64,000 bases of DNA from Methylobacterium sp. (GTDB lineage: Bacteria > Pseudomonadota > Alphaproteobacteria > Rhizobiales > Beijerinckiaceae), in contig JADCBP010000005.1 in NCBI GenBank assembly GCA_020253445.1, positions 62,001-126,000 of the forward strand, given 5' to 3'. Below the pieces are notes generated by a model. That model saw nothing but the letters and a program-made list of their open reading frames with translations, was not told the DNA's origin and ran no database searches. Below are positions 1 through 64,000 of the stretch, piece after piece. Every line of letters starts with the position of its first letter. Position 1 is the first letter of the stretch. The position numbers and the translations under genes are program-made.

Positions 1-1010
1 ATCTCGGGATATTCCTGCAGGGCCTGACTGACCGGGTGAAGGCCAAGACCAAGCTGCGTTGCCAGGAGATTGAGCCGGACATAACTGCGGCCGGCCGCCA
101 GCTGGTGGCTCCGGCTGTTGCCGAGCCCGGTCAGCCAGACAAAACTGGGCGTTGCCTCGAAAAGCTGGCGATATTTCTCGATCTGGTTCTTCGTGCTGCT
201 CGATTGCGGATTGCGCGCCTCCTCGCGGACCTTGTCGGCTCCCAGCAGGCTCAGGGCTTCGAAAAGCGGTCCGGACAGCGAGATTCCATCGGGATTGGCG
301 TCAATCTCCCGCGAGCCCACCCGCAGCACATCGATGCTCTCGCCCAGCGCCAGAGGGGTGTTGAACTCCAGCGCGAACGCAGCCGTGACGAGGTCGCGCA
401 GGGCCCGGACTTCGTTCTCGCTCCGGGCATGATCGAAACGAACGAGAGAAGAGGCCGAGCCACTCAAAGTCACGAGATTCCCGGCCGTGACCGGTCGCGC
501 CAGATCATACGGCACCTTGGCCGAACGGCGATCGCGGATCACCGACGCCAGCGGATCGGCGACCAGCCCCGGTTGCGAAACAAAGCGCAGGCGCGCAATC
601 GGGCGGGAATCGAGCCGAGGTTCGCCCGCCCCGTCCGGAAAGGCCTCAACCTCCATGCGCATGCCCCGGCGCGACGCCGCGACGGCCGCGAGTTCGATGA
701 AGCAGCCGAACCCGATCACGATCTGCCGATCGAAAGGATCGGTCTGCGGCAGGCGCCGCTCCAGATCGCAGGTCAGTTCGGCCTGATCCTTGCCGATGAG
801 CCTGATCCGCCAGGGCTGCAGGTTATGCGGGTTGGGCGCCAGGATGGCGTGCCGGAAGGCATCGAGTCGGGGATCAAGATTTGACCCGTCCAACGATTTC
901 CATGGCTCATAGGCCCGCTGCGGAACCTGTGTCACGCGCCATGCCGCTCCGGCGCCAACCAATGCCAGCGTTCCGCCAATTCCCAGAATGAGATTGCGCC
1001 GAGAAACCAT
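1..1010 (-). CDS. Tat-exported nitroreductase-like (Acg-type) flavoprotein, 3' end outside window
   Basis: The frame is open from ATG at 1010 to the left edge (336 codons, no stop). It starts MVSRRNLILGIGG, a twin-arginine signal followed by a hydrophobic stretch, then a mature domain with HAILAPNPHNLQPW, close to the HNxQPW segment of nitroreductase-fold proteins of the Acg type. Such proteins bind FMN or are degenerate relatives; I infer an exported flavoprotein of unknown substrate. A weak GGAG lies about 6 nt upstream of the start. Two tandem palindromes lie 15-50 bp upstream, so expression is probably controlled by a dimeric repressor. The C-terminus and any downstream operon partners are not visible. 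Confidence 0.75.
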   Translation of the reverse strand, partial: MVSRRNLILGIGGTLALVGAGAAWRVTQVPQRAYEPWKSLDGSNLDPRLDAFRHAILAPNPHNLQPWRIRLIGKDQAELTCDLERRLPQTDPFDRQIVIGFGCFIELAAVAASRRGMRMEVEAFPDGAGEPRLDSRPIARLRFVSQPGLVADPLASVIRDRRSAKVPYDLARPVTAGNLVTLSGSASSLVRFDHARSENEVRALRDLVTAAFALEFNTPLALGESIDVLRVGSREIDANPDGISLSGPLFEALSLLGADKVREEARNPQSSSTKNQIEKYRQLFEATPSFVWLTGLGNSRSHQLAAGRSYVRLNLLATQLGLGLHPVSQALQEYPE

Positions 1011-1024
1011 GTGTATCTCCTTTG

Positions 1025-1060
1025 GTTTGATATCAAACGACTTATGGTTTGATATCAAAC
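1025..1060. promoter_or_regulatory. Two tandem perfect 14-bp palindromes, probable repressor operator
   Basis: GTTTGATATCAAAC occurs at 1025-1038 and again at 1047-1060, both perfect palindromes, centre to centre 22 bp (two helical turns). They lie just upstream of the Tat nitroreductase start at 1010. Size, AT-rich core and spacing fit two dimers of a MarR-like or similar winged-helix repressor on one DNA face. No regulator gene is adjacent, so the binder is unknown. Confidence 0.6.
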
Positions 1061-1265
1061 TAAATGATCAGCCGCAAGGGGGCTTCTGCTTTGTCCGAAC
1101 CGGGGAGTCGCTGCACGGCATCGCCGGTTCACGCAGCGCGATTCCACCCGGGCGCGTTGGGGCGACGTCAAGCCCGTCCGGATCTTGCCGCCCTCACCTC
1201 CGGGCAGGGGGGGCGGCCGCCGTTTGCGCCCGTCGCTGCCGTGCCGCGCCGGGCTTGATCCGCCC
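1061..1265. other. GC-rich intergenic stretch, nothing recognised
   Basis: Between the palindromes and the dispersed element at 1266 I see no credible gene. Short open frames on both strands lack family resemblance and ribosome binding sites. A small inverted pair, CCGCCC near 1190 and GGGCGG near 1210, could be another worn palindromic repeat. Confidence 0.4.
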
Positions 1266-1372
1266 TGGAGCATCCGCCCGCCAAGTGGATACCGGTTGGC
1301 GGAAAAAGCGGATGCGAGAACAAGAAGAGTGAGCGCGAAGCTCAATTCTGTCAGATCGGTTTGCGCTCTAGA
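1266..1372 (+). repeat. RIME-like dispersed intergenic element, copy 1
   Basis: About 105 bp nearly identical to the copy at 36822-36928. It has the arms GCATCCGC (1270-1277) and GCGGATGC (1308-1315) around ACCGGTT, then a tail with AACAAGAAGAG and CAGATCGGTTTG ending in CTCTAGA. The distal end contains the TAG stop (complement of 1368-1370) of the leftward membrane-protein gene. The arm-ACCGGTT-arm layout recurs in the copies at 3161, 13264, 36975, 43549 and 55669. Confidence 0.75.
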
Positions 1373-2075
1373 ACACCTTTCGCACCGCGAGGAAACCGGC
1401 CGCGCCGAGCCAGAACGGCCCCGCGACACCGGCAATGAGCGGAATGATTTCCCCGCTGTTTCCAAAGCCGAATCCCAAGAGTTCGCCCGACGACACCAGA
1501 TAGAGAATGCCGATCACCACCCCGATCCATCCGAGTGGACGGGGGAGGTTGCGTGTCCGGGAAATGACGAGACCGACCAGGACGAACCAGGTTCCGCCGA
1601 GAATATTGACCGCCACATCCTCGGTCGCCGTGTTCAGGACGGCGCCAATCATTCGATAGCTCGCGAATGTCGCGGTGCCCATCGTTGCATCCGCCCCGGG
1701 CGCATGCGCCGCGAGCAGCACCGGAATGAGCGTCAGGTAGGCGCCCCACCACAGGGGCCGAAGAGGCAGCGAGGCCCAGACAAGCCCGAAGGCAACATGG
1801 CGCTTCATCCCCCGGCCCGCCTGATCGGAGAAAGCGGCCTGCGTGATGATCAGCATCATGGGAACGGCGAGCAAGTAGCCAATCAGCGCCGAAATGAGCG
1901 CGGTCTGCACGGTTCCCCCGCGGCTTTTCAGCAGGGAGAGAACTTCAGCGGCCGGGGCGCTTTCAAGATTGAAGAAGTTCAGGACGGCCAGAAGCGTCGT
2001 AAGCCCGTAGGCAAGGGAGAGGAACCCGGCGAGAACAACCGCGTAGGCGGCGAAGCGCTTGAGGCTGACAGGCAT
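1368..2075 (-). CDS. DUF4386-like integral membrane protein (235 aa)
   Basis: I chose the ATG at 2075 (MPVSLKRFAAYAVV) because AAAGGATC precedes it by about 6 nt; the upstream extension is not hydrophobic and reads like leader. The protein has about six hydrophobic segments and a late RTRNLPRPLGWIG loop, a pattern like DUF4386 membrane proteins, whose function is unknown. It is divergent from a TetR gene at 2326 with a perfect palindrome between them, so it is a probable target of that regulator. Its TAG stop lies inside a dispersed repeat. The family assignment is from memory and tentative. Confidence 0.6.
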   Translation of the reverse strand: MPVSLKRFAAYAVVLAGFLSLAYGLTTLLAVLNFFNLESAPAAEVLSLLKSRGGTVQTALISALIGYLLAVPMMLIITQAAFSDQAGRGMKRHVAFGLVWASLPLRPLWWGAYLTLIPVLLAAHAPGADATMGTATFASYRMIGAVLNTATEDVAVNILGGTWFVLVGLVISRTRNLPRPLGWIGVVIGILYLVSSGELLGFGFGNSGEIIPLIAGVAGPFWLGAAGFLAVRKVF

Positions 2076-2250
2076 CGGAAAGATCCTTTCGAACGGAGAA
2101 TGAGGTTGCGCGCCACAGTTGTCGGTGAAGCACTGGGGACCGCCTTCGCCTGGTGGAGTTGCCCCGGAGCGGTGAACTCGGCCGGGATGCCCGTACAAAG
2201 CGGCCCCCTGCCGCGGAGAACGGGACTTCGATGGGCTTGTGCGGCTCCAT

Positions 2251-2269
2251 AACTTACCAACGGTAAGTT
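2251..2269. promoter_or_regulatory. Perfect inverted repeat between divergent genes, probable TetR operator
   Basis: AACTTACC (2251-2258), a 3-bp spacer, and GGTAAGTT (2262-2269) form a perfect 19-bp inverted repeat. It lies between the membrane-protein start at 2075 and the TetR start at 2326. Length and symmetry are those of TetR-family operators, so autoregulation plus control of the divergent gene is the likely role. Confidence 0.65.
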
Positions 2270-2325
2270 TTTTCCACGCTCATCTGGCCATTGTCAAGTT
2301 TCTCCTTCGCGGCCAGTATGCCGCC

Positions 2326-2970
2326 ATGACCGTGACGGCTAAGGCGAAGGGTCGCCACCACCATGGGGCGCTACGACGCGCGCTGCTGGATGCGGTGGCT
2401 GAAATCGTGATCGAGGATGGGCCGGAGGCTGTGACGCTGCGCGAATGTGCGCGCCGGGCCGGCGTCTCGCATGCGGCCGCCGCGCCGCATTTCGGCGACA
2501 AGCGCGGGCTGCTCACCGCCTTCGCGACGGAGGGCGAGACACGCCTGGCCGAGACCATGCTGGCGGCGCTCGACACCTTGCCGGGAGGATCCCCGCCCGA
2601 GGCGCGGCTTGCCGCGATTGGCCGCGGCTATATCGCTTTCGCTCGCAACTGGCCGGCTCATTTTCGGCTCAAGTGTCGCGCCAATCTGATCGACCGCACC
2701 AATCGCGACTGGTGCGAGGCGGCGGAACGGCCGTTCGCCCTCCTCTCGGAGGCGCTGGACGCGGTTGCGCCCGATCTCGATGCCCGTGCCCGGCGCGCGC
2801 GGCTCACCCTTGCCTGGGCGAGCGTTCACGGCTTCAGCGCGCTCCGCGCCGAGGGATCCGGCAGCGATCTCTGGCGGCCGGAGGAGCGCGCAACTATGGT
2901 CGCGGAGGATCTCCTGGCGCTGATTGTCTCGGCCTGCACTTCGCCTGCTCCAACCCGACAGACGGAATGA
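2326..2970 (+). CDS. TetR/AcrR-family transcriptional regulator (214 aa)
   Basis: The start is taken at ATG 2326 (MTVTAKAKGRHHHG), where the typical TetR N-terminus begins; earlier in-frame starts would run through the operator. The helix-turn-helix spans about residues 33-55 (TLRECARRAGVSHAAAAPHF followed by GDKRGLL). The C-terminal half (YIAFARNWPAHFRLKC) resembles the WHG-type TetR C-terminal domain. Ligand unknown. The perfect palindrome at 2251-2269 is the expected operator, and the divergent membrane protein the expected target. Confidence 0.85.
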   Translation: MTVTAKAKGRHHHGALRRALLDAVAEIVIEDGPEAVTLRECARRAGVSHAAAAPHFGDKRGLLTAFATEGETRLAETMLAALDTLPGGSPPEARLAAIGRGYIAFARNWPAHFRLKCRANLIDRTNRDWCEAAERPFALLSEALDAVAPDLDARARRARLTLAWASVHGFSALRAEGSGSDLWRPEERATMVAEDLLALIVSACTSPAPTRQTE

Positions 2971-3160
2971 GGCTCCCGGCATCTTCCGCGTTTGGATAGA
3001 TCGCGCTGGCGGATCGGCCAGGAAACCCTGAGGCGTCAAATCCTCTGACCTGTGGCGCAAATCGCCTGGAGAGGCCTCTTTCGGCTTCTGATTCTGAAAA
3101 GGATAAATCAAGTTTCTCGACGCCCTGTTGAAAGGCCGTCCATGCCGCATCAGCGATCCT

Positions 3161-3250
3161 TTAGAGCATTTTCCGATACTGGTTGGTCGAAGAAAATGCT
3201 CGAAACAACAAGAAATGAGAACGGACGGTCTGATTCAATCCGATCGGAGT
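3161..3250 (+). repeat. RIME-like dispersed element, copy 2
   Basis: It begins TTAGAGCATTTTCCG, has the complementary arm GAAAATGC at 3192-3199 around TGGTTGG, then AACAAGAAATGAGAACGG and GGACGGTC. It is closely similar to the reversed copy at 13264-13369. The rest of the gene-free stretch 2971-3301 holds no supported gene. Confidence 0.7.
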
Positions 3251-3301
3251 CCGCTCTGGAATTCTGCGGATCTAACATCGGTGGTGGAAAGGAGCGAAGC
3301 C

Positions 3302-3679
3302 ATGGACATTTTCATTGCATTGCTGATCTTGGGAGCTTCCGCTTTGCTGATCGTCGCGCCCTCTGTCTGCGTCTGGCGCGCCCTTTCCAGGCCCGTCGCG
3401 GCATCGCCGGCATGGCTTGGAATCGTGTTCGCCTTGATTGGCCCCTTCATCGCCGTCTTTGCCATCTGTGTGCTCATCTGGCTCCCGGCTTATGCGGGAC
3501 AATGCGGCGGCTGGCTCGGCGAGACCTTGCCCTGCAGCGGTTTCGGCCAATTCTTGTTCGAAACGATGTTCTGGGCCGCGATGGGCATGGCCATACCGGG
3601 ACTTCTCGGAATGCTTCTGGGTATCGCCGTTCTGATTGGTCTCCTCGTCAGGCGCGGCATGAAGCGTCCGGCCATCTGA
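3302..3679 (+). CDS. Small membrane protein of unknown function (125 aa)
   Basis: ATG 3302 is preceded by AAAGGAG at about 6 nt, a good ribosome binding site. MDIFIALLILGASALLIV is a membrane segment, followed by two more around residues 38-58 and 92-115, with a central loop holding two cysteines (GQCGGWLGETLPCSG) that could pair outside the membrane. Longer in-frame upstream starts run into the dispersed repeat. I do not recognise a family. Confidence 0.6.
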   Translation: MDIFIALLILGASALLIVAPSVCVWRALSRPVAASPAWLGIVFALIGPFIAVFAICVLIWLPAYAGQCGGWLGETLPCSGFGQFLFETMFWAAMGMAIPGLLGMLLGIAVLIGLLVRRGMKRPAI

Positions 3680-3769
3680 CCGGGCACAGAGCCATTGCTG
3701 ATTCTGCGTGGCCTTCTTCGTGGCCGAGATCTGGACGGCATCCTCAAGGGCGCGGCGCCCTCGACGCCT

Positions 3770-4570
3770 TCAAAGAGGCAGGAGCGGCAAGCCGGCCAGT
3801 GCCTGCGCAAAAACGGCCATCGTCAGCACCGCATACAACATCGCGACCCATGCCATCCGGCTCTTCGCGACGCCGACCCGATCGAACCAGAGCCCGGCCA
3901 GCGGCAGGGCCTGCATGGCGTGCAGCGCCAGGAAGTGGGCGGGCCGAATGTCGCCGACCGTCGCCGACCACCCCGTCAGCGGAAGAACCGCCGAGCCCGC
4001 CGCAGCCACACCCACATGGGTCCCCTGCGAGCTCATGTATCCCGCGGTCGCCAGCGTCAGCACGAAAGTCAGCAGGCAGCCCCAGCCGATCCCGAGCCGC
4101 AGAGTCGGCGTGACGTCCGCCTCGCCGTCGCGCAGCACGGCGATGCCGAAAATCGCCACGCCTGCGGTCAGCAGCACCGCCCCCGCTCCCATGATGCGGT
4201 ACATGATTGTGGTGAACGGGGTGGAGAGATTGAAATGCGACCCTTGCTGCTGCGCCGCCATGACGATCATGTAGCCCATCTCGACCAGCATCGCCATGGC
4301 CATGACGACGACCGTGCCGCGCAGGATGAGCCCGTCGCGCCAGCCCGGTGACAATCGTCGCTCAAACCACGCGAGTGTCGCGAACAGGACCGTGAAGGAG
4401 AGGGCGAACTTCATCGGTTTGGCCCAGACCGGGGAGCCTGAGAGGAGCCTGTTATCAAAGGCCGCCCAGGCCAGGGTCAGCGCCAGCAGCATGGCGGAGA
4501 AGGCCGCGAGCACGGCGAGCGGACGGGGAGCGGGCGCTTCGACGCCTTCCTGTGAGACAATCACGGCCAT
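3770..4570 (-). CDS. Conserved multi-pass membrane protein (266 aa), unknown function
   Basis: About seven hydrophobic segments are spread along the protein, with polar loops such as AAQQQGSHFNLSTPF after the third. It begins 4 bp after the stop of the ABA4-like gene, so the two are almost certainly cotranscribed. No catalytic motif is visible. I infer an inner-membrane protein acting with or beside the ABA4-like protein. Confidence 0.65.
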   Translation of the reverse strand: MAVIVSQEGVEAPAPRPLAVLAAFSAMLLALTLAWAAFDNRLLSGSPVWAKPMKFALSFTVLFATLAWFERRLSPGWRDGLILRGTVVVMAMAMLVEMGYMIVMAAQQQGSHFNLSTPFTTIMYRIMGAGAVLLTAGVAIFGIAVLRDGEADVTPTLRLGIGWGCLLTFVLTLATAGYMSSQGTHVGVAAAGSAVLPLTGWSATVGDIRPAHFLALHAMQALPLAGLWFDRVGVAKSRMAWVAMLYAVLTMAVFAQALAGLPLLPL

Positions 4571-4574
4571 CGGG

Positions 4575-5027
4575 TCACCTCCTTGGATGCAACTTCAGCG
4601 TGGCCATGGCCGAGCGCCCCGACAGCAGGGTCTCTGTGCCAAGGGCGAGGACGAGTCCGACCGGACCAAACAGGAATGTGCTCGCCAGGACGGGGGCCTG
4701 CACAAGGCGTCCGATACCGGCCCGGTCCATCCGCGCTGCAAGCACGGAACCCACGAACAGGTCGAAGGCAAGGTAGTGCACCCAGCCTGCCAGCAGGACC
4801 CACTCCGACGTGAAGAGCTGCCGCACAGCGGCAAGGCTTCCATAGCCTCCCCCCGTCTGGGAAAAATGGCTCAGCACCAGCGCGGCGTAGAGCAGCGACA
4901 GGGCGAAGGGAATGATGAATTGCGGAATCGCGTTCAGAACCGCGAAGCGCCGCGGCCCGGCAATCAGGATGATCCAGCCCAGAAGCACGGGCGCTCCTGT
5001 CAGGTCGAACAGCTCTTGAGGCGACAT
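4575..5027 (-). CDS. ABA4-like (DUF4281) membrane protein (150 aa)
   Basis: MSPQELFDLTGAPVLLGW starts a protein with four hydrophobic segments; the middle block WVHYLAFDLFVGSVLAARM followed by a late FLFGPVGL matches the ABA4-like family, named after the plant protein needed for neoxanthin formation. Bacterial members are of unknown function. A TTGGAG lies shortly upstream of ATG 5027. It leads a two-gene operon with the membrane protein ending at 3770. Carotenoid genes are not seen nearby, so a carotenoid role here is only a guess. Confidence 0.7.
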   Translation of the reverse strand: MSPQELFDLTGAPVLLGWIILIAGPRRFAVLNAIPQFIIPFALSLLYAALVLSHFSQTGGGYGSLAAVRQLFTSEWVLLAGWVHYLAFDLFVGSVLAARMDRAGIGRLVQAPVLASTFLFGPVGLVLALGTETLLSGRSAMATLKLHPRR

Positions 5028-5318
5028 TCATGTCTCCAACAAAACTTGCCAGTGGAAAGTTGTGGGGGTTCGCCGTTGGGATGTCCAGAAGAATATCCTC
5101 GTGGGGAACATCAGAAATCGCCCCGATCCGATGAAGGCGGGCCCGCGCATGGGCCGCCGGCGCGCCTGCCACCCTGGTAACCGAAAAGGCGCATCCCGTG
5201 GCGGTCGACCGCTGATGATTAATACAATTTTCACCGTTAGCAGCGAGTCTGCCAAATGCTTTTCACGTCTGCCTGAAAGCTTGACCGCCGCGATTCCCTC
5301 CCCAAAAAAAGGCACCCG

Positions 5319-6524
5319 ATGATCTCAGCCCTCAAGAGCTTGACACGGCGCCCCGCCACCGATCCCGCCAATGAGGAGATCGTCCGGCTCCGCGCGGAGA
5401 ACGAGCTTCTCAAGGCGGTGATCGAGGCTGTCCCGGTCGCGGTGGCCGTCTATGATCGCGATGACCGACTGGTTCAATACAACACCGCCTATGTCGGCTT
5501 CTACAAGGATGTGCTGCCGCATCTGAAGCAGCCGGTGTTTTACAGCGATCTGGTGCGGCGCAACCTTCAGCATGTCGGCTTCAAGGGTGATCTGGAGGCC
5601 GAGGTCGCCAAGCGCGTCGCCCTGCAGCGCGAGGGCGACGGCAAGCCGGTGGAGCGGACATATGCCGACGGCTCATGCCGGCTGATCAGCAAGTCGCGCA
5701 TCGTCGGCGGTGCCATTGCCGGCTTCGCGCAGGATATCACGGCGCTGAAGCTGCGCGAGGCGCAACTCGACGCCAGCAAGGCCGAGCTCGCCCTGATCGC
5801 CACCACGATCGTGCCGAACGCGGTGGCCGAGTTTGGCGGCGTCGCGCAGGAATTGGCCGGCGCCGGCGACAAGGTCCGCGAGCTGGTGGGCAAGTCCTCC
5901 GAGCAGGCGGTCGCCACGGGAGCCGCTGCCAAGGAGCTCGCCGTGACCGTCGAGGATGTCGCCAAGAACACGCGGTCGACGGCGGATTACGCGCGGGAGA
6001 GCCTGACGCAGGCCGAGAACATGAACGCCCAGATCGGCAGGCTGGCGGAGGCTCTGGCGCGTGTCGCAAGCTTCGCCGACCTTATCCGCGGCATCGCCGG
6101 CCAGACGGATCTTCTCGCCCTGAACGCCACGATCGAGGCCGCGCGGGCCGGTGAAGCGGGACGGGGCTTTGCGGTGGTGGCATCCGAGGTGAAGGCGCTG
6201 GCGAGGCAGACCGGCCAGGCGACCGCCGATATCGCGGAACAGGTCGCCGGCATCGAGATGCTGATGCAGGAGACCAAGGGCACCACCGGCCACATCATCG
6301 CCGCCATGCACGGCATTTCGGCGCGCTCCACCGAGATCGCCGGAGCCGTCGATCAGCAGCTGGCGGCGGCGCAGTCGGTGTCGGACCACATGAACGACGT
6401 GATCCACCGCAACGGGCTGACCCAGGAGGCCGCAGCAGCCGCGGCCGCTGTCAGCCAGCGCGTCACCGCGACCTCGCACACCCTGCGCGAGACGGTTGTG
6501 CGCGCCATGCAGACGGTCGGTTGA
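5319..6524 (+). CDS. Soluble PAS-domain methyl-accepting chemotaxis protein (401 aa)
   Basis: An N-terminal coiled segment ([19 protein letters not shown]) leads into a PAS fold at about residues 30-140 ([14 protein letters not shown], then [16 protein letters not shown]). The C-terminal half is a chemoreceptor signalling domain with the conserved hairpin tip [20 protein letters not shown] and [18 protein letters not shown]. There is no signal peptide or membrane segment, so it is cytoplasmic and presumably senses an internal cue through PAS and signals to CheA. No CheR-docking pentapeptide is seen at the C-terminus. No other che genes are in the window. Confidence 0.9.
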
Positions 6525-6542
6525 GGCCAGAGCTGGACAAGA

Positions 6543-6765
6543 TCAACGGTTGAGCCGCACCGCGCCCATATCCGCCACGTCATAGCCGCTCAGCAACTCC
6601 GCATGGCGCCCGAACTCCGGCCCGTGGAAATCGGCGTGCAATGAGGGCTCTGACGCAGTTTCGCTGCAACTCGGCACCCAGCCGCGCGAGATTGTAGCCG
6701 CAGAAGGGACCTGCGAGCATATTCGAGAGGCCGAGAACGCGAAAGCCGTTGAGAGGAAGCGTCAT
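6543..6765 (-). pseudogene. Remnant of a CaiB/BaiF-type CoA-transferase with internal deletion
   Basis: From ATG 6765 the frame reads MTLPLNGFRVLGLSNMLAGP then FCGYNLARLGAE, the N-terminus of family III CoA-transferases. After a frame change it continues HADFHGPEFGRHAELLSGYD and ends MGAVRLNR with TGA at 6543-6545, which resembles the end of the same family. The roughly 300-residue middle is missing, so this is a deletion remnant. It abuts a transposase fragment on the other strand, suggesting IS-mediated decay. Confidence 0.6.
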
Positions 6766-6789
6766 GCGCCGCGTTCCGCAGAGCGGTAG

Positions 6790-7073
6790 GCGTGGGCGAA
6801 CATTCCGCCCAACTGCAATCGGAAAGACCCCATCTGCTTCTCGAAACACCTCTACAAGGCGCGCAATCTGGTCGAGCGCTTCTTCAACAAGGCTTGTCGT
6901 CGGACTTGATCCGGGGATCAAGCACTTCCGTCGGATCGCCACGCGCTTCGAGAAAACCGCCGGGAACTTCCTCGCCGCCATCAAGCTCGCTTCCGTCCGC
7001 GTCTGGCTGCATCGTAACGAGGCTACGGCCCAAAAAGCTCCCGGAATGTGTTTTTCTAACATCATTTCAACTA
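6790..7073 (+). mobile_element. Truncated IS5-family transposase (3' part) carrying a small palindromic insertion
   Basis: Frame pieces read AWANIPPNCNRKDPIC, HLYKARNLVERFFNK, then after a break KHFRRIATRFEKTAGNFLAA and VWLHRNEATA, which is the C-terminal part of IS5-group DDE transposases. Between FFNK (ending 6891) and KHFRR (from 6920) there are 28 nt where one codon is expected. This block contains CTTGATC, CGGG, GATCAAG (6905-6922), a perfect hairpin that breaks the frame. The 5' part of the element is absent. Confidence 0.6.
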
Positions 7074-7905
7074 GGTTCAGGACTCATTGATCGCTACCAG
7101 AAGATGACGGCTGCGGCGATTGCGATGGCCGAGAAGAAGGTAAGGGCGCATCGACCGTAGCGTGTTGCGACGCGCCGCCAGTCCTTGAGCCTGCCGAACA
7201 TGTTTTCGATCCTGTGGCGCTGACTCTCAAGCATGGTGTCATAAGGGATCGGGACGTTCCGGTTCGATCTCGACGGAATGCAGGGTGTGATGCCGCGAGC
7301 AAGCAAGGCATTCCCGAACCAGTCAGCTCGTAGCCACGCTCAGCCAGCATGGCCTTTGCGGGCGGCAGAGCCTCCATCATGAGCGCCGCGCCCTTGTCAT
7401 CGCTCATCTGGCCCTCGCTCAGCAGCATCACCAGGGGCCGCCCCTCGCCATCGCAGACGGCATGGAGCTTGGAGTTCAGGCCGCCCTTTGTGCGCCCGAT
7501 ACGATGGGGAACATCCCCTTTTTGAGCAGGCTCCCCGCCGTGGGATGCGCCTTCAGGTGGGTGGCGTCGATCATGATGCGCTCCGGCTTTGGACCCTCGC
7601 CCGCCAAGCCGGCGAAGATGCGGTCGAACACCCCCATCCGGCTCCAGCGGATAAATCGATTTTAGAGCGTCATGTGGGGACCGTATCCCTTGGGCGCGTC
7701 CTTCCACTGCAGGCCATGCTTGATGACGTAGACGATCCCGCTGACCACCCGCCGGTCGTCGACCCGAGGCACGCCGTGCGCAAGTGGAAAAAACGGCGCA
7801 ATCCGAGCCATCTGGCGCTCGCTCAGCAGAAACAACCCGCTCATCAGAACCTCCTCGAAAGGGATTCTGAATCACATTCGAGTGCCGATCAAAAGGTCCT
7901 GAGCC
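7074..7905 (-). mobile_element. Decayed IS5-family element (IS427-group type), 832 bp with terminal inverted repeats
   Basis: The ends are imperfect inverted repeats: GGTTCAGGACTCATTG at 7074 and the reverse complement of the right end, GGCTCAGGACCTTTTG, ending at 7905. Both are flanked by TA, consistent with the 2-bp TA duplication typical of this IS group. The interior holds one leftward transposase gene that is broken. Boundaries are inferred from the repeats and were not checked against other copies. Confidence 0.7.
7094..7844 (-). pseudogene. IS5-family transposase with one nonsense and two frameshift lesions
   Basis: The N-terminal piece from 7844 is MSGLFLLSERQMARIAPFF to YGPHMTL, then TAA where the family has a tyrosine codon; the same frame continues NRFIRWSRMGVFDRIFAGLA and ERIMIDATHLKAHPTAGS. 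A frameshift near 7500 leads to GRTKGGLNSKLHAVCD and GQMSDDKGAALMMEAL, and a second near 7330 (one base missing at the GYD site) to ARGITPCIPSRSNRN and NMFGRLKDWRRVATRYG, ending at 7094. DDE-type residues can be followed but no functional protein can be made. Confidence 0.8.
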
Positions 7906-8120
7906 TAGAGGGGGAGACACAGGGAGGGCATATGCGGATCCGTAAAGAAAAACCATGATACTTTCAGATAGTTACATTCCCAACAAAGGCTTGGCATCGC
8001 CAAATCTAAGAGCAAAGCACAAACAGGGGTACTGAAATGGGGTACCGCTGGGGTGCCCGCCCAAGGCATGCGCCGCATAAAAATCTGAAAACGTTGGGCT
8101 ATTTCTGCTAAAGGAAAAGC
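7906..8120. other. Intergenic stretch between the decayed IS and tRNA-Gln, no gene seen
   Basis: This segment is visibly less GC-rich than its surroundings. Open frames here either run into the tRNA or lack any family resemblance. It may be old IS-associated or tRNA-adjacent insertion debris; no direct repeat of the tRNA 3' end was found in it. Confidence 0.4.
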
Positions 8121-8195
8121 TGGCTGGGGCGCCAGGATTCGAACCTGGGAATGGCGGAATCAAAATCCGCTGCCTTACCACTTGGCGACGCCCCA
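8121..8195 (-). tRNA. tRNA-Gln (anticodon TTG)
   Basis: Read on the minus strand it starts TGGGGCGTCGCCAAGTGG, has the anticodon arm GCGGATTTTGATTCCGC with anticodon TTG, a T arm with GGTTCGAATCC, and ends with the acceptor complement CGCCCCA plus G and an encoded CCA. All four arms pair. The length is 75 nt including CCA. Confidence 0.95.
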
Positions 8196-8402
8196 AAACG
8201 GCTCGACCGGAATCGACCACCGCTCAAAACAAGCCTCTAGCGCCTCCCTGTCCTCGCTTCAACCGATCTTGGTTGAAAATTGCGTCTTCTTCGTCACACC
8301 CCAACCGGGAATGGCAAGGAGCGCAGAGAGTTGAAGAAGCGGCTCGCGTGAGACTTGCAAGGCCGGCATCAGGGCTGTAAGGAACCGGCCTCGCGTCGGT
8401 CG

Positions 8403-8479
8403 CGGAGTGTAGCGCAGTCTGGTAGCGCACCTCGTTCGGGACGAGGGGGTCGCAGGTTCGAATCCTGCCACTCCGACCA
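8403..8479 (+). tRNA. tRNA-Pro (anticodon CGG)
   Basis: The acceptor strands CGGAGTG and CACTCCG pair, followed by A and an encoded CCA. The D arm is GCGCAGTCTGGTAGCGC, the anticodon arm CCTCG TTCGGGA CGAGG gives CGG, and the T loop is GGTTCGAATCC. The length is 77 nt. Confidence 0.95.
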
Positions 8480-8522
8480 CGCGAATTTCCTCCCTCGCGG
8501 GCGAGATCGGGCGGCGCAGGCG

Positions 8523-9722
8523 CTAGCCCATTATTCGATCGGCTTCCGCCGCCGCAACGAAGACATGGTAGAGAGATGAGGCGGGCACGAGGGCGGTCGC
8601 CACCTCCCCCTGCGCATCGAACTGATCGATCCAGCCTCCCGCAAAGGGGCCGGCGAGGTAGGTCTTCAGCATCTGTTCGATCAAATGCTCGGCGGCTTCG
8701 TCCGCACGGTCCGCACCGGTCTCGACCTGCGCAAGCCAGGCCTTGATGAGCTCGGTCTGTGGCCAGAGCCGGCGCGTGAGCTTGCGCGGCTGGCTCAGGG
8801 TGTCAATCTCGTCGATGAGAAAGCCGTGGACCGGTTCGGCTGCACGCAGGGCTGCGCCCAGGAAATGCGTCGCCATCGGCGTCGGCGGCTGGCTGATCAT
8901 CTGGTCGTGCTTACGCAGCAACCAGGCCCATTCCGCCATATGTCCCGGCTCGACGATGGATGCGCCATTCTCCTCGACCGCCTTCCAGTCATCGCCGAAG
9001 AACTCGAGCAGCAGCCGGGACTTGCGGTCGATGAAGGTCTGTTCGAGCATCCGGCGATAGCGTGCGGCTTCCTTCAGTGCTTCGGGATGGCCCACGGTCT
9101 CCGCCAGCGCCAGCATGGCCTCGAACATGTGCATGTGGGGGTTCTGACGGCGCGGCAGGGCAGGCGGAAGCGATTCCAGCAGGAAGCCCTTCGGGTCTGT
9201 CAGGTTCTCGCGCACGAAAGCCAGCACGATATCGAGCAGCGTCCGCACCTGCGCATCGCCCGAAGCGCGCGAAAGCCAGCCCAAGGCCAGCAGGGCAAAG
9301 GCGTGGTCATACGAATCCCGTCTTGCGCTCAGCACCGAGCCGTCGGGATTGAGAACCTCAACGAAGCCGGGGTTCCCGTCCGGCGACCAGGCTCGATTCA
9401 GGAGACACTCCAACCCCTTGAAGGCGAGGCGAAGGCTATCGGTCCAGCCCAGCATGCTGGCATGCGCCAGAACATAGATCTGCCGCCATTGCACGCGCGT
9501 GCGGCGCGGGGCTGCAACATCCGGTCGGGCCTTGAAATCAAAACGCTCGTGAAAGCCGCCATGTTTTTCGTCCCACCCCGAGATGCTCCAGAATGGCAGG
9601 CTGTCGCGCTTCATCCAGCCCGTGAATTCCCGGACCACAGCGCTGGGCGCACGGCCGCGATGCAGGGTCGCCGAACGGCGAGCGCGAGGCATCGAATTGG
9701 TAGCGGAAGGGTTTCTTGACAT
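8523..9722 (-). CDS. AGE-family epimerase/isomerase (N-acylglucosamine 2-epimerase type), about 399 aa
   Basis: The sequence shows the (alpha/alpha)6-barrel pattern of AGE and aldose-ketose isomerases: [60 protein letters not shown] and [15 protein letters not shown], with the conserved His and Arg positions expected for sugar ring handling. Members interconvert GlcNAc/ManNAc, mannose/fructose or Man6P/Fru6P; the substrate cannot be read here. The start is uncertain: ATG 9722 was chosen, ATG 9740 and 9692 are alternatives and none has a strong ribosome binding site. Confidence 0.85.
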
Positions 9723-9829
9723 GCGCCATCTGAAAAACATGACGGAAACATCAGTTTAGCACACCGGGGCGCTTTCGCGCCATGCCCACGTTGCGCGGCG
9801 GGCGATTGTCAGCGGGGGCCTGAAGGTCT

Positions 9830-10711
9830 ATGCCCTCGTCTCCTCTTCCGGTTTGCGTGATTTTGCCGAGGCTTCATTCCATGCCCACCCCCCTCGCCCC
9901 GCCCTGGCCGCGCCGGCCCGAAGGTCGCGTTCTGGTGATGGGGATCCTGAACGTGACGCCGGATTCGTTTTCCGATGGCGGGTTCTTCGCGCAAAGCGGA
10001 GCAGCGATCCGCCATGCCGAGGACATGGTGCAGGAAGGCGCGGATATCCTCGATATCGGCGGCGAATCGACCCGTCCCGGTGCCCAGCCGATTTCCCCTC
10101 GGGAGGAGATTGCGCGCGTGGTACCGGTTCTGATCGCTTTGCAGGACCGCCATTTCACCACGCCGATCTCCATCGATACCTACAAGGCTGAAACGGCAAA
10201 GGCAGCGCTCGCGGCAGGAGCGGTCATCGTCAATGATGTGTGGGGCCTGCAGCATGATCCTGCCATGGCGTCGGTGGTCGCCGAAGCCGGCGCCGGTCTT
10301 GTGATCATGCATAACCGGCACATCAAGGACGAGAACATCGATATTGCGGATGACATGGAGCGCTTCTTCGAGCGCTCCCTCGCGCTTGCGCGAAAGGCGG
10401 GCATTCCGGAGAACCGCATCGCGCTTGATCCCGGCGTGGGCTTCGGCAAGACGCTCGACCAGAACCTCGACGCAATCCGCGCGATCCCGCGCCTCAGGGC
10501 CATGGGCCGACCGGTATTGCTCGGCGTTTCGCGAAAATCCTTTCTTGGGTTCATCACGAATCGCCCGGTCACCGAACGGCTCGCCGGTTCGCTGGCCGCC
10601 GCGATGCTCGGGGTGGAACTCGGTGCGGATATCCTTCGCGTCCACGATATCGGACCGCATATCGACGCGCTCACCGTGCGTGCAGCCCTTTGCCCGGAGA
10701 ACGCCGCATGA
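9830..10711 (+). CDS. folP: Dihydropteroate synthase
   Basis: It condenses p-aminobenzoate with 6-hydroxymethyl-dihydropterin diphosphate in folate synthesis. Motifs: MGILNVTPDSFSDGG and GESTRPGA near the N-terminus, SIDTYKAETA and ALDPGVGFGKT further on, and LGVSRKSFLG plus DILRVHDIGP at the end. ATG 9830 has GAAGG about 5 nt upstream; ATG 9881 is an alternative. The stop overlaps the start of folB as ATGA, so folP-folB-folK is a translationally coupled operon. Confidence 0.95.
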   Translation: MPSSPLPVCVILPRLHSMPTPLAPPWPRRPEGRVLVMGILNVTPDSFSDGGFFAQSGAAIRHAEDMVQEGADILDIGGESTRPGAQPISPREEIARVVPVLIALQDRHFTTPISIDTYKAETAKAALAAGAVIVNDVWGLQHDPAMASVVAEAGAGLVIMHNRHIKDENIDIADDMERFFERSLALARKAGIPENRIALDPGVGFGKTLDQNLDAIRAIPRLRAMGRPVLLGVSRKSFLGFITNRPVTERLAGSLAAAMLGVELGADILRVHDIGPHIDALTVRAALCPENAA

Positions 10712-11088
10712 CCCCGCAAACAGGCGACCGGATCGTGGTGAAGAAGATCGCCGTCTTCGCCTATCATGGTCTTTACGAGGAGGAGGCGCGGCTGGGCCAG
10801 CGCTTCAACATCAGCCTCGAATGCTGGCTCGATCTCGCGCCGGCCGGTCAGGGTGATGACCTTGCGAAGGGCGTGTCCTATGCCGATCTGGTGAGCACGG
10901 TGCAGGAGATCGCGGTGGGCGAGCGCTTTCAGATCATCGAGGCTTTGGGCGAACGAATCGCCACGACCATTCTTGCGCAGCAGCCGCTGATCGAGGCCGT
11001 TGCAGTCACCGTGGAGAAGCCTGGGGCCGCCATCGCCGCGCTGTTCGAAACCATCGAGGTGACGATCCACCGGAGGCGCGCGCGGTGA
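10708..11088 (+). CDS. folB: Dihydroneopterin aldolase
   Basis: 126 aa, the usual length. KKIAVFAYHGLYEEEARLGQ is the family N-terminal block with the catalytic-region Tyr-His-Gly, and SYADLV and QIIEALGERIA follow the FolB pattern. It converts dihydroneopterin to hydroxymethyl-dihydropterin. The start ATG overlaps the folP stop (ATGA) and its stop overlaps the folK GTG start. Confidence 0.92.
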   Translation: MTPQTGDRIVVKKIAVFAYHGLYEEEARLGQRFNISLECWLDLAPAGQGDDLAKGVSYADLVSTVQEIAVGERFQIIEALGERIATTILAQQPLIEAVAVTVEKPGAAIAALFETIEVTIHRRRAR

Positions 11089-11582
11089 GCCAGGCGCGCA
11101 TCCTCGCCCATCTCGCGCTGGGCGCCAATCTCGCGGACCGGTTCGAGGCTCTGCGAGAGGCGACGCGGCGCATCGCGGCCGTGCCGGAGATCAGCCTGCT
11201 TGCCCGTTCGCGCATCTACGAGACGCCGCCCTGGGGCAAGACTGACCAGCCCGCCTTCGCCAATGCCGCGCTCACCCTGCGCACAAGCCTTGCGCCGCGC
11301 GCGCTGCTGGAGACCTGCCTCGAGATCGAGCGCGCCATGGGCCGCGTGCGCCTTGAGCGCTGGGGGCCCCGGCGGATCGATATCGACGTGCTGACCTATG
11401 GCGATGAGCACATCGCCGAGCCGCATCTCACGATCCCGCATCCGGCCATCGCCGACCGCGCCTTCGTGCTGGTGCCGCTTCTGGAAATCGCGCCGGATTT
11501 CACGCTCGATGGAAAGACGGGTGCCGACCTTCTCGCGCGGCTCGATCGCAGCGGCATCAAGCCGGCCGGTGACCTCGCATAA
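11085..11582 (+). CDS. folK: 2-amino-4-hydroxy-6-hydroxymethyldihydropteridine pyrophosphokinase
   Basis: 165 aa starting with GTG inside GTGA shared with the folB stop. ALGANLADRF, SRIYETPPWGKTDQPAFANA and RWGPRRIDIDVLTYG are the substrate and ATP-binding segments of HPPK, the latter a variant of the GPRxLDLDIL motif. It supplies the FolP substrate and completes the three-gene folate cluster. A hairpin follows its stop. Confidence 0.95.
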   Translation: MSQARILAHLALGANLADRFEALREATRRIAAVPEISLLARSRIYETPPWGKTDQPAFANAALTLRTSLAPRALLETCLEIERAMGRVRLERWGPRRIDIDVLTYGDEHIAEPHLTIPHPAIADRAFVLVPLLEIAPDFTLDGKTGADLLARLDRSGIKPAGDLA

Positions 11583-11585
11583 GAA

Positions 11586-11607
11586 AGGCCGGGATTTCTC
11601 CCGGCCT
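11586..11607. terminator. Hairpin after folK
   Basis: AGGCCGGGA, loop TTTC, TCCCGGCCT form a perfect 9-bp stem directly after the folK stop. There is no long T tract, so it may act as a terminator with partner factors or as a bidirectional barrier between folK and the convergent bioY. Confidence 0.6.
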
Positions 11608-11623
11608 CACGTTCCGTGCATAA

Positions 11624-11653
11624 CCCTGAAAATCAGGGCCCTGAAAATCAGGC
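11624..11653 (-). repeat. 15-bp tandem duplication covering the bioY stop codon
   Basis: CCCTGAAAATCAGG occurs at 11624-11637 and at 11639-11652. The second copy holds the real bioY stop (TCA at 11648-11650 on plus) and the first copy repeats it downstream. Each copy is also a small inverted repeat (CCCTGA, TCAGGG). Confidence 0.7.
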
Positions 11654-12238
11654 GCGGCGCAGGTATTCCACCGCGCGCCAGGCCGCCGGCAGAAGCGCCG
11701 CGCCGAGCAGGGTCTTGAACAGCGTCGCCGCATAGAAGGGCGCGACACCGAAAAGATAGGCCTTGCCGGCACCCATGAGCACCGCGAGCCAGGCGAAACC
11801 GAACAGGAAGATCACGGCATGGCCGATGGCCATTGCCGCGAGCGAACCGAGCACGCTCTTGGTCCAGCCGCGCTCGGCGAGGAAGCCGGTCACGAAGGCA
11901 GCCGCCACGAAACCGATGAGATAACCGCCGGTCGGGCCCATCATGTAGGCAAGGCCCACGCCCTTTTCCGGCGTGCCGGCGAAAACGGGAAGCCCGGCGA
12001 GGCCTTCCAGCATGTAGAGCATCACGGTGGCCATGCCGAGGCGCCAGCCAAAGGCTGCGCCGATCACCAGCACGACCAGCGATTGCATGGTCATGGGAAC
12101 CGGGTAGAACGGCACCTGCACCTTGGCCGAAAGCGTCAGAAGGCCCGTCGCAGCCAGCGCAATCGCGGCATCCCGCAGCAGCGAGCGGCTGCCTTTGCCG
12201 GCGAAAACGGTATCGATCAGGGTGGCGCTGTTCTGCAT
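11648..12238 (-). CDS. bioY: Biotin transporter BioY (S component)
   Basis: 196 aa with six hydrophobic segments. KVQVPFYPVPMTMQSLVVL is the conserved BioY loop, and the GMATVMLYMLEGLAGLPVFAG and MGPTGGYLIGFVAAAF blocks are typical. It imports biotin alone or with an ECF energising module; no bioM or bioN is adjacent, so it may work alone or with distant partners. The upstream region has a 14-bp palindrome and a partial BioR-like site. Confidence 0.93.
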   Translation of the reverse strand: MQNSATLIDTVFAGKGSRSLLRDAAIALAATGLLTLSAKVQVPFYPVPMTMQSLVVLVIGAAFGWRLGMATVMLYMLEGLAGLPVFAGTPEKGVGLAYMMGPTGGYLIGFVAAAFVTGFLAERGWTKSVLGSLAAMAIGHAVIFLFGFAWLAVLMGAGKAYLFGVAPFYAATLFKTLLGAALLPAAWRAVEYLRRA

Positions 12239-12304
12239 GGACGTCCTCTTTCGCTCTCGGCCCCGGAACCGGCTTCAAAGGGAAAAGGTTGCGCCGGCGC
12301 CTAG

Positions 12305-12328
12305 TGGTCTATAGGCCGGTATACCGGC
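12305..12328. promoter_or_regulatory. Palindrome and weak BioR-like site upstream of bioY
   Basis: GCCGGTATACCGGC at 12315-12328 is a perfect 14-bp palindrome between divergent bioY and the MBL-fold gene. Next to it TGGTCTATAG (12305-12314) matches 7 of 10 positions of TTATCTATAA, the site I recall for the GntR-type biotin repressor BioR of alphaproteobacteria. The match is weak and the regulator is not in the window. Confidence 0.35.
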
Positions 12329-12356
12329 GAAGACAAGTTGGTGAAGAGGCTGGCCC

Positions 12357-13262
12357 ATGGATGTTCCCTTCAACCTCGCCCCGCCTGAAACAGCCCGGCT
12401 GGAGGAAGTCGCGCCCGGCATTCGCCGGCTCGTGGCGGGGAATGCCGGGCCGTTCACCTTCACGGGCACCTGCACCTATCTCGTGGGCACGTCGGACCTC
12501 GCGATCATCGATCCCGGACCGGAGGATGGCGCGCATTTCGCGCGGCTCCTCGCGGCGATCGGCGAAGCGCGCGTGGCCGCGATTCTCGTGACGCATACCC
12601 ATCGCGACCATTCCCCGCTTGCGCGTCCTCTCGCCGAACGCACCGGCGCGCCCATCCATGGCTGCGCTCCGCATGCGCCGGCCCGCCCCTTGCGCCTCGG
12701 CGAGGTGAACCCGCTGGATGCCTCGGCAGATTTCGATCACCGGCCGGAGGTCGAAAGCGCGGATGGGGCGCGCATCCTCGTGGGCGAACACGCTTTCGAG
12801 GCGATCCATACCCCAGGCCATACCGCGAACCACGTGAGCTTCGCGCTTTCAGGCACGGGAATCGTCTTCTCGGGCGACCATGTGATGGGCTGGTCCACCT
12901 CCATCGTCGCGCCGCCCGATGGCTCGATGGCCGATTACATGGCCTCGCTGGAAAAGCTTGCAGGGCGCGAGGAGGATGCGCTCTACCTTCCCGGCCATGG
13001 CGGCGGCGTGGCCGATCCGCGGCGCTTCAGCCGCGCGATCCTGAGCCACCGGAAGCAGCGCGAATCACAGATCCTGGATCGCCTTTCGGACGGGCCGCGC
13101 AGGGTGCAGAAGCTGGTCGAGGAGAACTATCCCGGCCTGCGCCCGGAACTGAAGGGCGCGGCCGGGCTCTCCACCTTCGCGCATCTCGAGGATCTCTTCG
13201 CGCGAGGGCTCATCACGGCCGAGCCGGAACTCGCCATGGATGCCGTGTTCCGGCGAGCCTGA
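12357..13262 (+). CDS. MBL-fold metallo-hydrolase, LACTB2-like (301 aa)
   Basis: The metal motif THTHRDHSPLA (about residues 80-90), IHTPGHTANHVSF, and FSGDHVMGW give the His and Asp ligands of a metallo-beta-lactamase fold. A C-terminal winged-helix-like tail (VQKLVEENYPGLRPELKGAA) follows, as in LACTB2-type members, some of which are endoribonucleases. The substrate cannot be told from sequence. It diverges from bioY. Confidence 0.85.
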   Translation: MDVPFNLAPPETARLEEVAPGIRRLVAGNAGPFTFTGTCTYLVGTSDLAIIDPGPEDGAHFARLLAAIGEARVAAILVTHTHRDHSPLARPLAERTGAPIHGCAPHAPARPLRLGEVNPLDASADFDHRPEVESADGARILVGEHAFEAIHTPGHTANHVSFALSGTGIVFSGDHVMGWSTSIVAPPDGSMADYMASLEKLAGREEDALYLPGHGGGVADPRRFSRAILSHRKQRESQILDRLSDGPRRVQKLVEENYPGLRPELKGAAGLSTFAHLEDLFARGLITAEPELAMDAVFRRA

Positions 13263-13263
13263 C

Positions 13264-13369
13264 CGGAGCGGATTACGATCTGAATGGCTCAGACCGTCCG
13301 TTCTCATTTCTTGTTATTTCACGCATCTTCTTCGACCAACCGGTATCCGATGGATCGGAAAAGGCTCTA
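13264..13369 (-). repeat. RIME-like dispersed element, copy 3 (reversed)
   Basis: Read leftward it begins TAGAGCCTTTTCCGATC, contains GGATACCGGTTGGTCGAAG, then AACAAGAAATGAGAACGGAC, closely matching the copy at 3161-3250. The first TAG (complement of 13367-13369) is the stop codon of the DUF1499 gene, so the element starts exactly at the gene end. Confidence 0.75.
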
Positions 13370-14137
13370 ATCGCGCGAGGCGAGGATTTCCTCCGCGAGA
13401 CGGCGGATCCGCTGGGCATTCGCGCCGAAATCATGCCGGCCGATGCGGCTCGCGGAGCGGATATCCACGCGTGTTCCGGCCGGGGAGGGGCGCAAGCGGA
13501 TCGTGATGTCGTCCTGAAAGCGCAGCAGGGTCGTCTCGGCAATCGCCTCGATACGCCCCTGTCCCGAGCGGCCACCCGGCGCCGATTGCTCGATGATGCG
13601 CCAGCGCAGCCTCTGCACCGCCTCGAGAACCAGCCGGAAAGCCTGATCGGCCTCCATATCCAGCACCAGCGGCCGGATATCCGGATAGGCGGGGCGCTGA
13701 CGCTCGCGCTCGCGCGGGTCGCGGACCGGCGGAACATGCCCCTTCCGGGCTTGAAGCGCGACCGAGGAGCGCGAGAATTCCGGCGGATCATCGAGGTCGG
13801 TCGTGATGTCGTTCAGAAGTGGAAGGCGCCTGGACTCGATCGCCAGAAAAGCCGGCCCGCCAAGAACGGACAGGGCGAGAATGACGGTTCGAAACAGCCG
13901 GAACAGGCCCGTTCTCCCGTTCCGCCACATATCGATGGCGCCGACCCCGGCCACCGCCAGCGCGAGCATGGCCAGAAAAGCCGCGAGGCCGATGAGCACC
14001 AGCGCCCGCCCCGGATCAACCTGGCCGGATCGCGCAAGAAGAATGGCCAGAAGCGCCAGCGGAACTGCCACGAAGGCCAGGTGCTCGGCCCAGATCATGA
14101 AACGGGATGGACGTGCGAAGGAAAGCCGCGTTGCCAT
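13367..14137 (-). CDS. DUF1499-domain membrane protein (256 aa)
   Basis: Two N-terminal membrane segments (about residues 18-40 and 48-70) and a third near 85-105 precede a soluble domain with DLDDPPEFSR, PDIRPLVLDMEADQAFRLVL, RWRIIEQ and FQDDITIRLRPSPAGTRVDI followed by RSASRIGRHDFGANAQRI, the DUF1499 signature. Function unknown. The start is taken at ATG 14137 (MATRLSFARPSRF). The TAG stop is supplied by a dispersed repeat. Confidence 0.8.
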   Translation of the reverse strand: MATRLSFARPSRFMIWAEHLAFVAVPLALLAILLARSGQVDPGRALVLIGLAAFLAMLALAVAGVGAIDMWRNGRTGLFRLFRTVILALSVLGGPAFLAIESRRLPLLNDITTDLDDPPEFSRSSVALQARKGHVPPVRDPRERERQRPAYPDIRPLVLDMEADQAFRLVLEAVQRLRWRIIEQSAPGGRSGQGRIEAIAETTLLRFQDDITIRLRPSPAGTRVDIRSASRIGRHDFGANAQRIRRLAEEILASRD

Positions 14138-14344
14138 CGTTACCCTGCGAAAAGCTGGCCACCGCACGATTTTTCGCAACGAATTGCTGCGTGGCAGGCG
14201 TGCGAGTAGGCAAAGGGCGGCATGGCAGCTTCCTGCAAATCAGCCGGTTTCTTGCGTTTTTCCTGCCATGGCTTGAGCCGAATGGAAAGGCCGGCCGCGC
14301 GATAAACACTTGAAAAGACGCACGAGCCGCGCCAAGGGAAACAT

Positions 14345-14797
14345 ATGATGGATGAACGCAGCGTGACTCCGGCCCGCATCTGGTTCCGCTTCTTGCGGTT
14401 GCATCAGCGTGGGCATTCCGCGATGTCCGGGCGCTTGCGCTCCATTGGACTCTCCGTGGCCCAGTTCGACCTGCTTTCGACATTGACGGAGGATGAGGGC
14501 ATCACGCAGCGTGACCTCGCCGAGCGGCTCTATGTCACGAAGGGCAATGTCTCGGGCCTTGTGGATCGGCTGGTCGAGGCTGGACTTGTGGATCGCAAAC
14601 CGATCCCGGGTGATCGGCGCTCCCACGCGCTGCATCTCACTTCCGAGGGCCGTCGCCTCGCCGCGGAAGGCATGGATGTGCAGAAACGCTTCATCCAGGA
14701 AACGATTGGCCGTCTGCCCGCCAGCGATCTGGAGTTGCTCGACCAGACGTTCTCGCGCTGGCGCGACACTTTCAAGAGTCTCGAAGCCAAGGGCTGA
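14345..14797 (+). CDS. MarR-family transcriptional regulator (150 aa)
   Basis: Winged-helix core: SVAQFDLLSTLTEDEGITQR, DLAERLYVTKGNVSGLVDRL and the wing DRKPIPGDRRSHALHLT with the conserved DRR. Dimerisation helices lie at both ends. The target is unknown; neighbours give no clear candidate, and whether it binds the tandem palindromes at 1025-1060 cannot be decided from sequence. Confidence 0.88.
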   Translation: MMDERSVTPARIWFRFLRLHQRGHSAMSGRLRSIGLSVAQFDLLSTLTEDEGITQRDLAERLYVTKGNVSGLVDRLVEAGLVDRKPIPGDRRSHALHLTSEGRRLAAEGMDVQKRFIQETIGRLPASDLELLDQTFSRWRDTFKSLEAKG

Positions 14798-14937
14798 GTC
14801 ATCGCATCAGAAATCTTAACCTATCTTAACGCTTTGCCGCGGGTTTTCCACAATCGCGCCCAACGCCAATCACGATGCACCGCGATTACTGGCGTCATTC
14901 CGGGTCCACCCGGTCTCCATTGCCAAGAGGAAACAGC

Positions 14938-15147
14938 ATGCCCCCGGCCTCGCTTTTCGCGGAAAGCCTTCGCAACCGTGAAACGATCCCCCTCACCCGC
15001 GAGCGCCTTGCCGTTGCCGGCCACATTGCCACGCATTACCGCGCGATCCGCTTGCCTGCCCTTGCCGCCGCTGCGAGTCGCGTGGCCGAGCGCCGTCGGG
15101 CCCGCGAGCGCACGAAGCAGATCGCGCAGACCGGATGGAGCGACTGA
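14938..15147 (+). CDS. Small basic protein, hypothetical (69 aa)
   Basis: ATG 14938 (MPPASLFAESLRNRE) has AAGAGGAAAC about 5 nt upstream, a good ribosome binding site. The product is Arg- and Ala-rich and helical with no membrane segment. A strong hairpin follows the stop. No family is recognised; the main support is the ribosome binding site and the terminator. Confidence 0.5.
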   Translation: MPPASLFAESLRNRETIPLTRERLAVAGHIATHYRAIRLPALAAAASRVAERRRARERTKQIAQTGWSD

Positions 15148-15170
15148 CAACCATCGGGCAGGAAACAAAA

Positions 15171-15193
15171 AAGGCGGCCAAAAAGGCCGCCTT
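15171..15193. terminator. Bidirectional terminator hairpin
   Basis: AAGGCGGCC, loop AAAAA, GGCCGCCTT with A-rich and T-rich flanks (AAACAAAA before, TTGTTCGTTTCT after) forms a rho-independent style hairpin between the small protein gene and the convergent L,D-transpeptidase gene. Confidence 0.8.
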
Positions 15194-15218
15194 GTTCGTT
15201 TCTGTCCCAGCCTGCTGC

Positions 15219-15863
15219 TCAGCGCACGATGACTTTCGAGCCGATCTGCACGCGGGCATAGAGATCAATCACGTCGATATTGTGCATGCGGATGCAGCCC
15301 AGCGAGACCGGCTGACCGATCATCTCCGGCTCGTTCGTGCCGTGGATGCGATATTCCGTGTCGCGACCGCGTTCATCATAAAGGTAAAGTCCGCGCGCCC
15401 CCAGCGGATTGTTCGGGCCGCCTGGCACGGTGGAGGGCAGGCCCGGCGCCATGCGGCGCGCTTCGTTCCCCGGGGTCCAGGAGGGCCACTCGACCTTGCG
15501 GCCGATGGTGGCGGTGCCGCGCCATTGATGCGATTCCATGCCCGGCGAGATCTCGTAGCGCAGGACCGTATTCGGATCCTCGACAAAATACAGGAAGCGG
15601 GCCTCGTTATCGACAATGATCGTGCCCGGTGTCTTTTCGCCCGTCGAATTCGGCATGCGAATGCGTGCCCGCATCGGATCGAGTTCTCGCGCGAAGCTCT
15701 GCGGCGCGAGCGCCAGCAATTCAACATCGCGCTTCGAGAGGCTCGGATCGGGGAAGGAGGTGTAGGTGTTGCACGCAGCGGTCGCGAGGGCAATGCAAGC
15801 CGCAACACATGCTTTCATGGCGAGAGGCAATGAGGACATCGTTTCGGAAGAATGATTGATCAT
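15219..15863 (-). CDS. L,D-transpeptidase (YkuD family), exported
   Basis: The catalytic motif HGTNEPEMIGQPVSLGCIRM carries the conserved His and Cys of YkuD L,D-transpeptidases, which form 3-3 peptidoglycan cross-links or attach lipoproteins. A hydrophobic N-terminus (ACVAACIALATAACNTY) with Ala-Ala-Cys suggests a lipoprotein signal. The start is uncertain: ATG 15863 (MINHSSETM) is used, ATG 15839 is close behind. It likely acts in the periplasm on the cell wall. Confidence 0.88.
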   Translation of the reverse strand: MINHSSETMSSLPLAMKACVAACIALATAACNTYTSFPDPSLSKRDVELLALAPQSFARELDPMRARIRMPNSTGEKTPGTIIVDNEARFLYFVEDPNTVLRYEISPGMESHQWRGTATIGRKVEWPSWTPGNEARRMAPGLPSTVPGGPNNPLGARGLYLYDERGRDTEYRIHGTNEPEMIGQPVSLGCIRMHNIDVIDLYARVQIGSKVIVR

Positions 15864-16055
15864 GGTTGCGTTTTGATTAATGACCCGGGCTTCTTCCGAC
15901 GAGTGCGGGAAAGACACACCGTTTCCCGATATGCCGCACGGCAAGATTTTTCAGAACGCAAGGATTGCGCTATCGTGAACAACAAACTCACAGCCAGGAG
16001 GCTCAGGCGTTGATCGTCCGTTCCATCCGGCGCGATTGCAGCGGATCATCGCACC

Positions 16056-16985
16056 ATGACAACGCTGTTGATGACTGATTCGGTTTTTCAGGGCCATGCC
16101 ATCCCGGCCGGACATCCGGAGCGGCCGGAACGGCTGCGTGCGATCGAGCGTGTTCTGGACAGCCCCGAATTCGCCACGCTGCGGCGTGAGGCCGCCATCA
16201 CCGCGCCACTCGATCAGGCGACGCTGGCGCATCCCGATGAATATGTTCGCATCATTGCCGCGAGTGCTCCCTCGGAAGGATTTCGTTTCCTCGATGGCGA
16301 CACCTCCATGTCGCCCGGCACGATGCCGGCCGTGCTGGCCGCGATGGGCTCGGCCTGCCGCGCAGTCGATGAGGTGTTGAAAGGCGTCTTCGCCAATGCC
16401 TTCGTCGCGAGCCGCCCGCCGGGCCATCACGCCGAGAAGGCAACGCCCATGGGCTTCTGCTTTTTCAACACAATCGCCATCGCCGCGCGCCACGCCCGGA
16501 AGGCGCATGGCGTGAAGCGCGTCGCGATCCTCGACTGGGATGTGCATCACGGCAACGGCACGCAGGATATCTTCTGGGACGAGAAGGACATTCTTTTCAT
16601 CTCGTCGCATGAGATGCCGCTCTATCCCGGTTCCGGGGCCGAGAACGAGACGGGCAGCCACGGGATGATCCATAATGTGCCGCTGGCCGCAGGCACCGAT
16701 GGCGCGATGTTCCGCGCGATCTACGAGGCAAAGGTGTTTCCTCGCCTCGAGGCGCATCAACCGGAGGTGATCCTCATCTCCGCTGGCTTCGATGCGCATC
16801 GCCGCGATCCGCTGGCCAATCTCAGGCTCGAAGCCGAGGATTTCGGCTGGGCGACGCGGCGCGTGATGGAGATCGCGGACCGCGTCTGCGGCGGGAAGAT
16901 CGTCAGCCTGCTTGAGGGGGGCTATGATCTCGAAGGGCTTTCATCCTCCGTCGCCGCCCATATGCGGGAACTGATGAAGGCCTGA
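16056..16985 (+). CDS. Histone-deacetylase-family (acetoin utilisation / acetylpolyamine type) hydrolase (309 aa)
   Basis: Class II HDAC-like zinc hydrolase: ASRPPGHHAEKATPMGFCFF, DWDVHHGNGTQDIFW with the zinc Asp and His, SAGFDAHRRDPL with the second Asp, and LEGGYD with the catalytic-region Tyr. Bacterial members deacetylate acetylpolyamines or proteins. Length is normal for the bacterial group. It is convergent with ribB; no polyamine genes are nearby. Confidence 0.9.
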   Translation: MTTLLMTDSVFQGHAIPAGHPERPERLRAIERVLDSPEFATLRREAAITAPLDQATLAHPDEYVRIIAASAPSEGFRFLDGDTSMSPGTMPAVLAAMGSACRAVDEVLKGVFANAFVASRPPGHHAEKATPMGFCFFNTIAIAARHARKAHGVKRVAILDWDVHHGNGTQDIFWDEKDILFISSHEMPLYPGSGAENETGSHGMIHNVPLAAGTDGAMFRAIYEAKVFPRLEAHQPEVILISAGFDAHRRDPLANLRLEAEDFGWATRRVMEIADRVCGGKIVSLLEGGYDLEGLSSSVAAHMRELMKA

Positions 16986-16998
16986 TTGGCCTCGCGCG

Positions 16999-18291
16999 TC
17001 AAAGCGTCTCCGTGCCTGCGATCTCGATGCCAAAGGCGTTCAGGCCCACGAAGGCGCGGTTGCCGCTGGTCGAGAGATTGCGGATCGACTGCACGCCGAG
17101 ATCCCGCAGGATCTGAGCGCCAAGCCCGACCTCGCGCCAGGCCTGCGCACGCTGCTGATCGGAATTCTGTGGCCGGAGCGTCGCCTTGGGCACACCCGCC
17201 GTGCCATCGCGCAGGTAGACGAGCACGCCGCGCCCTTCCTTCCTGAAGCGATGAAGCGCGGCTTCGATGCCCTTGCCGCCGCCGAACACATCGGTGATCG
17301 CATTGGCGCGATGGAGTCGCGTCACCACGGCCTTGCCATCGCCGATATCGCCATAGACCAGCGCCAGATGCTGCACCTCGTCGAAGGGCGTCGTGAAGGC
17401 ATGGCCCGTGAGCGTGCCGATGGCGGTCTCCACGGGAAAAGTGTTCACCCGCTCCACGAGCTTCTCCCGCGCCTGCCGATAGGCGATGAGATCGGCGATC
17501 GTGAGCCGCGCGAGTTTGTGCCTGGTTGCGAAATCCGTGACCTGCTGGCCCTTGGTCACCGTGCCGTCATCATTCACGAGTTCGGAGATCACACCCACCG
17601 GCGGCAGCCCCGCGAGCCGGCAGAGATCGACCGCGGCTTCCGTGTGGCCCGAGCGCATCAGCACCCCGCCATCGCGTGCGATCAGCGGAAAAATGTGGCC
17701 GGGACGGACGAAATCCCCGGCCTGCACATTGCCGTTCGTCAGCGCGCGCACGGTCGCCGTGCGCTCATCCGCCGAGATGCCCGTGGTCAGCCCTTCGCGG
17801 TAATCGATGGAGACCGTGAAGGCGGTGGTATGCGCGCTGTCATTCACCGCGACCATCGGGTCGAGCCGCAGGCGCCTTGCTTCGGCAATCGGCAGGGGCG
17901 TGCAGACGATGCCGCTCGTATGCCGCACGATGAAGGCCATCTTCTCCGGCGTGCAGAGCGAGGCGGCGACGATGAGATCGCCCTCGCCTTCCCGATCATC
18001 GTCATCGGTGACGACGACAATCTCGCCGCGCTTGAAGGCTTGGATGGCGGCGAGGACGCGGTTTGTGATTTCGGGCATGTCGTTCATCCGTTCCGTGGGG
18101 CCGAGCCCGAGAAAATCGTTGGGAGTCACCGCGCCACCGGTGGCGCGCGCGATGCGCTCTGCTGTTTCCCGCGAAATCCAGCTTGTGCCACCCTTGCAGA
18201 GGGCCGTGATGCTCGCGGGCGACAGGCCCACCGCTTGCGCGAAGGCGGAGCGCCTGGTGCCCGTGCGCTTGAGCCAGTTCTCGAGTTTCAT
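16999..18291 (-). CDS. ribB: HTH - 3,4-dihydroxy-2-butanone-4-phosphate synthase - degenerate GTP cyclohydrolase II fusion (430 aa)
   Basis: Residues 1-65 are an XRE-type helix-turn-helix (RRSAFAQAVGLSPASITALC, then SRETAERIARATGG). Residues about 75-280 are RibB with DDDDREGEGDLIVAA, RHTSGIVC, FVRPGHIFPL and RSGHTEAAVDL, an intact DHBP synthase. The last 150 residues align with RibA (VQHLALVYGDIGDGK) but where RibA has its three zinc cysteines this protein has HRANAITDVFGGGKGIEAAL with none, so it resembles RibBX variants without cyclohydrolase activity. An internal ATG (MNDMPEITNR) would give RibB-X without the HTH. A perfect palindrome lies 60 bp upstream of the start. Confidence 0.88.
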   Translation of the reverse strand: MKLENWLKRTGTRRSAFAQAVGLSPASITALCKGGTSWISRETAERIARATGGAVTPNDFLGLGPTERMNDMPEITNRVLAAIQAFKRGEIVVVTDDDDREGEGDLIVAASLCTPEKMAFIVRHTSGIVCTPLPIAEARRLRLDPMVAVNDSAHTTAFTVSIDYREGLTTGISADERTATVRALTNGNVQAGDFVRPGHIFPLIARDGGVLMRSGHTEAAVDLCRLAGLPPVGVISELVNDDGTVTKGQQVTDFATRHKLARLTIADLIAYRQAREKLVERVNTFPVETAIGTLTGHAFTTPFDEVQHLALVYGDIGDGKAVVTRLHRANAITDVFGGGKGIEAALHRFRKEGRGVLVYLRDGTAGVPKATLRPQNSDQQRAQAWREVGLGAQILRDLGVQSIRNLSTSGNRAFVGLNAFGIEIAGTETL

Positions 18292-18350
18292 GCGCGTTAG
18301 CTGCGCCTTGCGATCCGCAACGTCAATGAAAAACGATCTCGGAGAAATAC

Positions 18351-18373
18351 AAATTTCAGTGACACTGAAATTT
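18351..18373. promoter_or_regulatory. Perfect 23-bp inverted repeat upstream of the HTH-RibB gene
   Basis: AAATTTCAGT (18351-18360), spacer GAC, ACTGAAATTT (18364-18373) is a perfect 10-bp inverted repeat. It lies 60-82 bp upstream of the ribB fusion start at 18291 and about 48 bp past the aroC stop. It is AT-rich without a T tract, so operator is likelier than terminator. The HTH domain of the fused protein is the obvious candidate to bind it. Confidence 0.6.
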
Positions 18374-18420
18374 CTTGCGCGTCGATCAAGTTTGCTTGAC
18401 CGAGCCGATCCCGAAACCGC

Positions 18421-19506
18421 TCAACCGACCTGCCCGCGATGGCGCAGGTAATGATCTGCGAGCACGATCGCCAGCATGGCCTCGCCCACCGGCACGGCGC
18501 GAATACCGACGCAAGGGTCATGCCGCCCCTTGGTGCGAATTTCGGTCTCGTTGCCAAAACGATCGATGGTCGCGCGCGGGGTGAGGATCGAGGAAGTCGG
18601 CTTCACCGCGAAGCGCACGACGATGGGCTGGCCGGTGGAAATGCCGCCGAGAATGCCGCCCGCATGGTTGTCGAGGAAAATCGGCTGACCGTCATTCCCC
18701 ATGCGGATTTCATCGGCGTTTTCCTCGCCCGTGAGTTCCGCCGCGCCGAAGCCGGCACCGATCTCCACGCCCTTCACGGCGTTGATGGACATCAGGGCGG
18801 CGGCGATATCGCTGTCGAGCTTGCCATAGATCGGCGCGCCGAGCCCCGCCGGCACGCCCTCGGCCACGATTTCCAGCACCGCACCGATGGAAGAGCCATT
18901 CTTGCGGATGCCATCGAGATACTCGCCAAAGAACTCGGCGGCCTCGGCATCCGGGCAGAAGAAGGGGTTGCGATCCACCTCCTCCCAATTCCAGTTCCGG
19001 CGGTCGATCCTATGCGGGCCCATCTGCACCAGCGCGCCACGCACGCGGCAGCCCGGCACAACCTTGCGCGCAATCGCCCCGGCGGCGACCCGCATCGCGG
19101 TTTCGCGCGCCGAGGAGCGCCCGCCGCCGCGGGGATCGCGGATGCCGTATTTCGCATCATAAGTGAAATCGGCATGACCGGGGCGAAAACTCGCGGCGAT
19201 CTCCGAATAATCCTTCGAACGCTGGTCCACATTGTCGATCATCAACCCGATCGAAGTGCCCGTGGTGCGCTGGATGCCATCGGCCTCGGTGAACACGCCC
19301 GAGAGGATGCGGACCTGATCCGGCTCCTGCCTCTGCGTGGTGAACTTCGATTGTCCCGGGCGGCGGCGATCGAGATCGCGCTGGATCTCCTCGACCGTCA
19401 GCGGGATCAATGGCGGGCAGCCATCCACTACGCAGCCAATGGCCGGCCCGTGGCTTTCGCCGAAAGTGGTGAAGCGGAAGAGATGCCCGAAGGAATTGTG
19501 CGACAT
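18421..19506 (-). CDS. aroC: Chorismate synthase
   Basis: 361 aa. [20 protein letters not shown] with the conserved [62 protein letters not shown] and the late TKGRHDPC are the family signatures. It converts EPSP to chorismate using reduced FMN. It lies after the two small secreted-protein genes on the same strand and before the ribB fusion, whose flavin product it needs, a possible reason for the linkage. Confidence 0.96.
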
Positions 19507-19548
19507 GCGCGGCGGTTTAGCGGGAAAGCCCTGATCTGTAAAACGGCC

Positions 19549-19938
19549 TCAGCGGACGTCGAGCGCGAAAAAATACACGTCGGTTATGTTCCGGGTCTCG
19601 TTTCGGAAGGTGACCGCTACCCGATCCCTGCCCACAAACCCCCGCTGCGAGCGATAGTAAATGGCGTAGCCCATCACCTCCACCTGCACGCATCGACTGG
19701 TGGTGAGGATGACGGATTCGCGCCGCAACTCGATCTCGCCTGCCGCAGCCTCTCGCGAGACGGTAGCGACGAGATCATCGGAAACCTTGCAGCTCTGCGG
19801 ATCGACCGGATTGATGAGACCCACTCGGGTTGTCTGCCCCGATGCGACGATGGTGGCGCCGGAAGCGCGCTCCTGCCCGACGACGCCACCGAAGCATATC
19901 GTCATCGCCAGGAACGCCAAAAGCGTTCGCAGAACCAT
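19549..19938 (-). CDS. Small exported two-cysteine protein, paralogue A (129 aa)
   Basis: ATG 19938 (MVLRTLLAFLAMTICFGGVV) gives a signal peptide; the ATG at 19962 adds eight residues. The mature part holds QSCKVSDDLVATVS, AGEIELRRE, SRCVQVEV, YAIYYRSQRGFVGRDRVAV. The pattern Cys, 14-19 residues, G-[KE]-[LIV], 13-18 residues, Cys, then V-x-Y and GFxGxDxV is shared with the genes at 20007 and 25387. Predicted all-beta with one disulfide. Function unknown; it follows the Pls-type synthetase on the same strand. Confidence 0.7.
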   Translation of the reverse strand: MVLRTLLAFLAMTICFGGVVGQERASGATIVASGQTTRVGLINPVDPQSCKVSDDLVATVSREAAAGEIELRRESVILTTSRCVQVEVMGYAIYYRSQRGFVGRDRVAVTFRNETRNITDVYFFALDVR

Positions 19939-20006
19939 GTCTCCCTCCTGCAGCGCGACCAAGGGCGTGGCTCATACCGCTCCGTCCGGCAGGCCCCGCC
20001 CTGCCT

Positions 20007-20408
20007 TCATTGGACGGTGATGGCGTAGCTCTGCCGCCGCGAGGTTGTCCGCGGCGCCTCGATGAACGGCGCGTAGAAGAAATCCACCGAGACATAATCC
20101 GTACCGCGAAAGCCGGCCTTCGGGGTGTAATAGATCATCTGAACCTGCATTTGGAACGGCTTGCATTGCGGGCCACTCACCGTCCGACGCTCCGGAACAA
20201 CCTCGACCTTGCCGTTCGCCGGCTGCGTGGCGACCCGACTTTCCGGCGTGCTCGACGCTGCACATTCCACGGGCGAATAAAGCGCGAAGGAGCCGAGCGC
20301 GGTTCGCTTGCCGGCTGCAACGGTCCGGGCCTCCTGCGCCAGCGCCGGCACGGCAGCCAAAACGAACACGGCGAATGCGCCTCGGAAAAGACTTTTTGCC
20401 GTCATCAT
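20007..20408 (-). CDS. Small exported two-cysteine protein, paralogue B (133 aa)
   Basis: The signal peptide is clear (FRGAFAVFVLAAVPALAQE). The mature domain has SPVECAASSTPESRV, NGKVEVVPERR, SGPQCKPFQMQVQM, IYYTPKAGFRGTDYVSVDFF, matching paralogues A and C in cysteine spacing and in the aromatic GF-G-D-V ending. It starts 63 bp after the stop of the Pls-type synthetase and is probably transcribed with it. Function unknown; a periplasmic beta-sandwich is inferred. Confidence 0.72.
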   Translation of the reverse strand: MMTAKSLFRGAFAVFVLAAVPALAQEARTVAAGKRTALGSFALYSPVECAASSTPESRVATQPANGKVEVVPERRTVSGPQCKPFQMQVQMIYYTPKAGFRGTDYVSVDFFYAPFIEAPRTTSRRQSYAITVQ

Positions 20409-20471
20409 AGAACAAACCCCCGATGTTCTTGCATCAACAAAGGGTATGATTGCATCGAGGCAATAACCTGT

Positions 20472-23400
20472 CTAGTGCGACACCTTCGCCGTCGGCTGGG
20501 CCGGGGCGCCGCCCCAGACGGTGTTTGCGGGAATCTGCTCGCCCTTCATCACCAGCGTCAGCGGATTGAGTTGTGCAAAATCGCCCACCTTGGTGTCGTA
20601 GAGCACGGTGGCGAAGGGGCCGATGGTCACGCCATCACCAACCTCGATGCGGCCGACCTTCATCACACGGTCCTCGTAAAGATGCGTCTGGAGGCAGGAT
20701 AACTCGTTCATGGCGACGTGATCACCAATCACGACGCAATCGAATTCCGTGATGTCGGTGGTGTCCATGTAGACGCCCGAACCGATTCGGCAGCCGAAGA
20801 AGCGCAGCATGAACGGCAGATAGGCCGTGCCGCGCAGATGCTCGAGCAGCACCTTGCCACCCAGCCCCCAGTAGAGCACGGCGACAGCCTCGGTGCGCAT
20901 CGCCCACCAGCTCCACATCGGCCGTGCGAGCGGCTTGTAGACCCCCATCAACGCCCATTTTATGGCGCAGACGCAGGCGACCATGATGATCGGCATCACC
21001 ACGCTGGCCGCGACGAACCAGCCGGCCGCCTCGAAATACTCTTGCCCCTCCAAGGCCGGAAAGACGAAGAAGAACATCGCGATGGAGCCAAGCGTCAGAA
21101 ACAGCATGGTCGGGAAGGTGGTGTGCATGGCCTCGAACACCGCGCGCCACAGCTTCATCGAGAAGGGCGGCTCATAGGTCCAGTTCGCGGCGACACCCTC
21201 GAATTTCTGGCGCACGGGGAACTTGATCGGCGGGGAGCCGAACCAGGTCTCGTCAGGCTGCGTCTCACCATGTTCCGGCGCCTTGGATTTCACGCCGATC
21301 AGCGTGCCCTCGCGCAGATGCGTGCCATGGCCGATGACCGCATTGTTGCCGACGAAAACGCGATCCTCGATCAGCGTCTTCTTGAAGGTCACCCAGCCGC
21401 GATCGATATCCTCGTCGCCGAGCGAGCATTCATCGGCCATGAAGCTCTTCGAGCCGATGGTCAGCAGGTCGTAGCGCGCGCCGATATTGGTCGAAATCTC
21501 GGCGCCCTTGCCGATGCGTGCACCCATGAGGCGATACCAGGCCCGCATGTAAACCGTCGCATAGAGCGAGGAGAGGGTGTCGAGCGATACTTCCGTGCAC
21601 AGATTGACGATCCACTGGCGCAGATAAAGCCAGGAATGCAGCGAATAGGTGCCGGGTTGCAGCCGGCGCGGCATCAGGGTCCAGCGTACGAGGATGACGA
21701 AGGCAATCGTGAAGACCACCAGAGCCGCGCCCATGATCCAGGCGATGATGGGCAGCACGTGGTACCATTGCACCCAATCCGCCGTGTTGATGAGTACCGC
21801 CTCGATCGTGTCATAGACGAAGAAGGCCGGGAAAAGCGGCATGAGGCCGATGCCCGAAACCGCGATGATCAGCAGACCATAGACCCAGTATTGCAGATGC
21901 CGCCAGACCGGGCCCGGCAGCGAACGCTCCGGAAGGGTCGCGGGGTCGATCACGCCGATTTTCCTCGCTGGCGAGCCATCCCAGATCTCGAATGGCTTGA
22001 TCTGGACGCCGGCGGGTATGGCCGACATATCCTCGATACGGGCGTCATGCCCGATGCGGCAGCCGGCCGGCACCATCACCTGGTTGCCGATATAGCTGTC
22101 CGAGCCGATCGCCACTTCGCCGATGATGAGTTCACCCGCCATCACCTCGGCATTGGCGATTTTCGTCTTGTGGCCGATGGAAGCGCCCGCGCCAATCTTC
22201 ACGAGATCGGCCGCGCCGAATTGGGCATGGGCGATCATCACGCCGGAGCCCACCTTCGCGCCCAGCAGGCGCAGGTAGAGCCGCATGATCGGTGAGTTCG
22301 CAAGATAGCTCGGATGCGCCAGCGCATAGAGGCGCTGCACGAACCACCAGCGGAAGAAATAGGCGCCCCAGAGCGGATAGCGCCCCGGCTTCGTGCGACC
22401 GATGACGACCCATTTCAGCGCCACCACGAGGAAGAGCGTGCCGAACTTGATGGTGGCATAGGCCCCGCAAAGGATGCCTACCTGCTTCCAGAACGAGAAA
22501 TTCATCTCGTGGATGACCATGTAGGTCAGGAAGACGCCCAGCCATTGCAGGGTCGAGATCGTGAGGATCAGCGGCATGGCCAGCCCTTGCGCGATCGTGC
22601 AGGCGATGCGGCGCGCGAGCGGCGGGGGCGCGAAGGAGAGATCCGGCGGCGGACCCTGAAGATGTCCGAACCTGGCATCCAGCTCCGCGCCGATCTTCCG
22701 AAGGGTGCGGTGCTGGTAGATGTCCTGAAGCGTGATGCCGGTGAAGCTCGGGTTCTCGCGCACGATCGAGATGAACTGCGCGGCGATCAGGGAATGGCCG
22801 CCGAGATCGAGGAAGAAATCCGCCTCGAAGGTGATGGCGCGACCGGGCAGGACCCGCTTCGCGGCGGCCAGAAGCATGGCCTCCGTGTGCGTTCGCGGCG
22901 GCTCCTCGTCATTCGCGGCGAAGATCGCTTCGCTGAGCGGCATCGCCTTCAGCGCCTTGCGGTCGGTCTTGCCGGAGATGAGGCGCGGCAATTCGGGAAC
23001 GGTCTCGAATCGCTCGGGGATCATGTAGGGCGGGAGACGGCGCTTCAGTTCCTCGCGCAGCGTGGTCGCGGCGATGATCGCCTTGGGTTCGGGCACGCAG
23101 AAGGCCACGAGGCGCTCCATGCCGCCATCATTGCGCACCACCACGGCGGCCTGAAGAACGTCGTCGGAATCCACCAGCGCGCTCTCGATTTCGCCAAGCT
23201 CGACGCGGAAGCCGCGGATCTTCACCTGGTCGTCAATGCGGCCGTGGAAGGCGATGTTGCCCTCGGAATTGAGGCTCACCGCATCGCCGGAACGATAGAG
23301 GATCGGATCGGATGCGCCCTCACGAAAGGGGTTCGCGATGAACTTCTCGTTCGTCAGGTCGGGCCGGGCGAGATAGCCCTGCGCCACGCCCGGGCCGCCG

Positions 23401-24527
23401 ATGAGCAGTTCACCCTCCTGCCCGGGGCCGAGCAGGTTCATGTTCTCGTCGACGATATAGGCCGTGTAATTGGGGATCGGGCGGCCGATGGTCACCGGCT
23501 TGCCGCGCCGCACCTCTTCCACGGTGGCCACCACGGTCGCTTCCGTGGGGCCATAGGTGTTGAAGATGCGCCGGCCCGGCCTCGTCCATTTCTCGACAAG
23601 CGCGGGCGGCAGCGCCTCGCCGCCGAGCAGGATCAGCCGCAGGCCGGGAATCTCGGCCGGCAGAACGGAGAGAAGCGTCGGCACGGTGTCGATGACGCTG
23701 ACCTTCTTCTCGGTCAGAAGGGCCGGCAGCTTCTCGATATCCGCCAGAACTTCGGGCGTCGCGACATAGAGCGTCGCACCGGCGAGATAGGGCACCCAGA
23801 TCTCTTCCATGGACAGATCGAAAGCGACGGAAGCGCTCTGGAACACCACGTCATCGGCGGTCACGCCATAGACCGCATTTCCCGCGCGCAGGAAGTGGCA
23901 GATATTGGCCTGCGTGATGACGATGCCCTTGGGAATGCCGGTCGAGCCCGAGGTGTAGATCATGTAGGCTGCATGGTAGGGCATTGCCTCGGCGGGCTCG
24001 GCCTCTTCCATTCCGCCCTCGGCGAGAAGGGAGCCGGCATTGTGATGCGGCACGGGGATCGCCTTCCCCCGGCTGAGCCCGGTCTCGTCGGTCACGAGGC
24101 CAGTCGCGGCACAATCCGTGAGGCAGGTCGCGATTCGGTCAACCGGCGCATCCCAGTCGAAGGGCAGGAAGGCAGCACCGGTCTTGGTGATGGCGACCTG
24201 CGCGAGAAGGAGGTCGATGCCGCGCGGCATCCAGAGGCCGAGCACGCGGCCCGGCGCGGCACCCAGCGCCGCAAGGCGGCGCGCGGCGCGATCCGTCAGA
24301 CGGTCCGCTTCGCCATAGGTGATCCGACGCTCGTCGGAAAGGTAAAGAACCTTGTCGGGGCGCTCCGCCGCACTGGCGCGGAAGATGGCCGCGAGTGTCT
24401 CGGATCGAATGAGATCGGGATCGACGGGACCGGCGAGAAATGCGCTGCCAGCGAGGCCGGCATTCGCAACAGGCTCCGCATGCGCAACCGAACCCGAAGG
24501 CTTGAGAACCGCCTCAGTACCGTTCAT
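20472..24527 (-). CDS. Pls/PosA-family single-module nonribosomal peptide synthetase with membrane domain (1351 aa)
   Basis: The start is ATG 24527 (MNGTEAVLKPSG). Adenylation domain about residues 45-525: YTSGSTGIPKG (191-201), NTYGPTEAT (323-331), YRSGD (411-415), GRIDDQVKIRGFRVEL (429-444), SGKTDR (518-523). Carrier domain about 545-620 with LGGHSL (Ser579). Then six membrane helices in pairs alternate with three left-handed hexapeptide-repeat modules. This is the layout of epsilon-poly-lysine synthetase Pls; there is no condensation or thioesterase domain. Hand alignment to GrsA gives selectivity residues D237, L238, E241, D280, L300, G302, T324, V332, V333, K520, with the acidic E and D seen in lysine-type codes. 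I infer membrane-bound polymerisation or capping with a basic amino acid. Confidence 0.85.
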   Translation of the reverse strand: MNGTEAVLKPSGSVAHAEPVANAGLAGSAFLAGPVDPDLIRSETLAAIFRASAAERPDKVLYLSDERRITYGEADRLTDRAARRLAALGAAPGRVLGLWMPRGIDLLLAQVAITKTGAAFLPFDWDAPVDRIATCLTDCAATGLVTDETGLSRGKAIPVPHHNAGSLLAEGGMEEAEPAEAMPYHAAYMIYTSGSTGIPKGIVITQANICHFLRAGNAVYGVTADDVVFQSASVAFDLSMEEIWVPYLAGATLYVATPEVLADIEKLPALLTEKKVSVIDTVPTLLSVLPAEIPGLRLILLGGEALPPALVEKWTRPGRRIFNTYGPTEATVVATVEEVRRGKPVTIGRPIPNYTAYIVDENMNLLGPGQEGELLIGGPGVAQGYLARPDLTNEKFIANPFREGASDPILYRSGDAVSLNSEGNIAFHGRIDDQVKIRGFRVELGEIESALVDSDDVLQAAVVVRNDGGMERLVAFCVPEPKAIIAATTLREELKRRLPPYMIPERFETVPELPRLISGKTDRKALKAMPLSEAIFAANDEEPPRTHTEAMLLAAAKRVLPGRAITFEADFFLDLGGHSLIAAQFISIVRENPSFTGITLQDIYQHRTLRKIGAELDARFGHLQGPPPDLSFAPPPLARRIACTIAQGLAMPLILTISTLQWLGVFLTYMVIHEMNFSFWKQVGILCGAYATIKFGTLFLVVALKWVVIGRTKPGRYPLWGAYFFRWWFVQRLYALAHPSYLANSPIMRLYLRLLGAKVGSGVMIAHAQFGAADLVKIGAGASIGHKTKIANAEVMAGELIIGEVAIGSDSYIGNQVMVPAGCRIGHDARIEDMSAIPAGVQIKPFEIWDGSPARKIGVIDPATLPERSLPGPVWRHLQYWVYGLLIIAVSGIGLMPLFPAFFVYDTIEAVLINTADWVQWYHVLPIIAWIMGAALVVFTIAFVILVRWTLMPRRLQPGTYSLHSWLYLRQWIVNLCTEVSLDTLSSLYATVYMRAWYRLMGARIGKGAEISTNIGARYDLLTIGSKSFMADECSLGDEDIDRGWVTFKKTLIEDRVFVGNNAVIGHGTHLREGTLIGVKSKAPEHGETQPDETWFGSPPIKFPVRQKFEGVAANWTYEPPFSMKLWRAVFEAMHTTFPTMLFLTLGSIAMFFFVFPALEGQEYFEAAGWFVAASVVMPIIMVACVCAIKWALMGVYKPLARPMWSWWAMRTEAVAVLYWGLGGKVLLEHLRGTAYLPFMLRFFGCRIGSGVYMDTTDITEFDCVVIGDHVAMNELSCLQTHLYEDRVMKVGRIEVGDGVTIGPFATVLYDTKVGDFAQLNPLTLVMKGEQIPANTVWGGAPAQPTAKVSH

Positions 24528-24575
24528 TCCAACCCCGCTCCACCGAGTGTCCCCGGCTGTGCTGTCCCGATCGTG

Positions 24576-24605
24576 GTTAGACGCGAAAAAGGCCCGCGAC
24601 GTCAA
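24576..24605 (-). promoter_or_regulatory. Candidate sigma-70-type promoter of the Pls-type synthetase
   Basis: Read leftward: TTGACG at 24605-24600, an 18-bp spacer, TCTAAC at 24581-24576, about 49 bp upstream of the start codon at 24527. The minus-35 match is good and the minus-10 weak, so this is a proposal only. Confidence 0.35.
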
Positions 24606-24748
24606 TCGACACCGCTCGATGCGCACGTCAAACGCTCAACTTGCGGCGAAACATGGGTGAAACCGGGCTTCGTCGGCTTTCGGCATGGAAGTGGGGCGCA
24701 TGCCCTGAACCGGGCCTGAACGAGGAGGAGACGGCCCGTCGCTTCCGT

Positions 24749-25369
24749 TCACGGCTCCCAGTGGCCTGGGCCCGGCAGCCAATCGTGGCGCCCGGCATCG
24801 ATGCGCAGGAGCTTGCCCTGCCAGATATCGGCCCCGACGGCATGGTGCCGGGAGAGTTCCGCCAGCCGCACAAGGAGGACACGGGCCACGCCGCCATGCG
24901 CCACGACACAGGCATCGCCACGCAGAGCCGTGAGCCATTCGGACACGCGATCATGCACCATCTGATAGCTTTCGCCGCCAGGAGGAGCGAAATTCCATTT
25001 GTCGCGGTCGCGCGCCTGCGCGCCGCGCGCATCGCGTTCGACGATCTCGCGCCAGGTGCTGCCCTCCCAGCGGCCGAAGCTGATCTCCTTGAGACGATCA
25101 TCCGTCTCGAACTCCTCGGGCGGAAGGCCCAACCCTTCCCGCAGGAGGGCCATGGTCTCGCGCGTCCGGCCCAGCGGGCTCGCGATGAAGGGCAGGCCCG
25201 CCAGATAGTCGCGGTCCACTCCGTCAAGCTTCTCCGCGCGGATTGCATCGCCGACAGCCCGCGCCTGCAGGCGCCCCCTTGCGTTGAGCGGAATATCGGT
25301 CTGGCCCTGAAGGCGCCCCTGGGCGTTCCAGTCCGTCTCGCCGTGCCGGAAGAAATAGAGAACGGGCAT
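24749..25369 (-). CDS. Histidine-phosphatase-superfamily (phosphoglycerate-mutase-like) protein (206 aa)
   Basis: LYFFRHGETDWNAQGRLQGQ carries the RHG phosphate pocket, IASPLGRTRETMALL the second Arg, ISFGRWEG the Glu region and CVVAHGGVARVLL the second His. This is a complete active site for a broad-specificity phosphatase or mutase. It starts 17 bp after paralogue C in the fabI operon. Substrate unknown; a link to the adjacent synthetase is speculative. Confidence 0.88.
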   Translation of the reverse strand: MPVLYFFRHGETDWNAQGRLQGQTDIPLNARGRLQARAVGDAIRAEKLDGVDRDYLAGLPFIASPLGRTRETMALLREGLGLPPEEFETDDRLKEISFGRWEGSTWREIVERDARGAQARDRDKWNFAPPGGESYQMVHDRVSEWLTALRGDACVVAHGGVARVLLVRLAELSRHHAVGADIWQGKLLRIDAGRHDWLPGPGHWEP

Positions 25370-25386
25370 GGCGGAAGAGCCGTGCC

Positions 25387-25863
25387 TTACTCGACCGTGA
25401 TGGTCGCGGTCACGGCGCGCACATCGCCATTCGGATAGACGACCCGGAATTCGAGTTTTTCCTCACCCCGGAACCGGCGATCGGGGCGGAAGATCACAGC
25501 TTGCCCGTTCGGCGAGGTGCCGATGCAGGTGCGGCGCGGCGCGCCCGGAACATCGCGCAGGTTGATGGGGTGTGGACGGGTGCGCAGTTTTCCGCTCCTG
25601 GGGTCACCGGAGAATTCGACGCGCGGCGTCGACCCCACCTTGCACTCACGATCGAGCGTCAGATAGACACCGAGAAAGATATCGGAACCGGGCCGGCCCT
25701 TGCGGGTGACCTCGACGGGTGTCGTCACCGGGGTGTGAGCCGCAGCCGCCGGTGCGGCCGGGCGCGGCACGGGCGTGATGGATTGCGCCACGACCCCCGT
25801 GACCCCGAGAAAGGCGGCGAAACACAGCGCGGAAGAACGCAAGCCTTTCACGCCTGGCCTCAT
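25387..25863 (-). CDS. Small exported two-cysteine protein, paralogue C (158 aa)
   Basis: The signal peptide is SALCFAAFLGVTGVVAQS, then a Pro/Ala linker. The mature domain has DRECKVGSTPRVEFSGD, SGKLRTRPH, RRTCIGTSPNGQAV, FRPDRRFRGEEKLEFRVVY: the same Cys-G-Cys-F-G pattern as paralogues A and B, 5 kb away on the far side of the synthetase gene. Its ATG overlaps the fabI stop (ATGA), so it is translationally coupled to fabI. Function unknown. Confidence 0.72.
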   Translation of the reverse strand: MRPGVKGLRSSALCFAAFLGVTGVVAQSITPVPRPAAPAAAAHTPVTTPVEVTRKGRPGSDIFLGVYLTLDRECKVGSTPRVEFSGDPRSGKLRTRPHPINLRDVPGAPRRTCIGTSPNGQAVIFRPDRRFRGEEKLEFRVVYPNGDVRAVTATITVE

Positions 25864-26696
25864 TCCTTGTCGAGCGAGAGATCCGGCGCGTCCGGGTTCT
25901 TCATGCCGACGACATGATAACCCGAATCAACATGCATCACCTCGCCCGTGACACCGCGTGAAAGATCGGAGAGCAGATAAAGCGCGCTGTCACCCACTTC
26001 CTCGATGGTCACGGTTCGGCGCAGCGGCGCGTTGTACTCGTTCCATTTCAGGATGTAGCGGAAATCGCCGATGCCGCTCGCGGCCAGCGTCTTGATCGGG
26101 CCGGCCGAGATCGCGTTGACGCGGATATTGCGCGGGCCGAGATCAGCCGCGAGATAGCGCACGCTGGCTTCCAGCGCCGCCTTGGCCACGCCCATCACAT
26201 TGTAATGCGGCATCCACTTCTCGGCGCCATAATAGGTGAGTGTGACGATCGAGCCGCCATCGGTCATCAGCTTCTCGGCGCGCTGGATGATCGCGGTCAG
26301 CGAATAGCACGAGATCAGCATGGATTTCGTGAAATTCGCCTCGGATGTGTCGACATATCGGCCCGTCAACTCGTCCTTGTCGGAAAAAGCGATGGCGTGG
26401 ACAACGAAATCCAGCCTGCCCCAGGCACGTTCGATTTCGGCGAAGACCGCGTCGATCGAGGCGGTATCCGTCACGTCGCAATGGCCCGCGACGATCCCGC
26501 CGAGTTCCTGCGCCAGGGGCTCCACGCGTTTCTTCAGCGCGTCGCCCTGATAGGTGAAGGCGAGTTCCGCGCCCGCCGCATGGCAGGCCTTGGCAATGCC
26601 CCAGGCAATGGAGCGATTATTGGCGAGCCCCATGATGAGGCCGCGCCTGCCGCGCATCAGCCCGTTGCTCTCGGCGCCCCCGCTTGCTTGTGCCAT
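25860..26696 (-). CDS. fabI: Enoyl-[acyl-carrier-protein] reductase (NADH)
   Basis: MRGRRGLIMGLANNRSIAWG is the FabI cofactor loop, HAIAFSDKDELTGRYVDTS and YNVMGVAKAALE hold the catalytic Tyr-x6-Lys, and AISAGPIKTLAASGI and GEVMHVDSGYHVVGM finish the fold. It catalyses the last step of each fatty acid elongation cycle. The start is taken at ATG 26696 (MAQASGG); ATG 26726 is possible. It heads an operon with a secreted protein and a phosphatase. Confidence 0.94.
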   Translation of the reverse strand: MAQASGGAESNGLMRGRRGLIMGLANNRSIAWGIAKACHAAGAELAFTYQGDALKKRVEPLAQELGGIVAGHCDVTDTASIDAVFAEIERAWGRLDFVVHAIAFSDKDELTGRYVDTSEANFTKSMLISCYSLTAIIQRAEKLMTDGGSIVTLTYYGAEKWMPHYNVMGVAKAALEASVRYLAADLGPRNIRVNAISAGPIKTLAASGIGDFRYILKWNEYNAPLRRTVTIEEVGDSALYLLSDLSRGVTGEVMHVDSGYHVVGMKNPDAPDLSLDKE

Positions 26697-26848
26697 CGTG
26701 TCTGACCCTGAAAACCGGTTGTTCAATCCTCGCGTCCGTCAGGAAGGGAAGCGACATCCCGGCTTCGACAAACGGCGCGTTGGCGCGCCTTCCCTTTAAG
26801 CATTCCAGCGGAAGGTGCAAGCGGCTCGGAAAGAGGGAACGGGAATTC

Positions 26849-27757
26849 TCAGCCCGGCCGCCCTCGGAAAAAGCCCTCGACCTCGGGATCATGGGGCCCG
26901 AGATCGATCTCGAGGGTCACCAGCAGATCGCCCGTCTGCTCGCCGCGCGGCAGGCCCTTGCCGCGCAGACGAAGGGTCTTTCCGCCGCTGGTCCAGGCTG
27001 GCACGGTTACTTCCACCTCGCCCGTGAGCGTCGGCACACGCACGCTGCCGCCAAGGACTGCATCGCGAATCGGCACGGGCACGGAGACGCGCAGGTCGTT
27101 GCCCTCCATGCCGAAGGTGGGATGCTTCGCGAAGCGGATGGTCACCAGCGCGTCGCCATTCGCGGCCCCGAAGGGCGAGGGGTGACCCTGCCCGCGCAGG
27201 CGCATGGTGGCGCCATTGGCCACGCCCTTCGGCACGTTGATTTCCAGCGTGCGGCCATCGGGCATCGTCACGCGATGCGCGCCACCACTCGCGACCCGCT
27301 CCAGCGGCACGCTGGTTTCGACCGTGATATCCTCGCCCGGCGGAGGCCCGCGACGCCCCGTGCCTTTCGCCTGCCCGGCAAAGGGATCACGCGGGCCACC
27401 CTCGAACTGGCGGAACAGATCCGAGAAGATATCGCGTGGATTGCCGCCCGGTCCGCCGCCGAAATCAAACTTGAAGCCGCCCGCGCCGCCGCCGGGGAAG
27501 CCGCCGCCACCGCCGAGATCGGAAAAGGCGCGTGGCTTGCCGTCCGCGTCGATCTCGCCGCGATCGAACTGCCGGCGCTTCGTCTCGTCGCCGAGGATCT
27601 CGTAGGCGTTGTTGACCTCCGCAAACCGCGTCGCAGCCTTGGCGTCGCCGCGATTGTGATCGGGGTGATAGGTTTTCGCGAGCTTGCGATAGGCGCGCTT
27701 GATCTCATCCGCCGAGGCATCGCGCTTCACGCCGAGGGTCTGATAGGGATCAGGCAT
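26849..27757 (-). CDS. DnaJ/CbpA-type J-domain chaperone (302 aa)
   Basis: The J domain spans residues 1-68 (PYQTLGVKRDASADEIKRAY, HPDHNRGD with the HPD motif), then a long Gly/Phe-rich linker (GGGGGFPGGGAGGFKFDFGG) and two C-terminal substrate-binding beta domains (ETSVPLERVASGGAHRVT, VSVPVPIRDAVLGG). There is no zinc finger, so it is class II like CbpA. It stimulates DnaK ATPase. ATG 27757 (MPDPYQTLG) is the conserved start. Confidence 0.92.
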   Translation of the reverse strand: MPDPYQTLGVKRDASADEIKRAYRKLAKTYHPDHNRGDAKAATRFAEVNNAYEILGDETKRRQFDRGEIDADGKPRAFSDLGGGGGFPGGGAGGFKFDFGGGPGGNPRDIFSDLFRQFEGGPRDPFAGQAKGTGRRGPPPGEDITVETSVPLERVASGGAHRVTMPDGRTLEINVPKGVANGATMRLRGQGHPSPFGAANGDALVTIRFAKHPTFGMEGNDLRVSVPVPIRDAVLGGSVRVPTLTGEVEVTVPAWTSGGKTLRLRGKGLPRGEQTGDLLVTLEIDLGPHDPEVEGFFRGRPG

Positions 27758-27851
27758 CGTCTTCCCGGGATCAAGATTGGGGGTTGAACCATTCCCGTTC
27801 AAGATGGGGTCAGCACGCGCCTGTCGCAATAGTGCAACGCGTGGGGGCGGC

Positions 27852-28496
27852 TCAGTCCCGATGCGGGGCGGCGCGCGGCGCCGCCACCGGGTTGGCCTGA
27901 AACATGGCCGGGCTCGCCTTCGGCAGCGAGAAATCGGCCTCTTTCACGCCGGCCACCTGTCCGAGTGGCTTCACATCGCGCATGGCCCATTCGCCAGGGC
28001 CGGTCCGGCAGGCCTGGCCTTCATGCGCGACCTCGCGCAAGGCGGTTTTTTCATGCTGCTTCTGCACGACAAGCGCGCGGAAAGGCCGGCAGACCGTGTT
28101 GCCGACAACAGCGAGGCCGCCCAATGGTTCGAAGCGCCCGTGCCTGTTCGACGCCGGATTGTCCCAGTTCACCGGAAGACCCGCCCCCTGCGGATCGACC
28201 GCGAGGGAGAGCGCCGCATTGGCTCGCCGCCAGTCTTCCTCATCGAGCGGAATTGCAAAAACGGAGACATGAGCCGGGGCAATGCCTGCCGTGGTCTCTT
28301 CCTCGTCGCCGCCGAAGCCCGGAATGTTCATCGTGAGCGAGCACCCGGCGGACAAAAGCGCGAGCGCGAGAGACAGAAAGGCAAGCTGGGCGCGCGCACG
28401 GCGATTGCGCGATGCGGTCGGCTTCCTGTATCCGTCAATGGCCCGAACCGGACGCGACTCCACGCGATTTCTCCCGATACACGCGTTTGTCGCCAT
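27852..28496 (-). CDS. RT0821/Lpp0805-type surface-antigen lipoprotein
   Basis: A basic leader is followed by FLSLALALLSAGCSLTMNI, a lipoprotein signal with LSAGC. The C-terminal half contains RANAALSLAVDPQGAGLPVN and GNTVCRPFRALVV, typical of the family of 16-17 kDa outer-membrane antigens. Start ATG 28496 is only 18 bp from the divergent pdxH start, so either promoters overlap or translation starts further in. Function structural or unknown. Confidence 0.75.
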   Translation of the reverse strand: MATNACIGRNRVESRPVRAIDGYRKPTASRNRRARAQLAFLSLALALLSAGCSLTMNIPGFGGDEEETTAGIAPAHVSVFAIPLDEEDWRRANAALSLAVDPQGAGLPVNWDNPASNRHGRFEPLGGLAVVGNTVCRPFRALVVQKQHEKTALREVAHEGQACRTGPGEWAMRDVKPLGQVAGVKEADFSLPKASPAMFQANPVAAPRAAPHRD

Positions 28497-28514
28497 TAGA
28501 GTGGGAAAGCGTTA

Positions 28515-29117
28515 ATGAGCAGTGACCTCGAAGCCGCATCGGAGCCTTTCGCGCTGTTCAACGAATGGTTTGCGCTGGCAAAGACCAAAGAGATCAACGA
28601 TCCGAACGCCATGGCGCTCGCGACCGTGGATGCCCAGGCCCTGCCCAATGTGCGCATGGTGCTGATGAAGGAGATCACGCCCGCCGGCGTGGTGTTCTAC
28701 ACCAATACCGAGAGCCAGAAGGGCCAAGAGATTGCCGGGAACCCGCAAGCCGCGGTGGTGTTCCACTGGAAATCCCTGCAAAGGCAGGTGCGCTTCCGCG
28801 GCCCCCTCGCCCGTGTCAGCGATGGCGAGGCGGACGCCTATTTCGTCTCCCGTCCCCGGGACAGCCGCATCGGCGCCTGGGCTTCGCAGCAATCGCGCCC
28901 GCTGGAGGACCGATTCGCGCTGGAAAAGGCCGTGGCTCGCGAAGCGCTGCGATTCGGTCTTGGCGAGGTTCCGCGCCCGCCGCACTGGACCGGCTTCCGG
29001 TTGATGCCGCTCTATATCGAATTCTGGCAGGACAAGCCTTTCCGCCTGCATGATAGGCTGGTCTTCCGGCGCGAAAGCACGGATACCGGCTTCAGAACCG
29101 AACGCCTCTACCCGTAA
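28515..29117 (+). CDS. pdxH: Pyridoxamine 5'-phosphate oxidase
   Basis: 200 aa. [19 protein letters not shown] and [14 protein letters not shown] bind [16 protein letters not shown] and [19 protein letters not shown] are conserved, and the C-terminal [10 protein letters not shown] and ERLYP end is typical. It makes pyridoxal phosphate from PNP or PMP. It is divergent from the surface-antigen lipoprotein gene and followed 20 bp later by an SDR gene. Confidence 0.95.
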
Positions 29118-29137
29118 CCCTTCCAAGGAGCAGAACG

Positions 29138-29899
29138 ATGATGGACCGATCCGGTTCGAACAGCGGCGGCGAACGCCGCACGCTTCTGCTCACCGGTGCC
29201 TCGCGCGGCATCGGCCATGCCACGGTGAAGCGCTTCAACTCCGCCGGCTGGCGGGTGCTGGCCTGCTCGCGCCAGCCCTTCCCCGAGAATTGCCCCTGGG
29301 AAGGCGGCCAGGACGACCACATCCAGGTTGACCTTGCGAACCCCGAAGACACCCTGCGCGCCATCAACGAGATCAAGTCTCGCCTGCCGGATGGGCGCCT
29401 GCACGCGCTGGTGAACAATGCAGGCATCTCGCCGAAGGGCCCGGGCGGCGCGCGCATGGGCTCGATCCAGACCCCGCTGGCCGATTGGATTCAGGTGTTC
29501 CAGGTGAATTTTTTCGCATCCATCATGCTCGCGCGCGGGCTGATCGATGAGCTCAAGGCCACGAAAGGCGCGGTGGTGAATGTCACCTCGATCGCCGGCG
29601 TGCATGTCCACCCCTTCGCCGGTGCCGCCTATGCCACCTCGAAAGCCGCACTGGCGGCGCTGACCCGCGAGATGGCCGCCGATTTCGGCCCCTACGGCAT
29701 TCGCGTGAACTCGATCTCACCGGGCGAGATCGACACCTCGATCCTTTCGCCGGGCACGGAGAAGATCGTGGAAACGCTGCCGCTTCGTCGGCTTGGCACG
29801 CCGGAGGAGGTCGCGAAGGCGATCTACTTCCTCTGCACGGAAGCCTCTTCCTACGTGACGGGCGCGGAACTGCACATCAATGGCGGCCAGCATGTCTAG
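29138..29899 (+). CDS. Short-chain dehydrogenase/reductase (253 aa)
   Basis: Rossmann motif TGASRGIGHATV, NNAGISPKG, catalytic Ser in NVTSIAGVHV, YATSKAALAALTR with Tyr-x3-Lys, and INGGQHV at the C-terminus mark a classical SDR. AAGGAG lies 8 nt before ATG 29138. It overlaps the NUDIX gene at its end. Substrate unknown. Confidence 0.9.
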   Translation: MMDRSGSNSGGERRTLLLTGASRGIGHATVKRFNSAGWRVLACSRQPFPENCPWEGGQDDHIQVDLANPEDTLRAINEIKSRLPDGRLHALVNNAGISPKGPGGARMGSIQTPLADWIQVFQVNFFASIMLARGLIDELKATKGAVVNVTSIAGVHVHPFAGAAYATSKAALAALTREMAADFGPYGIRVNSISPGEIDTSILSPGTEKIVETLPLRRLGTPEEVAKAIYFLCTEASSYVTGAELHINGGQHV

Positions 29900-30326
29900 A
29901 CCGGTGCTGGCGGCCTCCATCGCGGTGTTTCGCGATGGGAAAGTGCTGCTGGCCCAGAGGGGCAAGGCCCCGGCGCGCGGGCTCTTCTCGCTGCCAGGTG
30001 GACGCATCGAGCCCGGTGAGCGCATGGCGGAAGCGGTTCTGCGCGAATTGCACGAGGAAGTGGGCCTGAAGGCCGAGATTGCGGGCTTCGTGGATCATGT
30101 CGAGCATATCGAGCACGGCCCGGATGGCGCGCTCTTGGCCCATGCGGTGATTTGCGCCTTCGCCGGACACTGGACCGGCGGCGAGGCGATGATTTCCCAT
30201 GAAGCGGAAGCGCTGCTCTGGGTCGATCCGCTGGATCCCGGTGACCTGCCGATGACGCGCGGCCTGCCGGATATCCTGCGCAAGGCGCATCAGCTGATCA
30301 CGCGCGGGACGGGGCAGGCCGCATGA
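29892..30326 (+). CDS. NUDIX hydrolase (144 aa)
   Basis: The NUDIX box is intact: GGRIEPGERMAEAVLREL then HEEVGL. The start ATG 29892 lies inside the last codons of the SDR gene and the stop overlaps the next start by 4 bp, so SDR, NUDIX and the TIGR02301 gene form a coupled run. It hydrolyses a nucleoside diphosphate-linked compound; the substrate is not evident. Confidence 0.88.
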   Translation: MSRPVLAASIAVFRDGKVLLAQRGKAPARGLFSLPGGRIEPGERMAEAVLRELHEEVGLKAEIAGFVDHVEHIEHGPDGALLAHAVICAFAGHWTGGEAMISHEAEALLWVDPLDPGDLPMTRGLPDILRKAHQLITRGTGQAA

Positions 30327-30772
30327 GACGCAGGGGCCTGACCATCCTGCTGATCGTGGCGCTGGCGTTTCCGGCCGCCGCGCAGCAGCAATCGCCTGCG
30401 CCGCAGCCGCCGCGCCGCGCCGCGCCACCCCCCGCGCCACCCAAGGAACCGGCGCGGCCGCCCCTGCCCGCCGAATACGAAAAGCCGATGCTGGAACTTT
30501 CGGAGACGCTCGGCTCGCTCGCCTTCCTCACCACGCTCTGCCGGCCCGACGAGCGCCCCAACCCCTGGCAGAAGCGCATGGAGACGCTGGTGGCGAGCGA
30601 AGGCACGGCGCAAGGCAACCGCGAGCGGCTGATGGGTGCTTACAACGCCGGCTTCTCGACCTTCTCGACCACCTATCGCCAATGCACGGATGCCGCGCGG
30701 GCCGCGCGCTCCATGCTGGTGCGCGAAGCATCGCGCCTCGCCCGGACGCTCGAGCAACGTTATGGCGGTTGA
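30323..30772 (+). CDS. TIGR02301-family exported protein (149 aa)
   Basis: Signal peptide RGLTILLIVALAFPAAAQQ, then a Pro-rich linker (PQPPRRAAPPPAPPKEPARP) and a helical domain with LGSLAFLTTLCRPDE, WQKRMETLVASEG and AYNAGFSTFSTTYRQCT, the conserved block of this alphaproteobacterial family of unknown function. Two cysteines may pair. It is the last gene of the SDR-NUDIX run. Confidence 0.82.
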   Translation: MRRRGLTILLIVALAFPAAAQQQSPAPQPPRRAAPPPAPPKEPARPPLPAEYEKPMLELSETLGSLAFLTTLCRPDERPNPWQKRMETLVASEGTAQGNRERLMGAYNAGFSTFSTTYRQCTDAARAARSMLVREASRLARTLEQRYGG

Positions 30773-30976
30773 ACCATCCACAGGGCTATCCCCTTGAATT
30801 GTAAGAAGGCAGGAAAGTCCGTTAACGTTTTCGCAACTCCTTGCTCGCTTTCAAAACGGAGAGTCGCTAGGTTCCATTGAACGGTGGTGGGAGCGGGGCG
30901 GGGGTCCTGCTGTCGCAGCCGGATTTGCGCGGCATCCGCCGCGCAAGATCGCTTGCCAGAAAGACCGGATACGCCC

Positions 30977-31237
30977 GTGCAGACCGCCAAGCCGATGGGA
31001 ACCGCCAGCGACGCGCATTTTGCCGAACAACGGCGTGCGGCCTATGGCTACATCAACGAAGCCTTCGCCGAGGGGCGCCATGACGGCATCGACGGTGATT
31101 GCCTCGCCCATGCGGCCCTGTTCGCGGCATTCGTGGAACTGGTGGCGACCTATGGCGAGGACGCGGTCTCAAAATTCGCCGAACGTCTGCCCGAGCGCAT
31201 CCGCGCCGGCGAGTATTCCGTGCGCCTGAAGAGCTGA
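30977..31237 (+). CDS. Conserved small Hyphomicrobiales-type protein (86 aa)
   Basis: AAYGYINEAFAEGRHDGIDG, DCLAHAALFAAFVELVATYG and KFAERLPERIRAGEYSVRL form a short helical protein I have seen only as hypothetical in this order. GTG 30977 is used; ATG 30995 is an alternative and longer starts read through low-quality leader. Its 3' end is duplicated 66 bp downstream. Confidence 0.65.
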   Translation: MQTAKPMGTASDAHFAEQRRAAYGYINEAFAEGRHDGIDGDCLAHAALFAAFVELVATYGEDAVSKFAERLPERIRAGEYSVRLKS

Positions 31238-31303
31238 ACGCCCGGGTCGAGGCATTCCTGGCGCATTCGCGCCGGCGAGTATTCCATGCGCCTGAAAAAT
31301 CAG
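31195..31303 (+). repeat. 66-bp-offset duplication of a gene 3' end
   Basis: GCGCATCCGCGCCGGCGAG followed by TATTCCGTGCGCCTGAA (31195-31230) recurs as GCGCATTCGCGCCGGCGAG and TATTCCATGCGCCTGAA (31261-31296). The first copy ends the small gene at 31237; the second lies in the intergenic space and touches the stop of the convergent azlD gene. Confidence 0.8.
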
Positions 31304-31602
31304 AGCCCCGCCCAGCGCGCGAGCGCCACGATGCCGACGCCGAGGAGTGCCGAGAGCACGTCCTGCCCGGTGAGCTTCATGAGAATGACCACCGAGGCGG
31401 ATGCGATCCATTCCGCAGGTCCGCCGCGCATTGCCGCGACCGCGACAATGCCCGCCATCACCGAAAGCGGCGTGGCACGCAGGGCTGCCTCGATCCGCGG
31501 CGTGATCGTCACGAAGCGCATGGCGAGAAAGCCCGCGACGCGACAGCCATAGGAGGCGAGCGCCATTGCCATCAGCAGGATGGAGAACTCGACATTGGTC
31601 AT
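31300..31602 (-). CDS. azlD: AzlD-family branched-chain amino acid exporter subunit
   Basis: 100 aa with four hydrophobic segments. RVAGFLAMRFVTITPRIEAA and PLSVMAGIVAVAAMRGGPAE match AzlD small subunits. It overlaps azlC by 4 bp, the standard pair that exports branched-chain or related amino acids and analogues. Confidence 0.85.
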   Translation of the reverse strand: MTNVEFSILLMAMALASYGCRVAGFLAMRFVTITPRIEAALRATPLSVMAGIVAVAAMRGGPAEWIASASVVILMKLTGQDVLSALLGVGIVALARWAGL

Positions 31603-32318
31603 GTCGTCTCACTCTCGCTGAAGCGCAGCCACGCGAACAGGCCGCCGGCGATACCCGCGATCACCGGGGCCCAGGCGGGCGAGCCAAGCCACGCCACGCC
31701 CAGAGCGGCGGGAACGGCCACGGCCACCACGCCCCAATCGCTTTTCTGCCGGAACATCCCGATCATCATCGCGGCGGAGAAGGCGATCAGCATGAAATCG
31801 AGGCCGAGCACGCGCGGATTGGGCGCATAGCCGCCCAGCACCGACCCGGCAACCGTGCCTGCGAGCCAGGCCAGACAGGGGCTCATGGCGGAGCCGAGCA
31901 CGAAACCCGCATCGCGCTCGCCATTCTCATAGGCATTGAGCGACATCAGCCAGTTGCCATCTCCAAGGATGTAGAGGGTCGAATAGGCTTTCAGCGGCCG
32001 AAGCTGCCCCAGCCAGGGCCGGAGCGTGGCGCCGAACAAGACATAGCGCGCGTTCATCACGAGGATCAGCGCCACGACCGACCACAGGATGGAGGCCGTG
32101 AGCGAGGTTCCCGCCGCGAGGATCGAGAGCGTCGCCATCTGCGCCGAGCCGGAATAAACGACAAGCGAGAACAGGAAGGCCTGCAAGGGCGAAAACCCCG
32201 CCTGATCGGCCACGAGCCCGAAGGCCATGCCATAGGCGAACACCCCCAGCGCGAAGGCCACACCACGCCGGAAGCCGCGCCCGAACCCGGCGCGCGAGAA
32301 GGAAACGGCATCCGTCAT
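31599..32318 (-). CDS. azlC: AzlC-family branched-chain amino acid exporter subunit
   Basis: 239 aa, seven to eight hydrophobic segments. YGMAFGLVADQAGFSPLQAF, VYSGSAQMATLSILAAG and NARYVLFGATLRPWL are hallmark AzlC stretches. Paired with azlD; both follow a dihydroorotase gene by 3 bp, suggesting one transcript. Confidence 0.9.
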   Translation of the reverse strand: MTDAVSFSRAGFGRGFRRGVAFALGVFAYGMAFGLVADQAGFSPLQAFLFSLVVYSGSAQMATLSILAAGTSLTASILWSVVALILVMNARYVLFGATLRPWLGQLRPLKAYSTLYILGDGNWLMSLNAYENGERDAGFVLGSAMSPCLAWLAGTVAGSVLGGYAPNPRVLGLDFMLIAFSAAMMIGMFRQKSDWGVVAVAVPAALGVAWLGSPAWAPVIAGIAGGLFAWLRFSESETT

Positions 32319-32321
32319 GGC

Positions 32322-33656
32322 TCAGGCGCGGAGCGTCTCGCCGAAGCGCACGGCCTCGCCCAGCGAGGGCGCGGCGATCTCGCCATCCCACATCACGCGC
32401 TTGCCCCGGATGATGGTGCCGATGGCCCAGCCCTCGACCTCCACCCCGTCATAGGGCGTCCAGCCGCAGCGCGAGGCGATCCAACCGTTGCGGATGGTCT
32501 CCCGGCGCTTGAGATCGACCACGGTGAGGTCGGCGTCATAGCCCTCGGCGATGCGCCCCTTCGCGGCGATGTTGAAGAGCCGCGCCGGTCCGGCCGAGGT
32601 GAGGTCCACGAAACGCTCCAGCGAAAGCTTCCCCTTCGACACATGGTCGAGCATGGTGCAGACCAGCGTCTGCACGCCCGTCATGCCGGAATGCGAACCG
32701 GGATAGGCATGGTGCTTCTCTTCGTGTGTGTGCGGGGCATGGTCGGAGCCGAGGATGTCGATCACGCCCGTGCGCACGCCCTCCCAGATGATCGCCTGAT
32801 GCGAGGCATCGCGCACCGGCGGGTTCATCTGCGCATAGGTGCCGAGCCGCCGGTAGCAATCCGGCGCGACCAGCGTGAGATGATGCGGCGTCGCCTCCAC
32901 GCTCGCGACATCCTTGTGGTGGGCGAGGTAGCGGATCTCCTCGCCGGTCGAGATATGCAGCACATGCACGCGCTTGCCATGCTTGCGCGCGAGCGTGACG
33001 AGACGTTCCGTGGCTTTCAGCGCGGTGATCGGGTCACGCCAGACTGGATGCGAGGACGGGTCGCCCGGCACGCGGAGGTTCATCCGCTCGCGCAGGCGGG
33101 GTTCATCCTCGCAATGGAAGGAGGCGCGGCGCGAGAGCTTCTTCAGGATGCGCTCGAGATTGTGATCGTCCTCCACCAGCAGGTTGCCGGTGGAGGAGCC
33201 GATGAAGACCTTGATGCCCGCCGCACCCGGCAGACGCTCGAGTTCGGGGATGTCGTCCACGTTCTCCGCCGTGCCGCCGACGAAGAAAGCGAAATCGCAA
33301 TGCATGCGATGATGACCGGCCGCGACCTTCGCGGCGAGCGTTTCGGCGGAGGTGGTCAGAGGATTGGTGTTCGGCATCTCGAACACGGCCGTCACGCCGC
33401 CCATCACGGCCGCGCGGCTGCCGGTTTCGAGATCTTCCTTGTGGGTGAGGCCGGGTTCGCGGAAATGCACCTGCGTGTCGATCACGCCGGGGAGAATCGT
33501 GAGGCCCGTTGCGTCGATCGTCTCGGCGGCCTGATCGGGCGAGAAAAGGCCGATGCCGGCGATTCTCCCGCCACGGATGGCGAGGTCGCGTGGGCCTCGG
33601 CCATCCTGGTTCACCACTTCGCCGCCCTTGAGGATGAGATCAAAGGTTTCCGGCAT
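32322..33656 (-). CDS. pyrC: Dihydroorotase (class I amidohydrolase)
   Basis: 444 aa. GVIDTQVHFREPGLTHKED has the metal HxR motif, AGIKVFIGSSTGNLL the carbamylated Lys region, SFHCEDEPRLRER and VHVLHIST the bridging His residues, and GSDHAPHTHEEK the catalytic Asp. It cyclises carbamoyl aspartate in pyrimidine synthesis; an allantoinase or dihydropyrimidinase role is less likely by motif. It is divergent from the ygfZ-like gene. Confidence 0.88.
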   Translation of the reverse strand: MPETFDLILKGGEVVNQDGRGPRDLAIRGGRIAGIGLFSPDQAAETIDATGLTILPGVIDTQVHFREPGLTHKEDLETGSRAAVMGGVTAVFEMPNTNPLTTSAETLAAKVAAGHHRMHCDFAFFVGGTAENVDDIPELERLPGAAGIKVFIGSSTGNLLVEDDHNLERILKKLSRRASFHCEDEPRLRERMNLRVPGDPSSHPVWRDPITALKATERLVTLARKHGKRVHVLHISTGEEIRYLAHHKDVASVEATPHHLTLVAPDCYRRLGTYAQMNPPVRDASHQAIIWEGVRTGVIDILGSDHAPHTHEEKHHAYPGSHSGMTGVQTLVCTMLDHVSKGKLSLERFVDLTSAGPARLFNIAAKGRIAEGYDADLTVVDLKRRETIRNGWIASRCGWTPYDGVEVEGWAIGTIIRGKRVMWDGEIAAPSLGEAVRFGETLRA

Positions 33657-33733
33657 GGCGAGGCTCCCTTGCGGTTCGGACCCCGGTTGCTTATCTGCCG
33701 ATCAAGGTTGAAACAAGCGCCGGAGAGGCTCGC

Positions 33734-34621
33734 GTGTCGCAATTCATCCCCTTATCCGAGCGCAGATTGCTGATCGTTGCCGGCAAGGATGCGGCGCATT
33801 TCCTCCATAACCTGCTGACCGCGAATATCGAGACGCTGAAACCCGGCCAGATGCGCCCGGCCGCGCTGCTCACCCCGCAGGGGAAGATCATCGCCGAGAT
33901 GCTCGTCGCCAATGCCGGCGAGGAAGGCGATGCGGAAGGGCTGTTCCTGCTGGATGTGGCGGCGGGTTTCGCCGATCCGCTGCTGGAAAAGCTCGGGCAA
34001 TACAAGCTCCGGGCCGAGGTGAGCCTTGGCCATGCGCCGGCCGGAACGGCGGTCGCCGTGCTGCTCGATCCGCCGGATTTCGCAAGCGACGAGGTCTATC
34101 TGTTCGCCGATCCGCGCCATGCCGATCTGGGGTTGCGGCTCGTGGGGCCGGAAGCGATGCTCGCCGCCATCGGCCAGCCTTTCGAACGGGCTTCGCCGGA
34201 AGCCTACCACCTGCGGCGCGTCAGCCTCGGCGTGCCGGAAATGGGCAAGGATTATCCTGCTCTCGACGCCTTCCCGCATGAGGTGCTGCTCGACCAGCTC
34301 GCCGGGGTCGATTTCCGGAAGGGCTGCTATATCGGGCAGGAGGTCGTGAGCCGCATGGAGCATCGCGGAACGGCGCGCACGCGCGCCATGCCGCTGCGTT
34401 TCACCAATGGGTTCGGCGTGATCGGGGGCGTCTCCGTCATCGCCGGCGACCGGACGATCGGGACGATCGGTGAATGCTATGGCGACCGGGCCATCGCGCG
34501 GGTGCGGCTCGACCGCCTCGAAGATGCGCTGGCGGCCGGCGAGAACCCGACCGCCGGCGGTGTGCCTGTCGCCTTCAGCCGGCCTGATTTCGCGCGCTTT
34601 CCCGTATCGGGCATCGCCTGA
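33734..34621 (+). CDS. YgfZ/GcvT-family folate-binding Fe-S repair protein (295 aa)
   Basis: GTG 33734 starts a protein with LTPQGKIIAEM, LLDQLAGVDFRKGCYIGQEV followed by VSRMEHRG; the KGCYIGQE motif with its Cys defines YgfZ/IBA57 proteins, which support assembly or repair of certain 4Fe-4S enzymes using tetrahydrofolate. It heads a rightward run with an HD hydrolase, a phosphatase and a NAD regulator. Confidence 0.9.
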   Translation: MSQFIPLSERRLLIVAGKDAAHFLHNLLTANIETLKPGQMRPAALLTPQGKIIAEMLVANAGEEGDAEGLFLLDVAAGFADPLLEKLGQYKLRAEVSLGHAPAGTAVAVLLDPPDFASDEVYLFADPRHADLGLRLVGPEAMLAAIGQPFERASPEAYHLRRVSLGVPEMGKDYPALDAFPHEVLLDQLAGVDFRKGCYIGQEVVSRMEHRGTARTRAMPLRFTNGFGVIGGVSVIAGDRTIGTIGECYGDRAIARVRLDRLEDALAAGENPTAGGVPVAFSRPDFARFPVSGIA

Positions 34622-34669
34622 CACGCTCACCTCTTGAAAGGTTCTCGCGCCCCCGCGATAACCCGGAGG

Positions 34670-35305
34670 ATGGTCCGATCCGCGAGCCCCCGCCGTTCCT
34701 CGAAACCTGCCGCGCCGCGCGCCTGGCAGCGGATGCTTTCGGGCCGTCGTCTGAACCTGCTTGATCCCTCGCCGCTCGATATCGAGATCGAGGATATCGC
34801 GCATGGACTTGCGCGCGTTGCGCGCTGGAACGGCCAGACACTGGGCACGCAGATCTACTCGGTCGCGCAGCATTCCTTGCTGGTGGATGCGATTGCCGGG
34901 CATTTCGCGCCCTCCATCTCGCAGACCACGCGGCGCGCGGTGTTTCTGCATGATGCGGCGGAATATGTGATCGGCGACATCATCTCGCCCTTCAAATCCG
35001 TGATCGGCGAGGCCTATCACGAAACCGAGGCGCGCATCCTCGAGGCGGTGATGCGCCGTTTCGACCTGCCCGCGCCCATGACCAGGATCGCGCAGGACCT
35101 CGCCAAGAAGGCGGATCGGGCGGCGGCCTATCTGGAAGCGACACGCCTTGCCGGTTTTTCGGATGAGGAAGCGGGCGCGATTTTCGGCGTGCCGCCGCGC
35201 TTCGCCTCGCCTGTCCACAGCCTGCTCACCCCGTGGCATGCGGAAGAGGCGAAAAGCCGTTTCCTCGCGCGCTTCGCCGAACTCACCCCTGACCGGAGAG
35301 CCTGA
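34670..35305 (+). CDS. HD-family hydrolase, YfbR-like (211 aa)
   Basis: TQIYSVAQHSLLVDAIAG and AVFLHDAAEYVIGDIISPFK provide the H...HD...D metal pattern of HD phosphohydrolases related to the 5'-nucleotidase YfbR. The start is uncertain: ATG 34670 (MVRSASPRR) chosen, TTG 34634 possible. It is 2 bp from the phosphatase gene downstream, suggesting coupled expression with nucleotide or NAD functions. Confidence 0.85.
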   Translation: MVRSASPRRSSKPAAPRAWQRMLSGRRLNLLDPSPLDIEIEDIAHGLARVARWNGQTLGTQIYSVAQHSLLVDAIAGHFAPSISQTTRRAVFLHDAAEYVIGDIISPFKSVIGEAYHETEARILEAVMRRFDLPAPMTRIAQDLAKKADRAAAYLEATRLAGFSDEEAGAIFGVPPRFASPVHSLLTPWHAEEAKSRFLARFAELTPDRRA

Positions 35306-35307
35306 CC

Positions 35308-35841
35308 ATGCCCCGTATCCATGTCTGCTCGCTGGAGCGCCTGCATCGCACCGTGGCCGAGACGGGCGCGCGCGACGTGCTCACGGTCATCAAGAATATC
35401 GGGCAGGTGGAAACGCCGGCGGGTGTGGAAGAGGCGCGCCATCTGAAGCTTGATTTCGCCGATATCTGGCGGCCCACCGAGGGCGAGGTGATGGCGAGCG
35501 AGGTGCATGTCACGCAGATCATCGGCTTCATCCGGCGCTGGGAGCGGCAGAACCCGCTCGTCATCCATTGCTATGCGGGGGTCAGCCGCTCCACTGCCTC
35601 GGCCTTCATCGCGGCCTGCGCGCTGCGCCCCGAGACGAGCGAGGAGGAATGGGCGATGCGCCTGCGGCAGGTTTCACCCACGGCCACGCCCAATATCCAC
35701 ATCGTGGGGCTCGGCGATCGGTTGCTTGGCCGCGGCGGGCGCATGGTCCGCGCCATCGAGGCCATCGGTCGCGGCGAGGATTGCTACGAAGGCGTGCCCT
35801 TCAGTCTCGAAATCGGGCCGAGCGCGCCGCGGGTGGACTGA
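35308..35841 (+). CDS. Tyrosine/dual-specificity-phosphatase-like protein (177 aa)
   Basis: VIHCYAGVSRSTASAFI contains the C-x5-R loop with Ser, and HVTQIIGFIRRWERQNP precedes it as in alphaproteobacterial DSP-like proteins. The general-acid Asp may be in LDFADIWRP. It lies immediately (0 bp) before the NAD-regulator gene. Target unknown. Confidence 0.85.
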   Translation: MPRIHVCSLERLHRTVAETGARDVLTVIKNIGQVETPAGVEEARHLKLDFADIWRPTEGEVMASEVHVTQIIGFIRRWERQNPLVIHCYAGVSRSTASAFIAACALRPETSEEEWAMRLRQVSPTATPNIHIVGLGDRLLGRGGRMVRAIEAIGRGEDCYEGVPFSLEIGPSAPRVD

Positions 35842-36825
35842 ATGTTGCAAGCGGCGGGGAATGCGCTGGAGATCAACCTCACTGCCGTCATCCTGATGAT
35901 CGAGCGGGATATGCCCGTGGTCTATGCCTCCGCCTTCGACGTGGCAGGGAGCCCGGGCCTGCCTTCCGGCCCGTTCGAGCCGATGGTGCATCGCACGCTG
36001 GAACTGGGCTTGCGCGCCTTCGCGAGCGAGCAGGCGGGCCTCACGCTTGGCTATGTCGAACAGCTCTACACCTTCGGCGATCGCGGGCGGCAGGCCGAGG
36101 AGCGCCTTGCCACGGCCCCGGTGAGCGAGAATCCGCATGTCGTCTCCATCGGTTATCTCGCGCTGACGCGGCAGGATGGCGAGCGCGTGCCGCCAGGCGC
36201 CTTGCACGGCGTCTACGACTTTTTCCCCTGGGAAGATTGGCGCGGCGGTCGCCCCGCGATCATCGACCGCGATATCGCACCGCGACTCGGCGAATGGGCT
36301 GCCACCCCCGCCGAGCCCATGGGCAAGCGGGGCCTGACACGGCTTGACCGCGCAACCATGCTCTTCGCGCTTGATGGCCGCCCATTCGACGAGGAAAAGG
36401 TGCTCGAACGCTATGAACTTCTCTACGAGGCCGGCCTCCTCGAGGAAGCGCGGCGCGACGGGCGTGCGGCGGCAACGCTGTGGGCGGCCCGGCCGCGGCT
36501 TGGCCGCACCATGCAGTTCGACCATCGTCGCATTCTCGCGACCGCCCTGGGCCGTCTCAGGGGCAAGCTGAAATATCGCCCGCTGGTCTTCGAATTGCTG
36601 CCCGAGCGCTTCACCCTCACCTCGCTCCAGCAGAAGGTCGAGGCGATTTCCGGCAACCACCTGCACAAGCAGAATTTCCGCCGTCTTGTGGAATCGACTG
36701 GCCTCGTGGAAGCAACGGGGGAGCAGACCACCACGGGCGGGCGACCCGCCGCCCTCTTCCGCTTCCGCCGCGAGGTTCTGGTGGAGCGCCCGGCTCCCGG
36801 TTTGCGCGTGGGCGCTCGCGTCTAG
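35842..36825 (+). CDS. NrtR-like predicted NAD regulator with NUDIX-derived and winged-helix domains (327 aa)
   Basis: The N-terminal half is a NUDIX-like fold without a recognisable NUDIX box (INLTAVILMIERDMPVVYA). The C-terminal third, LKYRPLVFELLPERFTLTSL, HKQNFRRLVESTGLVEATG and GRPAALFRFRRE, matches the NrtR winged-helix DNA-binding domain. I infer a repressor sensing an NAD-related ligand rather than a hydrolase. Its TAG stop is the first codon of the dispersed element at 36822. Confidence 0.75.
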   Translation: MLQAAGNALEINLTAVILMIERDMPVVYASAFDVAGSPGLPSGPFEPMVHRTLELGLRAFASEQAGLTLGYVEQLYTFGDRGRQAEERLATAPVSENPHVVSIGYLALTRQDGERVPPGALHGVYDFFPWEDWRGGRPAIIDRDIAPRLGEWAATPAEPMGKRGLTRLDRATMLFALDGRPFDEEKVLERYELLYEAGLLEEARRDGRAAATLWAARPRLGRTMQFDHRRILATALGRLRGKLKYRPLVFELLPERFTLTSLQQKVEAISGNHLHKQNFRRLVESTGLVEATGEQTTTGGRPAALFRFRREVLVERPAPGLRVGARV

Positions 36826-36928
36826 AGGCATCCGCCCGCCAAGTGGATACCGGTTGGCGGAAAAAGCGGATGCGACAACAAGAAGAGTGAGCGCAATATC
36901 TCACTCTGTCAGATCGGTTTGTGCTCTC
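36822..36928 (+). repeat. RIME-like dispersed element, copy 4
   Basis: It starts CTAGAGGCATCCGCCCGCC, has TGGATACCGGTTGGCGG and the return arm GCGGATGC, then AACAAGAAGAGTGAGCGC and CAGATCGGTTTGTGCTCT. It is about 90 percent identical by eye to copy 1 at 1266-1372. The TAG at 36823-36825 is the stop of the NAD-regulator gene. Confidence 0.8.
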
Positions 36929-36974
36929 ACGCGTTTGCCGTTCTGATCAAATCGCCTCTGATCGAAACACCCCG

Positions 36975-37216
36975 GAAAATGCTCTGTCTCTCTCCTTATC
37001 TTGCCGCCTTTTCTGGAGGCGAGCCGGTGCCCATCCCCGCCTTCGCAGGGGCATGCGCCGCTTGAAAATGCTTTTCTCTTTCTTTTTTCGCTTTTTCTTG
37101 ACGCGAACCGGTGCCCATCCCCGCCTTCGCAGGGGCATGCTTCGCTTGAAAATGCTTCTCTCTTTTCCTTGTCGCATTTTCTTCACGCGAACCGGTGCCC
37201 ACTTCGCTTGAAAATG
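36975..37216 (-). repeat. Three tandem 84-bp RIME-like units, last one shortened
   Basis: GCCGGTGCCCATCCCCGCC recurs with CCGGTGCC at 37024, 37108 and 37192, exact period 84. Each unit ends with CGCTTGAAAATGC; reading leftward a unit begins AGAGCATTTTCAAGCG and contains ACCGGTTCGCGT. The third copy lacks the CATCCCC to GGGGCATG hairpin. The frames here give Lys/Arg-rich repeats and are not genes. With copy 4 this fills the gene-free stretch 36826-37291. Confidence 0.85.
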
Positions 37217-37291
37217 CTCTAGAGGCATCCGCTTGGGAAAACCGAGGCGGCAGGGTTCCCCTTCCGTTTCCCCTCGCCTACATTCCCTTCC

Positions 37292-37546
37292 ATGAGCAAA
37301 GACACGACCCCTGATGCCGCCCTCGCACAGATCCCGTTCGAGGAGGCGATGCGCCAGCTCGAAGCCATCGTCAGCCAGCTTGAGCGCGGCGAGGTGAGCC
37401 TCGAGGAATCGATCGGCCTCTATGAGCGCGGCGAAGCCCTGAAGAAGCGCTGTGAGACGCTGCTGCGCGAGGCCGAGATGCGCATCGAGAAGATCCAGTT
37501 CGGGCCGGACGGGAAGCCCTCGGGCACGACGCCGCTCGATGCCTGA
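37292..37546 (+). CDS. xseB: Exodeoxyribonuclease VII small subunit
   Basis: 84 aa. [39 protein letters not shown] and [15 protein letters not shown] make the two-helix XseB fold. It pairs with XseA (not in the window) to degrade single-stranded DNA. In this order xseB usually precedes dxs; here two other genes and a repeat intervene. Confidence 0.93.
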
Positions 37547-37632
37547 GGCGCCGCATCATCCGATGCTTTCATGCAAGGCCGATAGGGCCGCCGGGCAAGA
37601 CCGGATTCATCCCCCTGCCCGGCGCATGATCC

Positions 37633-37983
37633 TCACGCCGCCTTCTGCGCCTCGAATTGCAGGAACGCGGTCATCGCATCCGCCGCATACATCAGCGAAG
37701 GTCCGCCGCCCATCTGCACGGCGACGGCCAGAACCTCCGCCAGTTCCTGCCGCGTCGCGCCAAGCTTCACCAGCGCTTCGGCATGGAAGCCGAGGCAAGC
37801 ATCGCAGCGCGCGGCCACACCCAGGGCCATGGCTATGAATTCCTTGGTCTTCTTGTCAATCGCGCCATCCCTCATCGCTTCCTTTGTCAGTTGCGAGAAA
37901 CCGGCCAGCGCGTCAGGCACATCCTTGCGCAGTTCGCGTAGGCCAGCCGAGATATCGCGGGTGATGTCAGGATAGTTTTTCAT
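37633..37983 (-). CDS. Carboxymuconolactone-decarboxylase / AhpD-like protein (116 aa)
   Basis: MALGVAARCDACLGFHAEAL carries the Cys-x2-Cys and His of AhpD-like alkylhydroperoxidase domains, which act as thiol-dependent peroxidases or adapters. ATG 37983 (MKNYPDI) is used; the TTG at 38019 is less likely. It is divergent from a rhodanese gene with two palindromes between them, which fits joint control by a sulfur- or redox-responsive repressor. Confidence 0.85.
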   Translation of the reverse strand: MKNYPDITRDISAGLRELRKDVPDALAGFSQLTKEAMRDGAIDKKTKEFIAMALGVAARCDACLGFHAEALVKLGATRQELAEVLAVAVQMGGGPSLMYAADAMTAFLQFEAQKAA

Positions 37984-38004
37984 TGTCGGGACGCTCCCAT
38001 GCTC

Positions 38005-38053
38005 TTGCCAGAATGGCAATGAGGTCCTACATATTCAACAAAACGAATTTGTA
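38005..38053. promoter_or_regulatory. Two inverted repeats in the CMD/rhodanese divergent promoter
   Basis: TTGCCA, GAA, TGGCAA (38005-38019) is a perfect palindrome. TACATATTC (38028-38036), an 8-bp spacer, GAATTTGTA (38045-38053) is an inverted repeat with one mismatch in nine. ArsR-type persulfide sensors such as BigR/SqrR control similar rhodanese genes and bind AT-rich inverted repeats, so the second is the likely operator; the regulator gene is not here. Confidence 0.5.
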
Positions 38054-38098
38054 AAGGCTGATGCTTTAAGAGCGAGGCCGCAAGAAACGGAGAAGGAC

Positions 38099-38632
38099 AT
38101 GCGTGAGATTGACGCCGCCACCGCCCTTGCCTGGGCGAAAGCCGGCACGGCCCGGATCGTCGATGTGCGCGAGCCGGCGGAATTTGCTTCCGTCCATATC
38201 GTCGGCGCGCGTTCGATCCCGCTTGGCATGCTCGATCGCGTCGAGATCGCGCCAGGCGAGGGCGAAAAGCTGCTGCTCGTCTGCGCCTCGGGCCGCCGCA
38301 GCGGCATGGCCTGCGAGCGGCTCGCCGCTCCAGGCCGTGAGGTCTACTCGCTCGCGGGGGGCATCGGGGCCTGGAAACAGGCCGGCGGGGCGATCGCAGA
38401 GGGTGCCCGTCAGGTTCTGCCGCTCGAGCGGCAGGTCCTGGCGATTGCCGGGTTTCTCGTTCTTTCCGGCGTGATCCTGAGCCTGCTGTTGCACCCCTAT
38501 TTCATCGCGCTCTCTGCCTTTGTAGGCGCCGGGCTGATGGTTGCGGGGCTCACGGGCTTCTGCGGCATGGCCTTGCTGCTCGCTCGCGCGCCCTGGAACC
38601 AGCGGAGCGGCGCGCCTTCGCCCACCGGCTGA
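38099..38632 (+). CDS. Rhodanese-domain protein with DUF2892 membrane tail (177 aa)
   Basis: Residues 1-105 are a rhodanese domain (IVDVREPAEFASVHIVGARS, LLLVCASGRRSGMACERL with the active Cys); residues 115-165 have two hydrophobic segments (AIAGFLVLSGVILSLLL, GLMVAGLTGFCGMALLL) as in DUF2892 proteins. The fused form is common in sulfide or persulfide detoxification operons. It likely handles sulfane sulfur at the inner membrane. Confidence 0.85.
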   Translation: MREIDAATALAWAKAGTARIVDVREPAEFASVHIVGARSIPLGMLDRVEIAPGEGEKLLLVCASGRRSGMACERLAAPGREVYSLAGGIGAWKQAGGAIAEGARQVLPLERQVLAIAGFLVLSGVILSLLLHPYFIALSAFVGAGLMVAGLTGFCGMALLLARAPWNQRSGAPSPTG

Positions 38633-38688
38633 AACGCCGCGGATCGATTGCCGGTTGCCCTTGCTGCTGATCCGGCTATATCCGCCTG

Positions 38689-40608
38689 ATGACGCAGCGA
38701 CCGGCGACGCCTCTTCTCGACCAGATTGGAATTCCAGCCGATTTGCGGCGAATGCCGGCTGCCGGCCTCCGGCAGGTTGCAGACGAATTGCGGGCGGAAA
38801 TGATCGATGCCGTCTCGGTCACCGGCGGCCATCTCGGCGCGGGGCTGGGCGTGGTCGAACTCACGGTCGCGCTGCATTATGTGTTCAGCACGCCGGATGA
38901 CCGGTTGATCTGGGATGTGGGCCACCAGGCCTATCCGCACAAGATCCTGACGGGCCGGCGTGATCGCATCCGCACGCTGAGGCAGGGCGGAGGGCTCTCG
39001 GGCTTCACCAGGCGCAGCGAGAGCGAATACGACCCCTTTGGCGCGGCGCATTCCTCCACCTCGATTTCCGCCGGCCTCGGCATGGCGGTCGCGCGCGATC
39101 TCGGGGGGCGCGACAACCATGTCATCGCGGTGATCGGCGACGGTGCGATGTCTGCCGGCATGGCCTATGAGGCCATGAACAACGCGGGCGCGCTGCATTC
39201 GCGTCTGATCGTCATCCTCAACGACAACGACATGTCGATTGCCCCGCCCGTGGGGGCGATGTCAGCCTATCTCGCGCGACTGGTTTCGGGACGCGCCTAT
39301 CGCTCCTTGCGCGAAACGGCGAAGCAGCTCGCGAAGAGACTGCCAAAATTCTTCTATGACAAGGCCCGGAAGACCGAGGAATTCAGCCGCGGCTTCTGGA
39401 CCGGCGGGACGATGTTCGAGGAACTCGGCTTCTACTATGTCGGGCCGATCGACGGGCACAATCTCGATCATCTCCTGCCCGTGCTGACCAATGTGCGAGA
39501 CCAGGATATCGGCCCGGTGCTGATCCATGTCGTGACGCAGAAGGGCAAGGGCTATGCGCCCGCCGAGGCCAGTGCCGACAAGTATCATGGCGTGCAGAAA
39601 TTCGACATCATCACGGGCAAGCAGTCGAAACCGCCCTCGAACGCGCCGAGCTATACCAAGGTTTTCGCGGAAAGCCTGAAGCGCGAGGCCGAGGCCGATG
39701 ACAAGATCGTGGCGATCACGGCCGCCATGCCCTCCGGCACGGGCCTCGATCTCTTCGGGCAGGCCTTTCCGCAGCGCACCTTCGATGTCGGCATCGCCGA
39801 GCAGCATGCGGTGACTTTCGCTGCGGGCATGGCGACGGAAGGCTACAAGCCGTTCTGCGCGATCTATTCCACCTTCCTGCAGCGCGGCTACGATCAGCTC
39901 GTGCATGATGTCGCCTTGCAGAACCTGCCGGTGCGCTTCGCGATGGATCGCGCGGGGCTCGTGGGTGCCGATGGCGCAACCCATGCCGGCGCGTTCGACC
40001 TCGCCTATCTTTGCTGTCTGCCGAACATGGTGGTGATGGCGGCGGCGGACGAGGCCGAGCTCGTGCACATGGTGCGCACCTGCGCCGCCTATGATGATGG
40101 CCCCATCGCCCTGCGCTATCCGCGCGGCGACGGCGTGGGCGTCGAGATGCCCGAGCGCGGCGAAATCCTGCCCATCGGCAAGGGCCGCATCATCCGTGAA
40201 GGCAATCGCATCGCGATCCTCTCGCTGGGGACGCGCCTTGGCGAATCGCTGAAGGCAGCGGAGGAGCTTGAGAAGCTCGGGCTTTCCACTTCTGTGGCTG
40301 ATGCGCGCTTTGCAAAGCCGCTGGACAGGGATCTGATCCGCCGGCTCGCCGGCTCCCATGAGGTGCTGATCACCATCGAGGAAGGCTCGCGCGGCGGCTT
40401 CGGCGCCATGGTGCTGCACGCCCTCGCCGAAGAGGGGCTGCTCGATGGCGGGCTCGCCGTGCGCACAATGACCCTTCCGGACAGCTATCAGGATCATGAC
40501 ACACCCGCGCGGCAATATGCCGAGGCCGGGCTTGATGCGGCGGGCATCGTGAAGACCGTGCGCGAGGTTCTCGCGCGCCAGCAGAGCCGCCAATCGGCCC
40601 GGGCCTGA
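38689..40608 (+). CDS. dxs: 1-deoxy-D-xylulose-5-phosphate synthase
   Basis: 639 aa. [36 protein letters not shown], the thiamine diphosphate motif [36 protein letters not shown] and [15 protein letters not shown] are all present. It makes DXP from pyruvate and glyceraldehyde 3-phosphate, the first step of the MEP pathway; ispE of the same pathway is at 58917. Confidence 0.97.
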
Positions 40609-40674
40609 AGATCCGGCTTCGACGATTAACCGAGAATCCGGCGGCCAAAAATCCGGTGGCCAAGGCGTGGAAAA

Positions 40675-40701
40675 GCCGGCCCGGAGCGCATCCGGGCCGG
40701 C
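40675..40701. terminator. Strong hairpin between dxs and sodB
   Basis: GCCGGCCCGGA, loop GCGCA, TCCGGGCCGGC is a perfect 11-bp stem between the two convergent genes. No T tract on either side, so termination efficiency is uncertain. Just upstream AATCCGGCGGCCAAA and AATCCGGTGGCCAAG (40635-40664) form a small direct repeat. Confidence 0.6.
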
Positions 40702-40718
40702 GAGGCGGGGAGCGAAAC

Positions 40719-41462
40719 TCACATCTCGAGCGTGCCGGCCTTCGCGGCGGCGTAGCGCTCGCCAATTCTCGACCAGTTGGCGACATTCCACCAATTTGCG
40801 AGATATTCCGGGCGGCGGTTCTGGTATTTCAGATAATAGGCATGCTCCCACACGTCATTGCCGAAGAGCACCATCTGGCCGTCCATCAGCGGAGTGTCCT
40901 GGTTCGGCTTCGAGACGATTGCGAGCCTGCCATCCTTCGAGACCGTGACGAACACCCAGCCCGAACCGAACAGGCGGCCGCCGGTGCCGTTGAAATCGGC
41001 CTTCAGCTTGTCGAAGCCGCCGAGATCGCGGTCGATCGCGGCCTTGAGTTCGCCTTCCGGGGCCTTCGCACCGCCGGGGGTCATCACCTGCCAGAACATC
41101 GTGTGGTTGGCATGGCCGCCGAGCGAGTTCTTCGCACCCATGCGGATCGCTTCGGGAAGCTGCTGCCATTCCGCGAGCAGCCTGGGGATCGAGCCATTGA
41201 CGAGCACGCCGTGGTCCTTCGCGAAATTGTTGAGGTTGGCGATAAAGCTGCCATGGTGCCGCTGGGAGTGGATTTCCATTGTCATCGCATCGATATGCGG
41301 CTCCAGCGCATTGAAGGCATAGCCAAGCTGCGGAAGCGCGAACGGACCCGTGGGGGCTGCGGGGGCAGCGGCCTGGGCGAACACCTTGCGCGGCAGGGCG
41401 CTGGCGCCGGCTGAAACCGTGGCACCGGCGAGAAAAAGGCGACGGGAGAGCTGGACATTCAT
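40719..41462 (-). CDS. sodB: Tat-exported Fe/Mn superoxide dismutase (247 aa)
   Basis: ATG 41462 (MNVQLSRRLFLAGATVS) has GGAGGAG about 7 nt upstream and begins with a twin-arginine signal ending near KVFAQAAA. The enzyme domain carries the metal ligands in MTMEIHSQRHHGSFIANLN, GGHANHTMFW and FGNDVWEHAYYLKYQN. Export is unusual for this SOD fold, which is normally cytoplasmic; here it would remove superoxide in the periplasm. Fe versus Mn cannot be settled. Confidence 0.92.
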   Translation of the reverse strand: MNVQLSRRLFLAGATVSAGASALPRKVFAQAAAPAAPTGPFALPQLGYAFNALEPHIDAMTMEIHSQRHHGSFIANLNNFAKDHGVLVNGSIPRLLAEWQQLPEAIRMGAKNSLGGHANHTMFWQVMTPGGAKAPEGELKAAIDRDLGGFDKLKADFNGTGGRLFGSGWVFVTVSKDGRLAIVSKPNQDTPLMDGQMVLFGNDVWEHAYYLKYQNRRPEYLANWWNVANWSRIGERYAAAKAGTLEM

Positions 41463-41585
41463 GATTTTCTCCTCCTGACCGTCGCTTTCCCGCCCATGCT
41501 CCATGGTCCACACGGAAGCGACTTGTGTCGGAACACAGATGAACCCATAGCGGATGCAAGCCAAGCCGGAATGTTCTCACCGCTC

Positions 41586-42317
41586 ATGAATCGCCAGCGC
41601 ATTGATCAGCTTCTCGTGGAACGCGGCGTATTCGCGAGCCGGGCGCTGGCGCGCGCCGCCATCGAGGCAGGGCTGGTGCGTGCGGATGGCTTGGTGGTGG
41701 ACAAACCCTCCCGATCCGTGCCTGCCGATGCGCAACTGCAGGCGAGCCGCCCATTCGAGACCGTCTCGCGGGGCGGGGTGAAGCTGCTCGCGGCGCTGGA
41801 TGCCTTTGGCGTCTTGCCGGCAGATCGCATCGCGCTCGATCTCGGTGCATCCACCGGCGGCTTCACGGATGCCCTTCTCAGTCGCGGCGCAAGGCGTGTC
41901 TATGCGGTGGATGTCGGCCATGGCCAGCTGCACCCTCGCCTCGCGGCGGATGCGCGCGTGGTGGCGCTCGAGGGGCTCGATGCGCGTGCCATTACCGCAT
42001 CCGAGATATCTGAAATGGTGAGCCTTCTTGTGGCCGACCTCTCCTTCATCGGGCTCGTCAAGGCCTTGCCGGCGGGCCTTGCGCGGCTGGAAGCGGGCGG
42101 TGATCTCATCGCGCTCATCAAACCGCAATTCGAGGCGGGGCCGGGAGCGAGCAAGGATGGCGTGATCCGCGATCCGTCGCTTCAACGCGAGATCGCAAGC
42201 CGGGTTGCCGGCGAAGTGGCTGCGTTGGGCCTTGCGATCCTCGGTCTCATTCCCTCCCCAATCGCCGGCGGGGATGGAAACCGCGAATTCCTGCTCCATG
42301 CGAGAAAGCCCGCATGA
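41586..42317 (+). CDS. tlyA: TlyA-family rRNA methyltransferase/hemolysin-like protein (243 aa)
   Basis: An N-terminal S4 domain (RIDQLLVERGVFASRALARA) is followed by a FtsJ-like methyltransferase (IALDLGASTGGFTDALLSRG, SLLVADLSFIGL, ALIKPQFEAG). TlyA proteins 2'-O-methylate rRNA. Start ATG 41586; ATG 41571 is an alternative. The stop overlaps the next methyltransferase start by 4 bp. Tandem dxs-tlyA-rumA order is common in this bacterial group, here interrupted by sodB. Confidence 0.92.
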   Translation: MNRQRIDQLLVERGVFASRALARAAIEAGLVRADGLVVDKPSRSVPADAQLQASRPFETVSRGGVKLLAALDAFGVLPADRIALDLGASTGGFTDALLSRGARRVYAVDVGHGQLHPRLAADARVVALEGLDARAITASEISEMVSLLVADLSFIGLVKALPAGLARLEAGGDLIALIKPQFEAGPGASKDGVIRDPSLQREIASRVAGEVAALGLAILGLIPSPIAGGDGNREFLLHARKPA

Positions 42318-43552
42318 ATCCCGAGGCCGTCACCTTCACCGCCATGGGCCCGCGCGGCGATGGGATCGGCATGGCGGATGGCCACCGCGTGCATGTGCCT
42401 TTCGTGTTGCCGGGCGAGACCGCGCGCATCACCCGCGAGGGCGAGCGCGGCACGCTGCTCGACATCGTGGAGGCAAGCCCGGATCGCGTCCCCCCGCCCT
42501 GCCCGCACTTCACCCGCTGCGGCGGCTGCGCCGTGCAGCACTGGGCCGGCGACCGGATTGCCGAATGGAAGCGCGAGCGCGTGGCAACGGCCCTGCGCCG
42601 TGCGAAGGTCGAGGCAGAGGTCCTGCCTGCGCGGGATGCCCATGGTGCGGGCCGCCGCCGCGCGACCCTGCATGTGCGATACCCCAAGATGCCCGGCGGG
42701 CGCATCGAGGCGGGTTTCATGCAGGCGCGCAGCCACGCGCTCGTCGATCTCGATTCATGCCCGCTTCTGGTGCGCGCGCTCGCGCCCGCGCCGGAGATCG
42801 CCCGGGACATCGGGCATATCCTGCGCGGGGTCGCAAAACCGCTCGATATTCAGGTCACGGCCTGCGAGAGCGGGCTCGATTGCGACATACGCGGCTCCGG
42901 GCCTTTGGTGGATGGCCTCAGACAGAAGCTCGTCGCCCTGGCTCGCGCGCGTGATCTCGCGCGCCTCACCCTGCATGGCGAGCGGCTCGTCGAGGCGCGC
43001 GTGCCGGTGCTGACCTTCGATGGCCTCACGGCCTATCTGCCGCCCGGCTCCTTCCTGCAGGCGACCGCCGAGGCCGAGGCCATGCTCGCCGGCTTTGCTT
43101 TGGAGGCGCTGAAGGGCGCGAAGCACGTCGCTGATCTTTTCTGCGGTCTCGGGCCTTTTGCCTTGCGTCTCGCTCGGCACATGAAGGTCAGCGCCATGGA
43201 TTCCGACAAGGGGGCGATCGAGGCTTTGGGTCGTTCCATCCGCGCCAATCCCGGCGGAAAGCCGCTGGTGGCGCAAGCGCGCGATCTGTTCCGGCGCCCG
43301 CTTTTCGTGCCCGATCTCAAGCCTTTCGATGCGGTTCTGATGGACCCGCCCCGCCAGGGTGCTGAGGCGCAGGCGCGCGAGCTGGCGAAATCGAAGGTCG
43401 CGAAGGTCGTCTCGATCTCCTGCGATCCTGAAAGTTTCGCGCGCGATGCGCGCATTCTCATGGATGGCGGGTTCAGGCCGGGGCCGGTGACCCCGGTGGA
43501 CCAGTTCCGCTATTCGGCCCATGTCGAGGTGATGGCGGTGTTCGCGCGCTAG
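42314..43552 (+). CDS. RumA/RlmD-type RNA (uracil-5-)-methyltransferase (412 aa)
   Basis: A TRAM-like N-terminus, the Fe-S cysteines PCPHFTRCGGCAVQHW, the SAM site VADLFCGLGPFALRLARH, LMDPPRQGAEAQ and the catalytic SISCDPESFARDA are in order. It methylates uracil in RNA. It overlaps tlyA by ATGA-type coupling. The final codons are GCGCGC then TAG, and that TAG begins the RIME-like element at 43549. Confidence 0.92.
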   Translation: MNPEAVTFTAMGPRGDGIGMADGHRVHVPFVLPGETARITREGERGTLLDIVEASPDRVPPPCPHFTRCGGCAVQHWAGDRIAEWKRERVATALRRAKVEAEVLPARDAHGAGRRRATLHVRYPKMPGGRIEAGFMQARSHALVDLDSCPLLVRALAPAPEIARDIGHILRGVAKPLDIQVTACESGLDCDIRGSGPLVDGLRQKLVALARARDLARLTLHGERLVEARVPVLTFDGLTAYLPPGSFLQATAEAEAMLAGFALEALKGAKHVADLFCGLGPFALRLARHMKVSAMDSDKGAIEALGRSIRANPGGKPLVAQARDLFRRPLFVPDLKPFDAVLMDPPRQGAEAQARELAKSKVAKVVSISCDPESFARDARILMDGGFRPGPVTPVDQFRYSAHVEVMAVFAR

Positions 43553-43590
43553 AGCATTTTCCGATCTGACCGGACCGGCTCGATCTAGAG
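43549..43590. repeat. Short RIME-like element supplying both convergent stop codons
   Basis: CTAGAGCATTTTCCGATC (43549-43566), then a GACCGGACCGG core and CTCGATCTAGAG to 43590. TAG at 43550-43552 ends the RumA-type gene and CTA at 43585-43587 is the complement of the corA TAG. The element therefore fits exactly between two convergent coding regions. Confidence 0.8.
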
Positions 43591-44595
43591 CCAGCGCTTG
43601 GCCTTGAAGAACGCATAGGTGCCGCCGGCGGCCGCGACCATCAGCGCCAGCGCCATCGGGTAGCCCGCGGCCCATTCGAGTTCGGGCATCACCTTGAAGT
43701 TCATGCCGTAAATCGAGGCAATGAGGGTGGGCGGCAGGAAGATGACGGCCGCCACCGAGAAGATCTTGATGATCTTGTTCTGCTCGAGATTGACGAGGCC
43801 CAGCGTGGCATCGAGCAAGAACTGGATCTTGGAGGCGAGGAAGGTCGCGTGATCCTCGAGGCTCTGCAGGTCGCGGAGTGTGGTGCGCACTTCACCGCGC
43901 AGGTTCTCGGGCAGGGTCGCGCCAGCGGTATTCGCCGTGAGGAAGAGCAGCATGCGCTCGATGGAGACAAGGCTCTCGCGCACCTTGGAGATGCGCGCGC
44001 CCTCAAGACCCATCGTCTGCAAGGTCTGGCGGAAAACGCCGGGATCGCTCTCCTGCGCGCCGAAGACCAGTGGGGAAACATCGTCAATTCGCTCGCCGGC
44101 CATGCGCAGCAGTTCCGCCGCGCGGTCGATCACCGTTTCGAAGAGCGCGATCAGCATGTGATCGCCCGTCGGCGTGCAGGCGGCGGGCCGCGCCATGCGG
44201 TTCACGAACATCTGGAAGGAGCGCGGCTCGTCATAGCGCACGGTGACAAGGTGATGATCCTTCAGAATGAAGGAGATCGGCGCGAGCTTCGGCGTTTCGC
44301 TCTCGGATTGGCAGAGGATGCGCGCGGACATGTAGCGCACGCCATTCTCGACATAGAGGACCTCGGAAGGTTCGATATTCTCGGTTTCCTCGCGCGTGGG
44401 GATGGCGATTCCGAGACGCGCCTCCACCCGCGCATCCTCGCTGCGGGAGGGGTTGAGGAGATCGATCCACACCGCCTCGGCCGGAACGGCATCGTTCTCG
44501 CCGATGATGACCCGCTCGAGATTGCAGCGCCCCTCGGCGGAGGCTTGCCCGGGGAGATAGGCAATGATCAAGCGGCCCTCCCCCTTCTTCCTCAA
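43585..44595 (-). CDS. corA: CorA-family magnesium/divalent cation transporter
   Basis: 336 aa. A long cytoplasmic N-terminal part with coiled helices is followed by two C-terminal membrane segments (FSVAAVIFLPPTLIASIYGM and YPMALALMVAAAGGTYAFF) with the signature YGMNFKVMPELEW between them. It forms pentameric Mg2+ channels. The TAG stop is provided by the repeat element shared with the RumA-type gene. Confidence 0.94.
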   Translation of the reverse strand: MRKKGEGRLIIAYLPGQASAEGRCNLERVIIGENDAVPAEAVWIDLLNPSRSEDARVEARLGIAIPTREETENIEPSEVLYVENGVRYMSARILCQSESETPKLAPISFILKDHHLVTVRYDEPRSFQMFVNRMARPAACTPTGDHMLIALFETVIDRAAELLRMAGERIDDVSPLVFGAQESDPGVFRQTLQTMGLEGARISKVRESLVSIERMLLFLTANTAGATLPENLRGEVRTTLRDLQSLEDHATFLASKIQFLLDATLGLVNLEQNKIIKIFSVAAVIFLPPTLIASIYGMNFKVMPELEWAAGYPMALALMVAAAGGTYAFFKAKRWL

Positions 44596-44649
44596 CGCCG
44601 AAACCGAGGCGGATAGAGCCCCGCCGAGCCACGGAAATCAAGGAGAAAT

Positions 44650-45516
44650 TCAGGCCTTCAGCGGCCCGTAGGTCGCGCATGGCGGCGCGGGAATATCATC
44701 CGGCACGAAGAAATCAGGTACCAAAGCCTGTGTGGGATCGTTCCGGTAATGGTCGAATTCCGTCACGCCCTCGCCCGCGAGAAAGGTGTCGTCGATCAGG
44801 AAATTGCCCGTGAAGGTCTTCGCGTCCTTGTTGAAGATCGCATAGGCCGCATCCGCGAGGATCTCCGGCTTGCGCGAGGCCTTCATCAGCGCCTCGCCGC
44901 CGAGCAGGTTGTTCACCGCCGCCGTGGCGATGGTGGTGCGCGGCCAGAGCGCGTTCACACCGATGCGGCCGCGCGTCTCTCCAGCAAGGCCCAGCACCAC
45001 GAGGCTCATCCCGAACTTCGCCATGGAATAGCCGGTATGCCCGGCGAACCACCTGGTCTTCATGTCGAGCGGGGGCGAGAGCATCAGGATATGCGGGTTT
45101 GTGGCCTTGGCGAGGTAGGGCAGGGCGCAGCGCGAAACGAGATAGGTGCCGCGCGCGTTGATCTGGTGCATCAGGTCGAAGCGCTTCATCTCCAGCTTCT
45201 CGACCGGGGCAAGCTGGATGGCGGAGGCATTGTTCACGATGATATCGATGCCGCCGAAATGCTGCGCGGCCCTGGCGAAGGCGGCTTCGGTGGCGGCGTC
45301 ATCGCGAATGTCGAGCTGGATCGGCAGAGCCCTGCCGCCGGACTTCTCGATCTCCCCTGCGGCCGTGAAGATCGTGCCTTCGAGCTTGGGATGCGCCTCG
45401 ACGGTCTTGGCCGCGACGACGACATTCGCGCCATCCTGCGCGGCGCGCAGGGCGATGGCGAGGCCGATGCCGCGCGATGCCCCGGTAATGAAAAGGGTTT
45501 TTCCGGAAAGGCTCAT
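44650..45516 (-). CDS. SDR oxidoreductase, HSDL2-like (288 aa)
   Basis: TGASRGIGLAIALRAAQDGA, VAAKTVEAHPKLEGTI, NNASAIQLAPVEKLEMKRFD and GYSMAKFGMSLV (Tyr-x3-Lys) are the hydroxysteroid dehydrogenase-like 2 pattern, including the lineage-specific AKTxExHPKLxGTI stretch. Likely acts on an acyl or lipid intermediate; it is followed upstream by crotonase and acyl-CoA dehydrogenase genes on the same strand, consistent with a fatty or branched acyl-CoA degradation unit. Confidence 0.88.
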   Translation of the reverse strand: MSLSGKTLFITGASRGIGLAIALRAAQDGANVVVAAKTVEAHPKLEGTIFTAAGEIEKSGGRALPIQLDIRDDAATEAAFARAAQHFGGIDIIVNNASAIQLAPVEKLEMKRFDLMHQINARGTYLVSRCALPYLAKATNPHILMLSPPLDMKTRWFAGHTGYSMAKFGMSLVVLGLAGETRGRIGVNALWPRTTIATAAVNNLLGGEALMKASRKPEILADAAYAIFNKDAKTFTGNFLIDDTFLAGEGVTEFDHYRNDPTQALVPDFFVPDDIPAPPCATYGPLKA

Positions 45517-45533
45517 GGGTCGGCTCCGTTGAA

Positions 45534-45561
45534 ATCAGGATTTGCAGGGATCAGGATTTGC
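45534..45561 (-). repeat. 16-bp tandem duplication covering the crotonase stop codon
   Basis: ATCAGGATTTGC at 45534-45545 repeats at 45550-45561. The second copy holds the real stop (TCA at 45551-45553); the first copy repeats the last codons and stop downstream, just before the SDR start. Confidence 0.7.
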
Positions 45562-46300
45562 CTTTGGCAAGAAAAGCTTCGAAGGCCTGGCGCGCCTCTT
45601 GCGACATCAGCCGCTCGGAGAACAGCTTCGCCTCCTCATCGATGCGCGTGAGAATGGCGGATGGATCGCCCCGGATCAGCTTGCGGGCGAGGCGCACCGC
45701 CTCGCGGGGCTTGGCGGCGATGGCCCTGGCCGTTTCGAGCGTTTGCGCCTCCAGCGTGGCAGGCTCGGTCACGGCATTGATAAGGCCGGTCTCGCGGGCG
45801 CGGTTCGCGTCGAATTTTGCGCCCATCGCCAGCATCTCGAAAGCAAGGCGATTGCCCATGAGCTGCGGCACGATGAGGCTCGACGCTGCCTCCGGCACGA
45901 GGCCGAGATCGACGAACGGGGTCGCGAAAACCGAGCGGTTCGAGGCGAGCGCGTAGTCGCAATGCAGGATCATCGTGGTGCCGATGCCGATGGCCGCGCC
46001 ATCCACGCCCGCCACCAGCGGCTTCTCGTTCGCAACCAGCGCGCGCAGGAAATCGAGGACCGGCTGGCCGATGCCCCCGCCCATCGCGAAGCCCATGAAA
46101 TCCTTGATGTCATTGCCGGCGCAAAAAATTCCCGGCTGCCCGAGGATGACGATGGCGCCCACGCCGTCATCGGCATTGGCTTCCCTCAGGGCTTGGGACA
46201 GCGCCGAGTACATCGCGCCCGTGAGCGCATTCTTCTTTTCCACGCGCTGGAGGCGCAGGATGGTCAGCGCCCCTTCGCGGGAGACAACGACATCGCTCAT
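45551..46300 (-). CDS. Enoyl-CoA hydratase/isomerase (crotonase) family protein (249 aa)
   Basis: MSDVVVSREGALTILRLQR, GQPGIFCAGNDIKDFMGFAM (oxyanion-hole region) and VAGVDGAAIGIGTTMILHCD fit crotonases. The usual catalytic Glu positions look partly replaced in the FVDLGLVPEAASS stretch, which keeps Glu. It sits 9 bp after the acyl-CoA dehydrogenase gene in a three-gene acyl-CoA unit. Confidence 0.9.
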   Translation of the reverse strand: MSDVVVSREGALTILRLQRVEKKNALTGAMYSALSQALREANADDGVGAIVILGQPGIFCAGNDIKDFMGFAMGGGIGQPVLDFLRALVANEKPLVAGVDGAAIGIGTTMILHCDYALASNRSVFATPFVDLGLVPEAASSLIVPQLMGNRLAFEMLAMGAKFDANRARETGLINAVTEPATLEAQTLETARAIAAKPREAVRLARKLIRGDPSAILTRIDEEAKLFSERLMSQEARQAFEAFLAKGKS

Positions 46301-46309
46301 GATCGATCC

Positions 46310-48088
46310 TCATTCGGCCGCCCAGGCGACGTTCACGGAATCTGCCCCTTCCAGGATCGTCATCTCGAGGCCGCTTGCAGCGGTCACGAGATTTTCCGCA
46401 AAGAAGCGGGCATCGGCGATGCGGGTGTGGTGTCGCGGGTCGGTCTCGCCCGCGCCGAGGCCGGCATGGGCCGCCAGCGCCTGATCCGCGAGATAGGCAC
46501 CCCCCGCGACAAGGCCGAAGAGCCGCAGATAGGGGGTCGCGCCCGCCAGCGCGTCATTGGGCTTCGAGCCAAGCGCGGCGAGCATGAAATCGGTTGCGCG
46601 ATCAAGCGCGGCGAGCCCTTCTCCCAGCCGAAGGCCGATGCGCGCGAAAGCCGGGTGGTTGATGGCACGTGCCGCTGCCACCGTGCGGGCATAGCGGCCG
46701 AGCACCGCCTTCACCGTGCGACCTTCGGAAAGCGGCAACTTGCGCGTCACGAGGTCGATGGCCTGAATGCCGTTGGTGCCTTCGTAGATCGGCAGGATGC
46801 GCGCATCGCGATAATGCTGCGCGGCACCGGTTTCCTCCACGAAGCCCATCCCGCCATGAATCTGCACGCCGAGCGAGGCGACTTCCACGCCGATATCGGT
46901 GGAGAAGGCCTTGGCGACCGGGGTCAGCAGGCTTGCCTCCTCATGGGCAGCCCTGGCCTCCGCACCTTCGAGGCGATGATGGCGATCCAGCGCGGCGGCG
47001 GTGACAAGGCAGATCGCACGGGCGGCGGCGGTCTTCGATCGCATCTCGATCAGCATGCGCCTTACATCCGGGTGCTCGACGATCGGGCTGGTCGCGGTCG
47101 CCCCCGTCGCCTTGCCCTGCTTACGATCATGGGCATAGGCGAGAGCCTGCTGGCAGGCGCGATCCGCCACCGCCACACCCTGCACGCCCACCGCCAGGCG
47201 AGCATTGTTCATCATCGTGAACATGCAGGCGAGGCCCTTGTTCTCTTCGCCGACAAGCCAGCCGAGGGCGCCGCCCCTGTCGCCATAGATCATGGTCGCC
47301 GTGGGAGAGGCATGGATGCCGAGCTTGTGCTCCAGCGCGTGGCAGCGGACATCGTTGCGCTCACCCGGCGTGCCATCGGCCTTCGGAATGAATTTCGGAA
47401 CCACGAAGAGCGAGATTCCGCGCGTGCCCGGTGGCGCATCCGGCAGGCGCGCCAGCACCAGATGCACGATGTTCCCGGTCAGGTCATGATCGCCATAGGT
47501 GATGAAAATCTTCTGCCCGAAGATGCGATAGGTGCCATCGCCATTCCGCTCGGCGCGGCTCGTGAGCAGCGCGAGATCCGAACCGGCCTGCGGCTCGGTG
47601 AGGTTCATCGTGCCGGTCCATTCCCCGGAAATCATCTTCTCCAGATAGGTCTTCTGCAGATGCTCCGAGCCATGCGCCGTGAGCGCCTCGACCGCGCCCA
47701 TGGTGAGAAGCGGGTTGAGCGCGAAAGCGAGGTTCGCGGCGTTCCACAGTTCCGTGCAGCCGATATTGAGCAGGATCGGCAAGCCCTGCCCGCCATGCGC
47801 GGGTGCGGCCGCAACGCCGGCCCAGCCGCCGGCGGCCCAATCGGTGTAAGCTTCCCTGAAACCCTTCGGCGTGATGACGCTGCCATCCACGAGGCGGGAG
47901 GTTTCCTTGTCGCCGCCGCGATTGAGCGGGGCGATGCGGCTCTCGGCAAATTTCGCGGCTTCCTCCAGTACGGCCTCGGCCGTGCCATCGGCGAGGTCTG
48001 CATAGAGCCCGCTCGCGATGCCCTGTTCGAGCCCTGCGGCATGCCGCATGGCGAACAGAATGTCTTCGACCGGCGCGCGATATGTCAT
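46310..48088 (-). CDS. Acyl-CoA dehydrogenase, DmdC-like long form (592 aa)
   Basis: The N-terminal extension (YRAPVEDILFAMRHAAGL) and the body TMNLTEPQAGSDLALLTSRA, QKIFITYGDHDL, GGMGFVEETGAAQHYRDARI and YEGTNGIQAIDLVTRKLPLS match the approximately 600-residue subgroup that includes methylmercaptopropionyl-CoA dehydrogenase DmdC. The Glu in YEGTNG is the expected catalytic base. Electrons would go through ETF to the ETF-QO at 62452. Substrate unknown. First gene of the leftward unit. Confidence 0.9.
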   Translation of the reverse strand: MTYRAPVEDILFAMRHAAGLEQGIASGLYADLADGTAEAVLEEAAKFAESRIAPLNRGGDKETSRLVDGSVITPKGFREAYTDWAAGGWAGVAAAPAHGGQGLPILLNIGCTELWNAANLAFALNPLLTMGAVEALTAHGSEHLQKTYLEKMISGEWTGTMNLTEPQAGSDLALLTSRAERNGDGTYRIFGQKIFITYGDHDLTGNIVHLVLARLPDAPPGTRGISLFVVPKFIPKADGTPGERNDVRCHALEHKLGIHASPTATMIYGDRGGALGWLVGEENKGLACMFTMMNNARLAVGVQGVAVADRACQQALAYAHDRKQGKATGATATSPIVEHPDVRRMLIEMRSKTAAARAICLVTAAALDRHHRLEGAEARAAHEEASLLTPVAKAFSTDIGVEVASLGVQIHGGMGFVEETGAAQHYRDARILPIYEGTNGIQAIDLVTRKLPLSEGRTVKAVLGRYARTVAAARAINHPAFARIGLRLGEGLAALDRATDFMLAALGSKPNDALAGATPYLRLFGLVAGGAYLADQALAAHAGLGAGETDPRHHTRIADARFFAENLVTAASGLEMTILEGADSVNVAWAAE

Positions 48089-48280
48089 GCCTTCCTCCCT
48101 CGTCGCAATCCGGGGCCTGCCAGCCCCCCCTCGCCAAGTGCGAGCCTGACAGGCTCGACAACTTTCATGCTTGCGAGCCTAGGCGGCTCGAATGCGCTTG
48201 GCCAGTGCCGGGCAGCCCTGTTCCCCGCGCCGATTTGCCTCCCCGGCGGCAAGGCCTTACGAAAGCCGTGGCATCCTATT

Positions 48281-48298
48281 TAGTTAATATATGAACTA
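48281..48298. promoter_or_regulatory. Weak inverted repeat in the divergent acyl-CoA dehydrogenase / tsaC region
   Basis: TAGTT, 8 bp, AACTA in an AT-rich patch (TTAATATATG spacer) within the 227-bp divergent intergenic region. It could be a regulator site or part of a promoter; the arms are short. Confidence 0.25.
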
Positions 48299-48315
48299 TT
48301 TCACGGCCTGTAAAG

Positions 48316-49332
48316 ATGTCCATGACCGCTCCACGCTCCACCCTTCGCCTTGGGACGGATGCCGCCTCGCTGGCCGAGGCCGGTCGCCTGCTGGCGCACG
48401 GTGCCTTGGTCGCCTTCCCGACCGAGACGGTCTATGGCCTCGGCGCGGATGCGACAGACAGCGCCGCCGTGGCGCGCCTCTATGCCGCGAAGGGCCGGCC
48501 GAGCTTCAATCCGCTGATCGCGCATGTTCCAGACGTGGAAAGCGCTTTCTCGCTGGGTGATTTCAACAGGAATGCGCGCAGGCTCGCGAAGGCCTTCTGG
48601 CCGGGGCCGCTGACCTTGGTGGTGCCGGCGCGGCCGAACGGGCCGGTCTGCGAGCTGGCGCGCGCCGGGCTTTCCACGCTGGCCATCCGGGTGCCGTCCG
48701 ACCCGACCGCCCGCGCGATCCTCCGCGAGGCAGGAAAGCCCATCGCCGCGCCGAGCGCCAACCGTTCCGGGCATGTTTCGCCAACGGAAGCCGAGCATGT
48801 GCTCGCGGATCTCGAGGGGCGGATCGATGCGGTGGTCATGGGGGAGGCCGCGCCTGTCGGCGTCGAATCGACCATCCTGGCCTGCCTCGATGATCGGGTG
48901 GTCCTCCTGCGGCCCGGCGCCGTCACGCGGGATTCGGTGGAGGCCGTGATCGGCCAAAGCGTGGCCGAGCCCGAGACCGCCACCGAGGACAACCCGCTCG
49001 CGCCGGGCCGCCTGACCTCGCATTATGCCACGCGCGCGCCCATCCGGCTGGAGGCGACAAGCATCGGGCCGGACGAGGCCTGTCTGGCATTTGGACCAGA
49101 ATGGCCAGCGGGCGCCCATCCCTTGCGGACGCTCAATCTTTCCGAAAAGGGCGACCCCGTGGAGGCTGCCGCCAACCTCTATGCCATGCTGAGGCGGCTG
49201 GATGGGTTTTCTCCCAGTGCGATCGGCGTGGTCAAATTTTCCAGAGCCGGGCTCGGAGAAGCAATTTTTGACCGATTGCAGAGGGCCGCAGCCCCGCGTG
49301 GCGCAGCTTTCTATGACTTAAGTCGAATATGA
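48316..49332 (+). CDS. tsaC: L-threonylcarbamoyladenylate synthase (Sua5 type)
   Basis: 338 aa: YrdC domain (LVAFPTETVYGLGADATDSA, AKGRPSFNPLIAHV, SANRSGHVSPTEAE) plus the C-terminal Sua5 domain (PLAPGRLTSHYATRAPIRL linker and a Rossmann-like tail). It makes the TC-AMP used for t6A37 tRNA modification. The long Sua5 form is normal in alphaproteobacteria. Confidence 0.93.
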   Translation: MSMTAPRSTLRLGTDAASLAEAGRLLAHGALVAFPTETVYGLGADATDSAAVARLYAAKGRPSFNPLIAHVPDVESAFSLGDFNRNARRLAKAFWPGPLTLVVPARPNGPVCELARAGLSTLAIRVPSDPTARAILREAGKPIAAPSANRSGHVSPTEAEHVLADLEGRIDAVVMGEAAPVGVESTILACLDDRVVLLRPGAVTRDSVEAVIGQSVAEPETATEDNPLAPGRLTSHYATRAPIRLEATSIGPDEACLAFGPEWPAGAHPLRTLNLSEKGDPVEAAANLYAMLRRLDGFSPSAIGVVKFSRAGLGEAIFDRLQRAAAPRGAAFYDLSRI

Positions 49333-49406
49333 GAGCCGAGCTGCGCTGCTGTTACAGCCTGCAATTCTTGGTATAGTTCCCTGGAGAAAAATAATGCGGT
49401 AGCTTG

Positions 49407-50321
49407 ATGACCCAACCCCTCGCCTGGGACGACTTTCGCCTTGTGAAGGCGATTGCCGATGCCCGTTCCCTCGGTGGCGCCGCCGAAGCGCTCTCGGTTA
49501 ACAACTCCACCGTCTTTCGTCGTCTGAACACGCTGGAGGATCAGCTTGGCGTGCGCATTTTCGAGCGTGCGCGCACGGGCTATCTGCTGACCTCCGCCGG
49601 CGAGGAAATGGTGGCTCTGGCCACCCGCATGTCGGAATCGATCATCGAGTTCGAACGCCGCATCGCGGGGCAGGATGTTCGCCCATCCGGCGAACTGCGC
49701 GTGACCACGGCCGATACGATGTTCTCCGATCTCATCGCGCCGGCCTTCGCGGAGTTCCATGCGAAATTCCCGGAAATCCTGCTCGACTTCGTCATCGACA
49801 ACCGGCCCTTGAACCTGTCGCGCCGGGATGCCGATGTCGCGATCCGCGCCGCGACCGACCCTCCGGAAACGCTGGTAGGCCGTCGCGTCGGCACCATCGC
49901 CTGGAGCGCCTATGCCTCGCGGGATTTCCTCGCGCGCCACAAGCTGGATCCGAAGGAAGCTTCGAGCTTTCTCGAGCCGGGCATTCCATGGATTGGCATG
50001 AGCTATCCCATCCACACCATGAGCCCCACCAAATGGCTGGAGGACAATGTTCCGGCCGGCAATGTGGTGGCGAAGGTGAGCGCCGTCTCGGCGATCATCG
50101 CCGGCTTGCGCGCGGGGATTGGCGCAGGCCTGCTGCCCTGCTTCATGGGCGCGAAAGACCCCTCGCTCGTGCGCGTGGCGCTGACGCCGAAGGCCGATTC
50201 CGGCCTGTGGCTGCTCACGCATCCGGACCTGAAGAAGGCCGCGCGGGTGCGTGCCTTCCTCGATTTCTTCGGCCACGAACTCTCCCGACAGCGCAAGCTG
50301 CTCGAAGGCGAGGAAGCGTAG
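49407..50321 (+). CDS. LysR-family transcriptional regulator (304 aa)
   Basis: The HTH is DFRLVKAIADARSLGGAAEA then LSVNNSTVFRRLNTLEDQLG; the effector domain follows from about residue 90 (SGELRVTTADTMFSDLIAP). ATG 49407 is used, the TTG just before it is skipped. It is convergent with an MFS transporter gene 3 bp away, so that transporter need not be its target. Confidence 0.9.
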   Translation: MTQPLAWDDFRLVKAIADARSLGGAAEALSVNNSTVFRRLNTLEDQLGVRIFERARTGYLLTSAGEEMVALATRMSESIIEFERRIAGQDVRPSGELRVTTADTMFSDLIAPAFAEFHAKFPEILLDFVIDNRPLNLSRRDADVAIRAATDPPETLVGRRVGTIAWSAYASRDFLARHKLDPKEASSFLEPGIPWIGMSYPIHTMSPTKWLEDNVPAGNVVAKVSAVSAIIAGLRAGIGAGLLPCFMGAKDPSLVRVALTPKADSGLWLLTHPDLKKAARVRAFLDFFGHELSRQRKLLEGEEA

Positions 50322-50324
50322 GAG

Positions 50325-51602
50325 TCACACCGCGCCGGCCATGGCGAGGCGCGGCGCGGGCTTCTCCCGGATCGGCAGGTTGATCAGCGCCGAGGCCACG
50401 CCCAGCGCGATCGACAGCCACCAGACGACATCATAGCTGCCGGTTTTCTCGAACAGCACACCACCGAGAATGACGCCGAGGAAGCCGCCGACCTGGTGCG
50501 AGAAGAAGGCGAAGCCATAGAGCATCGCCATGTAGCGCGGCCCGAACATGATCGAGACAAGTGCTGCCGTGGGTGGCACGGTAGAAAGCCAGAGCAGACC
50601 TGTCAGCGCGCCGAAGGTCAGCGCCGCGACCACGCCCACGGTCGTTGCTGTTCCGAACACGCTGACCGGCATGGCCGCGAAGGGAATGGAGGCGAGCAGC
50701 CCCGCGGCCACCACCGAGCGCGCGAAATAGATGAAGGCGAGAATCCAGCGCTTGGGCATGCGATTGCCGAGCCACCCCGCTGAGAGCGAGCCCACGATGT
50801 TGAAGAGGCCCACGAGCGCCAGCGTGAGGCCACCCACTTCCGGCGGCAAGCCCACATCGTTGAAATAGCTCGGCAAATGCACAGTGATGAAGGCGAGCTG
50901 GAAGCCGCAGGTGAAGAAGCCGAGCACCAGCAGCACATAGGAGCGGTGGTGGAAAGCCTCCGTCAGCGCCTGCTTCACGGTCTGGTTCTCAGTGGCATCG
51001 GTTGAATTGGAGGGCTTTGCCTGCGGCGGGGTGGCGAGTGCCAGGGCCAGCGGCATGGCAAGCAGCGTGAGCGCGGCGAAAACCAGCAGCGCGTTCGACC
51101 AGCCGTAATCGCGGATCAGCACCACGGAGAGCGGGGAGAACAGGAACTGCCCGAAGGAACCCGCCGCCGTGCCGAAGCCGAAGGCCATGCTGCGCTTTTC
51201 GGGCGGCAGCAATTTGCCGAAGGCCGCGAGCACGAGGTTGAAGCTCGAACCCGCGAGGCCGAAGCCGATCAGCACGCCGGCGGTGAGCGAGAGCGCGGAA
51301 GGCGTCGTGGAGATGGTCATCAGCGCGAGGCCGGCGGCATAGAGCGCGAGGCCCGCCCAGAGCACGCGCAGGGTGCCGAAGCGGTCGGCAATTGCGCCCA
51401 TGAAGGGCTGGCCGATGCCCCAGACAAGATTCTGGATGGCCAGCGCCAGAGCGAAGACATCCCGCCCCCAGCCATTGGCCGAGATGATCGGCTGCTGGAA
51501 GAAGCCCATGGCCGAACGCGGCCCGAAACCGATGCTCGCGATCAGGCATCCTGAGAGGATGATGAGCCCGGCCGGCACGGCGCGGGTGGCAAGGATCGTC
51601 AT
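50325..51602 (-). CDS. MFS transporter (425 aa)
   Basis: Twelve hydrophobic segments; WGIGQPFMGAIADRFGTLRV is the loop 2-3 MFS motif, and GWLGNRMPKRWILAF the equivalent in the second half. The start ATG 51602 (MTILATRAVPAG) fits a short cytoplasmic N-terminus. The pattern is like monocarboxylate or OFA-type permeases but the substrate is unknown. Confidence 0.88.
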   Translation of the reverse strand: MTILATRAVPAGLIILSGCLIASIGFGPRSAMGFFQQPIISANGWGRDVFALALAIQNLVWGIGQPFMGAIADRFGTLRVLWAGLALYAAGLALMTISTTPSALSLTAGVLIGFGLAGSSFNLVLAAFGKLLPPEKRSMAFGFGTAAGSFGQFLFSPLSVVLIRDYGWSNALLVFAALTLLAMPLALALATPPQAKPSNSTDATENQTVKQALTEAFHHRSYVLLVLGFFTCGFQLAFITVHLPSYFNDVGLPPEVGGLTLALVGLFNIVGSLSAGWLGNRMPKRWILAFIYFARSVVAAGLLASIPFAAMPVSVFGTATTVGVVAALTFGALTGLLWLSTVPPTAALVSIMFGPRYMAMLYGFAFFSHQVGGFLGVILGGVLFEKTGSYDVVWWLSIALGVASALINLPIREKPAPRLAMAGAV

Positions 51603-51756
51603 GCAGGTGCCCTCTGGCGCGGCGACAAGATTTCGCCGCATTTGCCGGACGCTAGCCTGCTTTCACGCATTCCAAAAGCACATTGACGTGATGGATTGAT
51701 CAGCACCCGGAATGCGTTGGGGATGGTGCGGCGACAGCTTCCGGCCTGGCTCATGT

Positions 51757-51838
51757 GTCATGGCCGGACTTGTTCCGGCCATCCACGTCCTGAAGGCGGG
51801 CGGAAGTCGTGGATGCCCGGGCCAAGCCCGGGCATGAC
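51757..51838. repeat. BIME-like palindromic repeat, 82 bp
   Basis: GTCATGGCCGGACTTGTTCC and the end CCCGGGCATGAC are inverted partners; inside, GCCGGA/TCCGGC and GCCCGGG/CCCGGGC each make their own hairpin, with ATCCACG and CGTGGAT between. This is the GTCATGGCCGG...CCGGGCATGAC repeat type common between genes in this order. A related 25-bp piece interrupts the transposase at 6892-6919. Confidence 0.75.
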
Positions 51839-51841
51839 GGA

Positions 51842-52130
51842 CTACCCCGCGATCTTCGAGAAATCCGGATTTGTTGCCTTGGGTCCGGGCTGACCGCCCG
51901 GCGCGCAGTCGCGCTTTGCCAGAGCTCTACCCCGAGATTTTCGAGAAATCCGGCTTTATCGTCTTGGGTCCGGGCTGACCGCCCGGCGCGCAGTCGCGCT
52001 TTGCCAGAGCTCTACCCCGAGATTTTCGAGAAATCCGGCTTTATCGTCTTGGGTCCGGGCTGACCGCCCGGCGCACAGTCGCGCTTTGCCAGAGTTCTAC
52101 CCCGCGATTTTCGAGAAATCCGCCACTTGC
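51842..52130 (-). repeat. Tandem 85-bp repeat derived from the glyS 3' end
   Basis: CTACCCCG(C/A)GAT with CGAGAAATCCG recurs at 51842, 51927, 52012 and 52097, exact 85-bp period. The last copy is the real glyS terminus with its TAG; the three others are copies of the last 8 codons plus stop. The rest of each unit holds CCGGGC, GGTCA, GCCCGG, a hairpin that could terminate transcription. With the palindrome at 51757 this explains most of the gene-free stretch 51603-52096. Confidence 0.9.
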
Positions 52131-54412
52131 CGTGTCACGCGACGAAGCGTGGCGAGCAAAGCGAGGCGGTTCTTGCGGATGGCGGGGTCATCGGCATTGA
52201 CCATCACGGCATCGAAGAAGGCATCGACCGGGCCACGAAGCGAGGCCATGGCGCGCATCGCAGCCTCAAAATCCGGCTTTTCCAGCGCGACCATCACGGC
52301 CTCGCCGGCGCGGGAGAGCGCGGCATGCAGGGCCTTCTCGCTCTCCTCTTTCAGCAGAGTGGGGTCGGCCGCGGCTTCGAAGGCGCCCTCCGTTTCATCC
52401 GTTTTCTTTGCCTTCTTTTCCTCGTCGCGCAGGAGGTTCGCGGCGCGCTTGTAGCCGGCAAGAAGGTTCTTGCCATCCTCGGTGTCGAGGAACTTGCCGA
52501 GGGCTTCGACGCGGCGGACGACGAGCAGGAGATCGTCGTTGGATTCGCCGTTGGCGAGAACAGCATCGACCAGATCATGCCGCGCGCCCGAGTCGCGAAG
52601 CATGACCTTCAGGCGATCATGGAAGAAGGAGAGAAGATCTACAGTCCTTGTGTCGACATCAAACTGCTTGTCAACGCCCCGCAAAAAGCCTCGCACTTTT
52701 AGACCGGGCTCTTTCGACGGAATCGCCAATATGGATTGCACTACTTCCGATTGGTGAGCGTCCGAAATGCGCAGCAACCCTACCCTCAGCCCATTCTCCA
52801 CCACCAGCCTGATCACCCCCAGCGCGGCTCTCCGCAGCGCGAAGGGGTCCTTGCTCCCGGTCGGCTTCTCGTCGATGGCCCAGAAGCCGACGAGCGTATC
52901 GAGCTTGTCGGCGAGCGCGACGGTGACGGACACCTTGTCCGTCGGCACGCGATCATTCGGCCCGATGGGCTTGTAATGCTCCTCGCAGGCCGCCGCGACT
53001 GACGGCGAAATTCCCAATTCTTTCTCAAAAAGGGTCGCATAAACGCGCCCCATGAAGCCCTGCACCTCGGGGAATTCGCCCACGACTTCCGTCAGCAAAT
53101 CCGCCTTGCAGATGCGCGCCGCGAGATCGACCTCGGCGGGGTCCGCCCCCGTGACCTTGCAAAGCTCCTTCGCCAAGGCACGGATGCGCTCGATGCGATC
53201 CCACTGGCTGCCCAGCTTCTCGTGGAAGGTGACGTTTTTGAACTTCTCGAGCCGCTTGAAATCGCGGTCTTCGGCCCAAACGCGCTTGTCCGTTTCCCAG
53301 AAGAATTTCGCATCCGAGAGGCGCGCGCGGATCACCCGCTCATTGCCGCCGATGATGATCGTGCCGCCATCCTTCGCCTCGATATTCGCGGTGAGCAGGA
53401 AACGGTTGGCCAGGCCATTTTCCTGCCCCCTCTCCCGGCGCTCCGCGCCCCCCTCTCCCCCCAAGGGAGAGGCCGCTTTTCTCAAAACAAAGCATTTCTG
53501 GTTCGCGCGGATGGTCGCGCGGATCACCTCGCCCGGCACATCGAGGAAGGCTTCCTCGAACGAACCCATCAGCACCACGGGCCATTCGACAAGGCCCGCG
53601 ACCTCTTCGAGCAGGCCCTCGTCTTCCACCAGCTCCAGCCCTTGCGCGAAGGCGAGGTTCTGGGCATCGGCGCGGATGATCTCCTTGCGGCGATCGGCAT
53701 CGAGAACCACCTTCGCGGCTTCGAGCTTCGAGACGTAATCATCGAAGCGGCGCACGCGGATTTCGCCCGGCGCCATGAAGCGGTGGCCATAGGTGACATT
53801 GCCCGCCTTCAGGCCATCCACCTCGAAGGGCACGATCTCGGTATCTTCGGTCTCGGCGCCGAAGGTCGCGAGGATGGAGCGCAGGGGGCGCACCCAGCGT
53901 AAAGATCCCGGCGAGGCGCTCGCGGCGCCCCAGCGCATGCTCTTCGGCCAGGGAAAGGTGCGGATGATGCCGGGCAGGATTTCCGCCAGCAACGCGAGGG
54001 TCTCGATGCCTTCCCTCTCGATCAGCGCGAAGGCCGTCGCATCCTTGCCGGAGCCGCGCACCTCCACCGAAAGGCCGCGCTCCGGCAGCGCGATGGAATG
54101 GCCCTCGTAGAGATCGAAGCGATGAAATTCGCTTTCCGGCACGCCGATGGATTTCAGGAAACCCAGCCGCGCCGCTTCCGGGGCGGAGATGCGCGGACCC
54201 TTCTTCTCCTCGCGCGTATCGGGCTGGCGCGATGGCAGGCCGACGATGGTAAGCGCCAGCCGGCGCGGGGTGGCGAAAGCCCTGGCCCCCTCATAGGTGA
54301 GACCCCGATCGACCAGCGCGCCGGTGACAAGCTTTTTCAAATCCTCCGCCGCCTGCCTCTGCATGCGGGCGGGGATTTCTTCGGAAAGGAGTTCGAGGAG
54401 AAGATCGGGCAT
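52097..54412 (-). CDS. glyS: Glycyl-tRNA synthetase beta subunit
   Basis: 771 aa. [59 protein letters not shown] and [19 protein letters not shown] are beta-subunit blocks; it binds tRNA-Gly for the alpha2beta2 enzyme. Between QKCFVLR and [16 protein letters not shown] there are about 18 extra residues ([23 protein letters not shown]) encoded by a palindromic repeat. The stop is TAG at 52097-52099, with three downstream copies of the 3' end. Confidence 0.96.
53428..53472. repeat. Palindromic repeat inserted in frame inside glyS
   Basis: CCTCTCCC (53429-53436) and GGGAGAGG (53465-53472) are inverted partners around a GC-rich loop. They encode the [15 protein letters not shown] stretch, which is absent at this place in GlyS proteins I know. 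The same CCCTCTCCC...GGGAGAGG repeat type is usually intergenic in GC-rich bacteria. The insertion keeps the frame. Confidence 0.65.
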
Positions 54413-54437
54413 CGGGGCTCAGTCTGGTCTTTGGCGC

Positions 54438-54677
54438 TCAGAGCGCCTTGTGGGTTCCGTCGCATATCGGGGATTTGCCGGTCTGCTTGCAGGTGCAGAA
54501 CGCGACCTTGCGGCTTTCCCCGGCGGTCCATTTCACGGGCGAGAAGGTGGTGCCCTTGTGCGAGCCATCGCAGAAGGGCTGGTTCTTCGATTGGCCGCAG
54601 GAGCACCACCAGTAATCCTTGCCCGCTTCCACATCCATGACGATCGGGGCGGTGCCGCCCACTTGCGCTTTGGTCAT
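54438..54677 (-). CDS. Dual CDGSH iron-sulfur protein (79 aa)
   Basis: Two CDGSH-type motifs, CSCGQSKNQPFCDGSH and CTCKQTGKSPICDGTH, each giving three Cys and one His for a 2Fe-2S cluster, as in bacterial relatives of mitochondrial CISD3. ATG 54677 has GGGAGAG about 6 nt upstream. It sits between glyQ (17 bp) and glyS (25 bp) on one transcript. Role probably redox or cluster transfer; no membrane anchor. Confidence 0.92.
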   Translation of the reverse strand: MTKAQVGGTAPIVMDVEAGKDYWWCSCGQSKNQPFCDGSHKGTTFSPVKWTAGESRKVAFCTCKQTGKSPICDGTHKAL

Positions 54678-54694
54678 TGGTCTCTCCCGGTTGT

Positions 54695-55618
54695 TCAGGC
54701 GCCACCCGCCTCGGTCTTCACCCATGCGGCGCCGCAGGCCTTCGCCAGTTCGCGCACGCGCAGGATGTAGCTCTGCCGCTCGGTGACAGAAATCACGCCG
54801 CGCGCATCGAGCAGGTTGAAGGCGTGCGAGGCCTTGATGCATTGATCATAGGCGGGCAGCACCTGCCGGTGCCTCTCGCCCTCGGCCCGCTCGCCGGCCT
54901 TCAGCAGCGCGAGGCATTCCTTCTCGGCGTTCTTGAAATCGTCGAACAGCTTCTCGGTATCGGCATATTCGAAATTATGCCGGGAATATTCCTCCTCGGC
55001 CTGCCTGAACACATCGCCATAGGTAACCCTGGCCTCGCCTTCGAGGCCGTTGAAGTTGAGTTCGAAGCCGTTATCGACGCCTTGCAGATACATGGCGAGG
55101 CGCTCGAGGCCATAGGTGAGTTCGCCGGCCACCGGCGCGCATTCCTGTCCCGCGACCTGCTGGAAGTAGGTGAACTGGCTCACCTCCATGCCGTCGCACC
55201 AGCATTCCCAGCCGAGGCCCCAGGCACCGAGCGTGGGGCTTTCCCAATCATCCTCGACAAAACGGAGGTCGTGCAAGGCCGGGTCGATGCCGATGGCATA
55301 AAGGCTTTCGAGGTAAAGCTCCTGCAGGTCAGGCGGCGAGGGCTTCAGGATGACCTGATACTGGTAATAATGCTGGAACCGGTTGGGGTTCTCGCCATAG
55401 CGTCCATCCTTGGGGCGGCGCGAGGGCTGCACATAGGCCGCGTTCCATGCCTTCGGGCCGAGCGCACGAAGCGTTGTCGCGGGGTGAAAAGTGCCGGCCC
55501 CCACTTCCATGTCATAGGGCTGGAGAATGACACAGCCCTTCGACGCCCAGAAATTCTGGAGCGTGAGGATCAGTCCCTGGAAGGACTTCGAGGGATCAAG
55601 CGGAGCGGGAACGGACAT
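54695..55618 (-). CDS. glyQ: Glycyl-tRNA synthetase alpha subunit
   Basis: 307 aa from ATG 55618 ([20 protein letters not shown]). [58 protein letters not shown] and [20 protein letters not shown] are the catalytic alpha-subunit motifs. It makes glycyl-adenylate and charges tRNA-Gly with GlyS. It leads the glyQ-CDGSH-glyS operon. Confidence 0.97.
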
Positions 55619-55668
55619 CGGCGAACTCGGGGGGCAATTCTCGTCGGGACGACAGTCAATGCTTTCGC

Positions 55669-55700
55669 TTAGAGCATTTTCCCCACCGGTGGAAACCGCC
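55669..55700. repeat. Partial RIME-like element upstream of glyQ
   Basis: CTTAGAGCATTTTCCCCACC with ACCGGT and GGAAACCG resembles the left end of the dispersed elements; the right arm is degraded. The stretch 55619-55822 otherwise holds no supported gene and probably contains the glyQ promoter. Confidence 0.5.
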
Positions 55701-55822
55701 CCGCAGCGCAAATCCGCTTGGCCTTGAAAAATTTTCACGCCGCTTCGGGTGTCGTCGGCGGCTCTGAGGAAACCACCGAGCATCCGGGCCTTCCCGGTCA
55801 AACTCCCTCACGGAGAAAGGTC

Positions 55823-56095
55823 GTGCCTTCGTTTCGGAAGATCGCGGCTGCTTCCTTCGCGGTGCTGGTGCCCTTGCCCATGCCCAAGCCCTTGCCCATG
55901 CCCATGCCCAAGCCCAAGCCCAAGCCCATCCCCTCGATTGCCATCTGGAATGATGGGGGCGAAAGGCATTCATTCCCTTCGAGCCCGGCGAAAGCGCCGC
56001 AGGCTGCGCCGAAGCGCGCCCGTCATTGTGCCGATGTTCATAAAGCGGGCCTTAGCCTCCGCGATCGGGTGATACCGACAGGGGATGAACGATGA
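55823..56095 (+). CDS. Possible small exported protein with hexanucleotide-repeat tract (90 aa)
   Basis: GTG 55823 has GGAGAAAGG about 3-4 nt upstream. FRKIAAASFAVLVPLPMPK starts like a signal peptide and then becomes a Pro-Met-Pro-Lys run encoded by CCCATG/CCCAAG hexamers. The stop overlaps the start of the next secreted-protein gene as ATGA. The rest has no recognisable domain, so this may be a real coupled leader gene, or a decayed one distorted by repeat growth. Confidence 0.3.
   Translation: MPSFRKIAAASFAVLVPLPMPKPLPMPMPKPKPKPIPSIAIWNDGGERHSFPSSPAKAPQAAPKRARHCADVHKAGLSLRDRVIPTGDER
55871..55933 (-). repeat. Hexanucleotide tract with G-quadruplex potential on the minus strand
   Basis: Ten to eleven CCC runs alternate with 3-nt spacers (TTG, ATG, AAG) on plus, so minus has GGG runs at regular 6-bp spacing, e.g. 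GGGCTTGGGCTTGGGCTTGG. Four consecutive runs are enough for a G-quadruplex. The tract is inside or near the start of a possible small gene. Confidence 0.7.
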
Positions 56096-56484
56096 TCAGA
56101 TTTTCCCGCTTTCCGGCCGCCATGGTGATGGCTTTTCTCATGGCTCTGATTCTGGCTCTGGCTCTGGCTCTGCCGCTGGCGCCCGCGCGCGCAGCCACCC
56201 CGCCAGCCGGCTTCGCTCTTGCAGCAGAGGCCGGGAGCCGTGCGACCGACAGGGTTCAGTATTACTCCCATCCCCGTGTCTATCGATCGCCGCACCATGC
56301 CCGGCGTCACGTTTACCGGCATCATGTCGGCTACCATCGGCCGATCTATCGCCATCGCCATCGCCATTATGGCCGACCGGTCTATTATCCGCGTCCGGTT
56401 TATCGCCGCTGCGTAACCCGCCCGCGTTGGGTCTGGACGCCGCATGGCCATGTGCGCCGCTGGGTGCGGATTTGCCGCTACTGA
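56092..56484 (+). CDS. His/Arg/Tyr-rich small exported protein (130 aa)
   Basis: A signal peptide with a repetitive core (AMVMAFLMALILALALALPL, cut near ARAA) precedes a mature part rich in His, Arg and Tyr (SPHHARRHVYRHHVGYHRPI) and ending CVTRPRWVWTPHGHVRRWVR. Similar basic aromatic secreted proteins are frequent in Hyphomicrobiales with no known function; metal binding by the His clusters is possible. GCTCTG hexamers code the signal core and CGCCAT repeats part of the His run. A clear terminator follows. Confidence 0.75.
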   Translation: MIRFSRFPAAMVMAFLMALILALALALPLAPARAATPPAGFALAAEAGSRATDRVQYYSHPRVYRSPHHARRHVYRHHVGYHRPIYRHRHRHYGRPVYYPRPVYRRCVTRPRWVWTPHGHVRRWVRICRY

Positions 56485-56510
56485 GCCGGGATCACTTTTT
56501 TCCAAGTCGA

Positions 56511-56540
56511 ACCCCGCCCCCTCAAGAGGCGGGGTTTTTC
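56511..56540 (+). terminator. Rho-independent terminator after the His-rich protein gene
   Basis: ACCCCGCC (56511-56518), a 9-nt loop, GGCGGGGT (56528-56535), then TTTTTCGTTT. It is shared with the convergent methyltransferase gene that ends at 56544. Confidence 0.85.
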
Positions 56541-56543
56541 GTT

Positions 56544-57287
56544 TCAGGGGCTGAAGGTGATGCGTGCCCGCCCCTCATGGATGGCCTGCGCTTCGGCCGT
56601 GAAACGTCCATCGGCCTCATGCAGCACGAGAGGCGAACCGATCGCGAGGGGGCCCCGTGAGCCCTTCACCCCCTGAACCAGCAGGCGGATCGCATCCTCG
56701 CCCGCCCGCGGATGGATGAAGCGCAGGCGGAGGCTGCCCAATCGTCCGCGCATCGCCGCGAGAACCGCCTCGACCGAATCGGCCCGATGGATCATCAGCA
56801 GTTGCCCGCGCGGCTTCAGGATGGAGGCTGCGCGGCGGATCCAGGCTTCCAGCGACGCGCCGTCATTCGCGTCCAGCGCATGCGCACCCGCCTTGGTGGG
56901 TGACAGACGCATGCGATGCGCCGAAAAAAAAGGCGGGTTGGTGAGCACGGCATCGAAGGCTTCGCGAAAATCGGCCAGCGCTCCCCTTGAGAGAATATTC
57001 GCTTCCACGGCCTCAACGCGCACCCCCAGAGCATTGGCCTCGATGTTCCGGCGCGACAGCGCCACCAGATCGGTCTCCCGCTCGAACAGCGTCACCCGCG
57101 CCTCGGGCAAGGCGAGCGCCGCCGCCAGGCCGACCAGTCCGCTCGAGGCACCGAGATCGGCCATGCGTCGGGCATCCGGCGGCACGGCAGCCGCGAGCAA
57201 TACGCCATCCGTCCCGGCACGATGACCGCGGGCGGGCTGGAAGAGCCGCAAGCGCCCCCCGAGAAGCCGGTCTTCCGTGATCTGCAT
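56544..57287 (-). CDS. TrmN6-like tRNA1(Val) adenine-N6-methyltransferase family protein (247 aa)
   Basis: From ATG 57287 (MQITEDRLLGGRLRLFQPAR): GHRAGTDGVLLAAAVPPDAR, the SAM site MADLGASSGLVGLAAALALP, and AVLTNPPFFSAHRMR with the NPPF motif of N6-adenine methyltransferases. The RLRFIHPRAGEDAIRLLVQG end follows the YfiC/TrmN6 pattern. The longer frame reading to 58304 is antisense to the polyprenyl synthase and was not used. Confidence 0.88.
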   Translation of the reverse strand: MQITEDRLLGGRLRLFQPARGHRAGTDGVLLAAAVPPDARRMADLGASSGLVGLAAALALPEARVTLFERETDLVALSRRNIEANALGVRVEAVEANILSRGALADFREAFDAVLTNPPFFSAHRMRLSPTKAGAHALDANDGASLEAWIRRAASILKPRGQLLMIHRADSVEAVLAAMRGRLGSLRLRFIHPRAGEDAIRLLVQGVKGSRGPLAIGSPLVLHEADGRFTAEAQAIHEGRARITFSP

Positions 57288-57389
57288 GCCCGGCCTTTCC
57301 AGGGGGTGATCGCAAACGTTGCAATTCGCGTAGAGAGGGTGCAAGCGTCTTGCGGTCGAGAAGGCCGGGGTGGCAAGAGGATTATTCCG

Positions 57390-58406
57390 TTGGGCGTGGT
57401 CGTTTCCTTCAACGAAAAGGTCGGGACCGAGGGCATCGAGCGCCTCGTGGCCCTCGTGCGCGACGACATGACGCGCGTGAACGAGATGATTCTCTCGCGG
57501 ACGGGCTCCGAGGTCACGATGATCCCCGAGGTCGCCCAGCATCTCATCTCGTCGGGCGGCAAGCGCCTGCGCCCCATGCTCACGCTCGCCACCGCGCAAC
57601 TCTCGAATGTGCAGGGCGCGGGGCATATCCGGCTCGCGGCGGCCGTGGAGTTCATGCATACGGCGACCCTGCTGCATGATGACGTGGTGGATGAAAGCGA
57701 CCTGCGTCGCGGCAAGCCTTCGGCGCGCAAGGTGTGGGGGAATGAGGCGAGCGTGCTCGTCGGCGATTTCCTGCTCGGTCAGGCGTTCCGCATGATGGTG
57801 GAGGTGGGTTCCCTGCCATGCCTCGATGTGCTTTCCACCGCCGCGGCCGTCATCGCCGAAGGCGAGGTGATGCAGCTCGCGGCCGCCAAGAACACCTCGA
57901 CCACCGAGGATGATTATCTCGCGGTGATCCGCTCGAAGACCGCCGCGCTTTTCGCGGCGGCGGCGGAAGTGGGCCCGCTGCTCGCGCCGGATTGCGATGA
58001 AGCGAAGCGTCGCGCCTGCCGCTCCTACGGCATGAATCTCGGTGTCGCGTTCCAGCTCATCGACGATGCTCTCGATTATGGCGGTTCGGGCGCGAAGCTC
58101 GGCAAGAATGTCGGCGACGATTTCCGCGAGGGCAAGATCACGCTCCCCGTGGTGCTTGCCTTCCGGCGCGGCTCGGACGAGGAGCGCGCCTTCTGGAAGC
58201 GAGCACTGGAGCAGGGCCAGAATGATGATGCCGCGCTTTCCCGCGCCATGGACCTGCTGAAAAAGCATCGCGCGCTGGAGGATACGGTCGAGCGCGCCCG
58301 CCATTATGGCGAGGTGGCGAAGGATGCCCTGGCGCTCTTCCCGGCCTCGCCCATGCGCGAGGCGCTGAGCGAGGTCGTCGATTTCTGCCTCGCCCGCGCC
58401 TATTGA
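57390..58406 (+). CDS. ispB: Octaprenyl/polyprenyl diphosphate synthase (338 aa)
   Basis: Both Asp-rich motifs are present: LLHDDVVDESDLRRG and LIDDALDYGG, with SGGKRLRPMLTLA and FREGKITLPVVLA. It extends isoprenoid diphosphates for ubiquinone side chains. The start TTG 57390 (read MGVVVSFNEK) is chosen because AGAGGA lies about 8 nt upstream and the MGVVV beginning is usual; GTG 57396 is possible. The stop abuts the DinB gene stop in a shared TGATCA. Confidence 0.92.
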   Translation: MGVVVSFNEKVGTEGIERLVALVRDDMTRVNEMILSRTGSEVTMIPEVAQHLISSGGKRLRPMLTLATAQLSNVQGAGHIRLAAAVEFMHTATLLHDDVVDESDLRRGKPSARKVWGNEASVLVGDFLLGQAFRMMVEVGSLPCLDVLSTAAAVIAEGEVMQLAAAKNTSTTEDDYLAVIRSKTAALFAAAAEVGPLLAPDCDEAKRRACRSYGMNLGVAFQLIDDALDYGGSGAKLGKNVGDDFREGKITLPVVLAFRRGSDEERAFWKRALEQGQNDDAALSRAMDLLKKHRALEDTVERARHYGEVAKDALALFPASPMREALSEVVDFCLARAY

Positions 58407-58913
58407 TCAGGTGCGATCCGGCAACAGGAACAGATCCGTATCATCCGGCCTGGCACCGGCCGCCGTCAGCATCGCGTGGATCTGCCCGCGATGATGGGTC
58501 TGGTGGTTGAAGAAATGCGCGACCAGCAGGCCATGCTTGCGCGACACTTCGCGACCGGCCGCGTTGGAATGCCAACGCATCTCGCCGTTGAGCCATTCGG
58601 CCGGAACAGCCTCCGCCCAATCGAGGATCACCTGGTCGAGCGCGTGGCGCGCGGCCACGAAATCCGCCCAGGCTTCGAAGCAACCGACCGAATCCGCGAT
58701 GCTGCCCTTCGGTTTTTCGGTGGCGCCGAAGCGCCACATCCAGATGGAATCACCCCAATAAAGGTGGTTGAAGGTGCCGGCGATGGAGCGGAAGAAGGCG
58801 CCGCGATCAGCCAGCCGGTTCGCATCGTCCAGTCCGGAAGCCGCCGCGACAAGCGACCTGTTCTGCCAGGCATTGTAGCGCGCCATCATCCGCGCGAATT
58901 CCGGTGTGATCAT
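58407..58913 (-). CDS. DinB-family metal-binding protein (168 aa)
   Basis: Four-helix DinB/YfiT fold with metal His in TFNHLYWGD (about residue 49) and AHFFNHQTHHRGQIHAML near the C-terminus. Members include thiol-dependent enzymes; the function here is unknown. It lies 3 bp after ispE on the same strand, so it is cotranscribed with ispE and the TPR gene. Confidence 0.88.
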   Translation of the reverse strand: MITPEFARMMARYNAWQNRSLVAAASGLDDANRLADRGAFFRSIAGTFNHLYWGDSIWMWRFGATEKPKGSIADSVGCFEAWADFVAARHALDQVILDWAEAVPAEWLNGEMRWHSNAAGREVSRKHGLLVAHFFNHQTHHRGQIHAMLTAAGARPDDTDLFLLPDRT

Positions 58914-58916
58914 CGT

Positions 58917-59768
58917 TCAGCTCGGAAGTTTCAGCCAGGTCGGTCGCGCCCACCATTCCCGCTCGACCTGCAGCCGGGCGGCCGCCTCCGCACCCTCGGC
59001 ATAATGGTCGAAGATCGCAAAGCAGGTGGCGCCGGAACCCGACATGCGCGCGAAACGGCAGCCGGGTGAGGCGCGAAGGGCCTCCAGCACTGCCCCGATC
59101 TCCGGCACGATCGCCCTGGCCGGCCCTTCCAGGTCATTGCGTGTGCCGGCCAGCACCTTGAGGTCACCGGGCGTTTTCACCTTCATGGGGAGGAAGCGAT
59201 CGCCCGGTGAGAGGCCCAGCCCGCCAAAGACCGCACGCGTTTCGAGTGGCACGACCGGATTGACCAATACGGCGGGGTAGCGCAGCCCGTAGAGCCTGTT
59301 GCCCAGTTCATGCCCGATCCCATGCATCAGGCGCGGGGCGGTGGGATCGAGGCAGACCGGGACATCCGCCCCGAGCGTGCGGGCCGCATCGGTGAGGCGC
59401 GGATCATCGAAATCGATGCCGTTGAGCCGCGCGATGAGCCGCAGGGCCGCGCCGGCATCGCTGGAGCCGCCGCCAATGCCCGAGGCGACAGGCAGGTTCT
59501 TGACGAGCCGGAATGCACCGAGACGCAGGCGGCCGAATTGCGCGGTGGCCGCGCGAGCCGCCTTCAGCACCAGGTTGTCGTCGCCCGCAAGGCCGAAGGC
59601 GAAGGGCCCTTCCACCGCCAGCGCCAATGGCCGATCCGGCTCCAGTTCGAGCTCATCCCCGAGATCGGCGAAGGTCACCAGGCTTTCGAGCACATGATAG
59701 CCATCGGCCTGCCGGCCGAGCACATGCAGGAAAAGATTGACCTTGGCCTGTGCGGATTCGCGAAACAT
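58917..59768 (-). CDS. ispE: 4-diphosphocytidyl-2-C-methyl-D-erythritol kinase
   Basis: 283 aa GHMP kinase. AQAKVNLFLHVLGRQADGYH at the N-terminus, the ATP loop PVASGIGGGSSDAGAAL and RMSGSGATCFAIF at the C-terminus. It phosphorylates CDP-ME in the MEP pathway that starts with dxs at 38689. It follows the TPR protein by 12 bp. Confidence 0.95.
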   Translation of the reverse strand: MFRESAQAKVNLFLHVLGRQADGYHVLESLVTFADLGDELELEPDRPLALAVEGPFAFGLAGDDNLVLKAARAATAQFGRLRLGAFRLVKNLPVASGIGGGSSDAGAALRLIARLNGIDFDDPRLTDAARTLGADVPVCLDPTAPRLMHGIGHELGNRLYGLRYPAVLVNPVVPLETRAVFGGLGLSPGDRFLPMKVKTPGDLKVLAGTRNDLEGPARAIVPEIGAVLEALRASPGCRFARMSGSGATCFAIFDHYAEGAEAAARLQVEREWWARPTWLKLPS

Positions 59769-59780
59769 GCGCGCGCCGCA

Positions 59781-61565
59781 TCACCCGCCATTCGGCTTCG
59801 GAGCGGGCGAGGTGACCGCCGCAGATACATCCTCAAGGCCGTTCTCGAGCTTCTTCTCGATGGCGGCGCGCTCTTCAGGCTCAGGCTTGAGATCAAGCGC
59901 CTGCTGCCATTTGAACAGGGCCTCGCGCCGCCGCCCGACCCGCCAGTAAGCATCGCCGAGATGGTCGTTGATCGTCACGTCGCCCGCGCGAAGCAGCACG
60001 GCCCGCTCGAGTTCGCGCACGGCGTCCTCGTAGCGTCCCAACCGGTAGTAGGCCCAGCCAAGGCTGTCGACGATCGCGCCATCCTGTGGCGCGAGCGAGA
60101 CCGCCTCGCGCAGCATCTCGAAGGAGCGGTCGATGTTCATGTGCATGTCGACCCAGGAATAGGCCAGATAATTCAGGACATTGGCCCGCTCGGCGCGTTC
60201 GCGGGCATTGCGCGGGCGCGGCGGCAGCAATTCGAGCGCCTTCAGGAAATCCGGCTCGGCCTTGGCCCATTGCTTCGCGCGCTCGTAACCGATGGCGCGG
60301 CCGAAAAAGAGCACCCAATGCTTCTGCTCGACATTCTTCGTGGCCTTGATCGCCGCCTCATAGACCTCGATGGAGGCAAGCCAGTTCTTCCTCGCGCGGT
60401 AGATGGAGCCCAGCGTATCCGCCGCCTCGATATCCTCGGGGTGGAGCGCAAGGAGCGCCTTCAGCGCCTCGATGGCCTCGTCCGTTTTCTCGAGCCTCTC
60501 CAGCGCCGCCGCGCGACCGATGGCCGCGCGATTGCCGAAAACCGATGCCGGAGGAATGCGCGCATAGGTGTCGGCCGCACGCTGGTTCTGGCGCAATTGT
60601 TCGTAGAATTCCGCGATGGTCAACGTAATGAGTTCGTCGCCTTCGGCGAGATAATGCGCGAACTGCATGTAGACGAGCGCCGTCAGCGGATCCCGCGCTG
60701 CGGAACCGAGGCTGCCGAGGCTGTAGAACACCTCCGCCACGCCCTCGCTGACATCCGCCGCGAGCGGATCGAGCTTCTCGCCCTTGAACAGGGTGAGCGA
60801 CTGGGCATCCAGGAACGGCTGGCCGAGATTGCGTTCGCGCCATTGCCGGTAGATGCCTTGCGCCTCCGCGATGCGGCCCCGGCGCGACAGCAATCGCGCA
60901 TAGGCATCGGCAAAGCGGATGGAAGACGGATCGCTCTCATAGGCGCTCCTCAGCCGCTTTTCCGCCTCCGGAAACCGCTTGGCGACATCGGCCATCAGGC
61001 CGCCGAAGAAATCCCGGAACGGGCGGAGTTCCGGATCGGAGAAGCGATCGACCGTGCGCAGGGCGCCATCGAAATCACCCGAGCCCAAAAGCGTCCAGGC
61101 CCTGAGGAGCGACACCGTGAGATCGGTGCGGCGCTCATTGCCGCCCGCGCGATCGAAGGCCGCGCGCGCCCGCTGGAAATCCTTCGCCTTCAGCGCCCGC
61201 ACACCCATGGCGACATGCGCCAACGAGTTCTCCCGATCGCGCTGGGCCAGCCGTTCCGCGAGGCGGAAGGCCTCCGTCAGCCGGCCGTCGACGAGATTGG
61301 CGACAAAGGTCTGGTCGAGAAGCTCGGTGTTGCGCGGGTCCGCGCGCAGGGCCTCGGAGAAGAAATCCGCCGCGCCCGCGAGATCGCGGCTGGCATTCGC
61401 CACGATGCCCGCGATGAAGTTGCCGGAGGCGCCGAGCGCTTCGAGGCGGCGCGATCCGCCACCGGTCGGCGCGGCAAGGGCCGCTGGCACCATCACCAGT
61501 GTCGAGGCAAGGGCAAGCGCCCGCAAAGCCTTCGGCATCAGACGATTTTTCGGGCAATCCGTCAT
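59781..61565 (-). CDS. Exported tetratricopeptide-repeat protein (594 aa)
   Basis: A signal peptide (LRALALASTLVMVPAALAAP) is followed by TPR-like helices along the whole length (FFSEALRADPRNTELLDQTF, LALHPEDIEAADTLGSIYRA, DGAIVDSLGWAYYRLGRYED then AVRELERAVLL, DHLGDAYWRVGRRREAL). Similar proteins precede ispE in many Hyphomicrobiales. Probably a periplasmic scaffold. ATG 61565 is used; ATG 61538 gives a shorter signal. Divergent from the thioredoxin remnant. Confidence 0.88.
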   Translation of the reverse strand: MTDCPKNRLMPKALRALALASTLVMVPAALAAPTGGGSRRLEALGASGNFIAGIVANASRDLAGAADFFSEALRADPRNTELLDQTFVANLVDGRLTEAFRLAERLAQRDRENSLAHVAMGVRALKAKDFQRARAAFDRAGGNERRTDLTVSLLRAWTLLGSGDFDGALRTVDRFSDPELRPFRDFFGGLMADVAKRFPEAEKRLRSAYESDPSSIRFADAYARLLSRRGRIAEAQGIYRQWRERNLGQPFLDAQSLTLFKGEKLDPLAADVSEGVAEVFYSLGSLGSAARDPLTALVYMQFAHYLAEGDELITLTIAEFYEQLRQNQRAADTYARIPPASVFGNRAAIGRAAALERLEKTDEAIEALKALLALHPEDIEAADTLGSIYRARKNWLASIEVYEAAIKATKNVEQKHWVLFFGRAIGYERAKQWAKAEPDFLKALELLPPRPRNARERAERANVLNYLAYSWVDMHMNIDRSFEMLREAVSLAPQDGAIVDSLGWAYYRLGRYEDAVRELERAVLLRAGDVTINDHLGDAYWRVGRRREALFKWQQALDLKPEPEERAAIEKKLENGLEDVSAAVTSPAPKPNGG

Positions 61566-61878
61566 TCCATCATTCCCTGGCCTCGCGGGCCGCTGCGCGC
61601 GCTTGGCAATTCGGGCCATGCAGCGGTGCCGCGGCACCGGTCGCTCCCGCCCGAATGACCCAGGTTCCGGGTATCATCGAATACCATTGGAACAAAGGCT
61701 TTTTGAAGGTTCGGCGTCGCACCGGCTCGGCATTCATCCTGACGAAGTCGTGATGCGCAGGCGAGTGCGGCAGGCGAGCGCAGGAGAGATGACGCAAGGA
61801 TCCAATCGTCGCAGAAAGGCAAGCAGAAGATCGGAAGTTCGGCCTGTGGAAAGCATTCCCCCAGGCCGGGAAGGACCC
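61566..61878. other. Divergent intergenic region, no supported gene
   Basis: Between the TPR gene and the broken thioredoxin. A 32-codon plus-strand frame (MTQVPGIIEYHWNKGF, from about 61656, ending at 61753) is open in a less GC-rich patch but lacks a ribosome binding site and homologues I know. Promoters of both flanking genes are expected here. Confidence 0.4.
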
Positions 61879-62403
61879 ATGACGCTCTCCCGCCGCGCAA
61901 TGATGGCTTTCGGCGGTCTGGCTCCTTCGGCCGGTTTCTTCACGGCCATGGCGGCGCTACCACCCGGCTTTGCCGATGACCCGAAGGAATAGTTCGAGGC
62001 GGTGCTGAAGGGCGCGAAGCCGGTTCTCGTGCATGTCCATGCCGATTGGTGCCCGGTCTGCGTGCGGCAGGAGCGCGCCTTCCAGCAGCTTTCCGAAAGC
62101 GCCGATTTCAGGCGTTTCAACGCCATTCAGGTCAATTTCGACATGGATCAGGACTTCCGGCGTGCCTGGGGCGTCAATAATCAGTCCGTGATCCTGATTT
62201 TCAGGGGCGGGAAGGAAGCGGCCCGCATCGGCGGCGTGACGGACCCCGCGAAGATCGGCGAGTTCCTCGCTTCGGTGAAGCGAGCGCCCCGAAAGGCCCA
62301 TGAAAAGCCCCATGAAAAGCCCCATGAGAAGGCCCATGAGAAGCCCCATGAAAAGGCCCATGAGAAGGCCCATGAAAAGGCCCATGAAAAGGCTCATGAA
62401 AAA
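61879..62403 (+). pseudogene. Tat-signal thioredoxin-like protein interrupted by an amber codon and lacking a stop
   Basis: ATG 61879 starts MTLSRRAMMAFGGLAP, a twin-arginine type signal, to DDPKE, then TAG at 61990-61992. The same frame goes on FEAVLKGAKPVLVHVHADWC, PVC (Cys-x2-Cys), VNFDMDQDFRRAWGVNNQS, VTDPAKIGEFLASVKR, a thioredoxin-like domain. It then enters nine [AP]HEK repeats and passes the terminator with no in-frame stop, staying open to the window edge antisense to ETF-QO. A C-to-T change of a Gln codon is the simplest origin of the TAG. A GTG at 62002 could start a signal-less form. Confidence 0.7.
62296..62403 (+). repeat. Nine tandem 12-bp units encoding [A/P]HEK
   Basis: Units of (G/C)CCCATGA(A/G)AAG, nine in a row, read AHEK or PHEK in the thioredoxin frame. 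In another frame every unit contains TGA. Units differ at only three positions, so the array is recent. It ends at the terminator hairpin. Confidence 0.9.
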
Positions 62404-62434
62404 CGGGCGGTTCCGTGCGCCCGTTGTCTTTTTT
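62403..62434. terminator. Bidirectional terminator between the thioredoxin remnant and ETF-QO
   Basis: ACGGGCG (62403-62409), 8-nt loop, CGCCCGT (62418-62424), then TGTCTTTTTT; on the minus strand the stem is followed by TTTTTC. It serves both convergent transcripts. Confidence 0.8.
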
Positions 62435-62451
62435 CGATTGTGCCTCCGGGC

Positions 62452-64000
62452 TCACATGTTGGGATAGGTCGGACCGCCGCCACCTTCCGGCGCGACCCAG
62501 TTGATGTTCTGGGCCGGGTCCTTGATGTCGCAGGTCTTGCAGTGCACGCAGTTCTGCGCGTTGATCACGAAGCGCGGATCGGCCCTGGTCTGCTCATTCG
62601 CATAGACCACCTCATAGACCCCCGCCGGGCAATAAAGCCGGGCCGGCTCGCCATAGATTGGCAGGTTCTTCGCGATCGGAACCGAGGGGTCCTTCAGCTG
62701 CAGGTGAACCGGCTGGTCTTCCTCGTGGTTCGTGCCCGAGAGGAACACGCTCGAGAGCTTGTCGAAGCTGATCACGCCATCGGGCTTCGGGTAGGTCTTG
62801 GGCGTCACCTCGGCGATCGGCTTCAGGCTGGCCGAATCCGCCTTGCCGTGCTTGCGCGTGCCGAAGAACGAGAAGCCAAGCACCTCGTTCGTCCACATGT
62901 CGATCGCGCCGAGCGGAATGCCGAGCCAGGTGCCGAAGCGCGACCAGAGCGGCTTCACATTGCGCACCTTCCACAGGTCCCTGCCGATGAGGCTCGCGCG
63001 CCAGCTCTCCTCGTAGCTCGCCACCTCGTCATGCGCGCGCCCCCCGGCGATGGCCTTCGCCATGTGCTCCGCCGCGAGCATGCCCGAGAGCATCGCGTTG
63101 TGGCTGCCCTTGATGCGCGGCACGTTCACGAAGCCGGCCGAGCAGCCGATCAGCGCGCCACCGGGGAAGGTGAGGCGCGGGACACTCTGATAGCCGCCCT
63201 CGGTGATGGCGCGCGCACCATAGGAGAGGCGCTTGCCGCCCTCGAAGGTGTCGCGAACCATCGGATGGGTCTTGAACTGCTGGAACTCGTCGAAGGGCGA
63301 AAGCGTCGGGTTCTCGTAGTTGAGATGCACCACGAAGCCGACGGCAACGAGATTGTCATCGAAATGATAGAGGAAAGAGCCGCCGCCGGTTCTGGAATCG
63401 AGCGGCCAGCCGAAGGAATGCTGAACCAGCCCCTTCTGGTGCCTCTCCGGCTTCACCTGCCAGAGCTCCTTGAGGCCGATGCCGAATTTCGCATGGTCCG
63501 CGTTCTTGTCGAGGCCGAACTTCGCGATCAGCCGCTTGGAAAGATGGCCGCGCACCCCTTCGCCGAAGAGCGTGTATTTGCCCAGAAGCGCCATGCCGCG
63601 GGCAAAGCCGTCCTTCATCTCGCCGGAACGCGAAATGCCCATATCCCCGGTCGCGATGCCGATCACCGCGCCGGCCTCGTTGAAGAGAACTTCCTGCGCG
63701 GCGAAGCCGGGATAGATCTCCACGCCCAGCGCCTCTGCCTTCGCGGCCAGCCAGCGGCAGAGATTGCCCAGCGAAATAATGTAGTTGCCGTGGTTGTTCA
63801 GCAGCTTGGGCATCAGGATGTTCGGCAGGCGAATGCCGCCCGCCGGGCCGAGGAAGAGGAAGTGATCGGCCGTCACCGGTGTTTTCACCGGGCAATCCGG
63901 GTCTTCTCGCCAATCGGGAACAAGCCTGTCGAGGCCAATGGGATCGATGACCGCGCCGGAGAGGATATGGGCACCGACCTCGGACCCCTTCTCGACCACG
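62452..64000 (-). CDS. Electron transfer flavoprotein-ubiquinone oxidoreductase, 5' end outside window
   Basis: At least 516 residues. VEKGSEVGAHILSGAVIDP, PNILMPKLLNNHGNYIISLG and FGEGVRGHLSKRLIAKFGLD belong to the FAD and ubiquinone domains; SFGWPLDSRTGGGSFLYHFD follows. The C-terminus has LYCPAGVYEVVYANEQ and QNCVHCKTCDIKDPAQNINW, which bind one 4Fe-4S cluster. It passes electrons from ETF (fed by acyl-CoA dehydrogenases such as that at 46310) to ubiquinone. The N-terminal FAD motif lies beyond the right edge. Confidence 0.96.
   Translation of the reverse strand, partial: VVEKGSEVGAHILSGAVIDPIGLDRLVPDWREDPDCPVKTPVTADHFLFLGPAGGIRLPNILMPKLLNNHGNYIISLGNLCRWLAAKAEALGVEIYPGFAAQEVLFNEAGAVIGIATGDMGISRSGEMKDGFARGMALLGKYTLFGEGVRGHLSKRLIAKFGLDKNADHAKFGIGLKELWQVKPERHQKGLVQHSFGWPLDSRTGGGSFLYHFDDNLVAVGFVVHLNYENPTLSPFDEFQQFKTHPMVRDTFEGGKRLSYGARAITEGGYQSVPRLTFPGGALIGCSAGFVNVPRIKGSHNAMLSGMLAAEHMAKAIAGGRAHDEVASYEESWRASLIGRDLWKVRNVKPLWSRFGTWLGIPLGAIDMWTNEVLGFSFFGTRKHGKADSASLKPIAEVTPKTYPKPDGVISFDKLSSVFLSGTNHEEDQPVHLQLKDPSVPIAKNLPIYGEPARLYCPAGVYEVVYANEQTRADPRFVINAQNCVHCKTCDIKDPAQNINWVAPEGGGGPTYPNM

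Follow-up and report, generated by a model that had tools for sequence, protein, structure and literature searches.

A putative PosA-like synthetase of a cationic homopolymer in Methylobacterium and the DLED-code clade that contains it

Cationic homopolymers are mostly known from actinomycetes. How they serve ordinary Gram-negative bacteria is the wider issue raised by a synthetase gene in a stretch of DNA from Methylobacterium sp. (64,000 nucleotides, called the window here). An earlier reading, made from the sequence alone, described a membrane-bound nonribosomal peptide synthetase (NRPS) and proposed that it makes a homo-oligomer or short peptide of lysine or a related diamino acid at the inner membrane. 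Here, we ask to which branch of the Pls/PosA family this enzyme belongs and which monomer it would polymerize.

Domain architecture of the synthetase

The open reading frame at 20472-24527 on the minus strand encodes 1351 amino acids without an internal stop. Its ATG at 24527 is preceded by a GGAG located 10 bases upstream, and an alternative, longer frame begins with GTG at 24626. The protein scores 584.4 bits against TIGR02353, which describes Pls/PosA family NRPSs (cut-off 423.1), and 387.7 bits against TIGR01733 (cut-off 317.4). AMP-binding, AMP-binding_C, PP-binding and Hexapep were all found above the Pfam cut-offs. The same Pfam scan of the protein revealed neither a condensation nor a thioesterase domain, and a search of the genome likewise yielded no condensation domain. 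The features of the synthetase are as follows:

20472..24527 (-), Pls/PosA-family synthetase gene, in the order adenylation, carrier and terminal membrane domain (translation, TIGR02353, Pfam)
23232..24395 (-), adenylation core, residues 45-432 (alignment to PosA 8g95, AlphaFold, Foldseek)
22938..23231 (-), adenylation C-terminal subdomain, residues 433-530, including the conserved K520 (PF13193, residues 446-520)
22677..22895 (-), carrier domain, approximately residues 545-617 (PF00550, residues 561-614; LGGHS motif)
22791-22793 (-), phosphopantetheine site Ser579, within LDLGGHSL
22404..22619 (-), membrane helix pair 1, approximately residues 637-708 (hydropathy, AlphaFold)
21969..22292 (-), beta-helix (hexapeptide) module 1, approximately residues 746-853 (Hexapep, residues 807-835; AlphaFold)
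21675..21911 (-), membrane helix pair 2, approximately residues 873-951 (hydropathy; AlphaFold, with the first helix broken in the model)
21231..21527 (-), beta-helix module 2, approximately residues 1001-1099 (AlphaFold)
20949..21164 (-), membrane helix pair 3, approximately residues 1122-1193 (hydropathy, AlphaFold)
20493..20798 (-), beta-helix module 3, approximately residues 1244-1345 (AlphaFold)
20658..20690 (-), QTHLYEDRVMK, residues 1280-1290, candidate catalytic stretch of the polymerizing domain (conservation)

The AlphaFold models reach a mean pLDDT of 91.4 for residues 30-531 and of 89.7 for the terminal domain, in which three helix pairs alternate with three beta-helix modules and helix 1 of pair 2 is split in two. 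Hydropathy analysis gave 11 overlapping windows, which we grouped as six stretches forming three pairs. Two characteristic features of the family are hence present: an adenylation domain with a single carrier and a Pls/PosA terminal domain but no classical condensation or thioesterase domain and, by prediction, three pairs of helices, six in all, together with three beta-helix modules. TIGR02353, Pfam, hydropathy and AlphaFold together bear out the layout described earlier, including Ser579 as the carrier site. The gene product is very probably a Pls/PosA-type polymer synthetase, and its assignment to the cationic homopolymer type is well supported. The gene is under purifying selection, with dN/dS values of 0.085-0.115 against four relatives.

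Within the terminal domain, the stretch QTHLYEDRVMK is a candidate for the catalytic site of polymerization, judged from its conservation: Q1280, H1282, E1285 and K1290 are invariant in 35 of 35 rows from several pocket classes, an alignment outside which the split systems lie.

The selectivity pocket and its relatives

The best solved match to the enzyme is PosA, the delta-poly-L-ornithine synthetase of Acinetobacter baumannii (PDB 8g95-8g98), which polymerizes ornithine to 7-12 units (PMC10522769). A Foldseek search with the adenylation domain returned the PosA entries 8g95-8g98 at ranks 1-6 (45-46% identity), and across 400 columns the adenylation core shares 46.5% identity with that of PosA. 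Both proteins share the arrangement of adenylation, carrier and terminal domains. Pls, the epsilon-poly-L-lysine synthase of Streptomyces (PDB 7wew), likewise matches in domain order and in the family of its terminal domain (PMC10522769), but its adenylation domain is farther away (rank 35, 34% identity) and carries Ala at pocket position 2.

Based on an alignment to the crystallized PosA domain, the pocket code reads DLEDLGTVVK, with D237, L238, E241, D280, L300, G302, T324, V332 and V333 facing D, M, E, H, N, G, T, V and S of PosA. K520 lies beyond the coverage of the PosA structure; this position is Lys in all 23 aligned rows. The sequence-only reading had placed the same ten residues by hand, and the structural alignment leaves E241 and D280 at the third and fourth positions. 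D237 and E241, the Asp and Glu expected at positions 1 and 3 of a family member, align with D217 and E221 of PosA, both of which are essential (PMC10522769), and Thr is kept at T324, the equivalent of PosA T304. The PosA code DMEHNGTVSK is not carried by the window enzyme, which differs from it by Met to Leu, His to Asp, Asn to Leu and Ser to Val. Leu238 stands in place of the Ala typical of Pls and is close to the PosA Met in size.

Two of these exchanges, H260 to D280 and S313 to V333, are changes in kind and count against ornithine, and the second pocket carboxylate (D280) is not explained by plain ornithine. In PosA, the S313A substitution comes at a 183-fold cost (PMC10522769).

Relatives of the enzyme were collected with two scan patterns, and at least 335 were confirmed, of which the best 80 were retained and analyzed. 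In these 80 loci plus the window protein, all 81 rows have Asp at position 4, and position 5 is Ile (41), Leu (38) or Val (2). One scan pattern, FDL[SA][ML]EEI, spans pocket positions 1-3, and the invariance of these positions in the 80 loci is therefore partly built in; position 4 is outside both patterns. For two loci (L043 and L044), the pocket letters vary with the alignment and were left uninterpreted.

The window enzyme falls into a group from Rhizobia, Methylobacterium and Bosea that has the code DLED(I/L/V)G(T/S)VVK and forms a single clade. This group has been met before. Patel and Gulick listed a DLEDIGTV(T/V/I)K group of the same family and pocket type as uncharacterized in 2023 (PMC10522769); its Ile at position 5 is Leu in the window enzyme, a swap common inside the clade. 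The exact code DLEDLGTVVK was published in 2023 for a NAPAA cluster of Bosea, a related alphaproteobacterium (PMC10508160), and nearly every Methylobacterium and Methylorubrum genome in a 2021 survey carried such a cluster (PMC8561711). The earlier remark that such a system is little described in this lineage thus holds only in part; no experimental substrate or product for the DLED code group was found in the open-licence PMC literature. The present analysis adds the origin of the clade, its occurrence, its common housekeeping location and the purifying selection.

In a tree of 63 rows, the DLED rows (38 of 63) form a single clade with an SH-aLRT value of 100 within a grade of ornithine-code enzymes, and its sister is a set of five DMEHNGTVSK rows (branch 99). 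For this tree, 18 of the 80 loci were taken, and L158, with an apparently masked adenylation part, was omitted. Forcing nine ornithine-branch rows together, a group chosen after seeing a tree, was disfavored in a 32-row test (p-AU 0.017). When the nine aligned pocket positions were removed from the part of the adenylation core used for a 33-row tree, PosA joined the five DMEHNGTVSK rows; these six rows, a single DMEH row and the DLED clade branch from one open node. The window enzyme accordingly sits in the wider ornithine-code grade but does not join the six rows that include PosA. Two DAES rows, called Lys-like for the Ala at position 2, are on a branch apart from the DLED clade, as is one DGES row with a beta-Lys-like code, present in the 63-row tree only; Lys-like, beta-Lys-like and Dap/Dab-like are labels after PMC10522769, not assays. 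Each tree comes from a quick search and was rooted at its midpoint, with long-branch warnings for the 63- and 32-row trees, and the 32- and 33-row trees were built without the long rows L054, L058, L167, L043 and L044 and others, mostly near-duplicates. By its placement in these trees, the DLED clade is nested among ornithine-code enzymes, which reduces the plausible monomers to a few.

Candidate monomers and the proposed reaction

Our best overall explanation, to which we give about an even chance with its ornithine-sized monomer included, is an inner-membrane enzyme of the PosA branch of the Pls/PosA family. The adenylation domain would use ATP to activate one cationic amino acid, which it would load onto Ser579 of the carrier. 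By analogy to PosA, for which this has been shown, the three-fold membrane/beta-helix domain would then link monomers one by one through the amines of the side chains to give a short cationic isopeptide, presumably made at the inner membrane.

The most likely monomer is L-ornithine or another diamino acid of similar length. Taken singly, ornithine comes close to an even chance, a monomer new to the family is a tentative option, lysine is somewhat less probable than that, and beta-lysine or diaminobutyrate is improbable. Ordinary metabolism provides ornithine without a dedicated supply gene, in keeping with a synthetase gene that stands alone. The genome encodes a phosphopantetheinyl transferase besides AcpS, and a search of the genome for a diaminobutyrate transaminase gave none over the cut-off. 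Missing supply genes are weak evidence, since relatives with Dap/Dab codes also lack them: of 103 loci, 2 have SbnA/SbnB, both being split systems, and the fetched stretches of the six Dap/Dab-code loci contain neither gene.

A poly-lysine or poly-beta-lysine synthetase, the product favored by the earlier reading, is possible but doubtful. The nearest canonical code seen, DGEDHGTVVK, is a lysine code and matches at 8 of 10 positions (PMC12283262). The pair of Glu at position 3 and Asp at position 4, previously taken as a mark of lysine and beta-lysine, is also found in ornithine and arginine codes (PMC12283262). Lysine enzymes tend to have Ala at position 2 (PMC10522769), where the window enzyme has Leu rather than Ala or Gly, and the DAES and DGES rows are on a different branch. 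A lysine-2,3-aminomutase-like gene adjoins epmA in the genome, and beta-lysine may therefore be available in the cell; against a role in polymer synthesis, the neighboring epmA would fit EF-P modification. Because PosA is the nearest solved domain, the clade is placed amid ornithine codes and the Glu-Asp pair is shared by codes for three amino acids, the specific claim of lysine or beta-lysine is unsupported, whereas a basic amino acid, a homopolymer and, by analogy to PosA, the inner membrane are supported.

Equally tentative is a cationic monomer new to the family, for example arginine-like or a hydroxylated diamino acid, whose extra group Asp280 would bind. The invariant Asp at position 4 beside Glu at position 3, in the best 80 of at least 335 relatives and the window protein, would fit this reading, as would the clustering of arginine domains on Glu239 with Asp278 (PMC12283262) and the modest arginine activation by a family member from Bdellovibrionales (PMC10522769). 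Its weak point is that no gene for biosynthesis of an unusual monomer was recognized among the scanned window neighbors or the recurrent neighbors, with family searches covering a minority of the neighbors. For an arginine-like monomer, the guanidino group is moreover a poor nucleophile for isopeptide bond formation. In its broadest form, which we likewise hold to be no more than possible, the DLED clade would be a widespread alphaproteobacterial branch with an ornithine pocket rebuilt for the new monomer; if true, methylotrophs, Bosea and Azospirillum would make a novel cationic polymer that serves a regular physiological function.

Transfer of a single cationic residue to an envelope molecule, with the terminal domain as a membrane acyltransferase, would fit the partial fold matches of the beta-helix modules to left-handed beta-helix acetyltransferases but is very improbable given the polymer made by PosA (PMC10522769), which has the same terminal domain family.

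Distribution and genomic neighborhood

Of 298 genomes sampled from the family to which the window organism belongs, 210 have a Pls/PosA gene above the cut-off. The pocket is of the DLED type in all 13 genomes of that family in which it was read. Cultured carriers among the relatives include Azospirillum brasilense and Bosea strains. Three small secreted paralogues close to the synthetase gene (19549-19962, 20007-20408 and 25387-25863) gave no match in Pfam/NCBIfam, have matches in close relatives only and were not counted in the system. Directly upstream of the synthetase is one further gene:

24749..25369 (-), histidine phosphatase gene (PF00300)

Among the best 80 of at least 335 relatives, 67 loci have at least 1 kb of upstream sequence, and in 49 of these 67 the phosphatase gene precedes the synthetase gene by no more than 450 bp, in the same orientation. 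We considered it as a dedicated partner and rejected this in favor of a housekeeping neighbor, because the fabI-phosphatase pair is also present in genomes without a synthetase over the cut-off (nine genomes checked). Neither the phosphatase nor aroC is nearby in any of 14 Azospirillum/Rhodospirillales rows, just 5 of which have at least 1 kb upstream. The gene is thus often at a common housekeeping location with no recognized partner gene. Since it is widespread and often found at one chromosomal place, we suggest for the polymer made by a PosA-like enzyme a regular physiological or envelope function rather than that of a rare antibiotic.

Domain layout and adenylation pocket of the synthetase

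The synthetase gene is an uninterrupted open frame of 1351 residues and shows purifying selection:

20472-24527, minus strand, synthetase gene

Family profile searches revealed an amino acid adenylation domain and a Pls/PosA terminal domain (584.4 bits vs. a cut-off of 423.1). Pfam adds a carrier domain, in which the alignment places Ser579 within LDLGGHSL, and hexapeptide repeats, and lists no condensation or thioesterase domain for the enzyme. These results bear out the sequence-only reading, which had described one adenylation domain and one carrier (Ser579) without condensation or thioesterase domain; we consider its observation as a whole correct and careful. The enzyme is a member of a known family, from a branch previously noticed and uncharacterised. 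Its pocket code, DLEDLGTVVK, is already published for a non-alpha poly-amino acid cluster present in Bosea NBC_00550 and in seven further complete Bosea genomes (PMC10508160), and one survey found such clusters in almost all of its Methylobacterium and Methylorubrum genomes (PMC8561711). Searches of the open-licence PMC literature yielded no tested substrate for the DLED code group. Judged by the domains present, the enzyme would activate its monomer and load it onto the carrier. The genome (3,275,025 bases, 18 contigs) contains this single Pls/PosA gene over the cut-off and encodes, besides an AcpS, one further protein that carries a phosphopantetheinyl transferase domain; a profile search of it gave no condensation domain match.

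Alignment to PosA confirmed the hand-aligned pocket at all nine positions within the PosA core, and Lys520 is the conserved lysine. According to PMC10522769, loss of D217 or E221 abolishes PosA activity, T304A and S313A cost 33-fold and 183-fold, respectively, and H260 and N280 make no contact. Compared with PosA, the window enzyme retains these Asp, Glu and Thr residues and has Leu for Met, Asp for His, Leu for Asn and Val for Ser. Glu at position 3 and Asp at position 4 had been taken as a mark of lysine or beta-lysine. Judged by the codes, the pair is no lysine signature: in one survey (PMC12283262) it occurs in codes for Lys (DGEDHGTVVK), Orn (DGEDHGTVTK) and both (DMEDVGSVDK), and Arg codes usually begin Asp-Ala/Val-Glu-Asp.

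Relationship to ornithine-code enzymes

Among 150 genomes of the order, 23 have a Pls/PosA match over the cut-off. Ten of these carry DLED(I/L/V)G(T/S)VVK, six DFE or DYE codes, two DMEHNGTVTK, two DAESVGTVVK and one DGESVSVVNK; the remaining two are split systems. A phylum-wide search at 1e-100 matched 30 of 397 genomes, and the 23 newly fetched loci comprise DLED (10), DMEH (6), DFEALGTVTK (4), DVEANGTGSK (1), DSECYGGVTK (1) and one masked locus. Two of these loci are unusual: L152, an ornithine-branch member, has the pocket DVEANGTGSK, and L167, from the window's class and below the TIGR02353 cut-off, has DSECYGGVTK, the code of a Bdellovibrionales protein that activated arginine (PMC10522769).

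All trees come from quick, midpoint-rooted searches, and those of 63 and 32 rows drew a long-branch warning. In the 63-row tree, the 38 DLED rows form one clade (SH-aLRT 100) that lies within the ornithine-code rows; its sister is a set of five DMEHNGTVSK rows. The 32-row tree shows the same nesting, and a topology that constrains the nine ornithine-branch rows (eight DMEH and L152) to one group is disfavoured (p-AU 0.017). A third tree included PosA and used residues 150-432 after removal of the nine aligned pocket positions. Here, PosA groups with the five DMEHNGTVSK rows (support 99); an open fork then joins three lineages, namely that group, the DLED clade (support 92) and the DMEH row L042. 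A Foldseek search with the adenylation domain agrees, placing PosA entries at ranks 1-6 and epsilon-poly-lysine synthase at rank 35. Given this nesting and the structure search, the simplest origin for the pocket is an ornithine pocket. Ornithine as the monomer is no more than a guess, suggested by the phylogeny, by the Foldseek ranking and by how large residue 238 is.

Terminal membrane domain and split systems

Hydropathy reveals six hydrophobic stretches in three pairs, and an AlphaFold model built for residues 620-1351 (mean pLDDT 89.7, pTM 0.89) has three successive units, each a helix pair and then a beta-helix. This matches the six membrane helices alternating with three hexapeptide modules proposed earlier. 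Among the 50 Foldseek matches listed, solved structures match in part (query TM 0.08-0.14), namely left-handed beta-helix acyltransferases and carbonic anhydrases, and none spans the entire domain. By analogy to PosA, where it is demonstrated, polymerisation would be carried out by this domain. Since Q1280, H1282, E1285 and K1290 are invariant in all 35 aligned rows, which represent Orn, Lys, beta-Lys and Dap/Dab codes and exclude both split systems, catalysis may plausibly take place in the third beta-helix module.

The split systems come from two genomes of the order; the other 21 of the 23 members have adenylation and terminal domains in one frame:

L043, 5559-11452, minus strand, terminal domain without adenylation domain
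L044, 5419-11957, minus strand, terminal domain without adenylation domain

Their terminal domain is fused to tandem carriers (four in L043, three in L044) and adjoins a C-A-T protein in L043 and a C-A-T-thioesterase protein in L044; SbnA/SbnB-type 2,3-diaminopropionate genes lie next to both. Both lack a TH(L/M/F) motif, which may therefore be non-universal.

Gene neighbourhood and distribution

In the best 80 of at least 335 confirmed relatives, the gene commonly lies between a fabI-phosphatase pair and aroC, with the phosphatase ≤450 bp upstream at 49 of the 67 loci whose sequence reaches far enough, fabI ≤4 kb upstream at 40 of 57 and aroC ≤1300 bp downstream at 38 of 72. Because the pair also occurs without the synthetase (nine genomes checked), we read this setting as a chromosomal place, not a pathway. 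The synthetase and phosphatase are flanked by three small proteins, related to one another and with starts that look signal-like by eye:

19549-19962, minus strand, small protein
20007-20408, minus strand, small protein
25387-25863, minus strand, small protein

Profile searches gave them no family match, and related copies occur in close relatives only.

Counting family matches irrespective of pocket, 210 of 298 sampled genomes of the GTDB family are over the cut-off and 215 have a match below 1e-60; the pocket is DLED in all 13 in which it was read. At least 15 same-genus genomes have a match, one of them weaker (G700). The list of genomes lacking a match shows 20, with no member of the genus among them (63 further no-match genomes lie outside this list). 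This genus is probably Rhabdaerophilum, as the R. calidifontis protein has zero tree distance to that of a same-genus genome. The branch is widespread, often occupies one chromosomal position and is now linked to ornithine enzymes, which puts the identity of the monomer within easy experimental reach.

Elsewhere in the window genome, locus L144 (1399-3461, minus strand) carries a lysine-2,3-aminomutase-like gene (TIGR03822 over its cut-off, the EpmB model below its own) that overlaps an EpmA gene. This pair suggests beta-lysylation of EF-P by an AblA-like enzyme.
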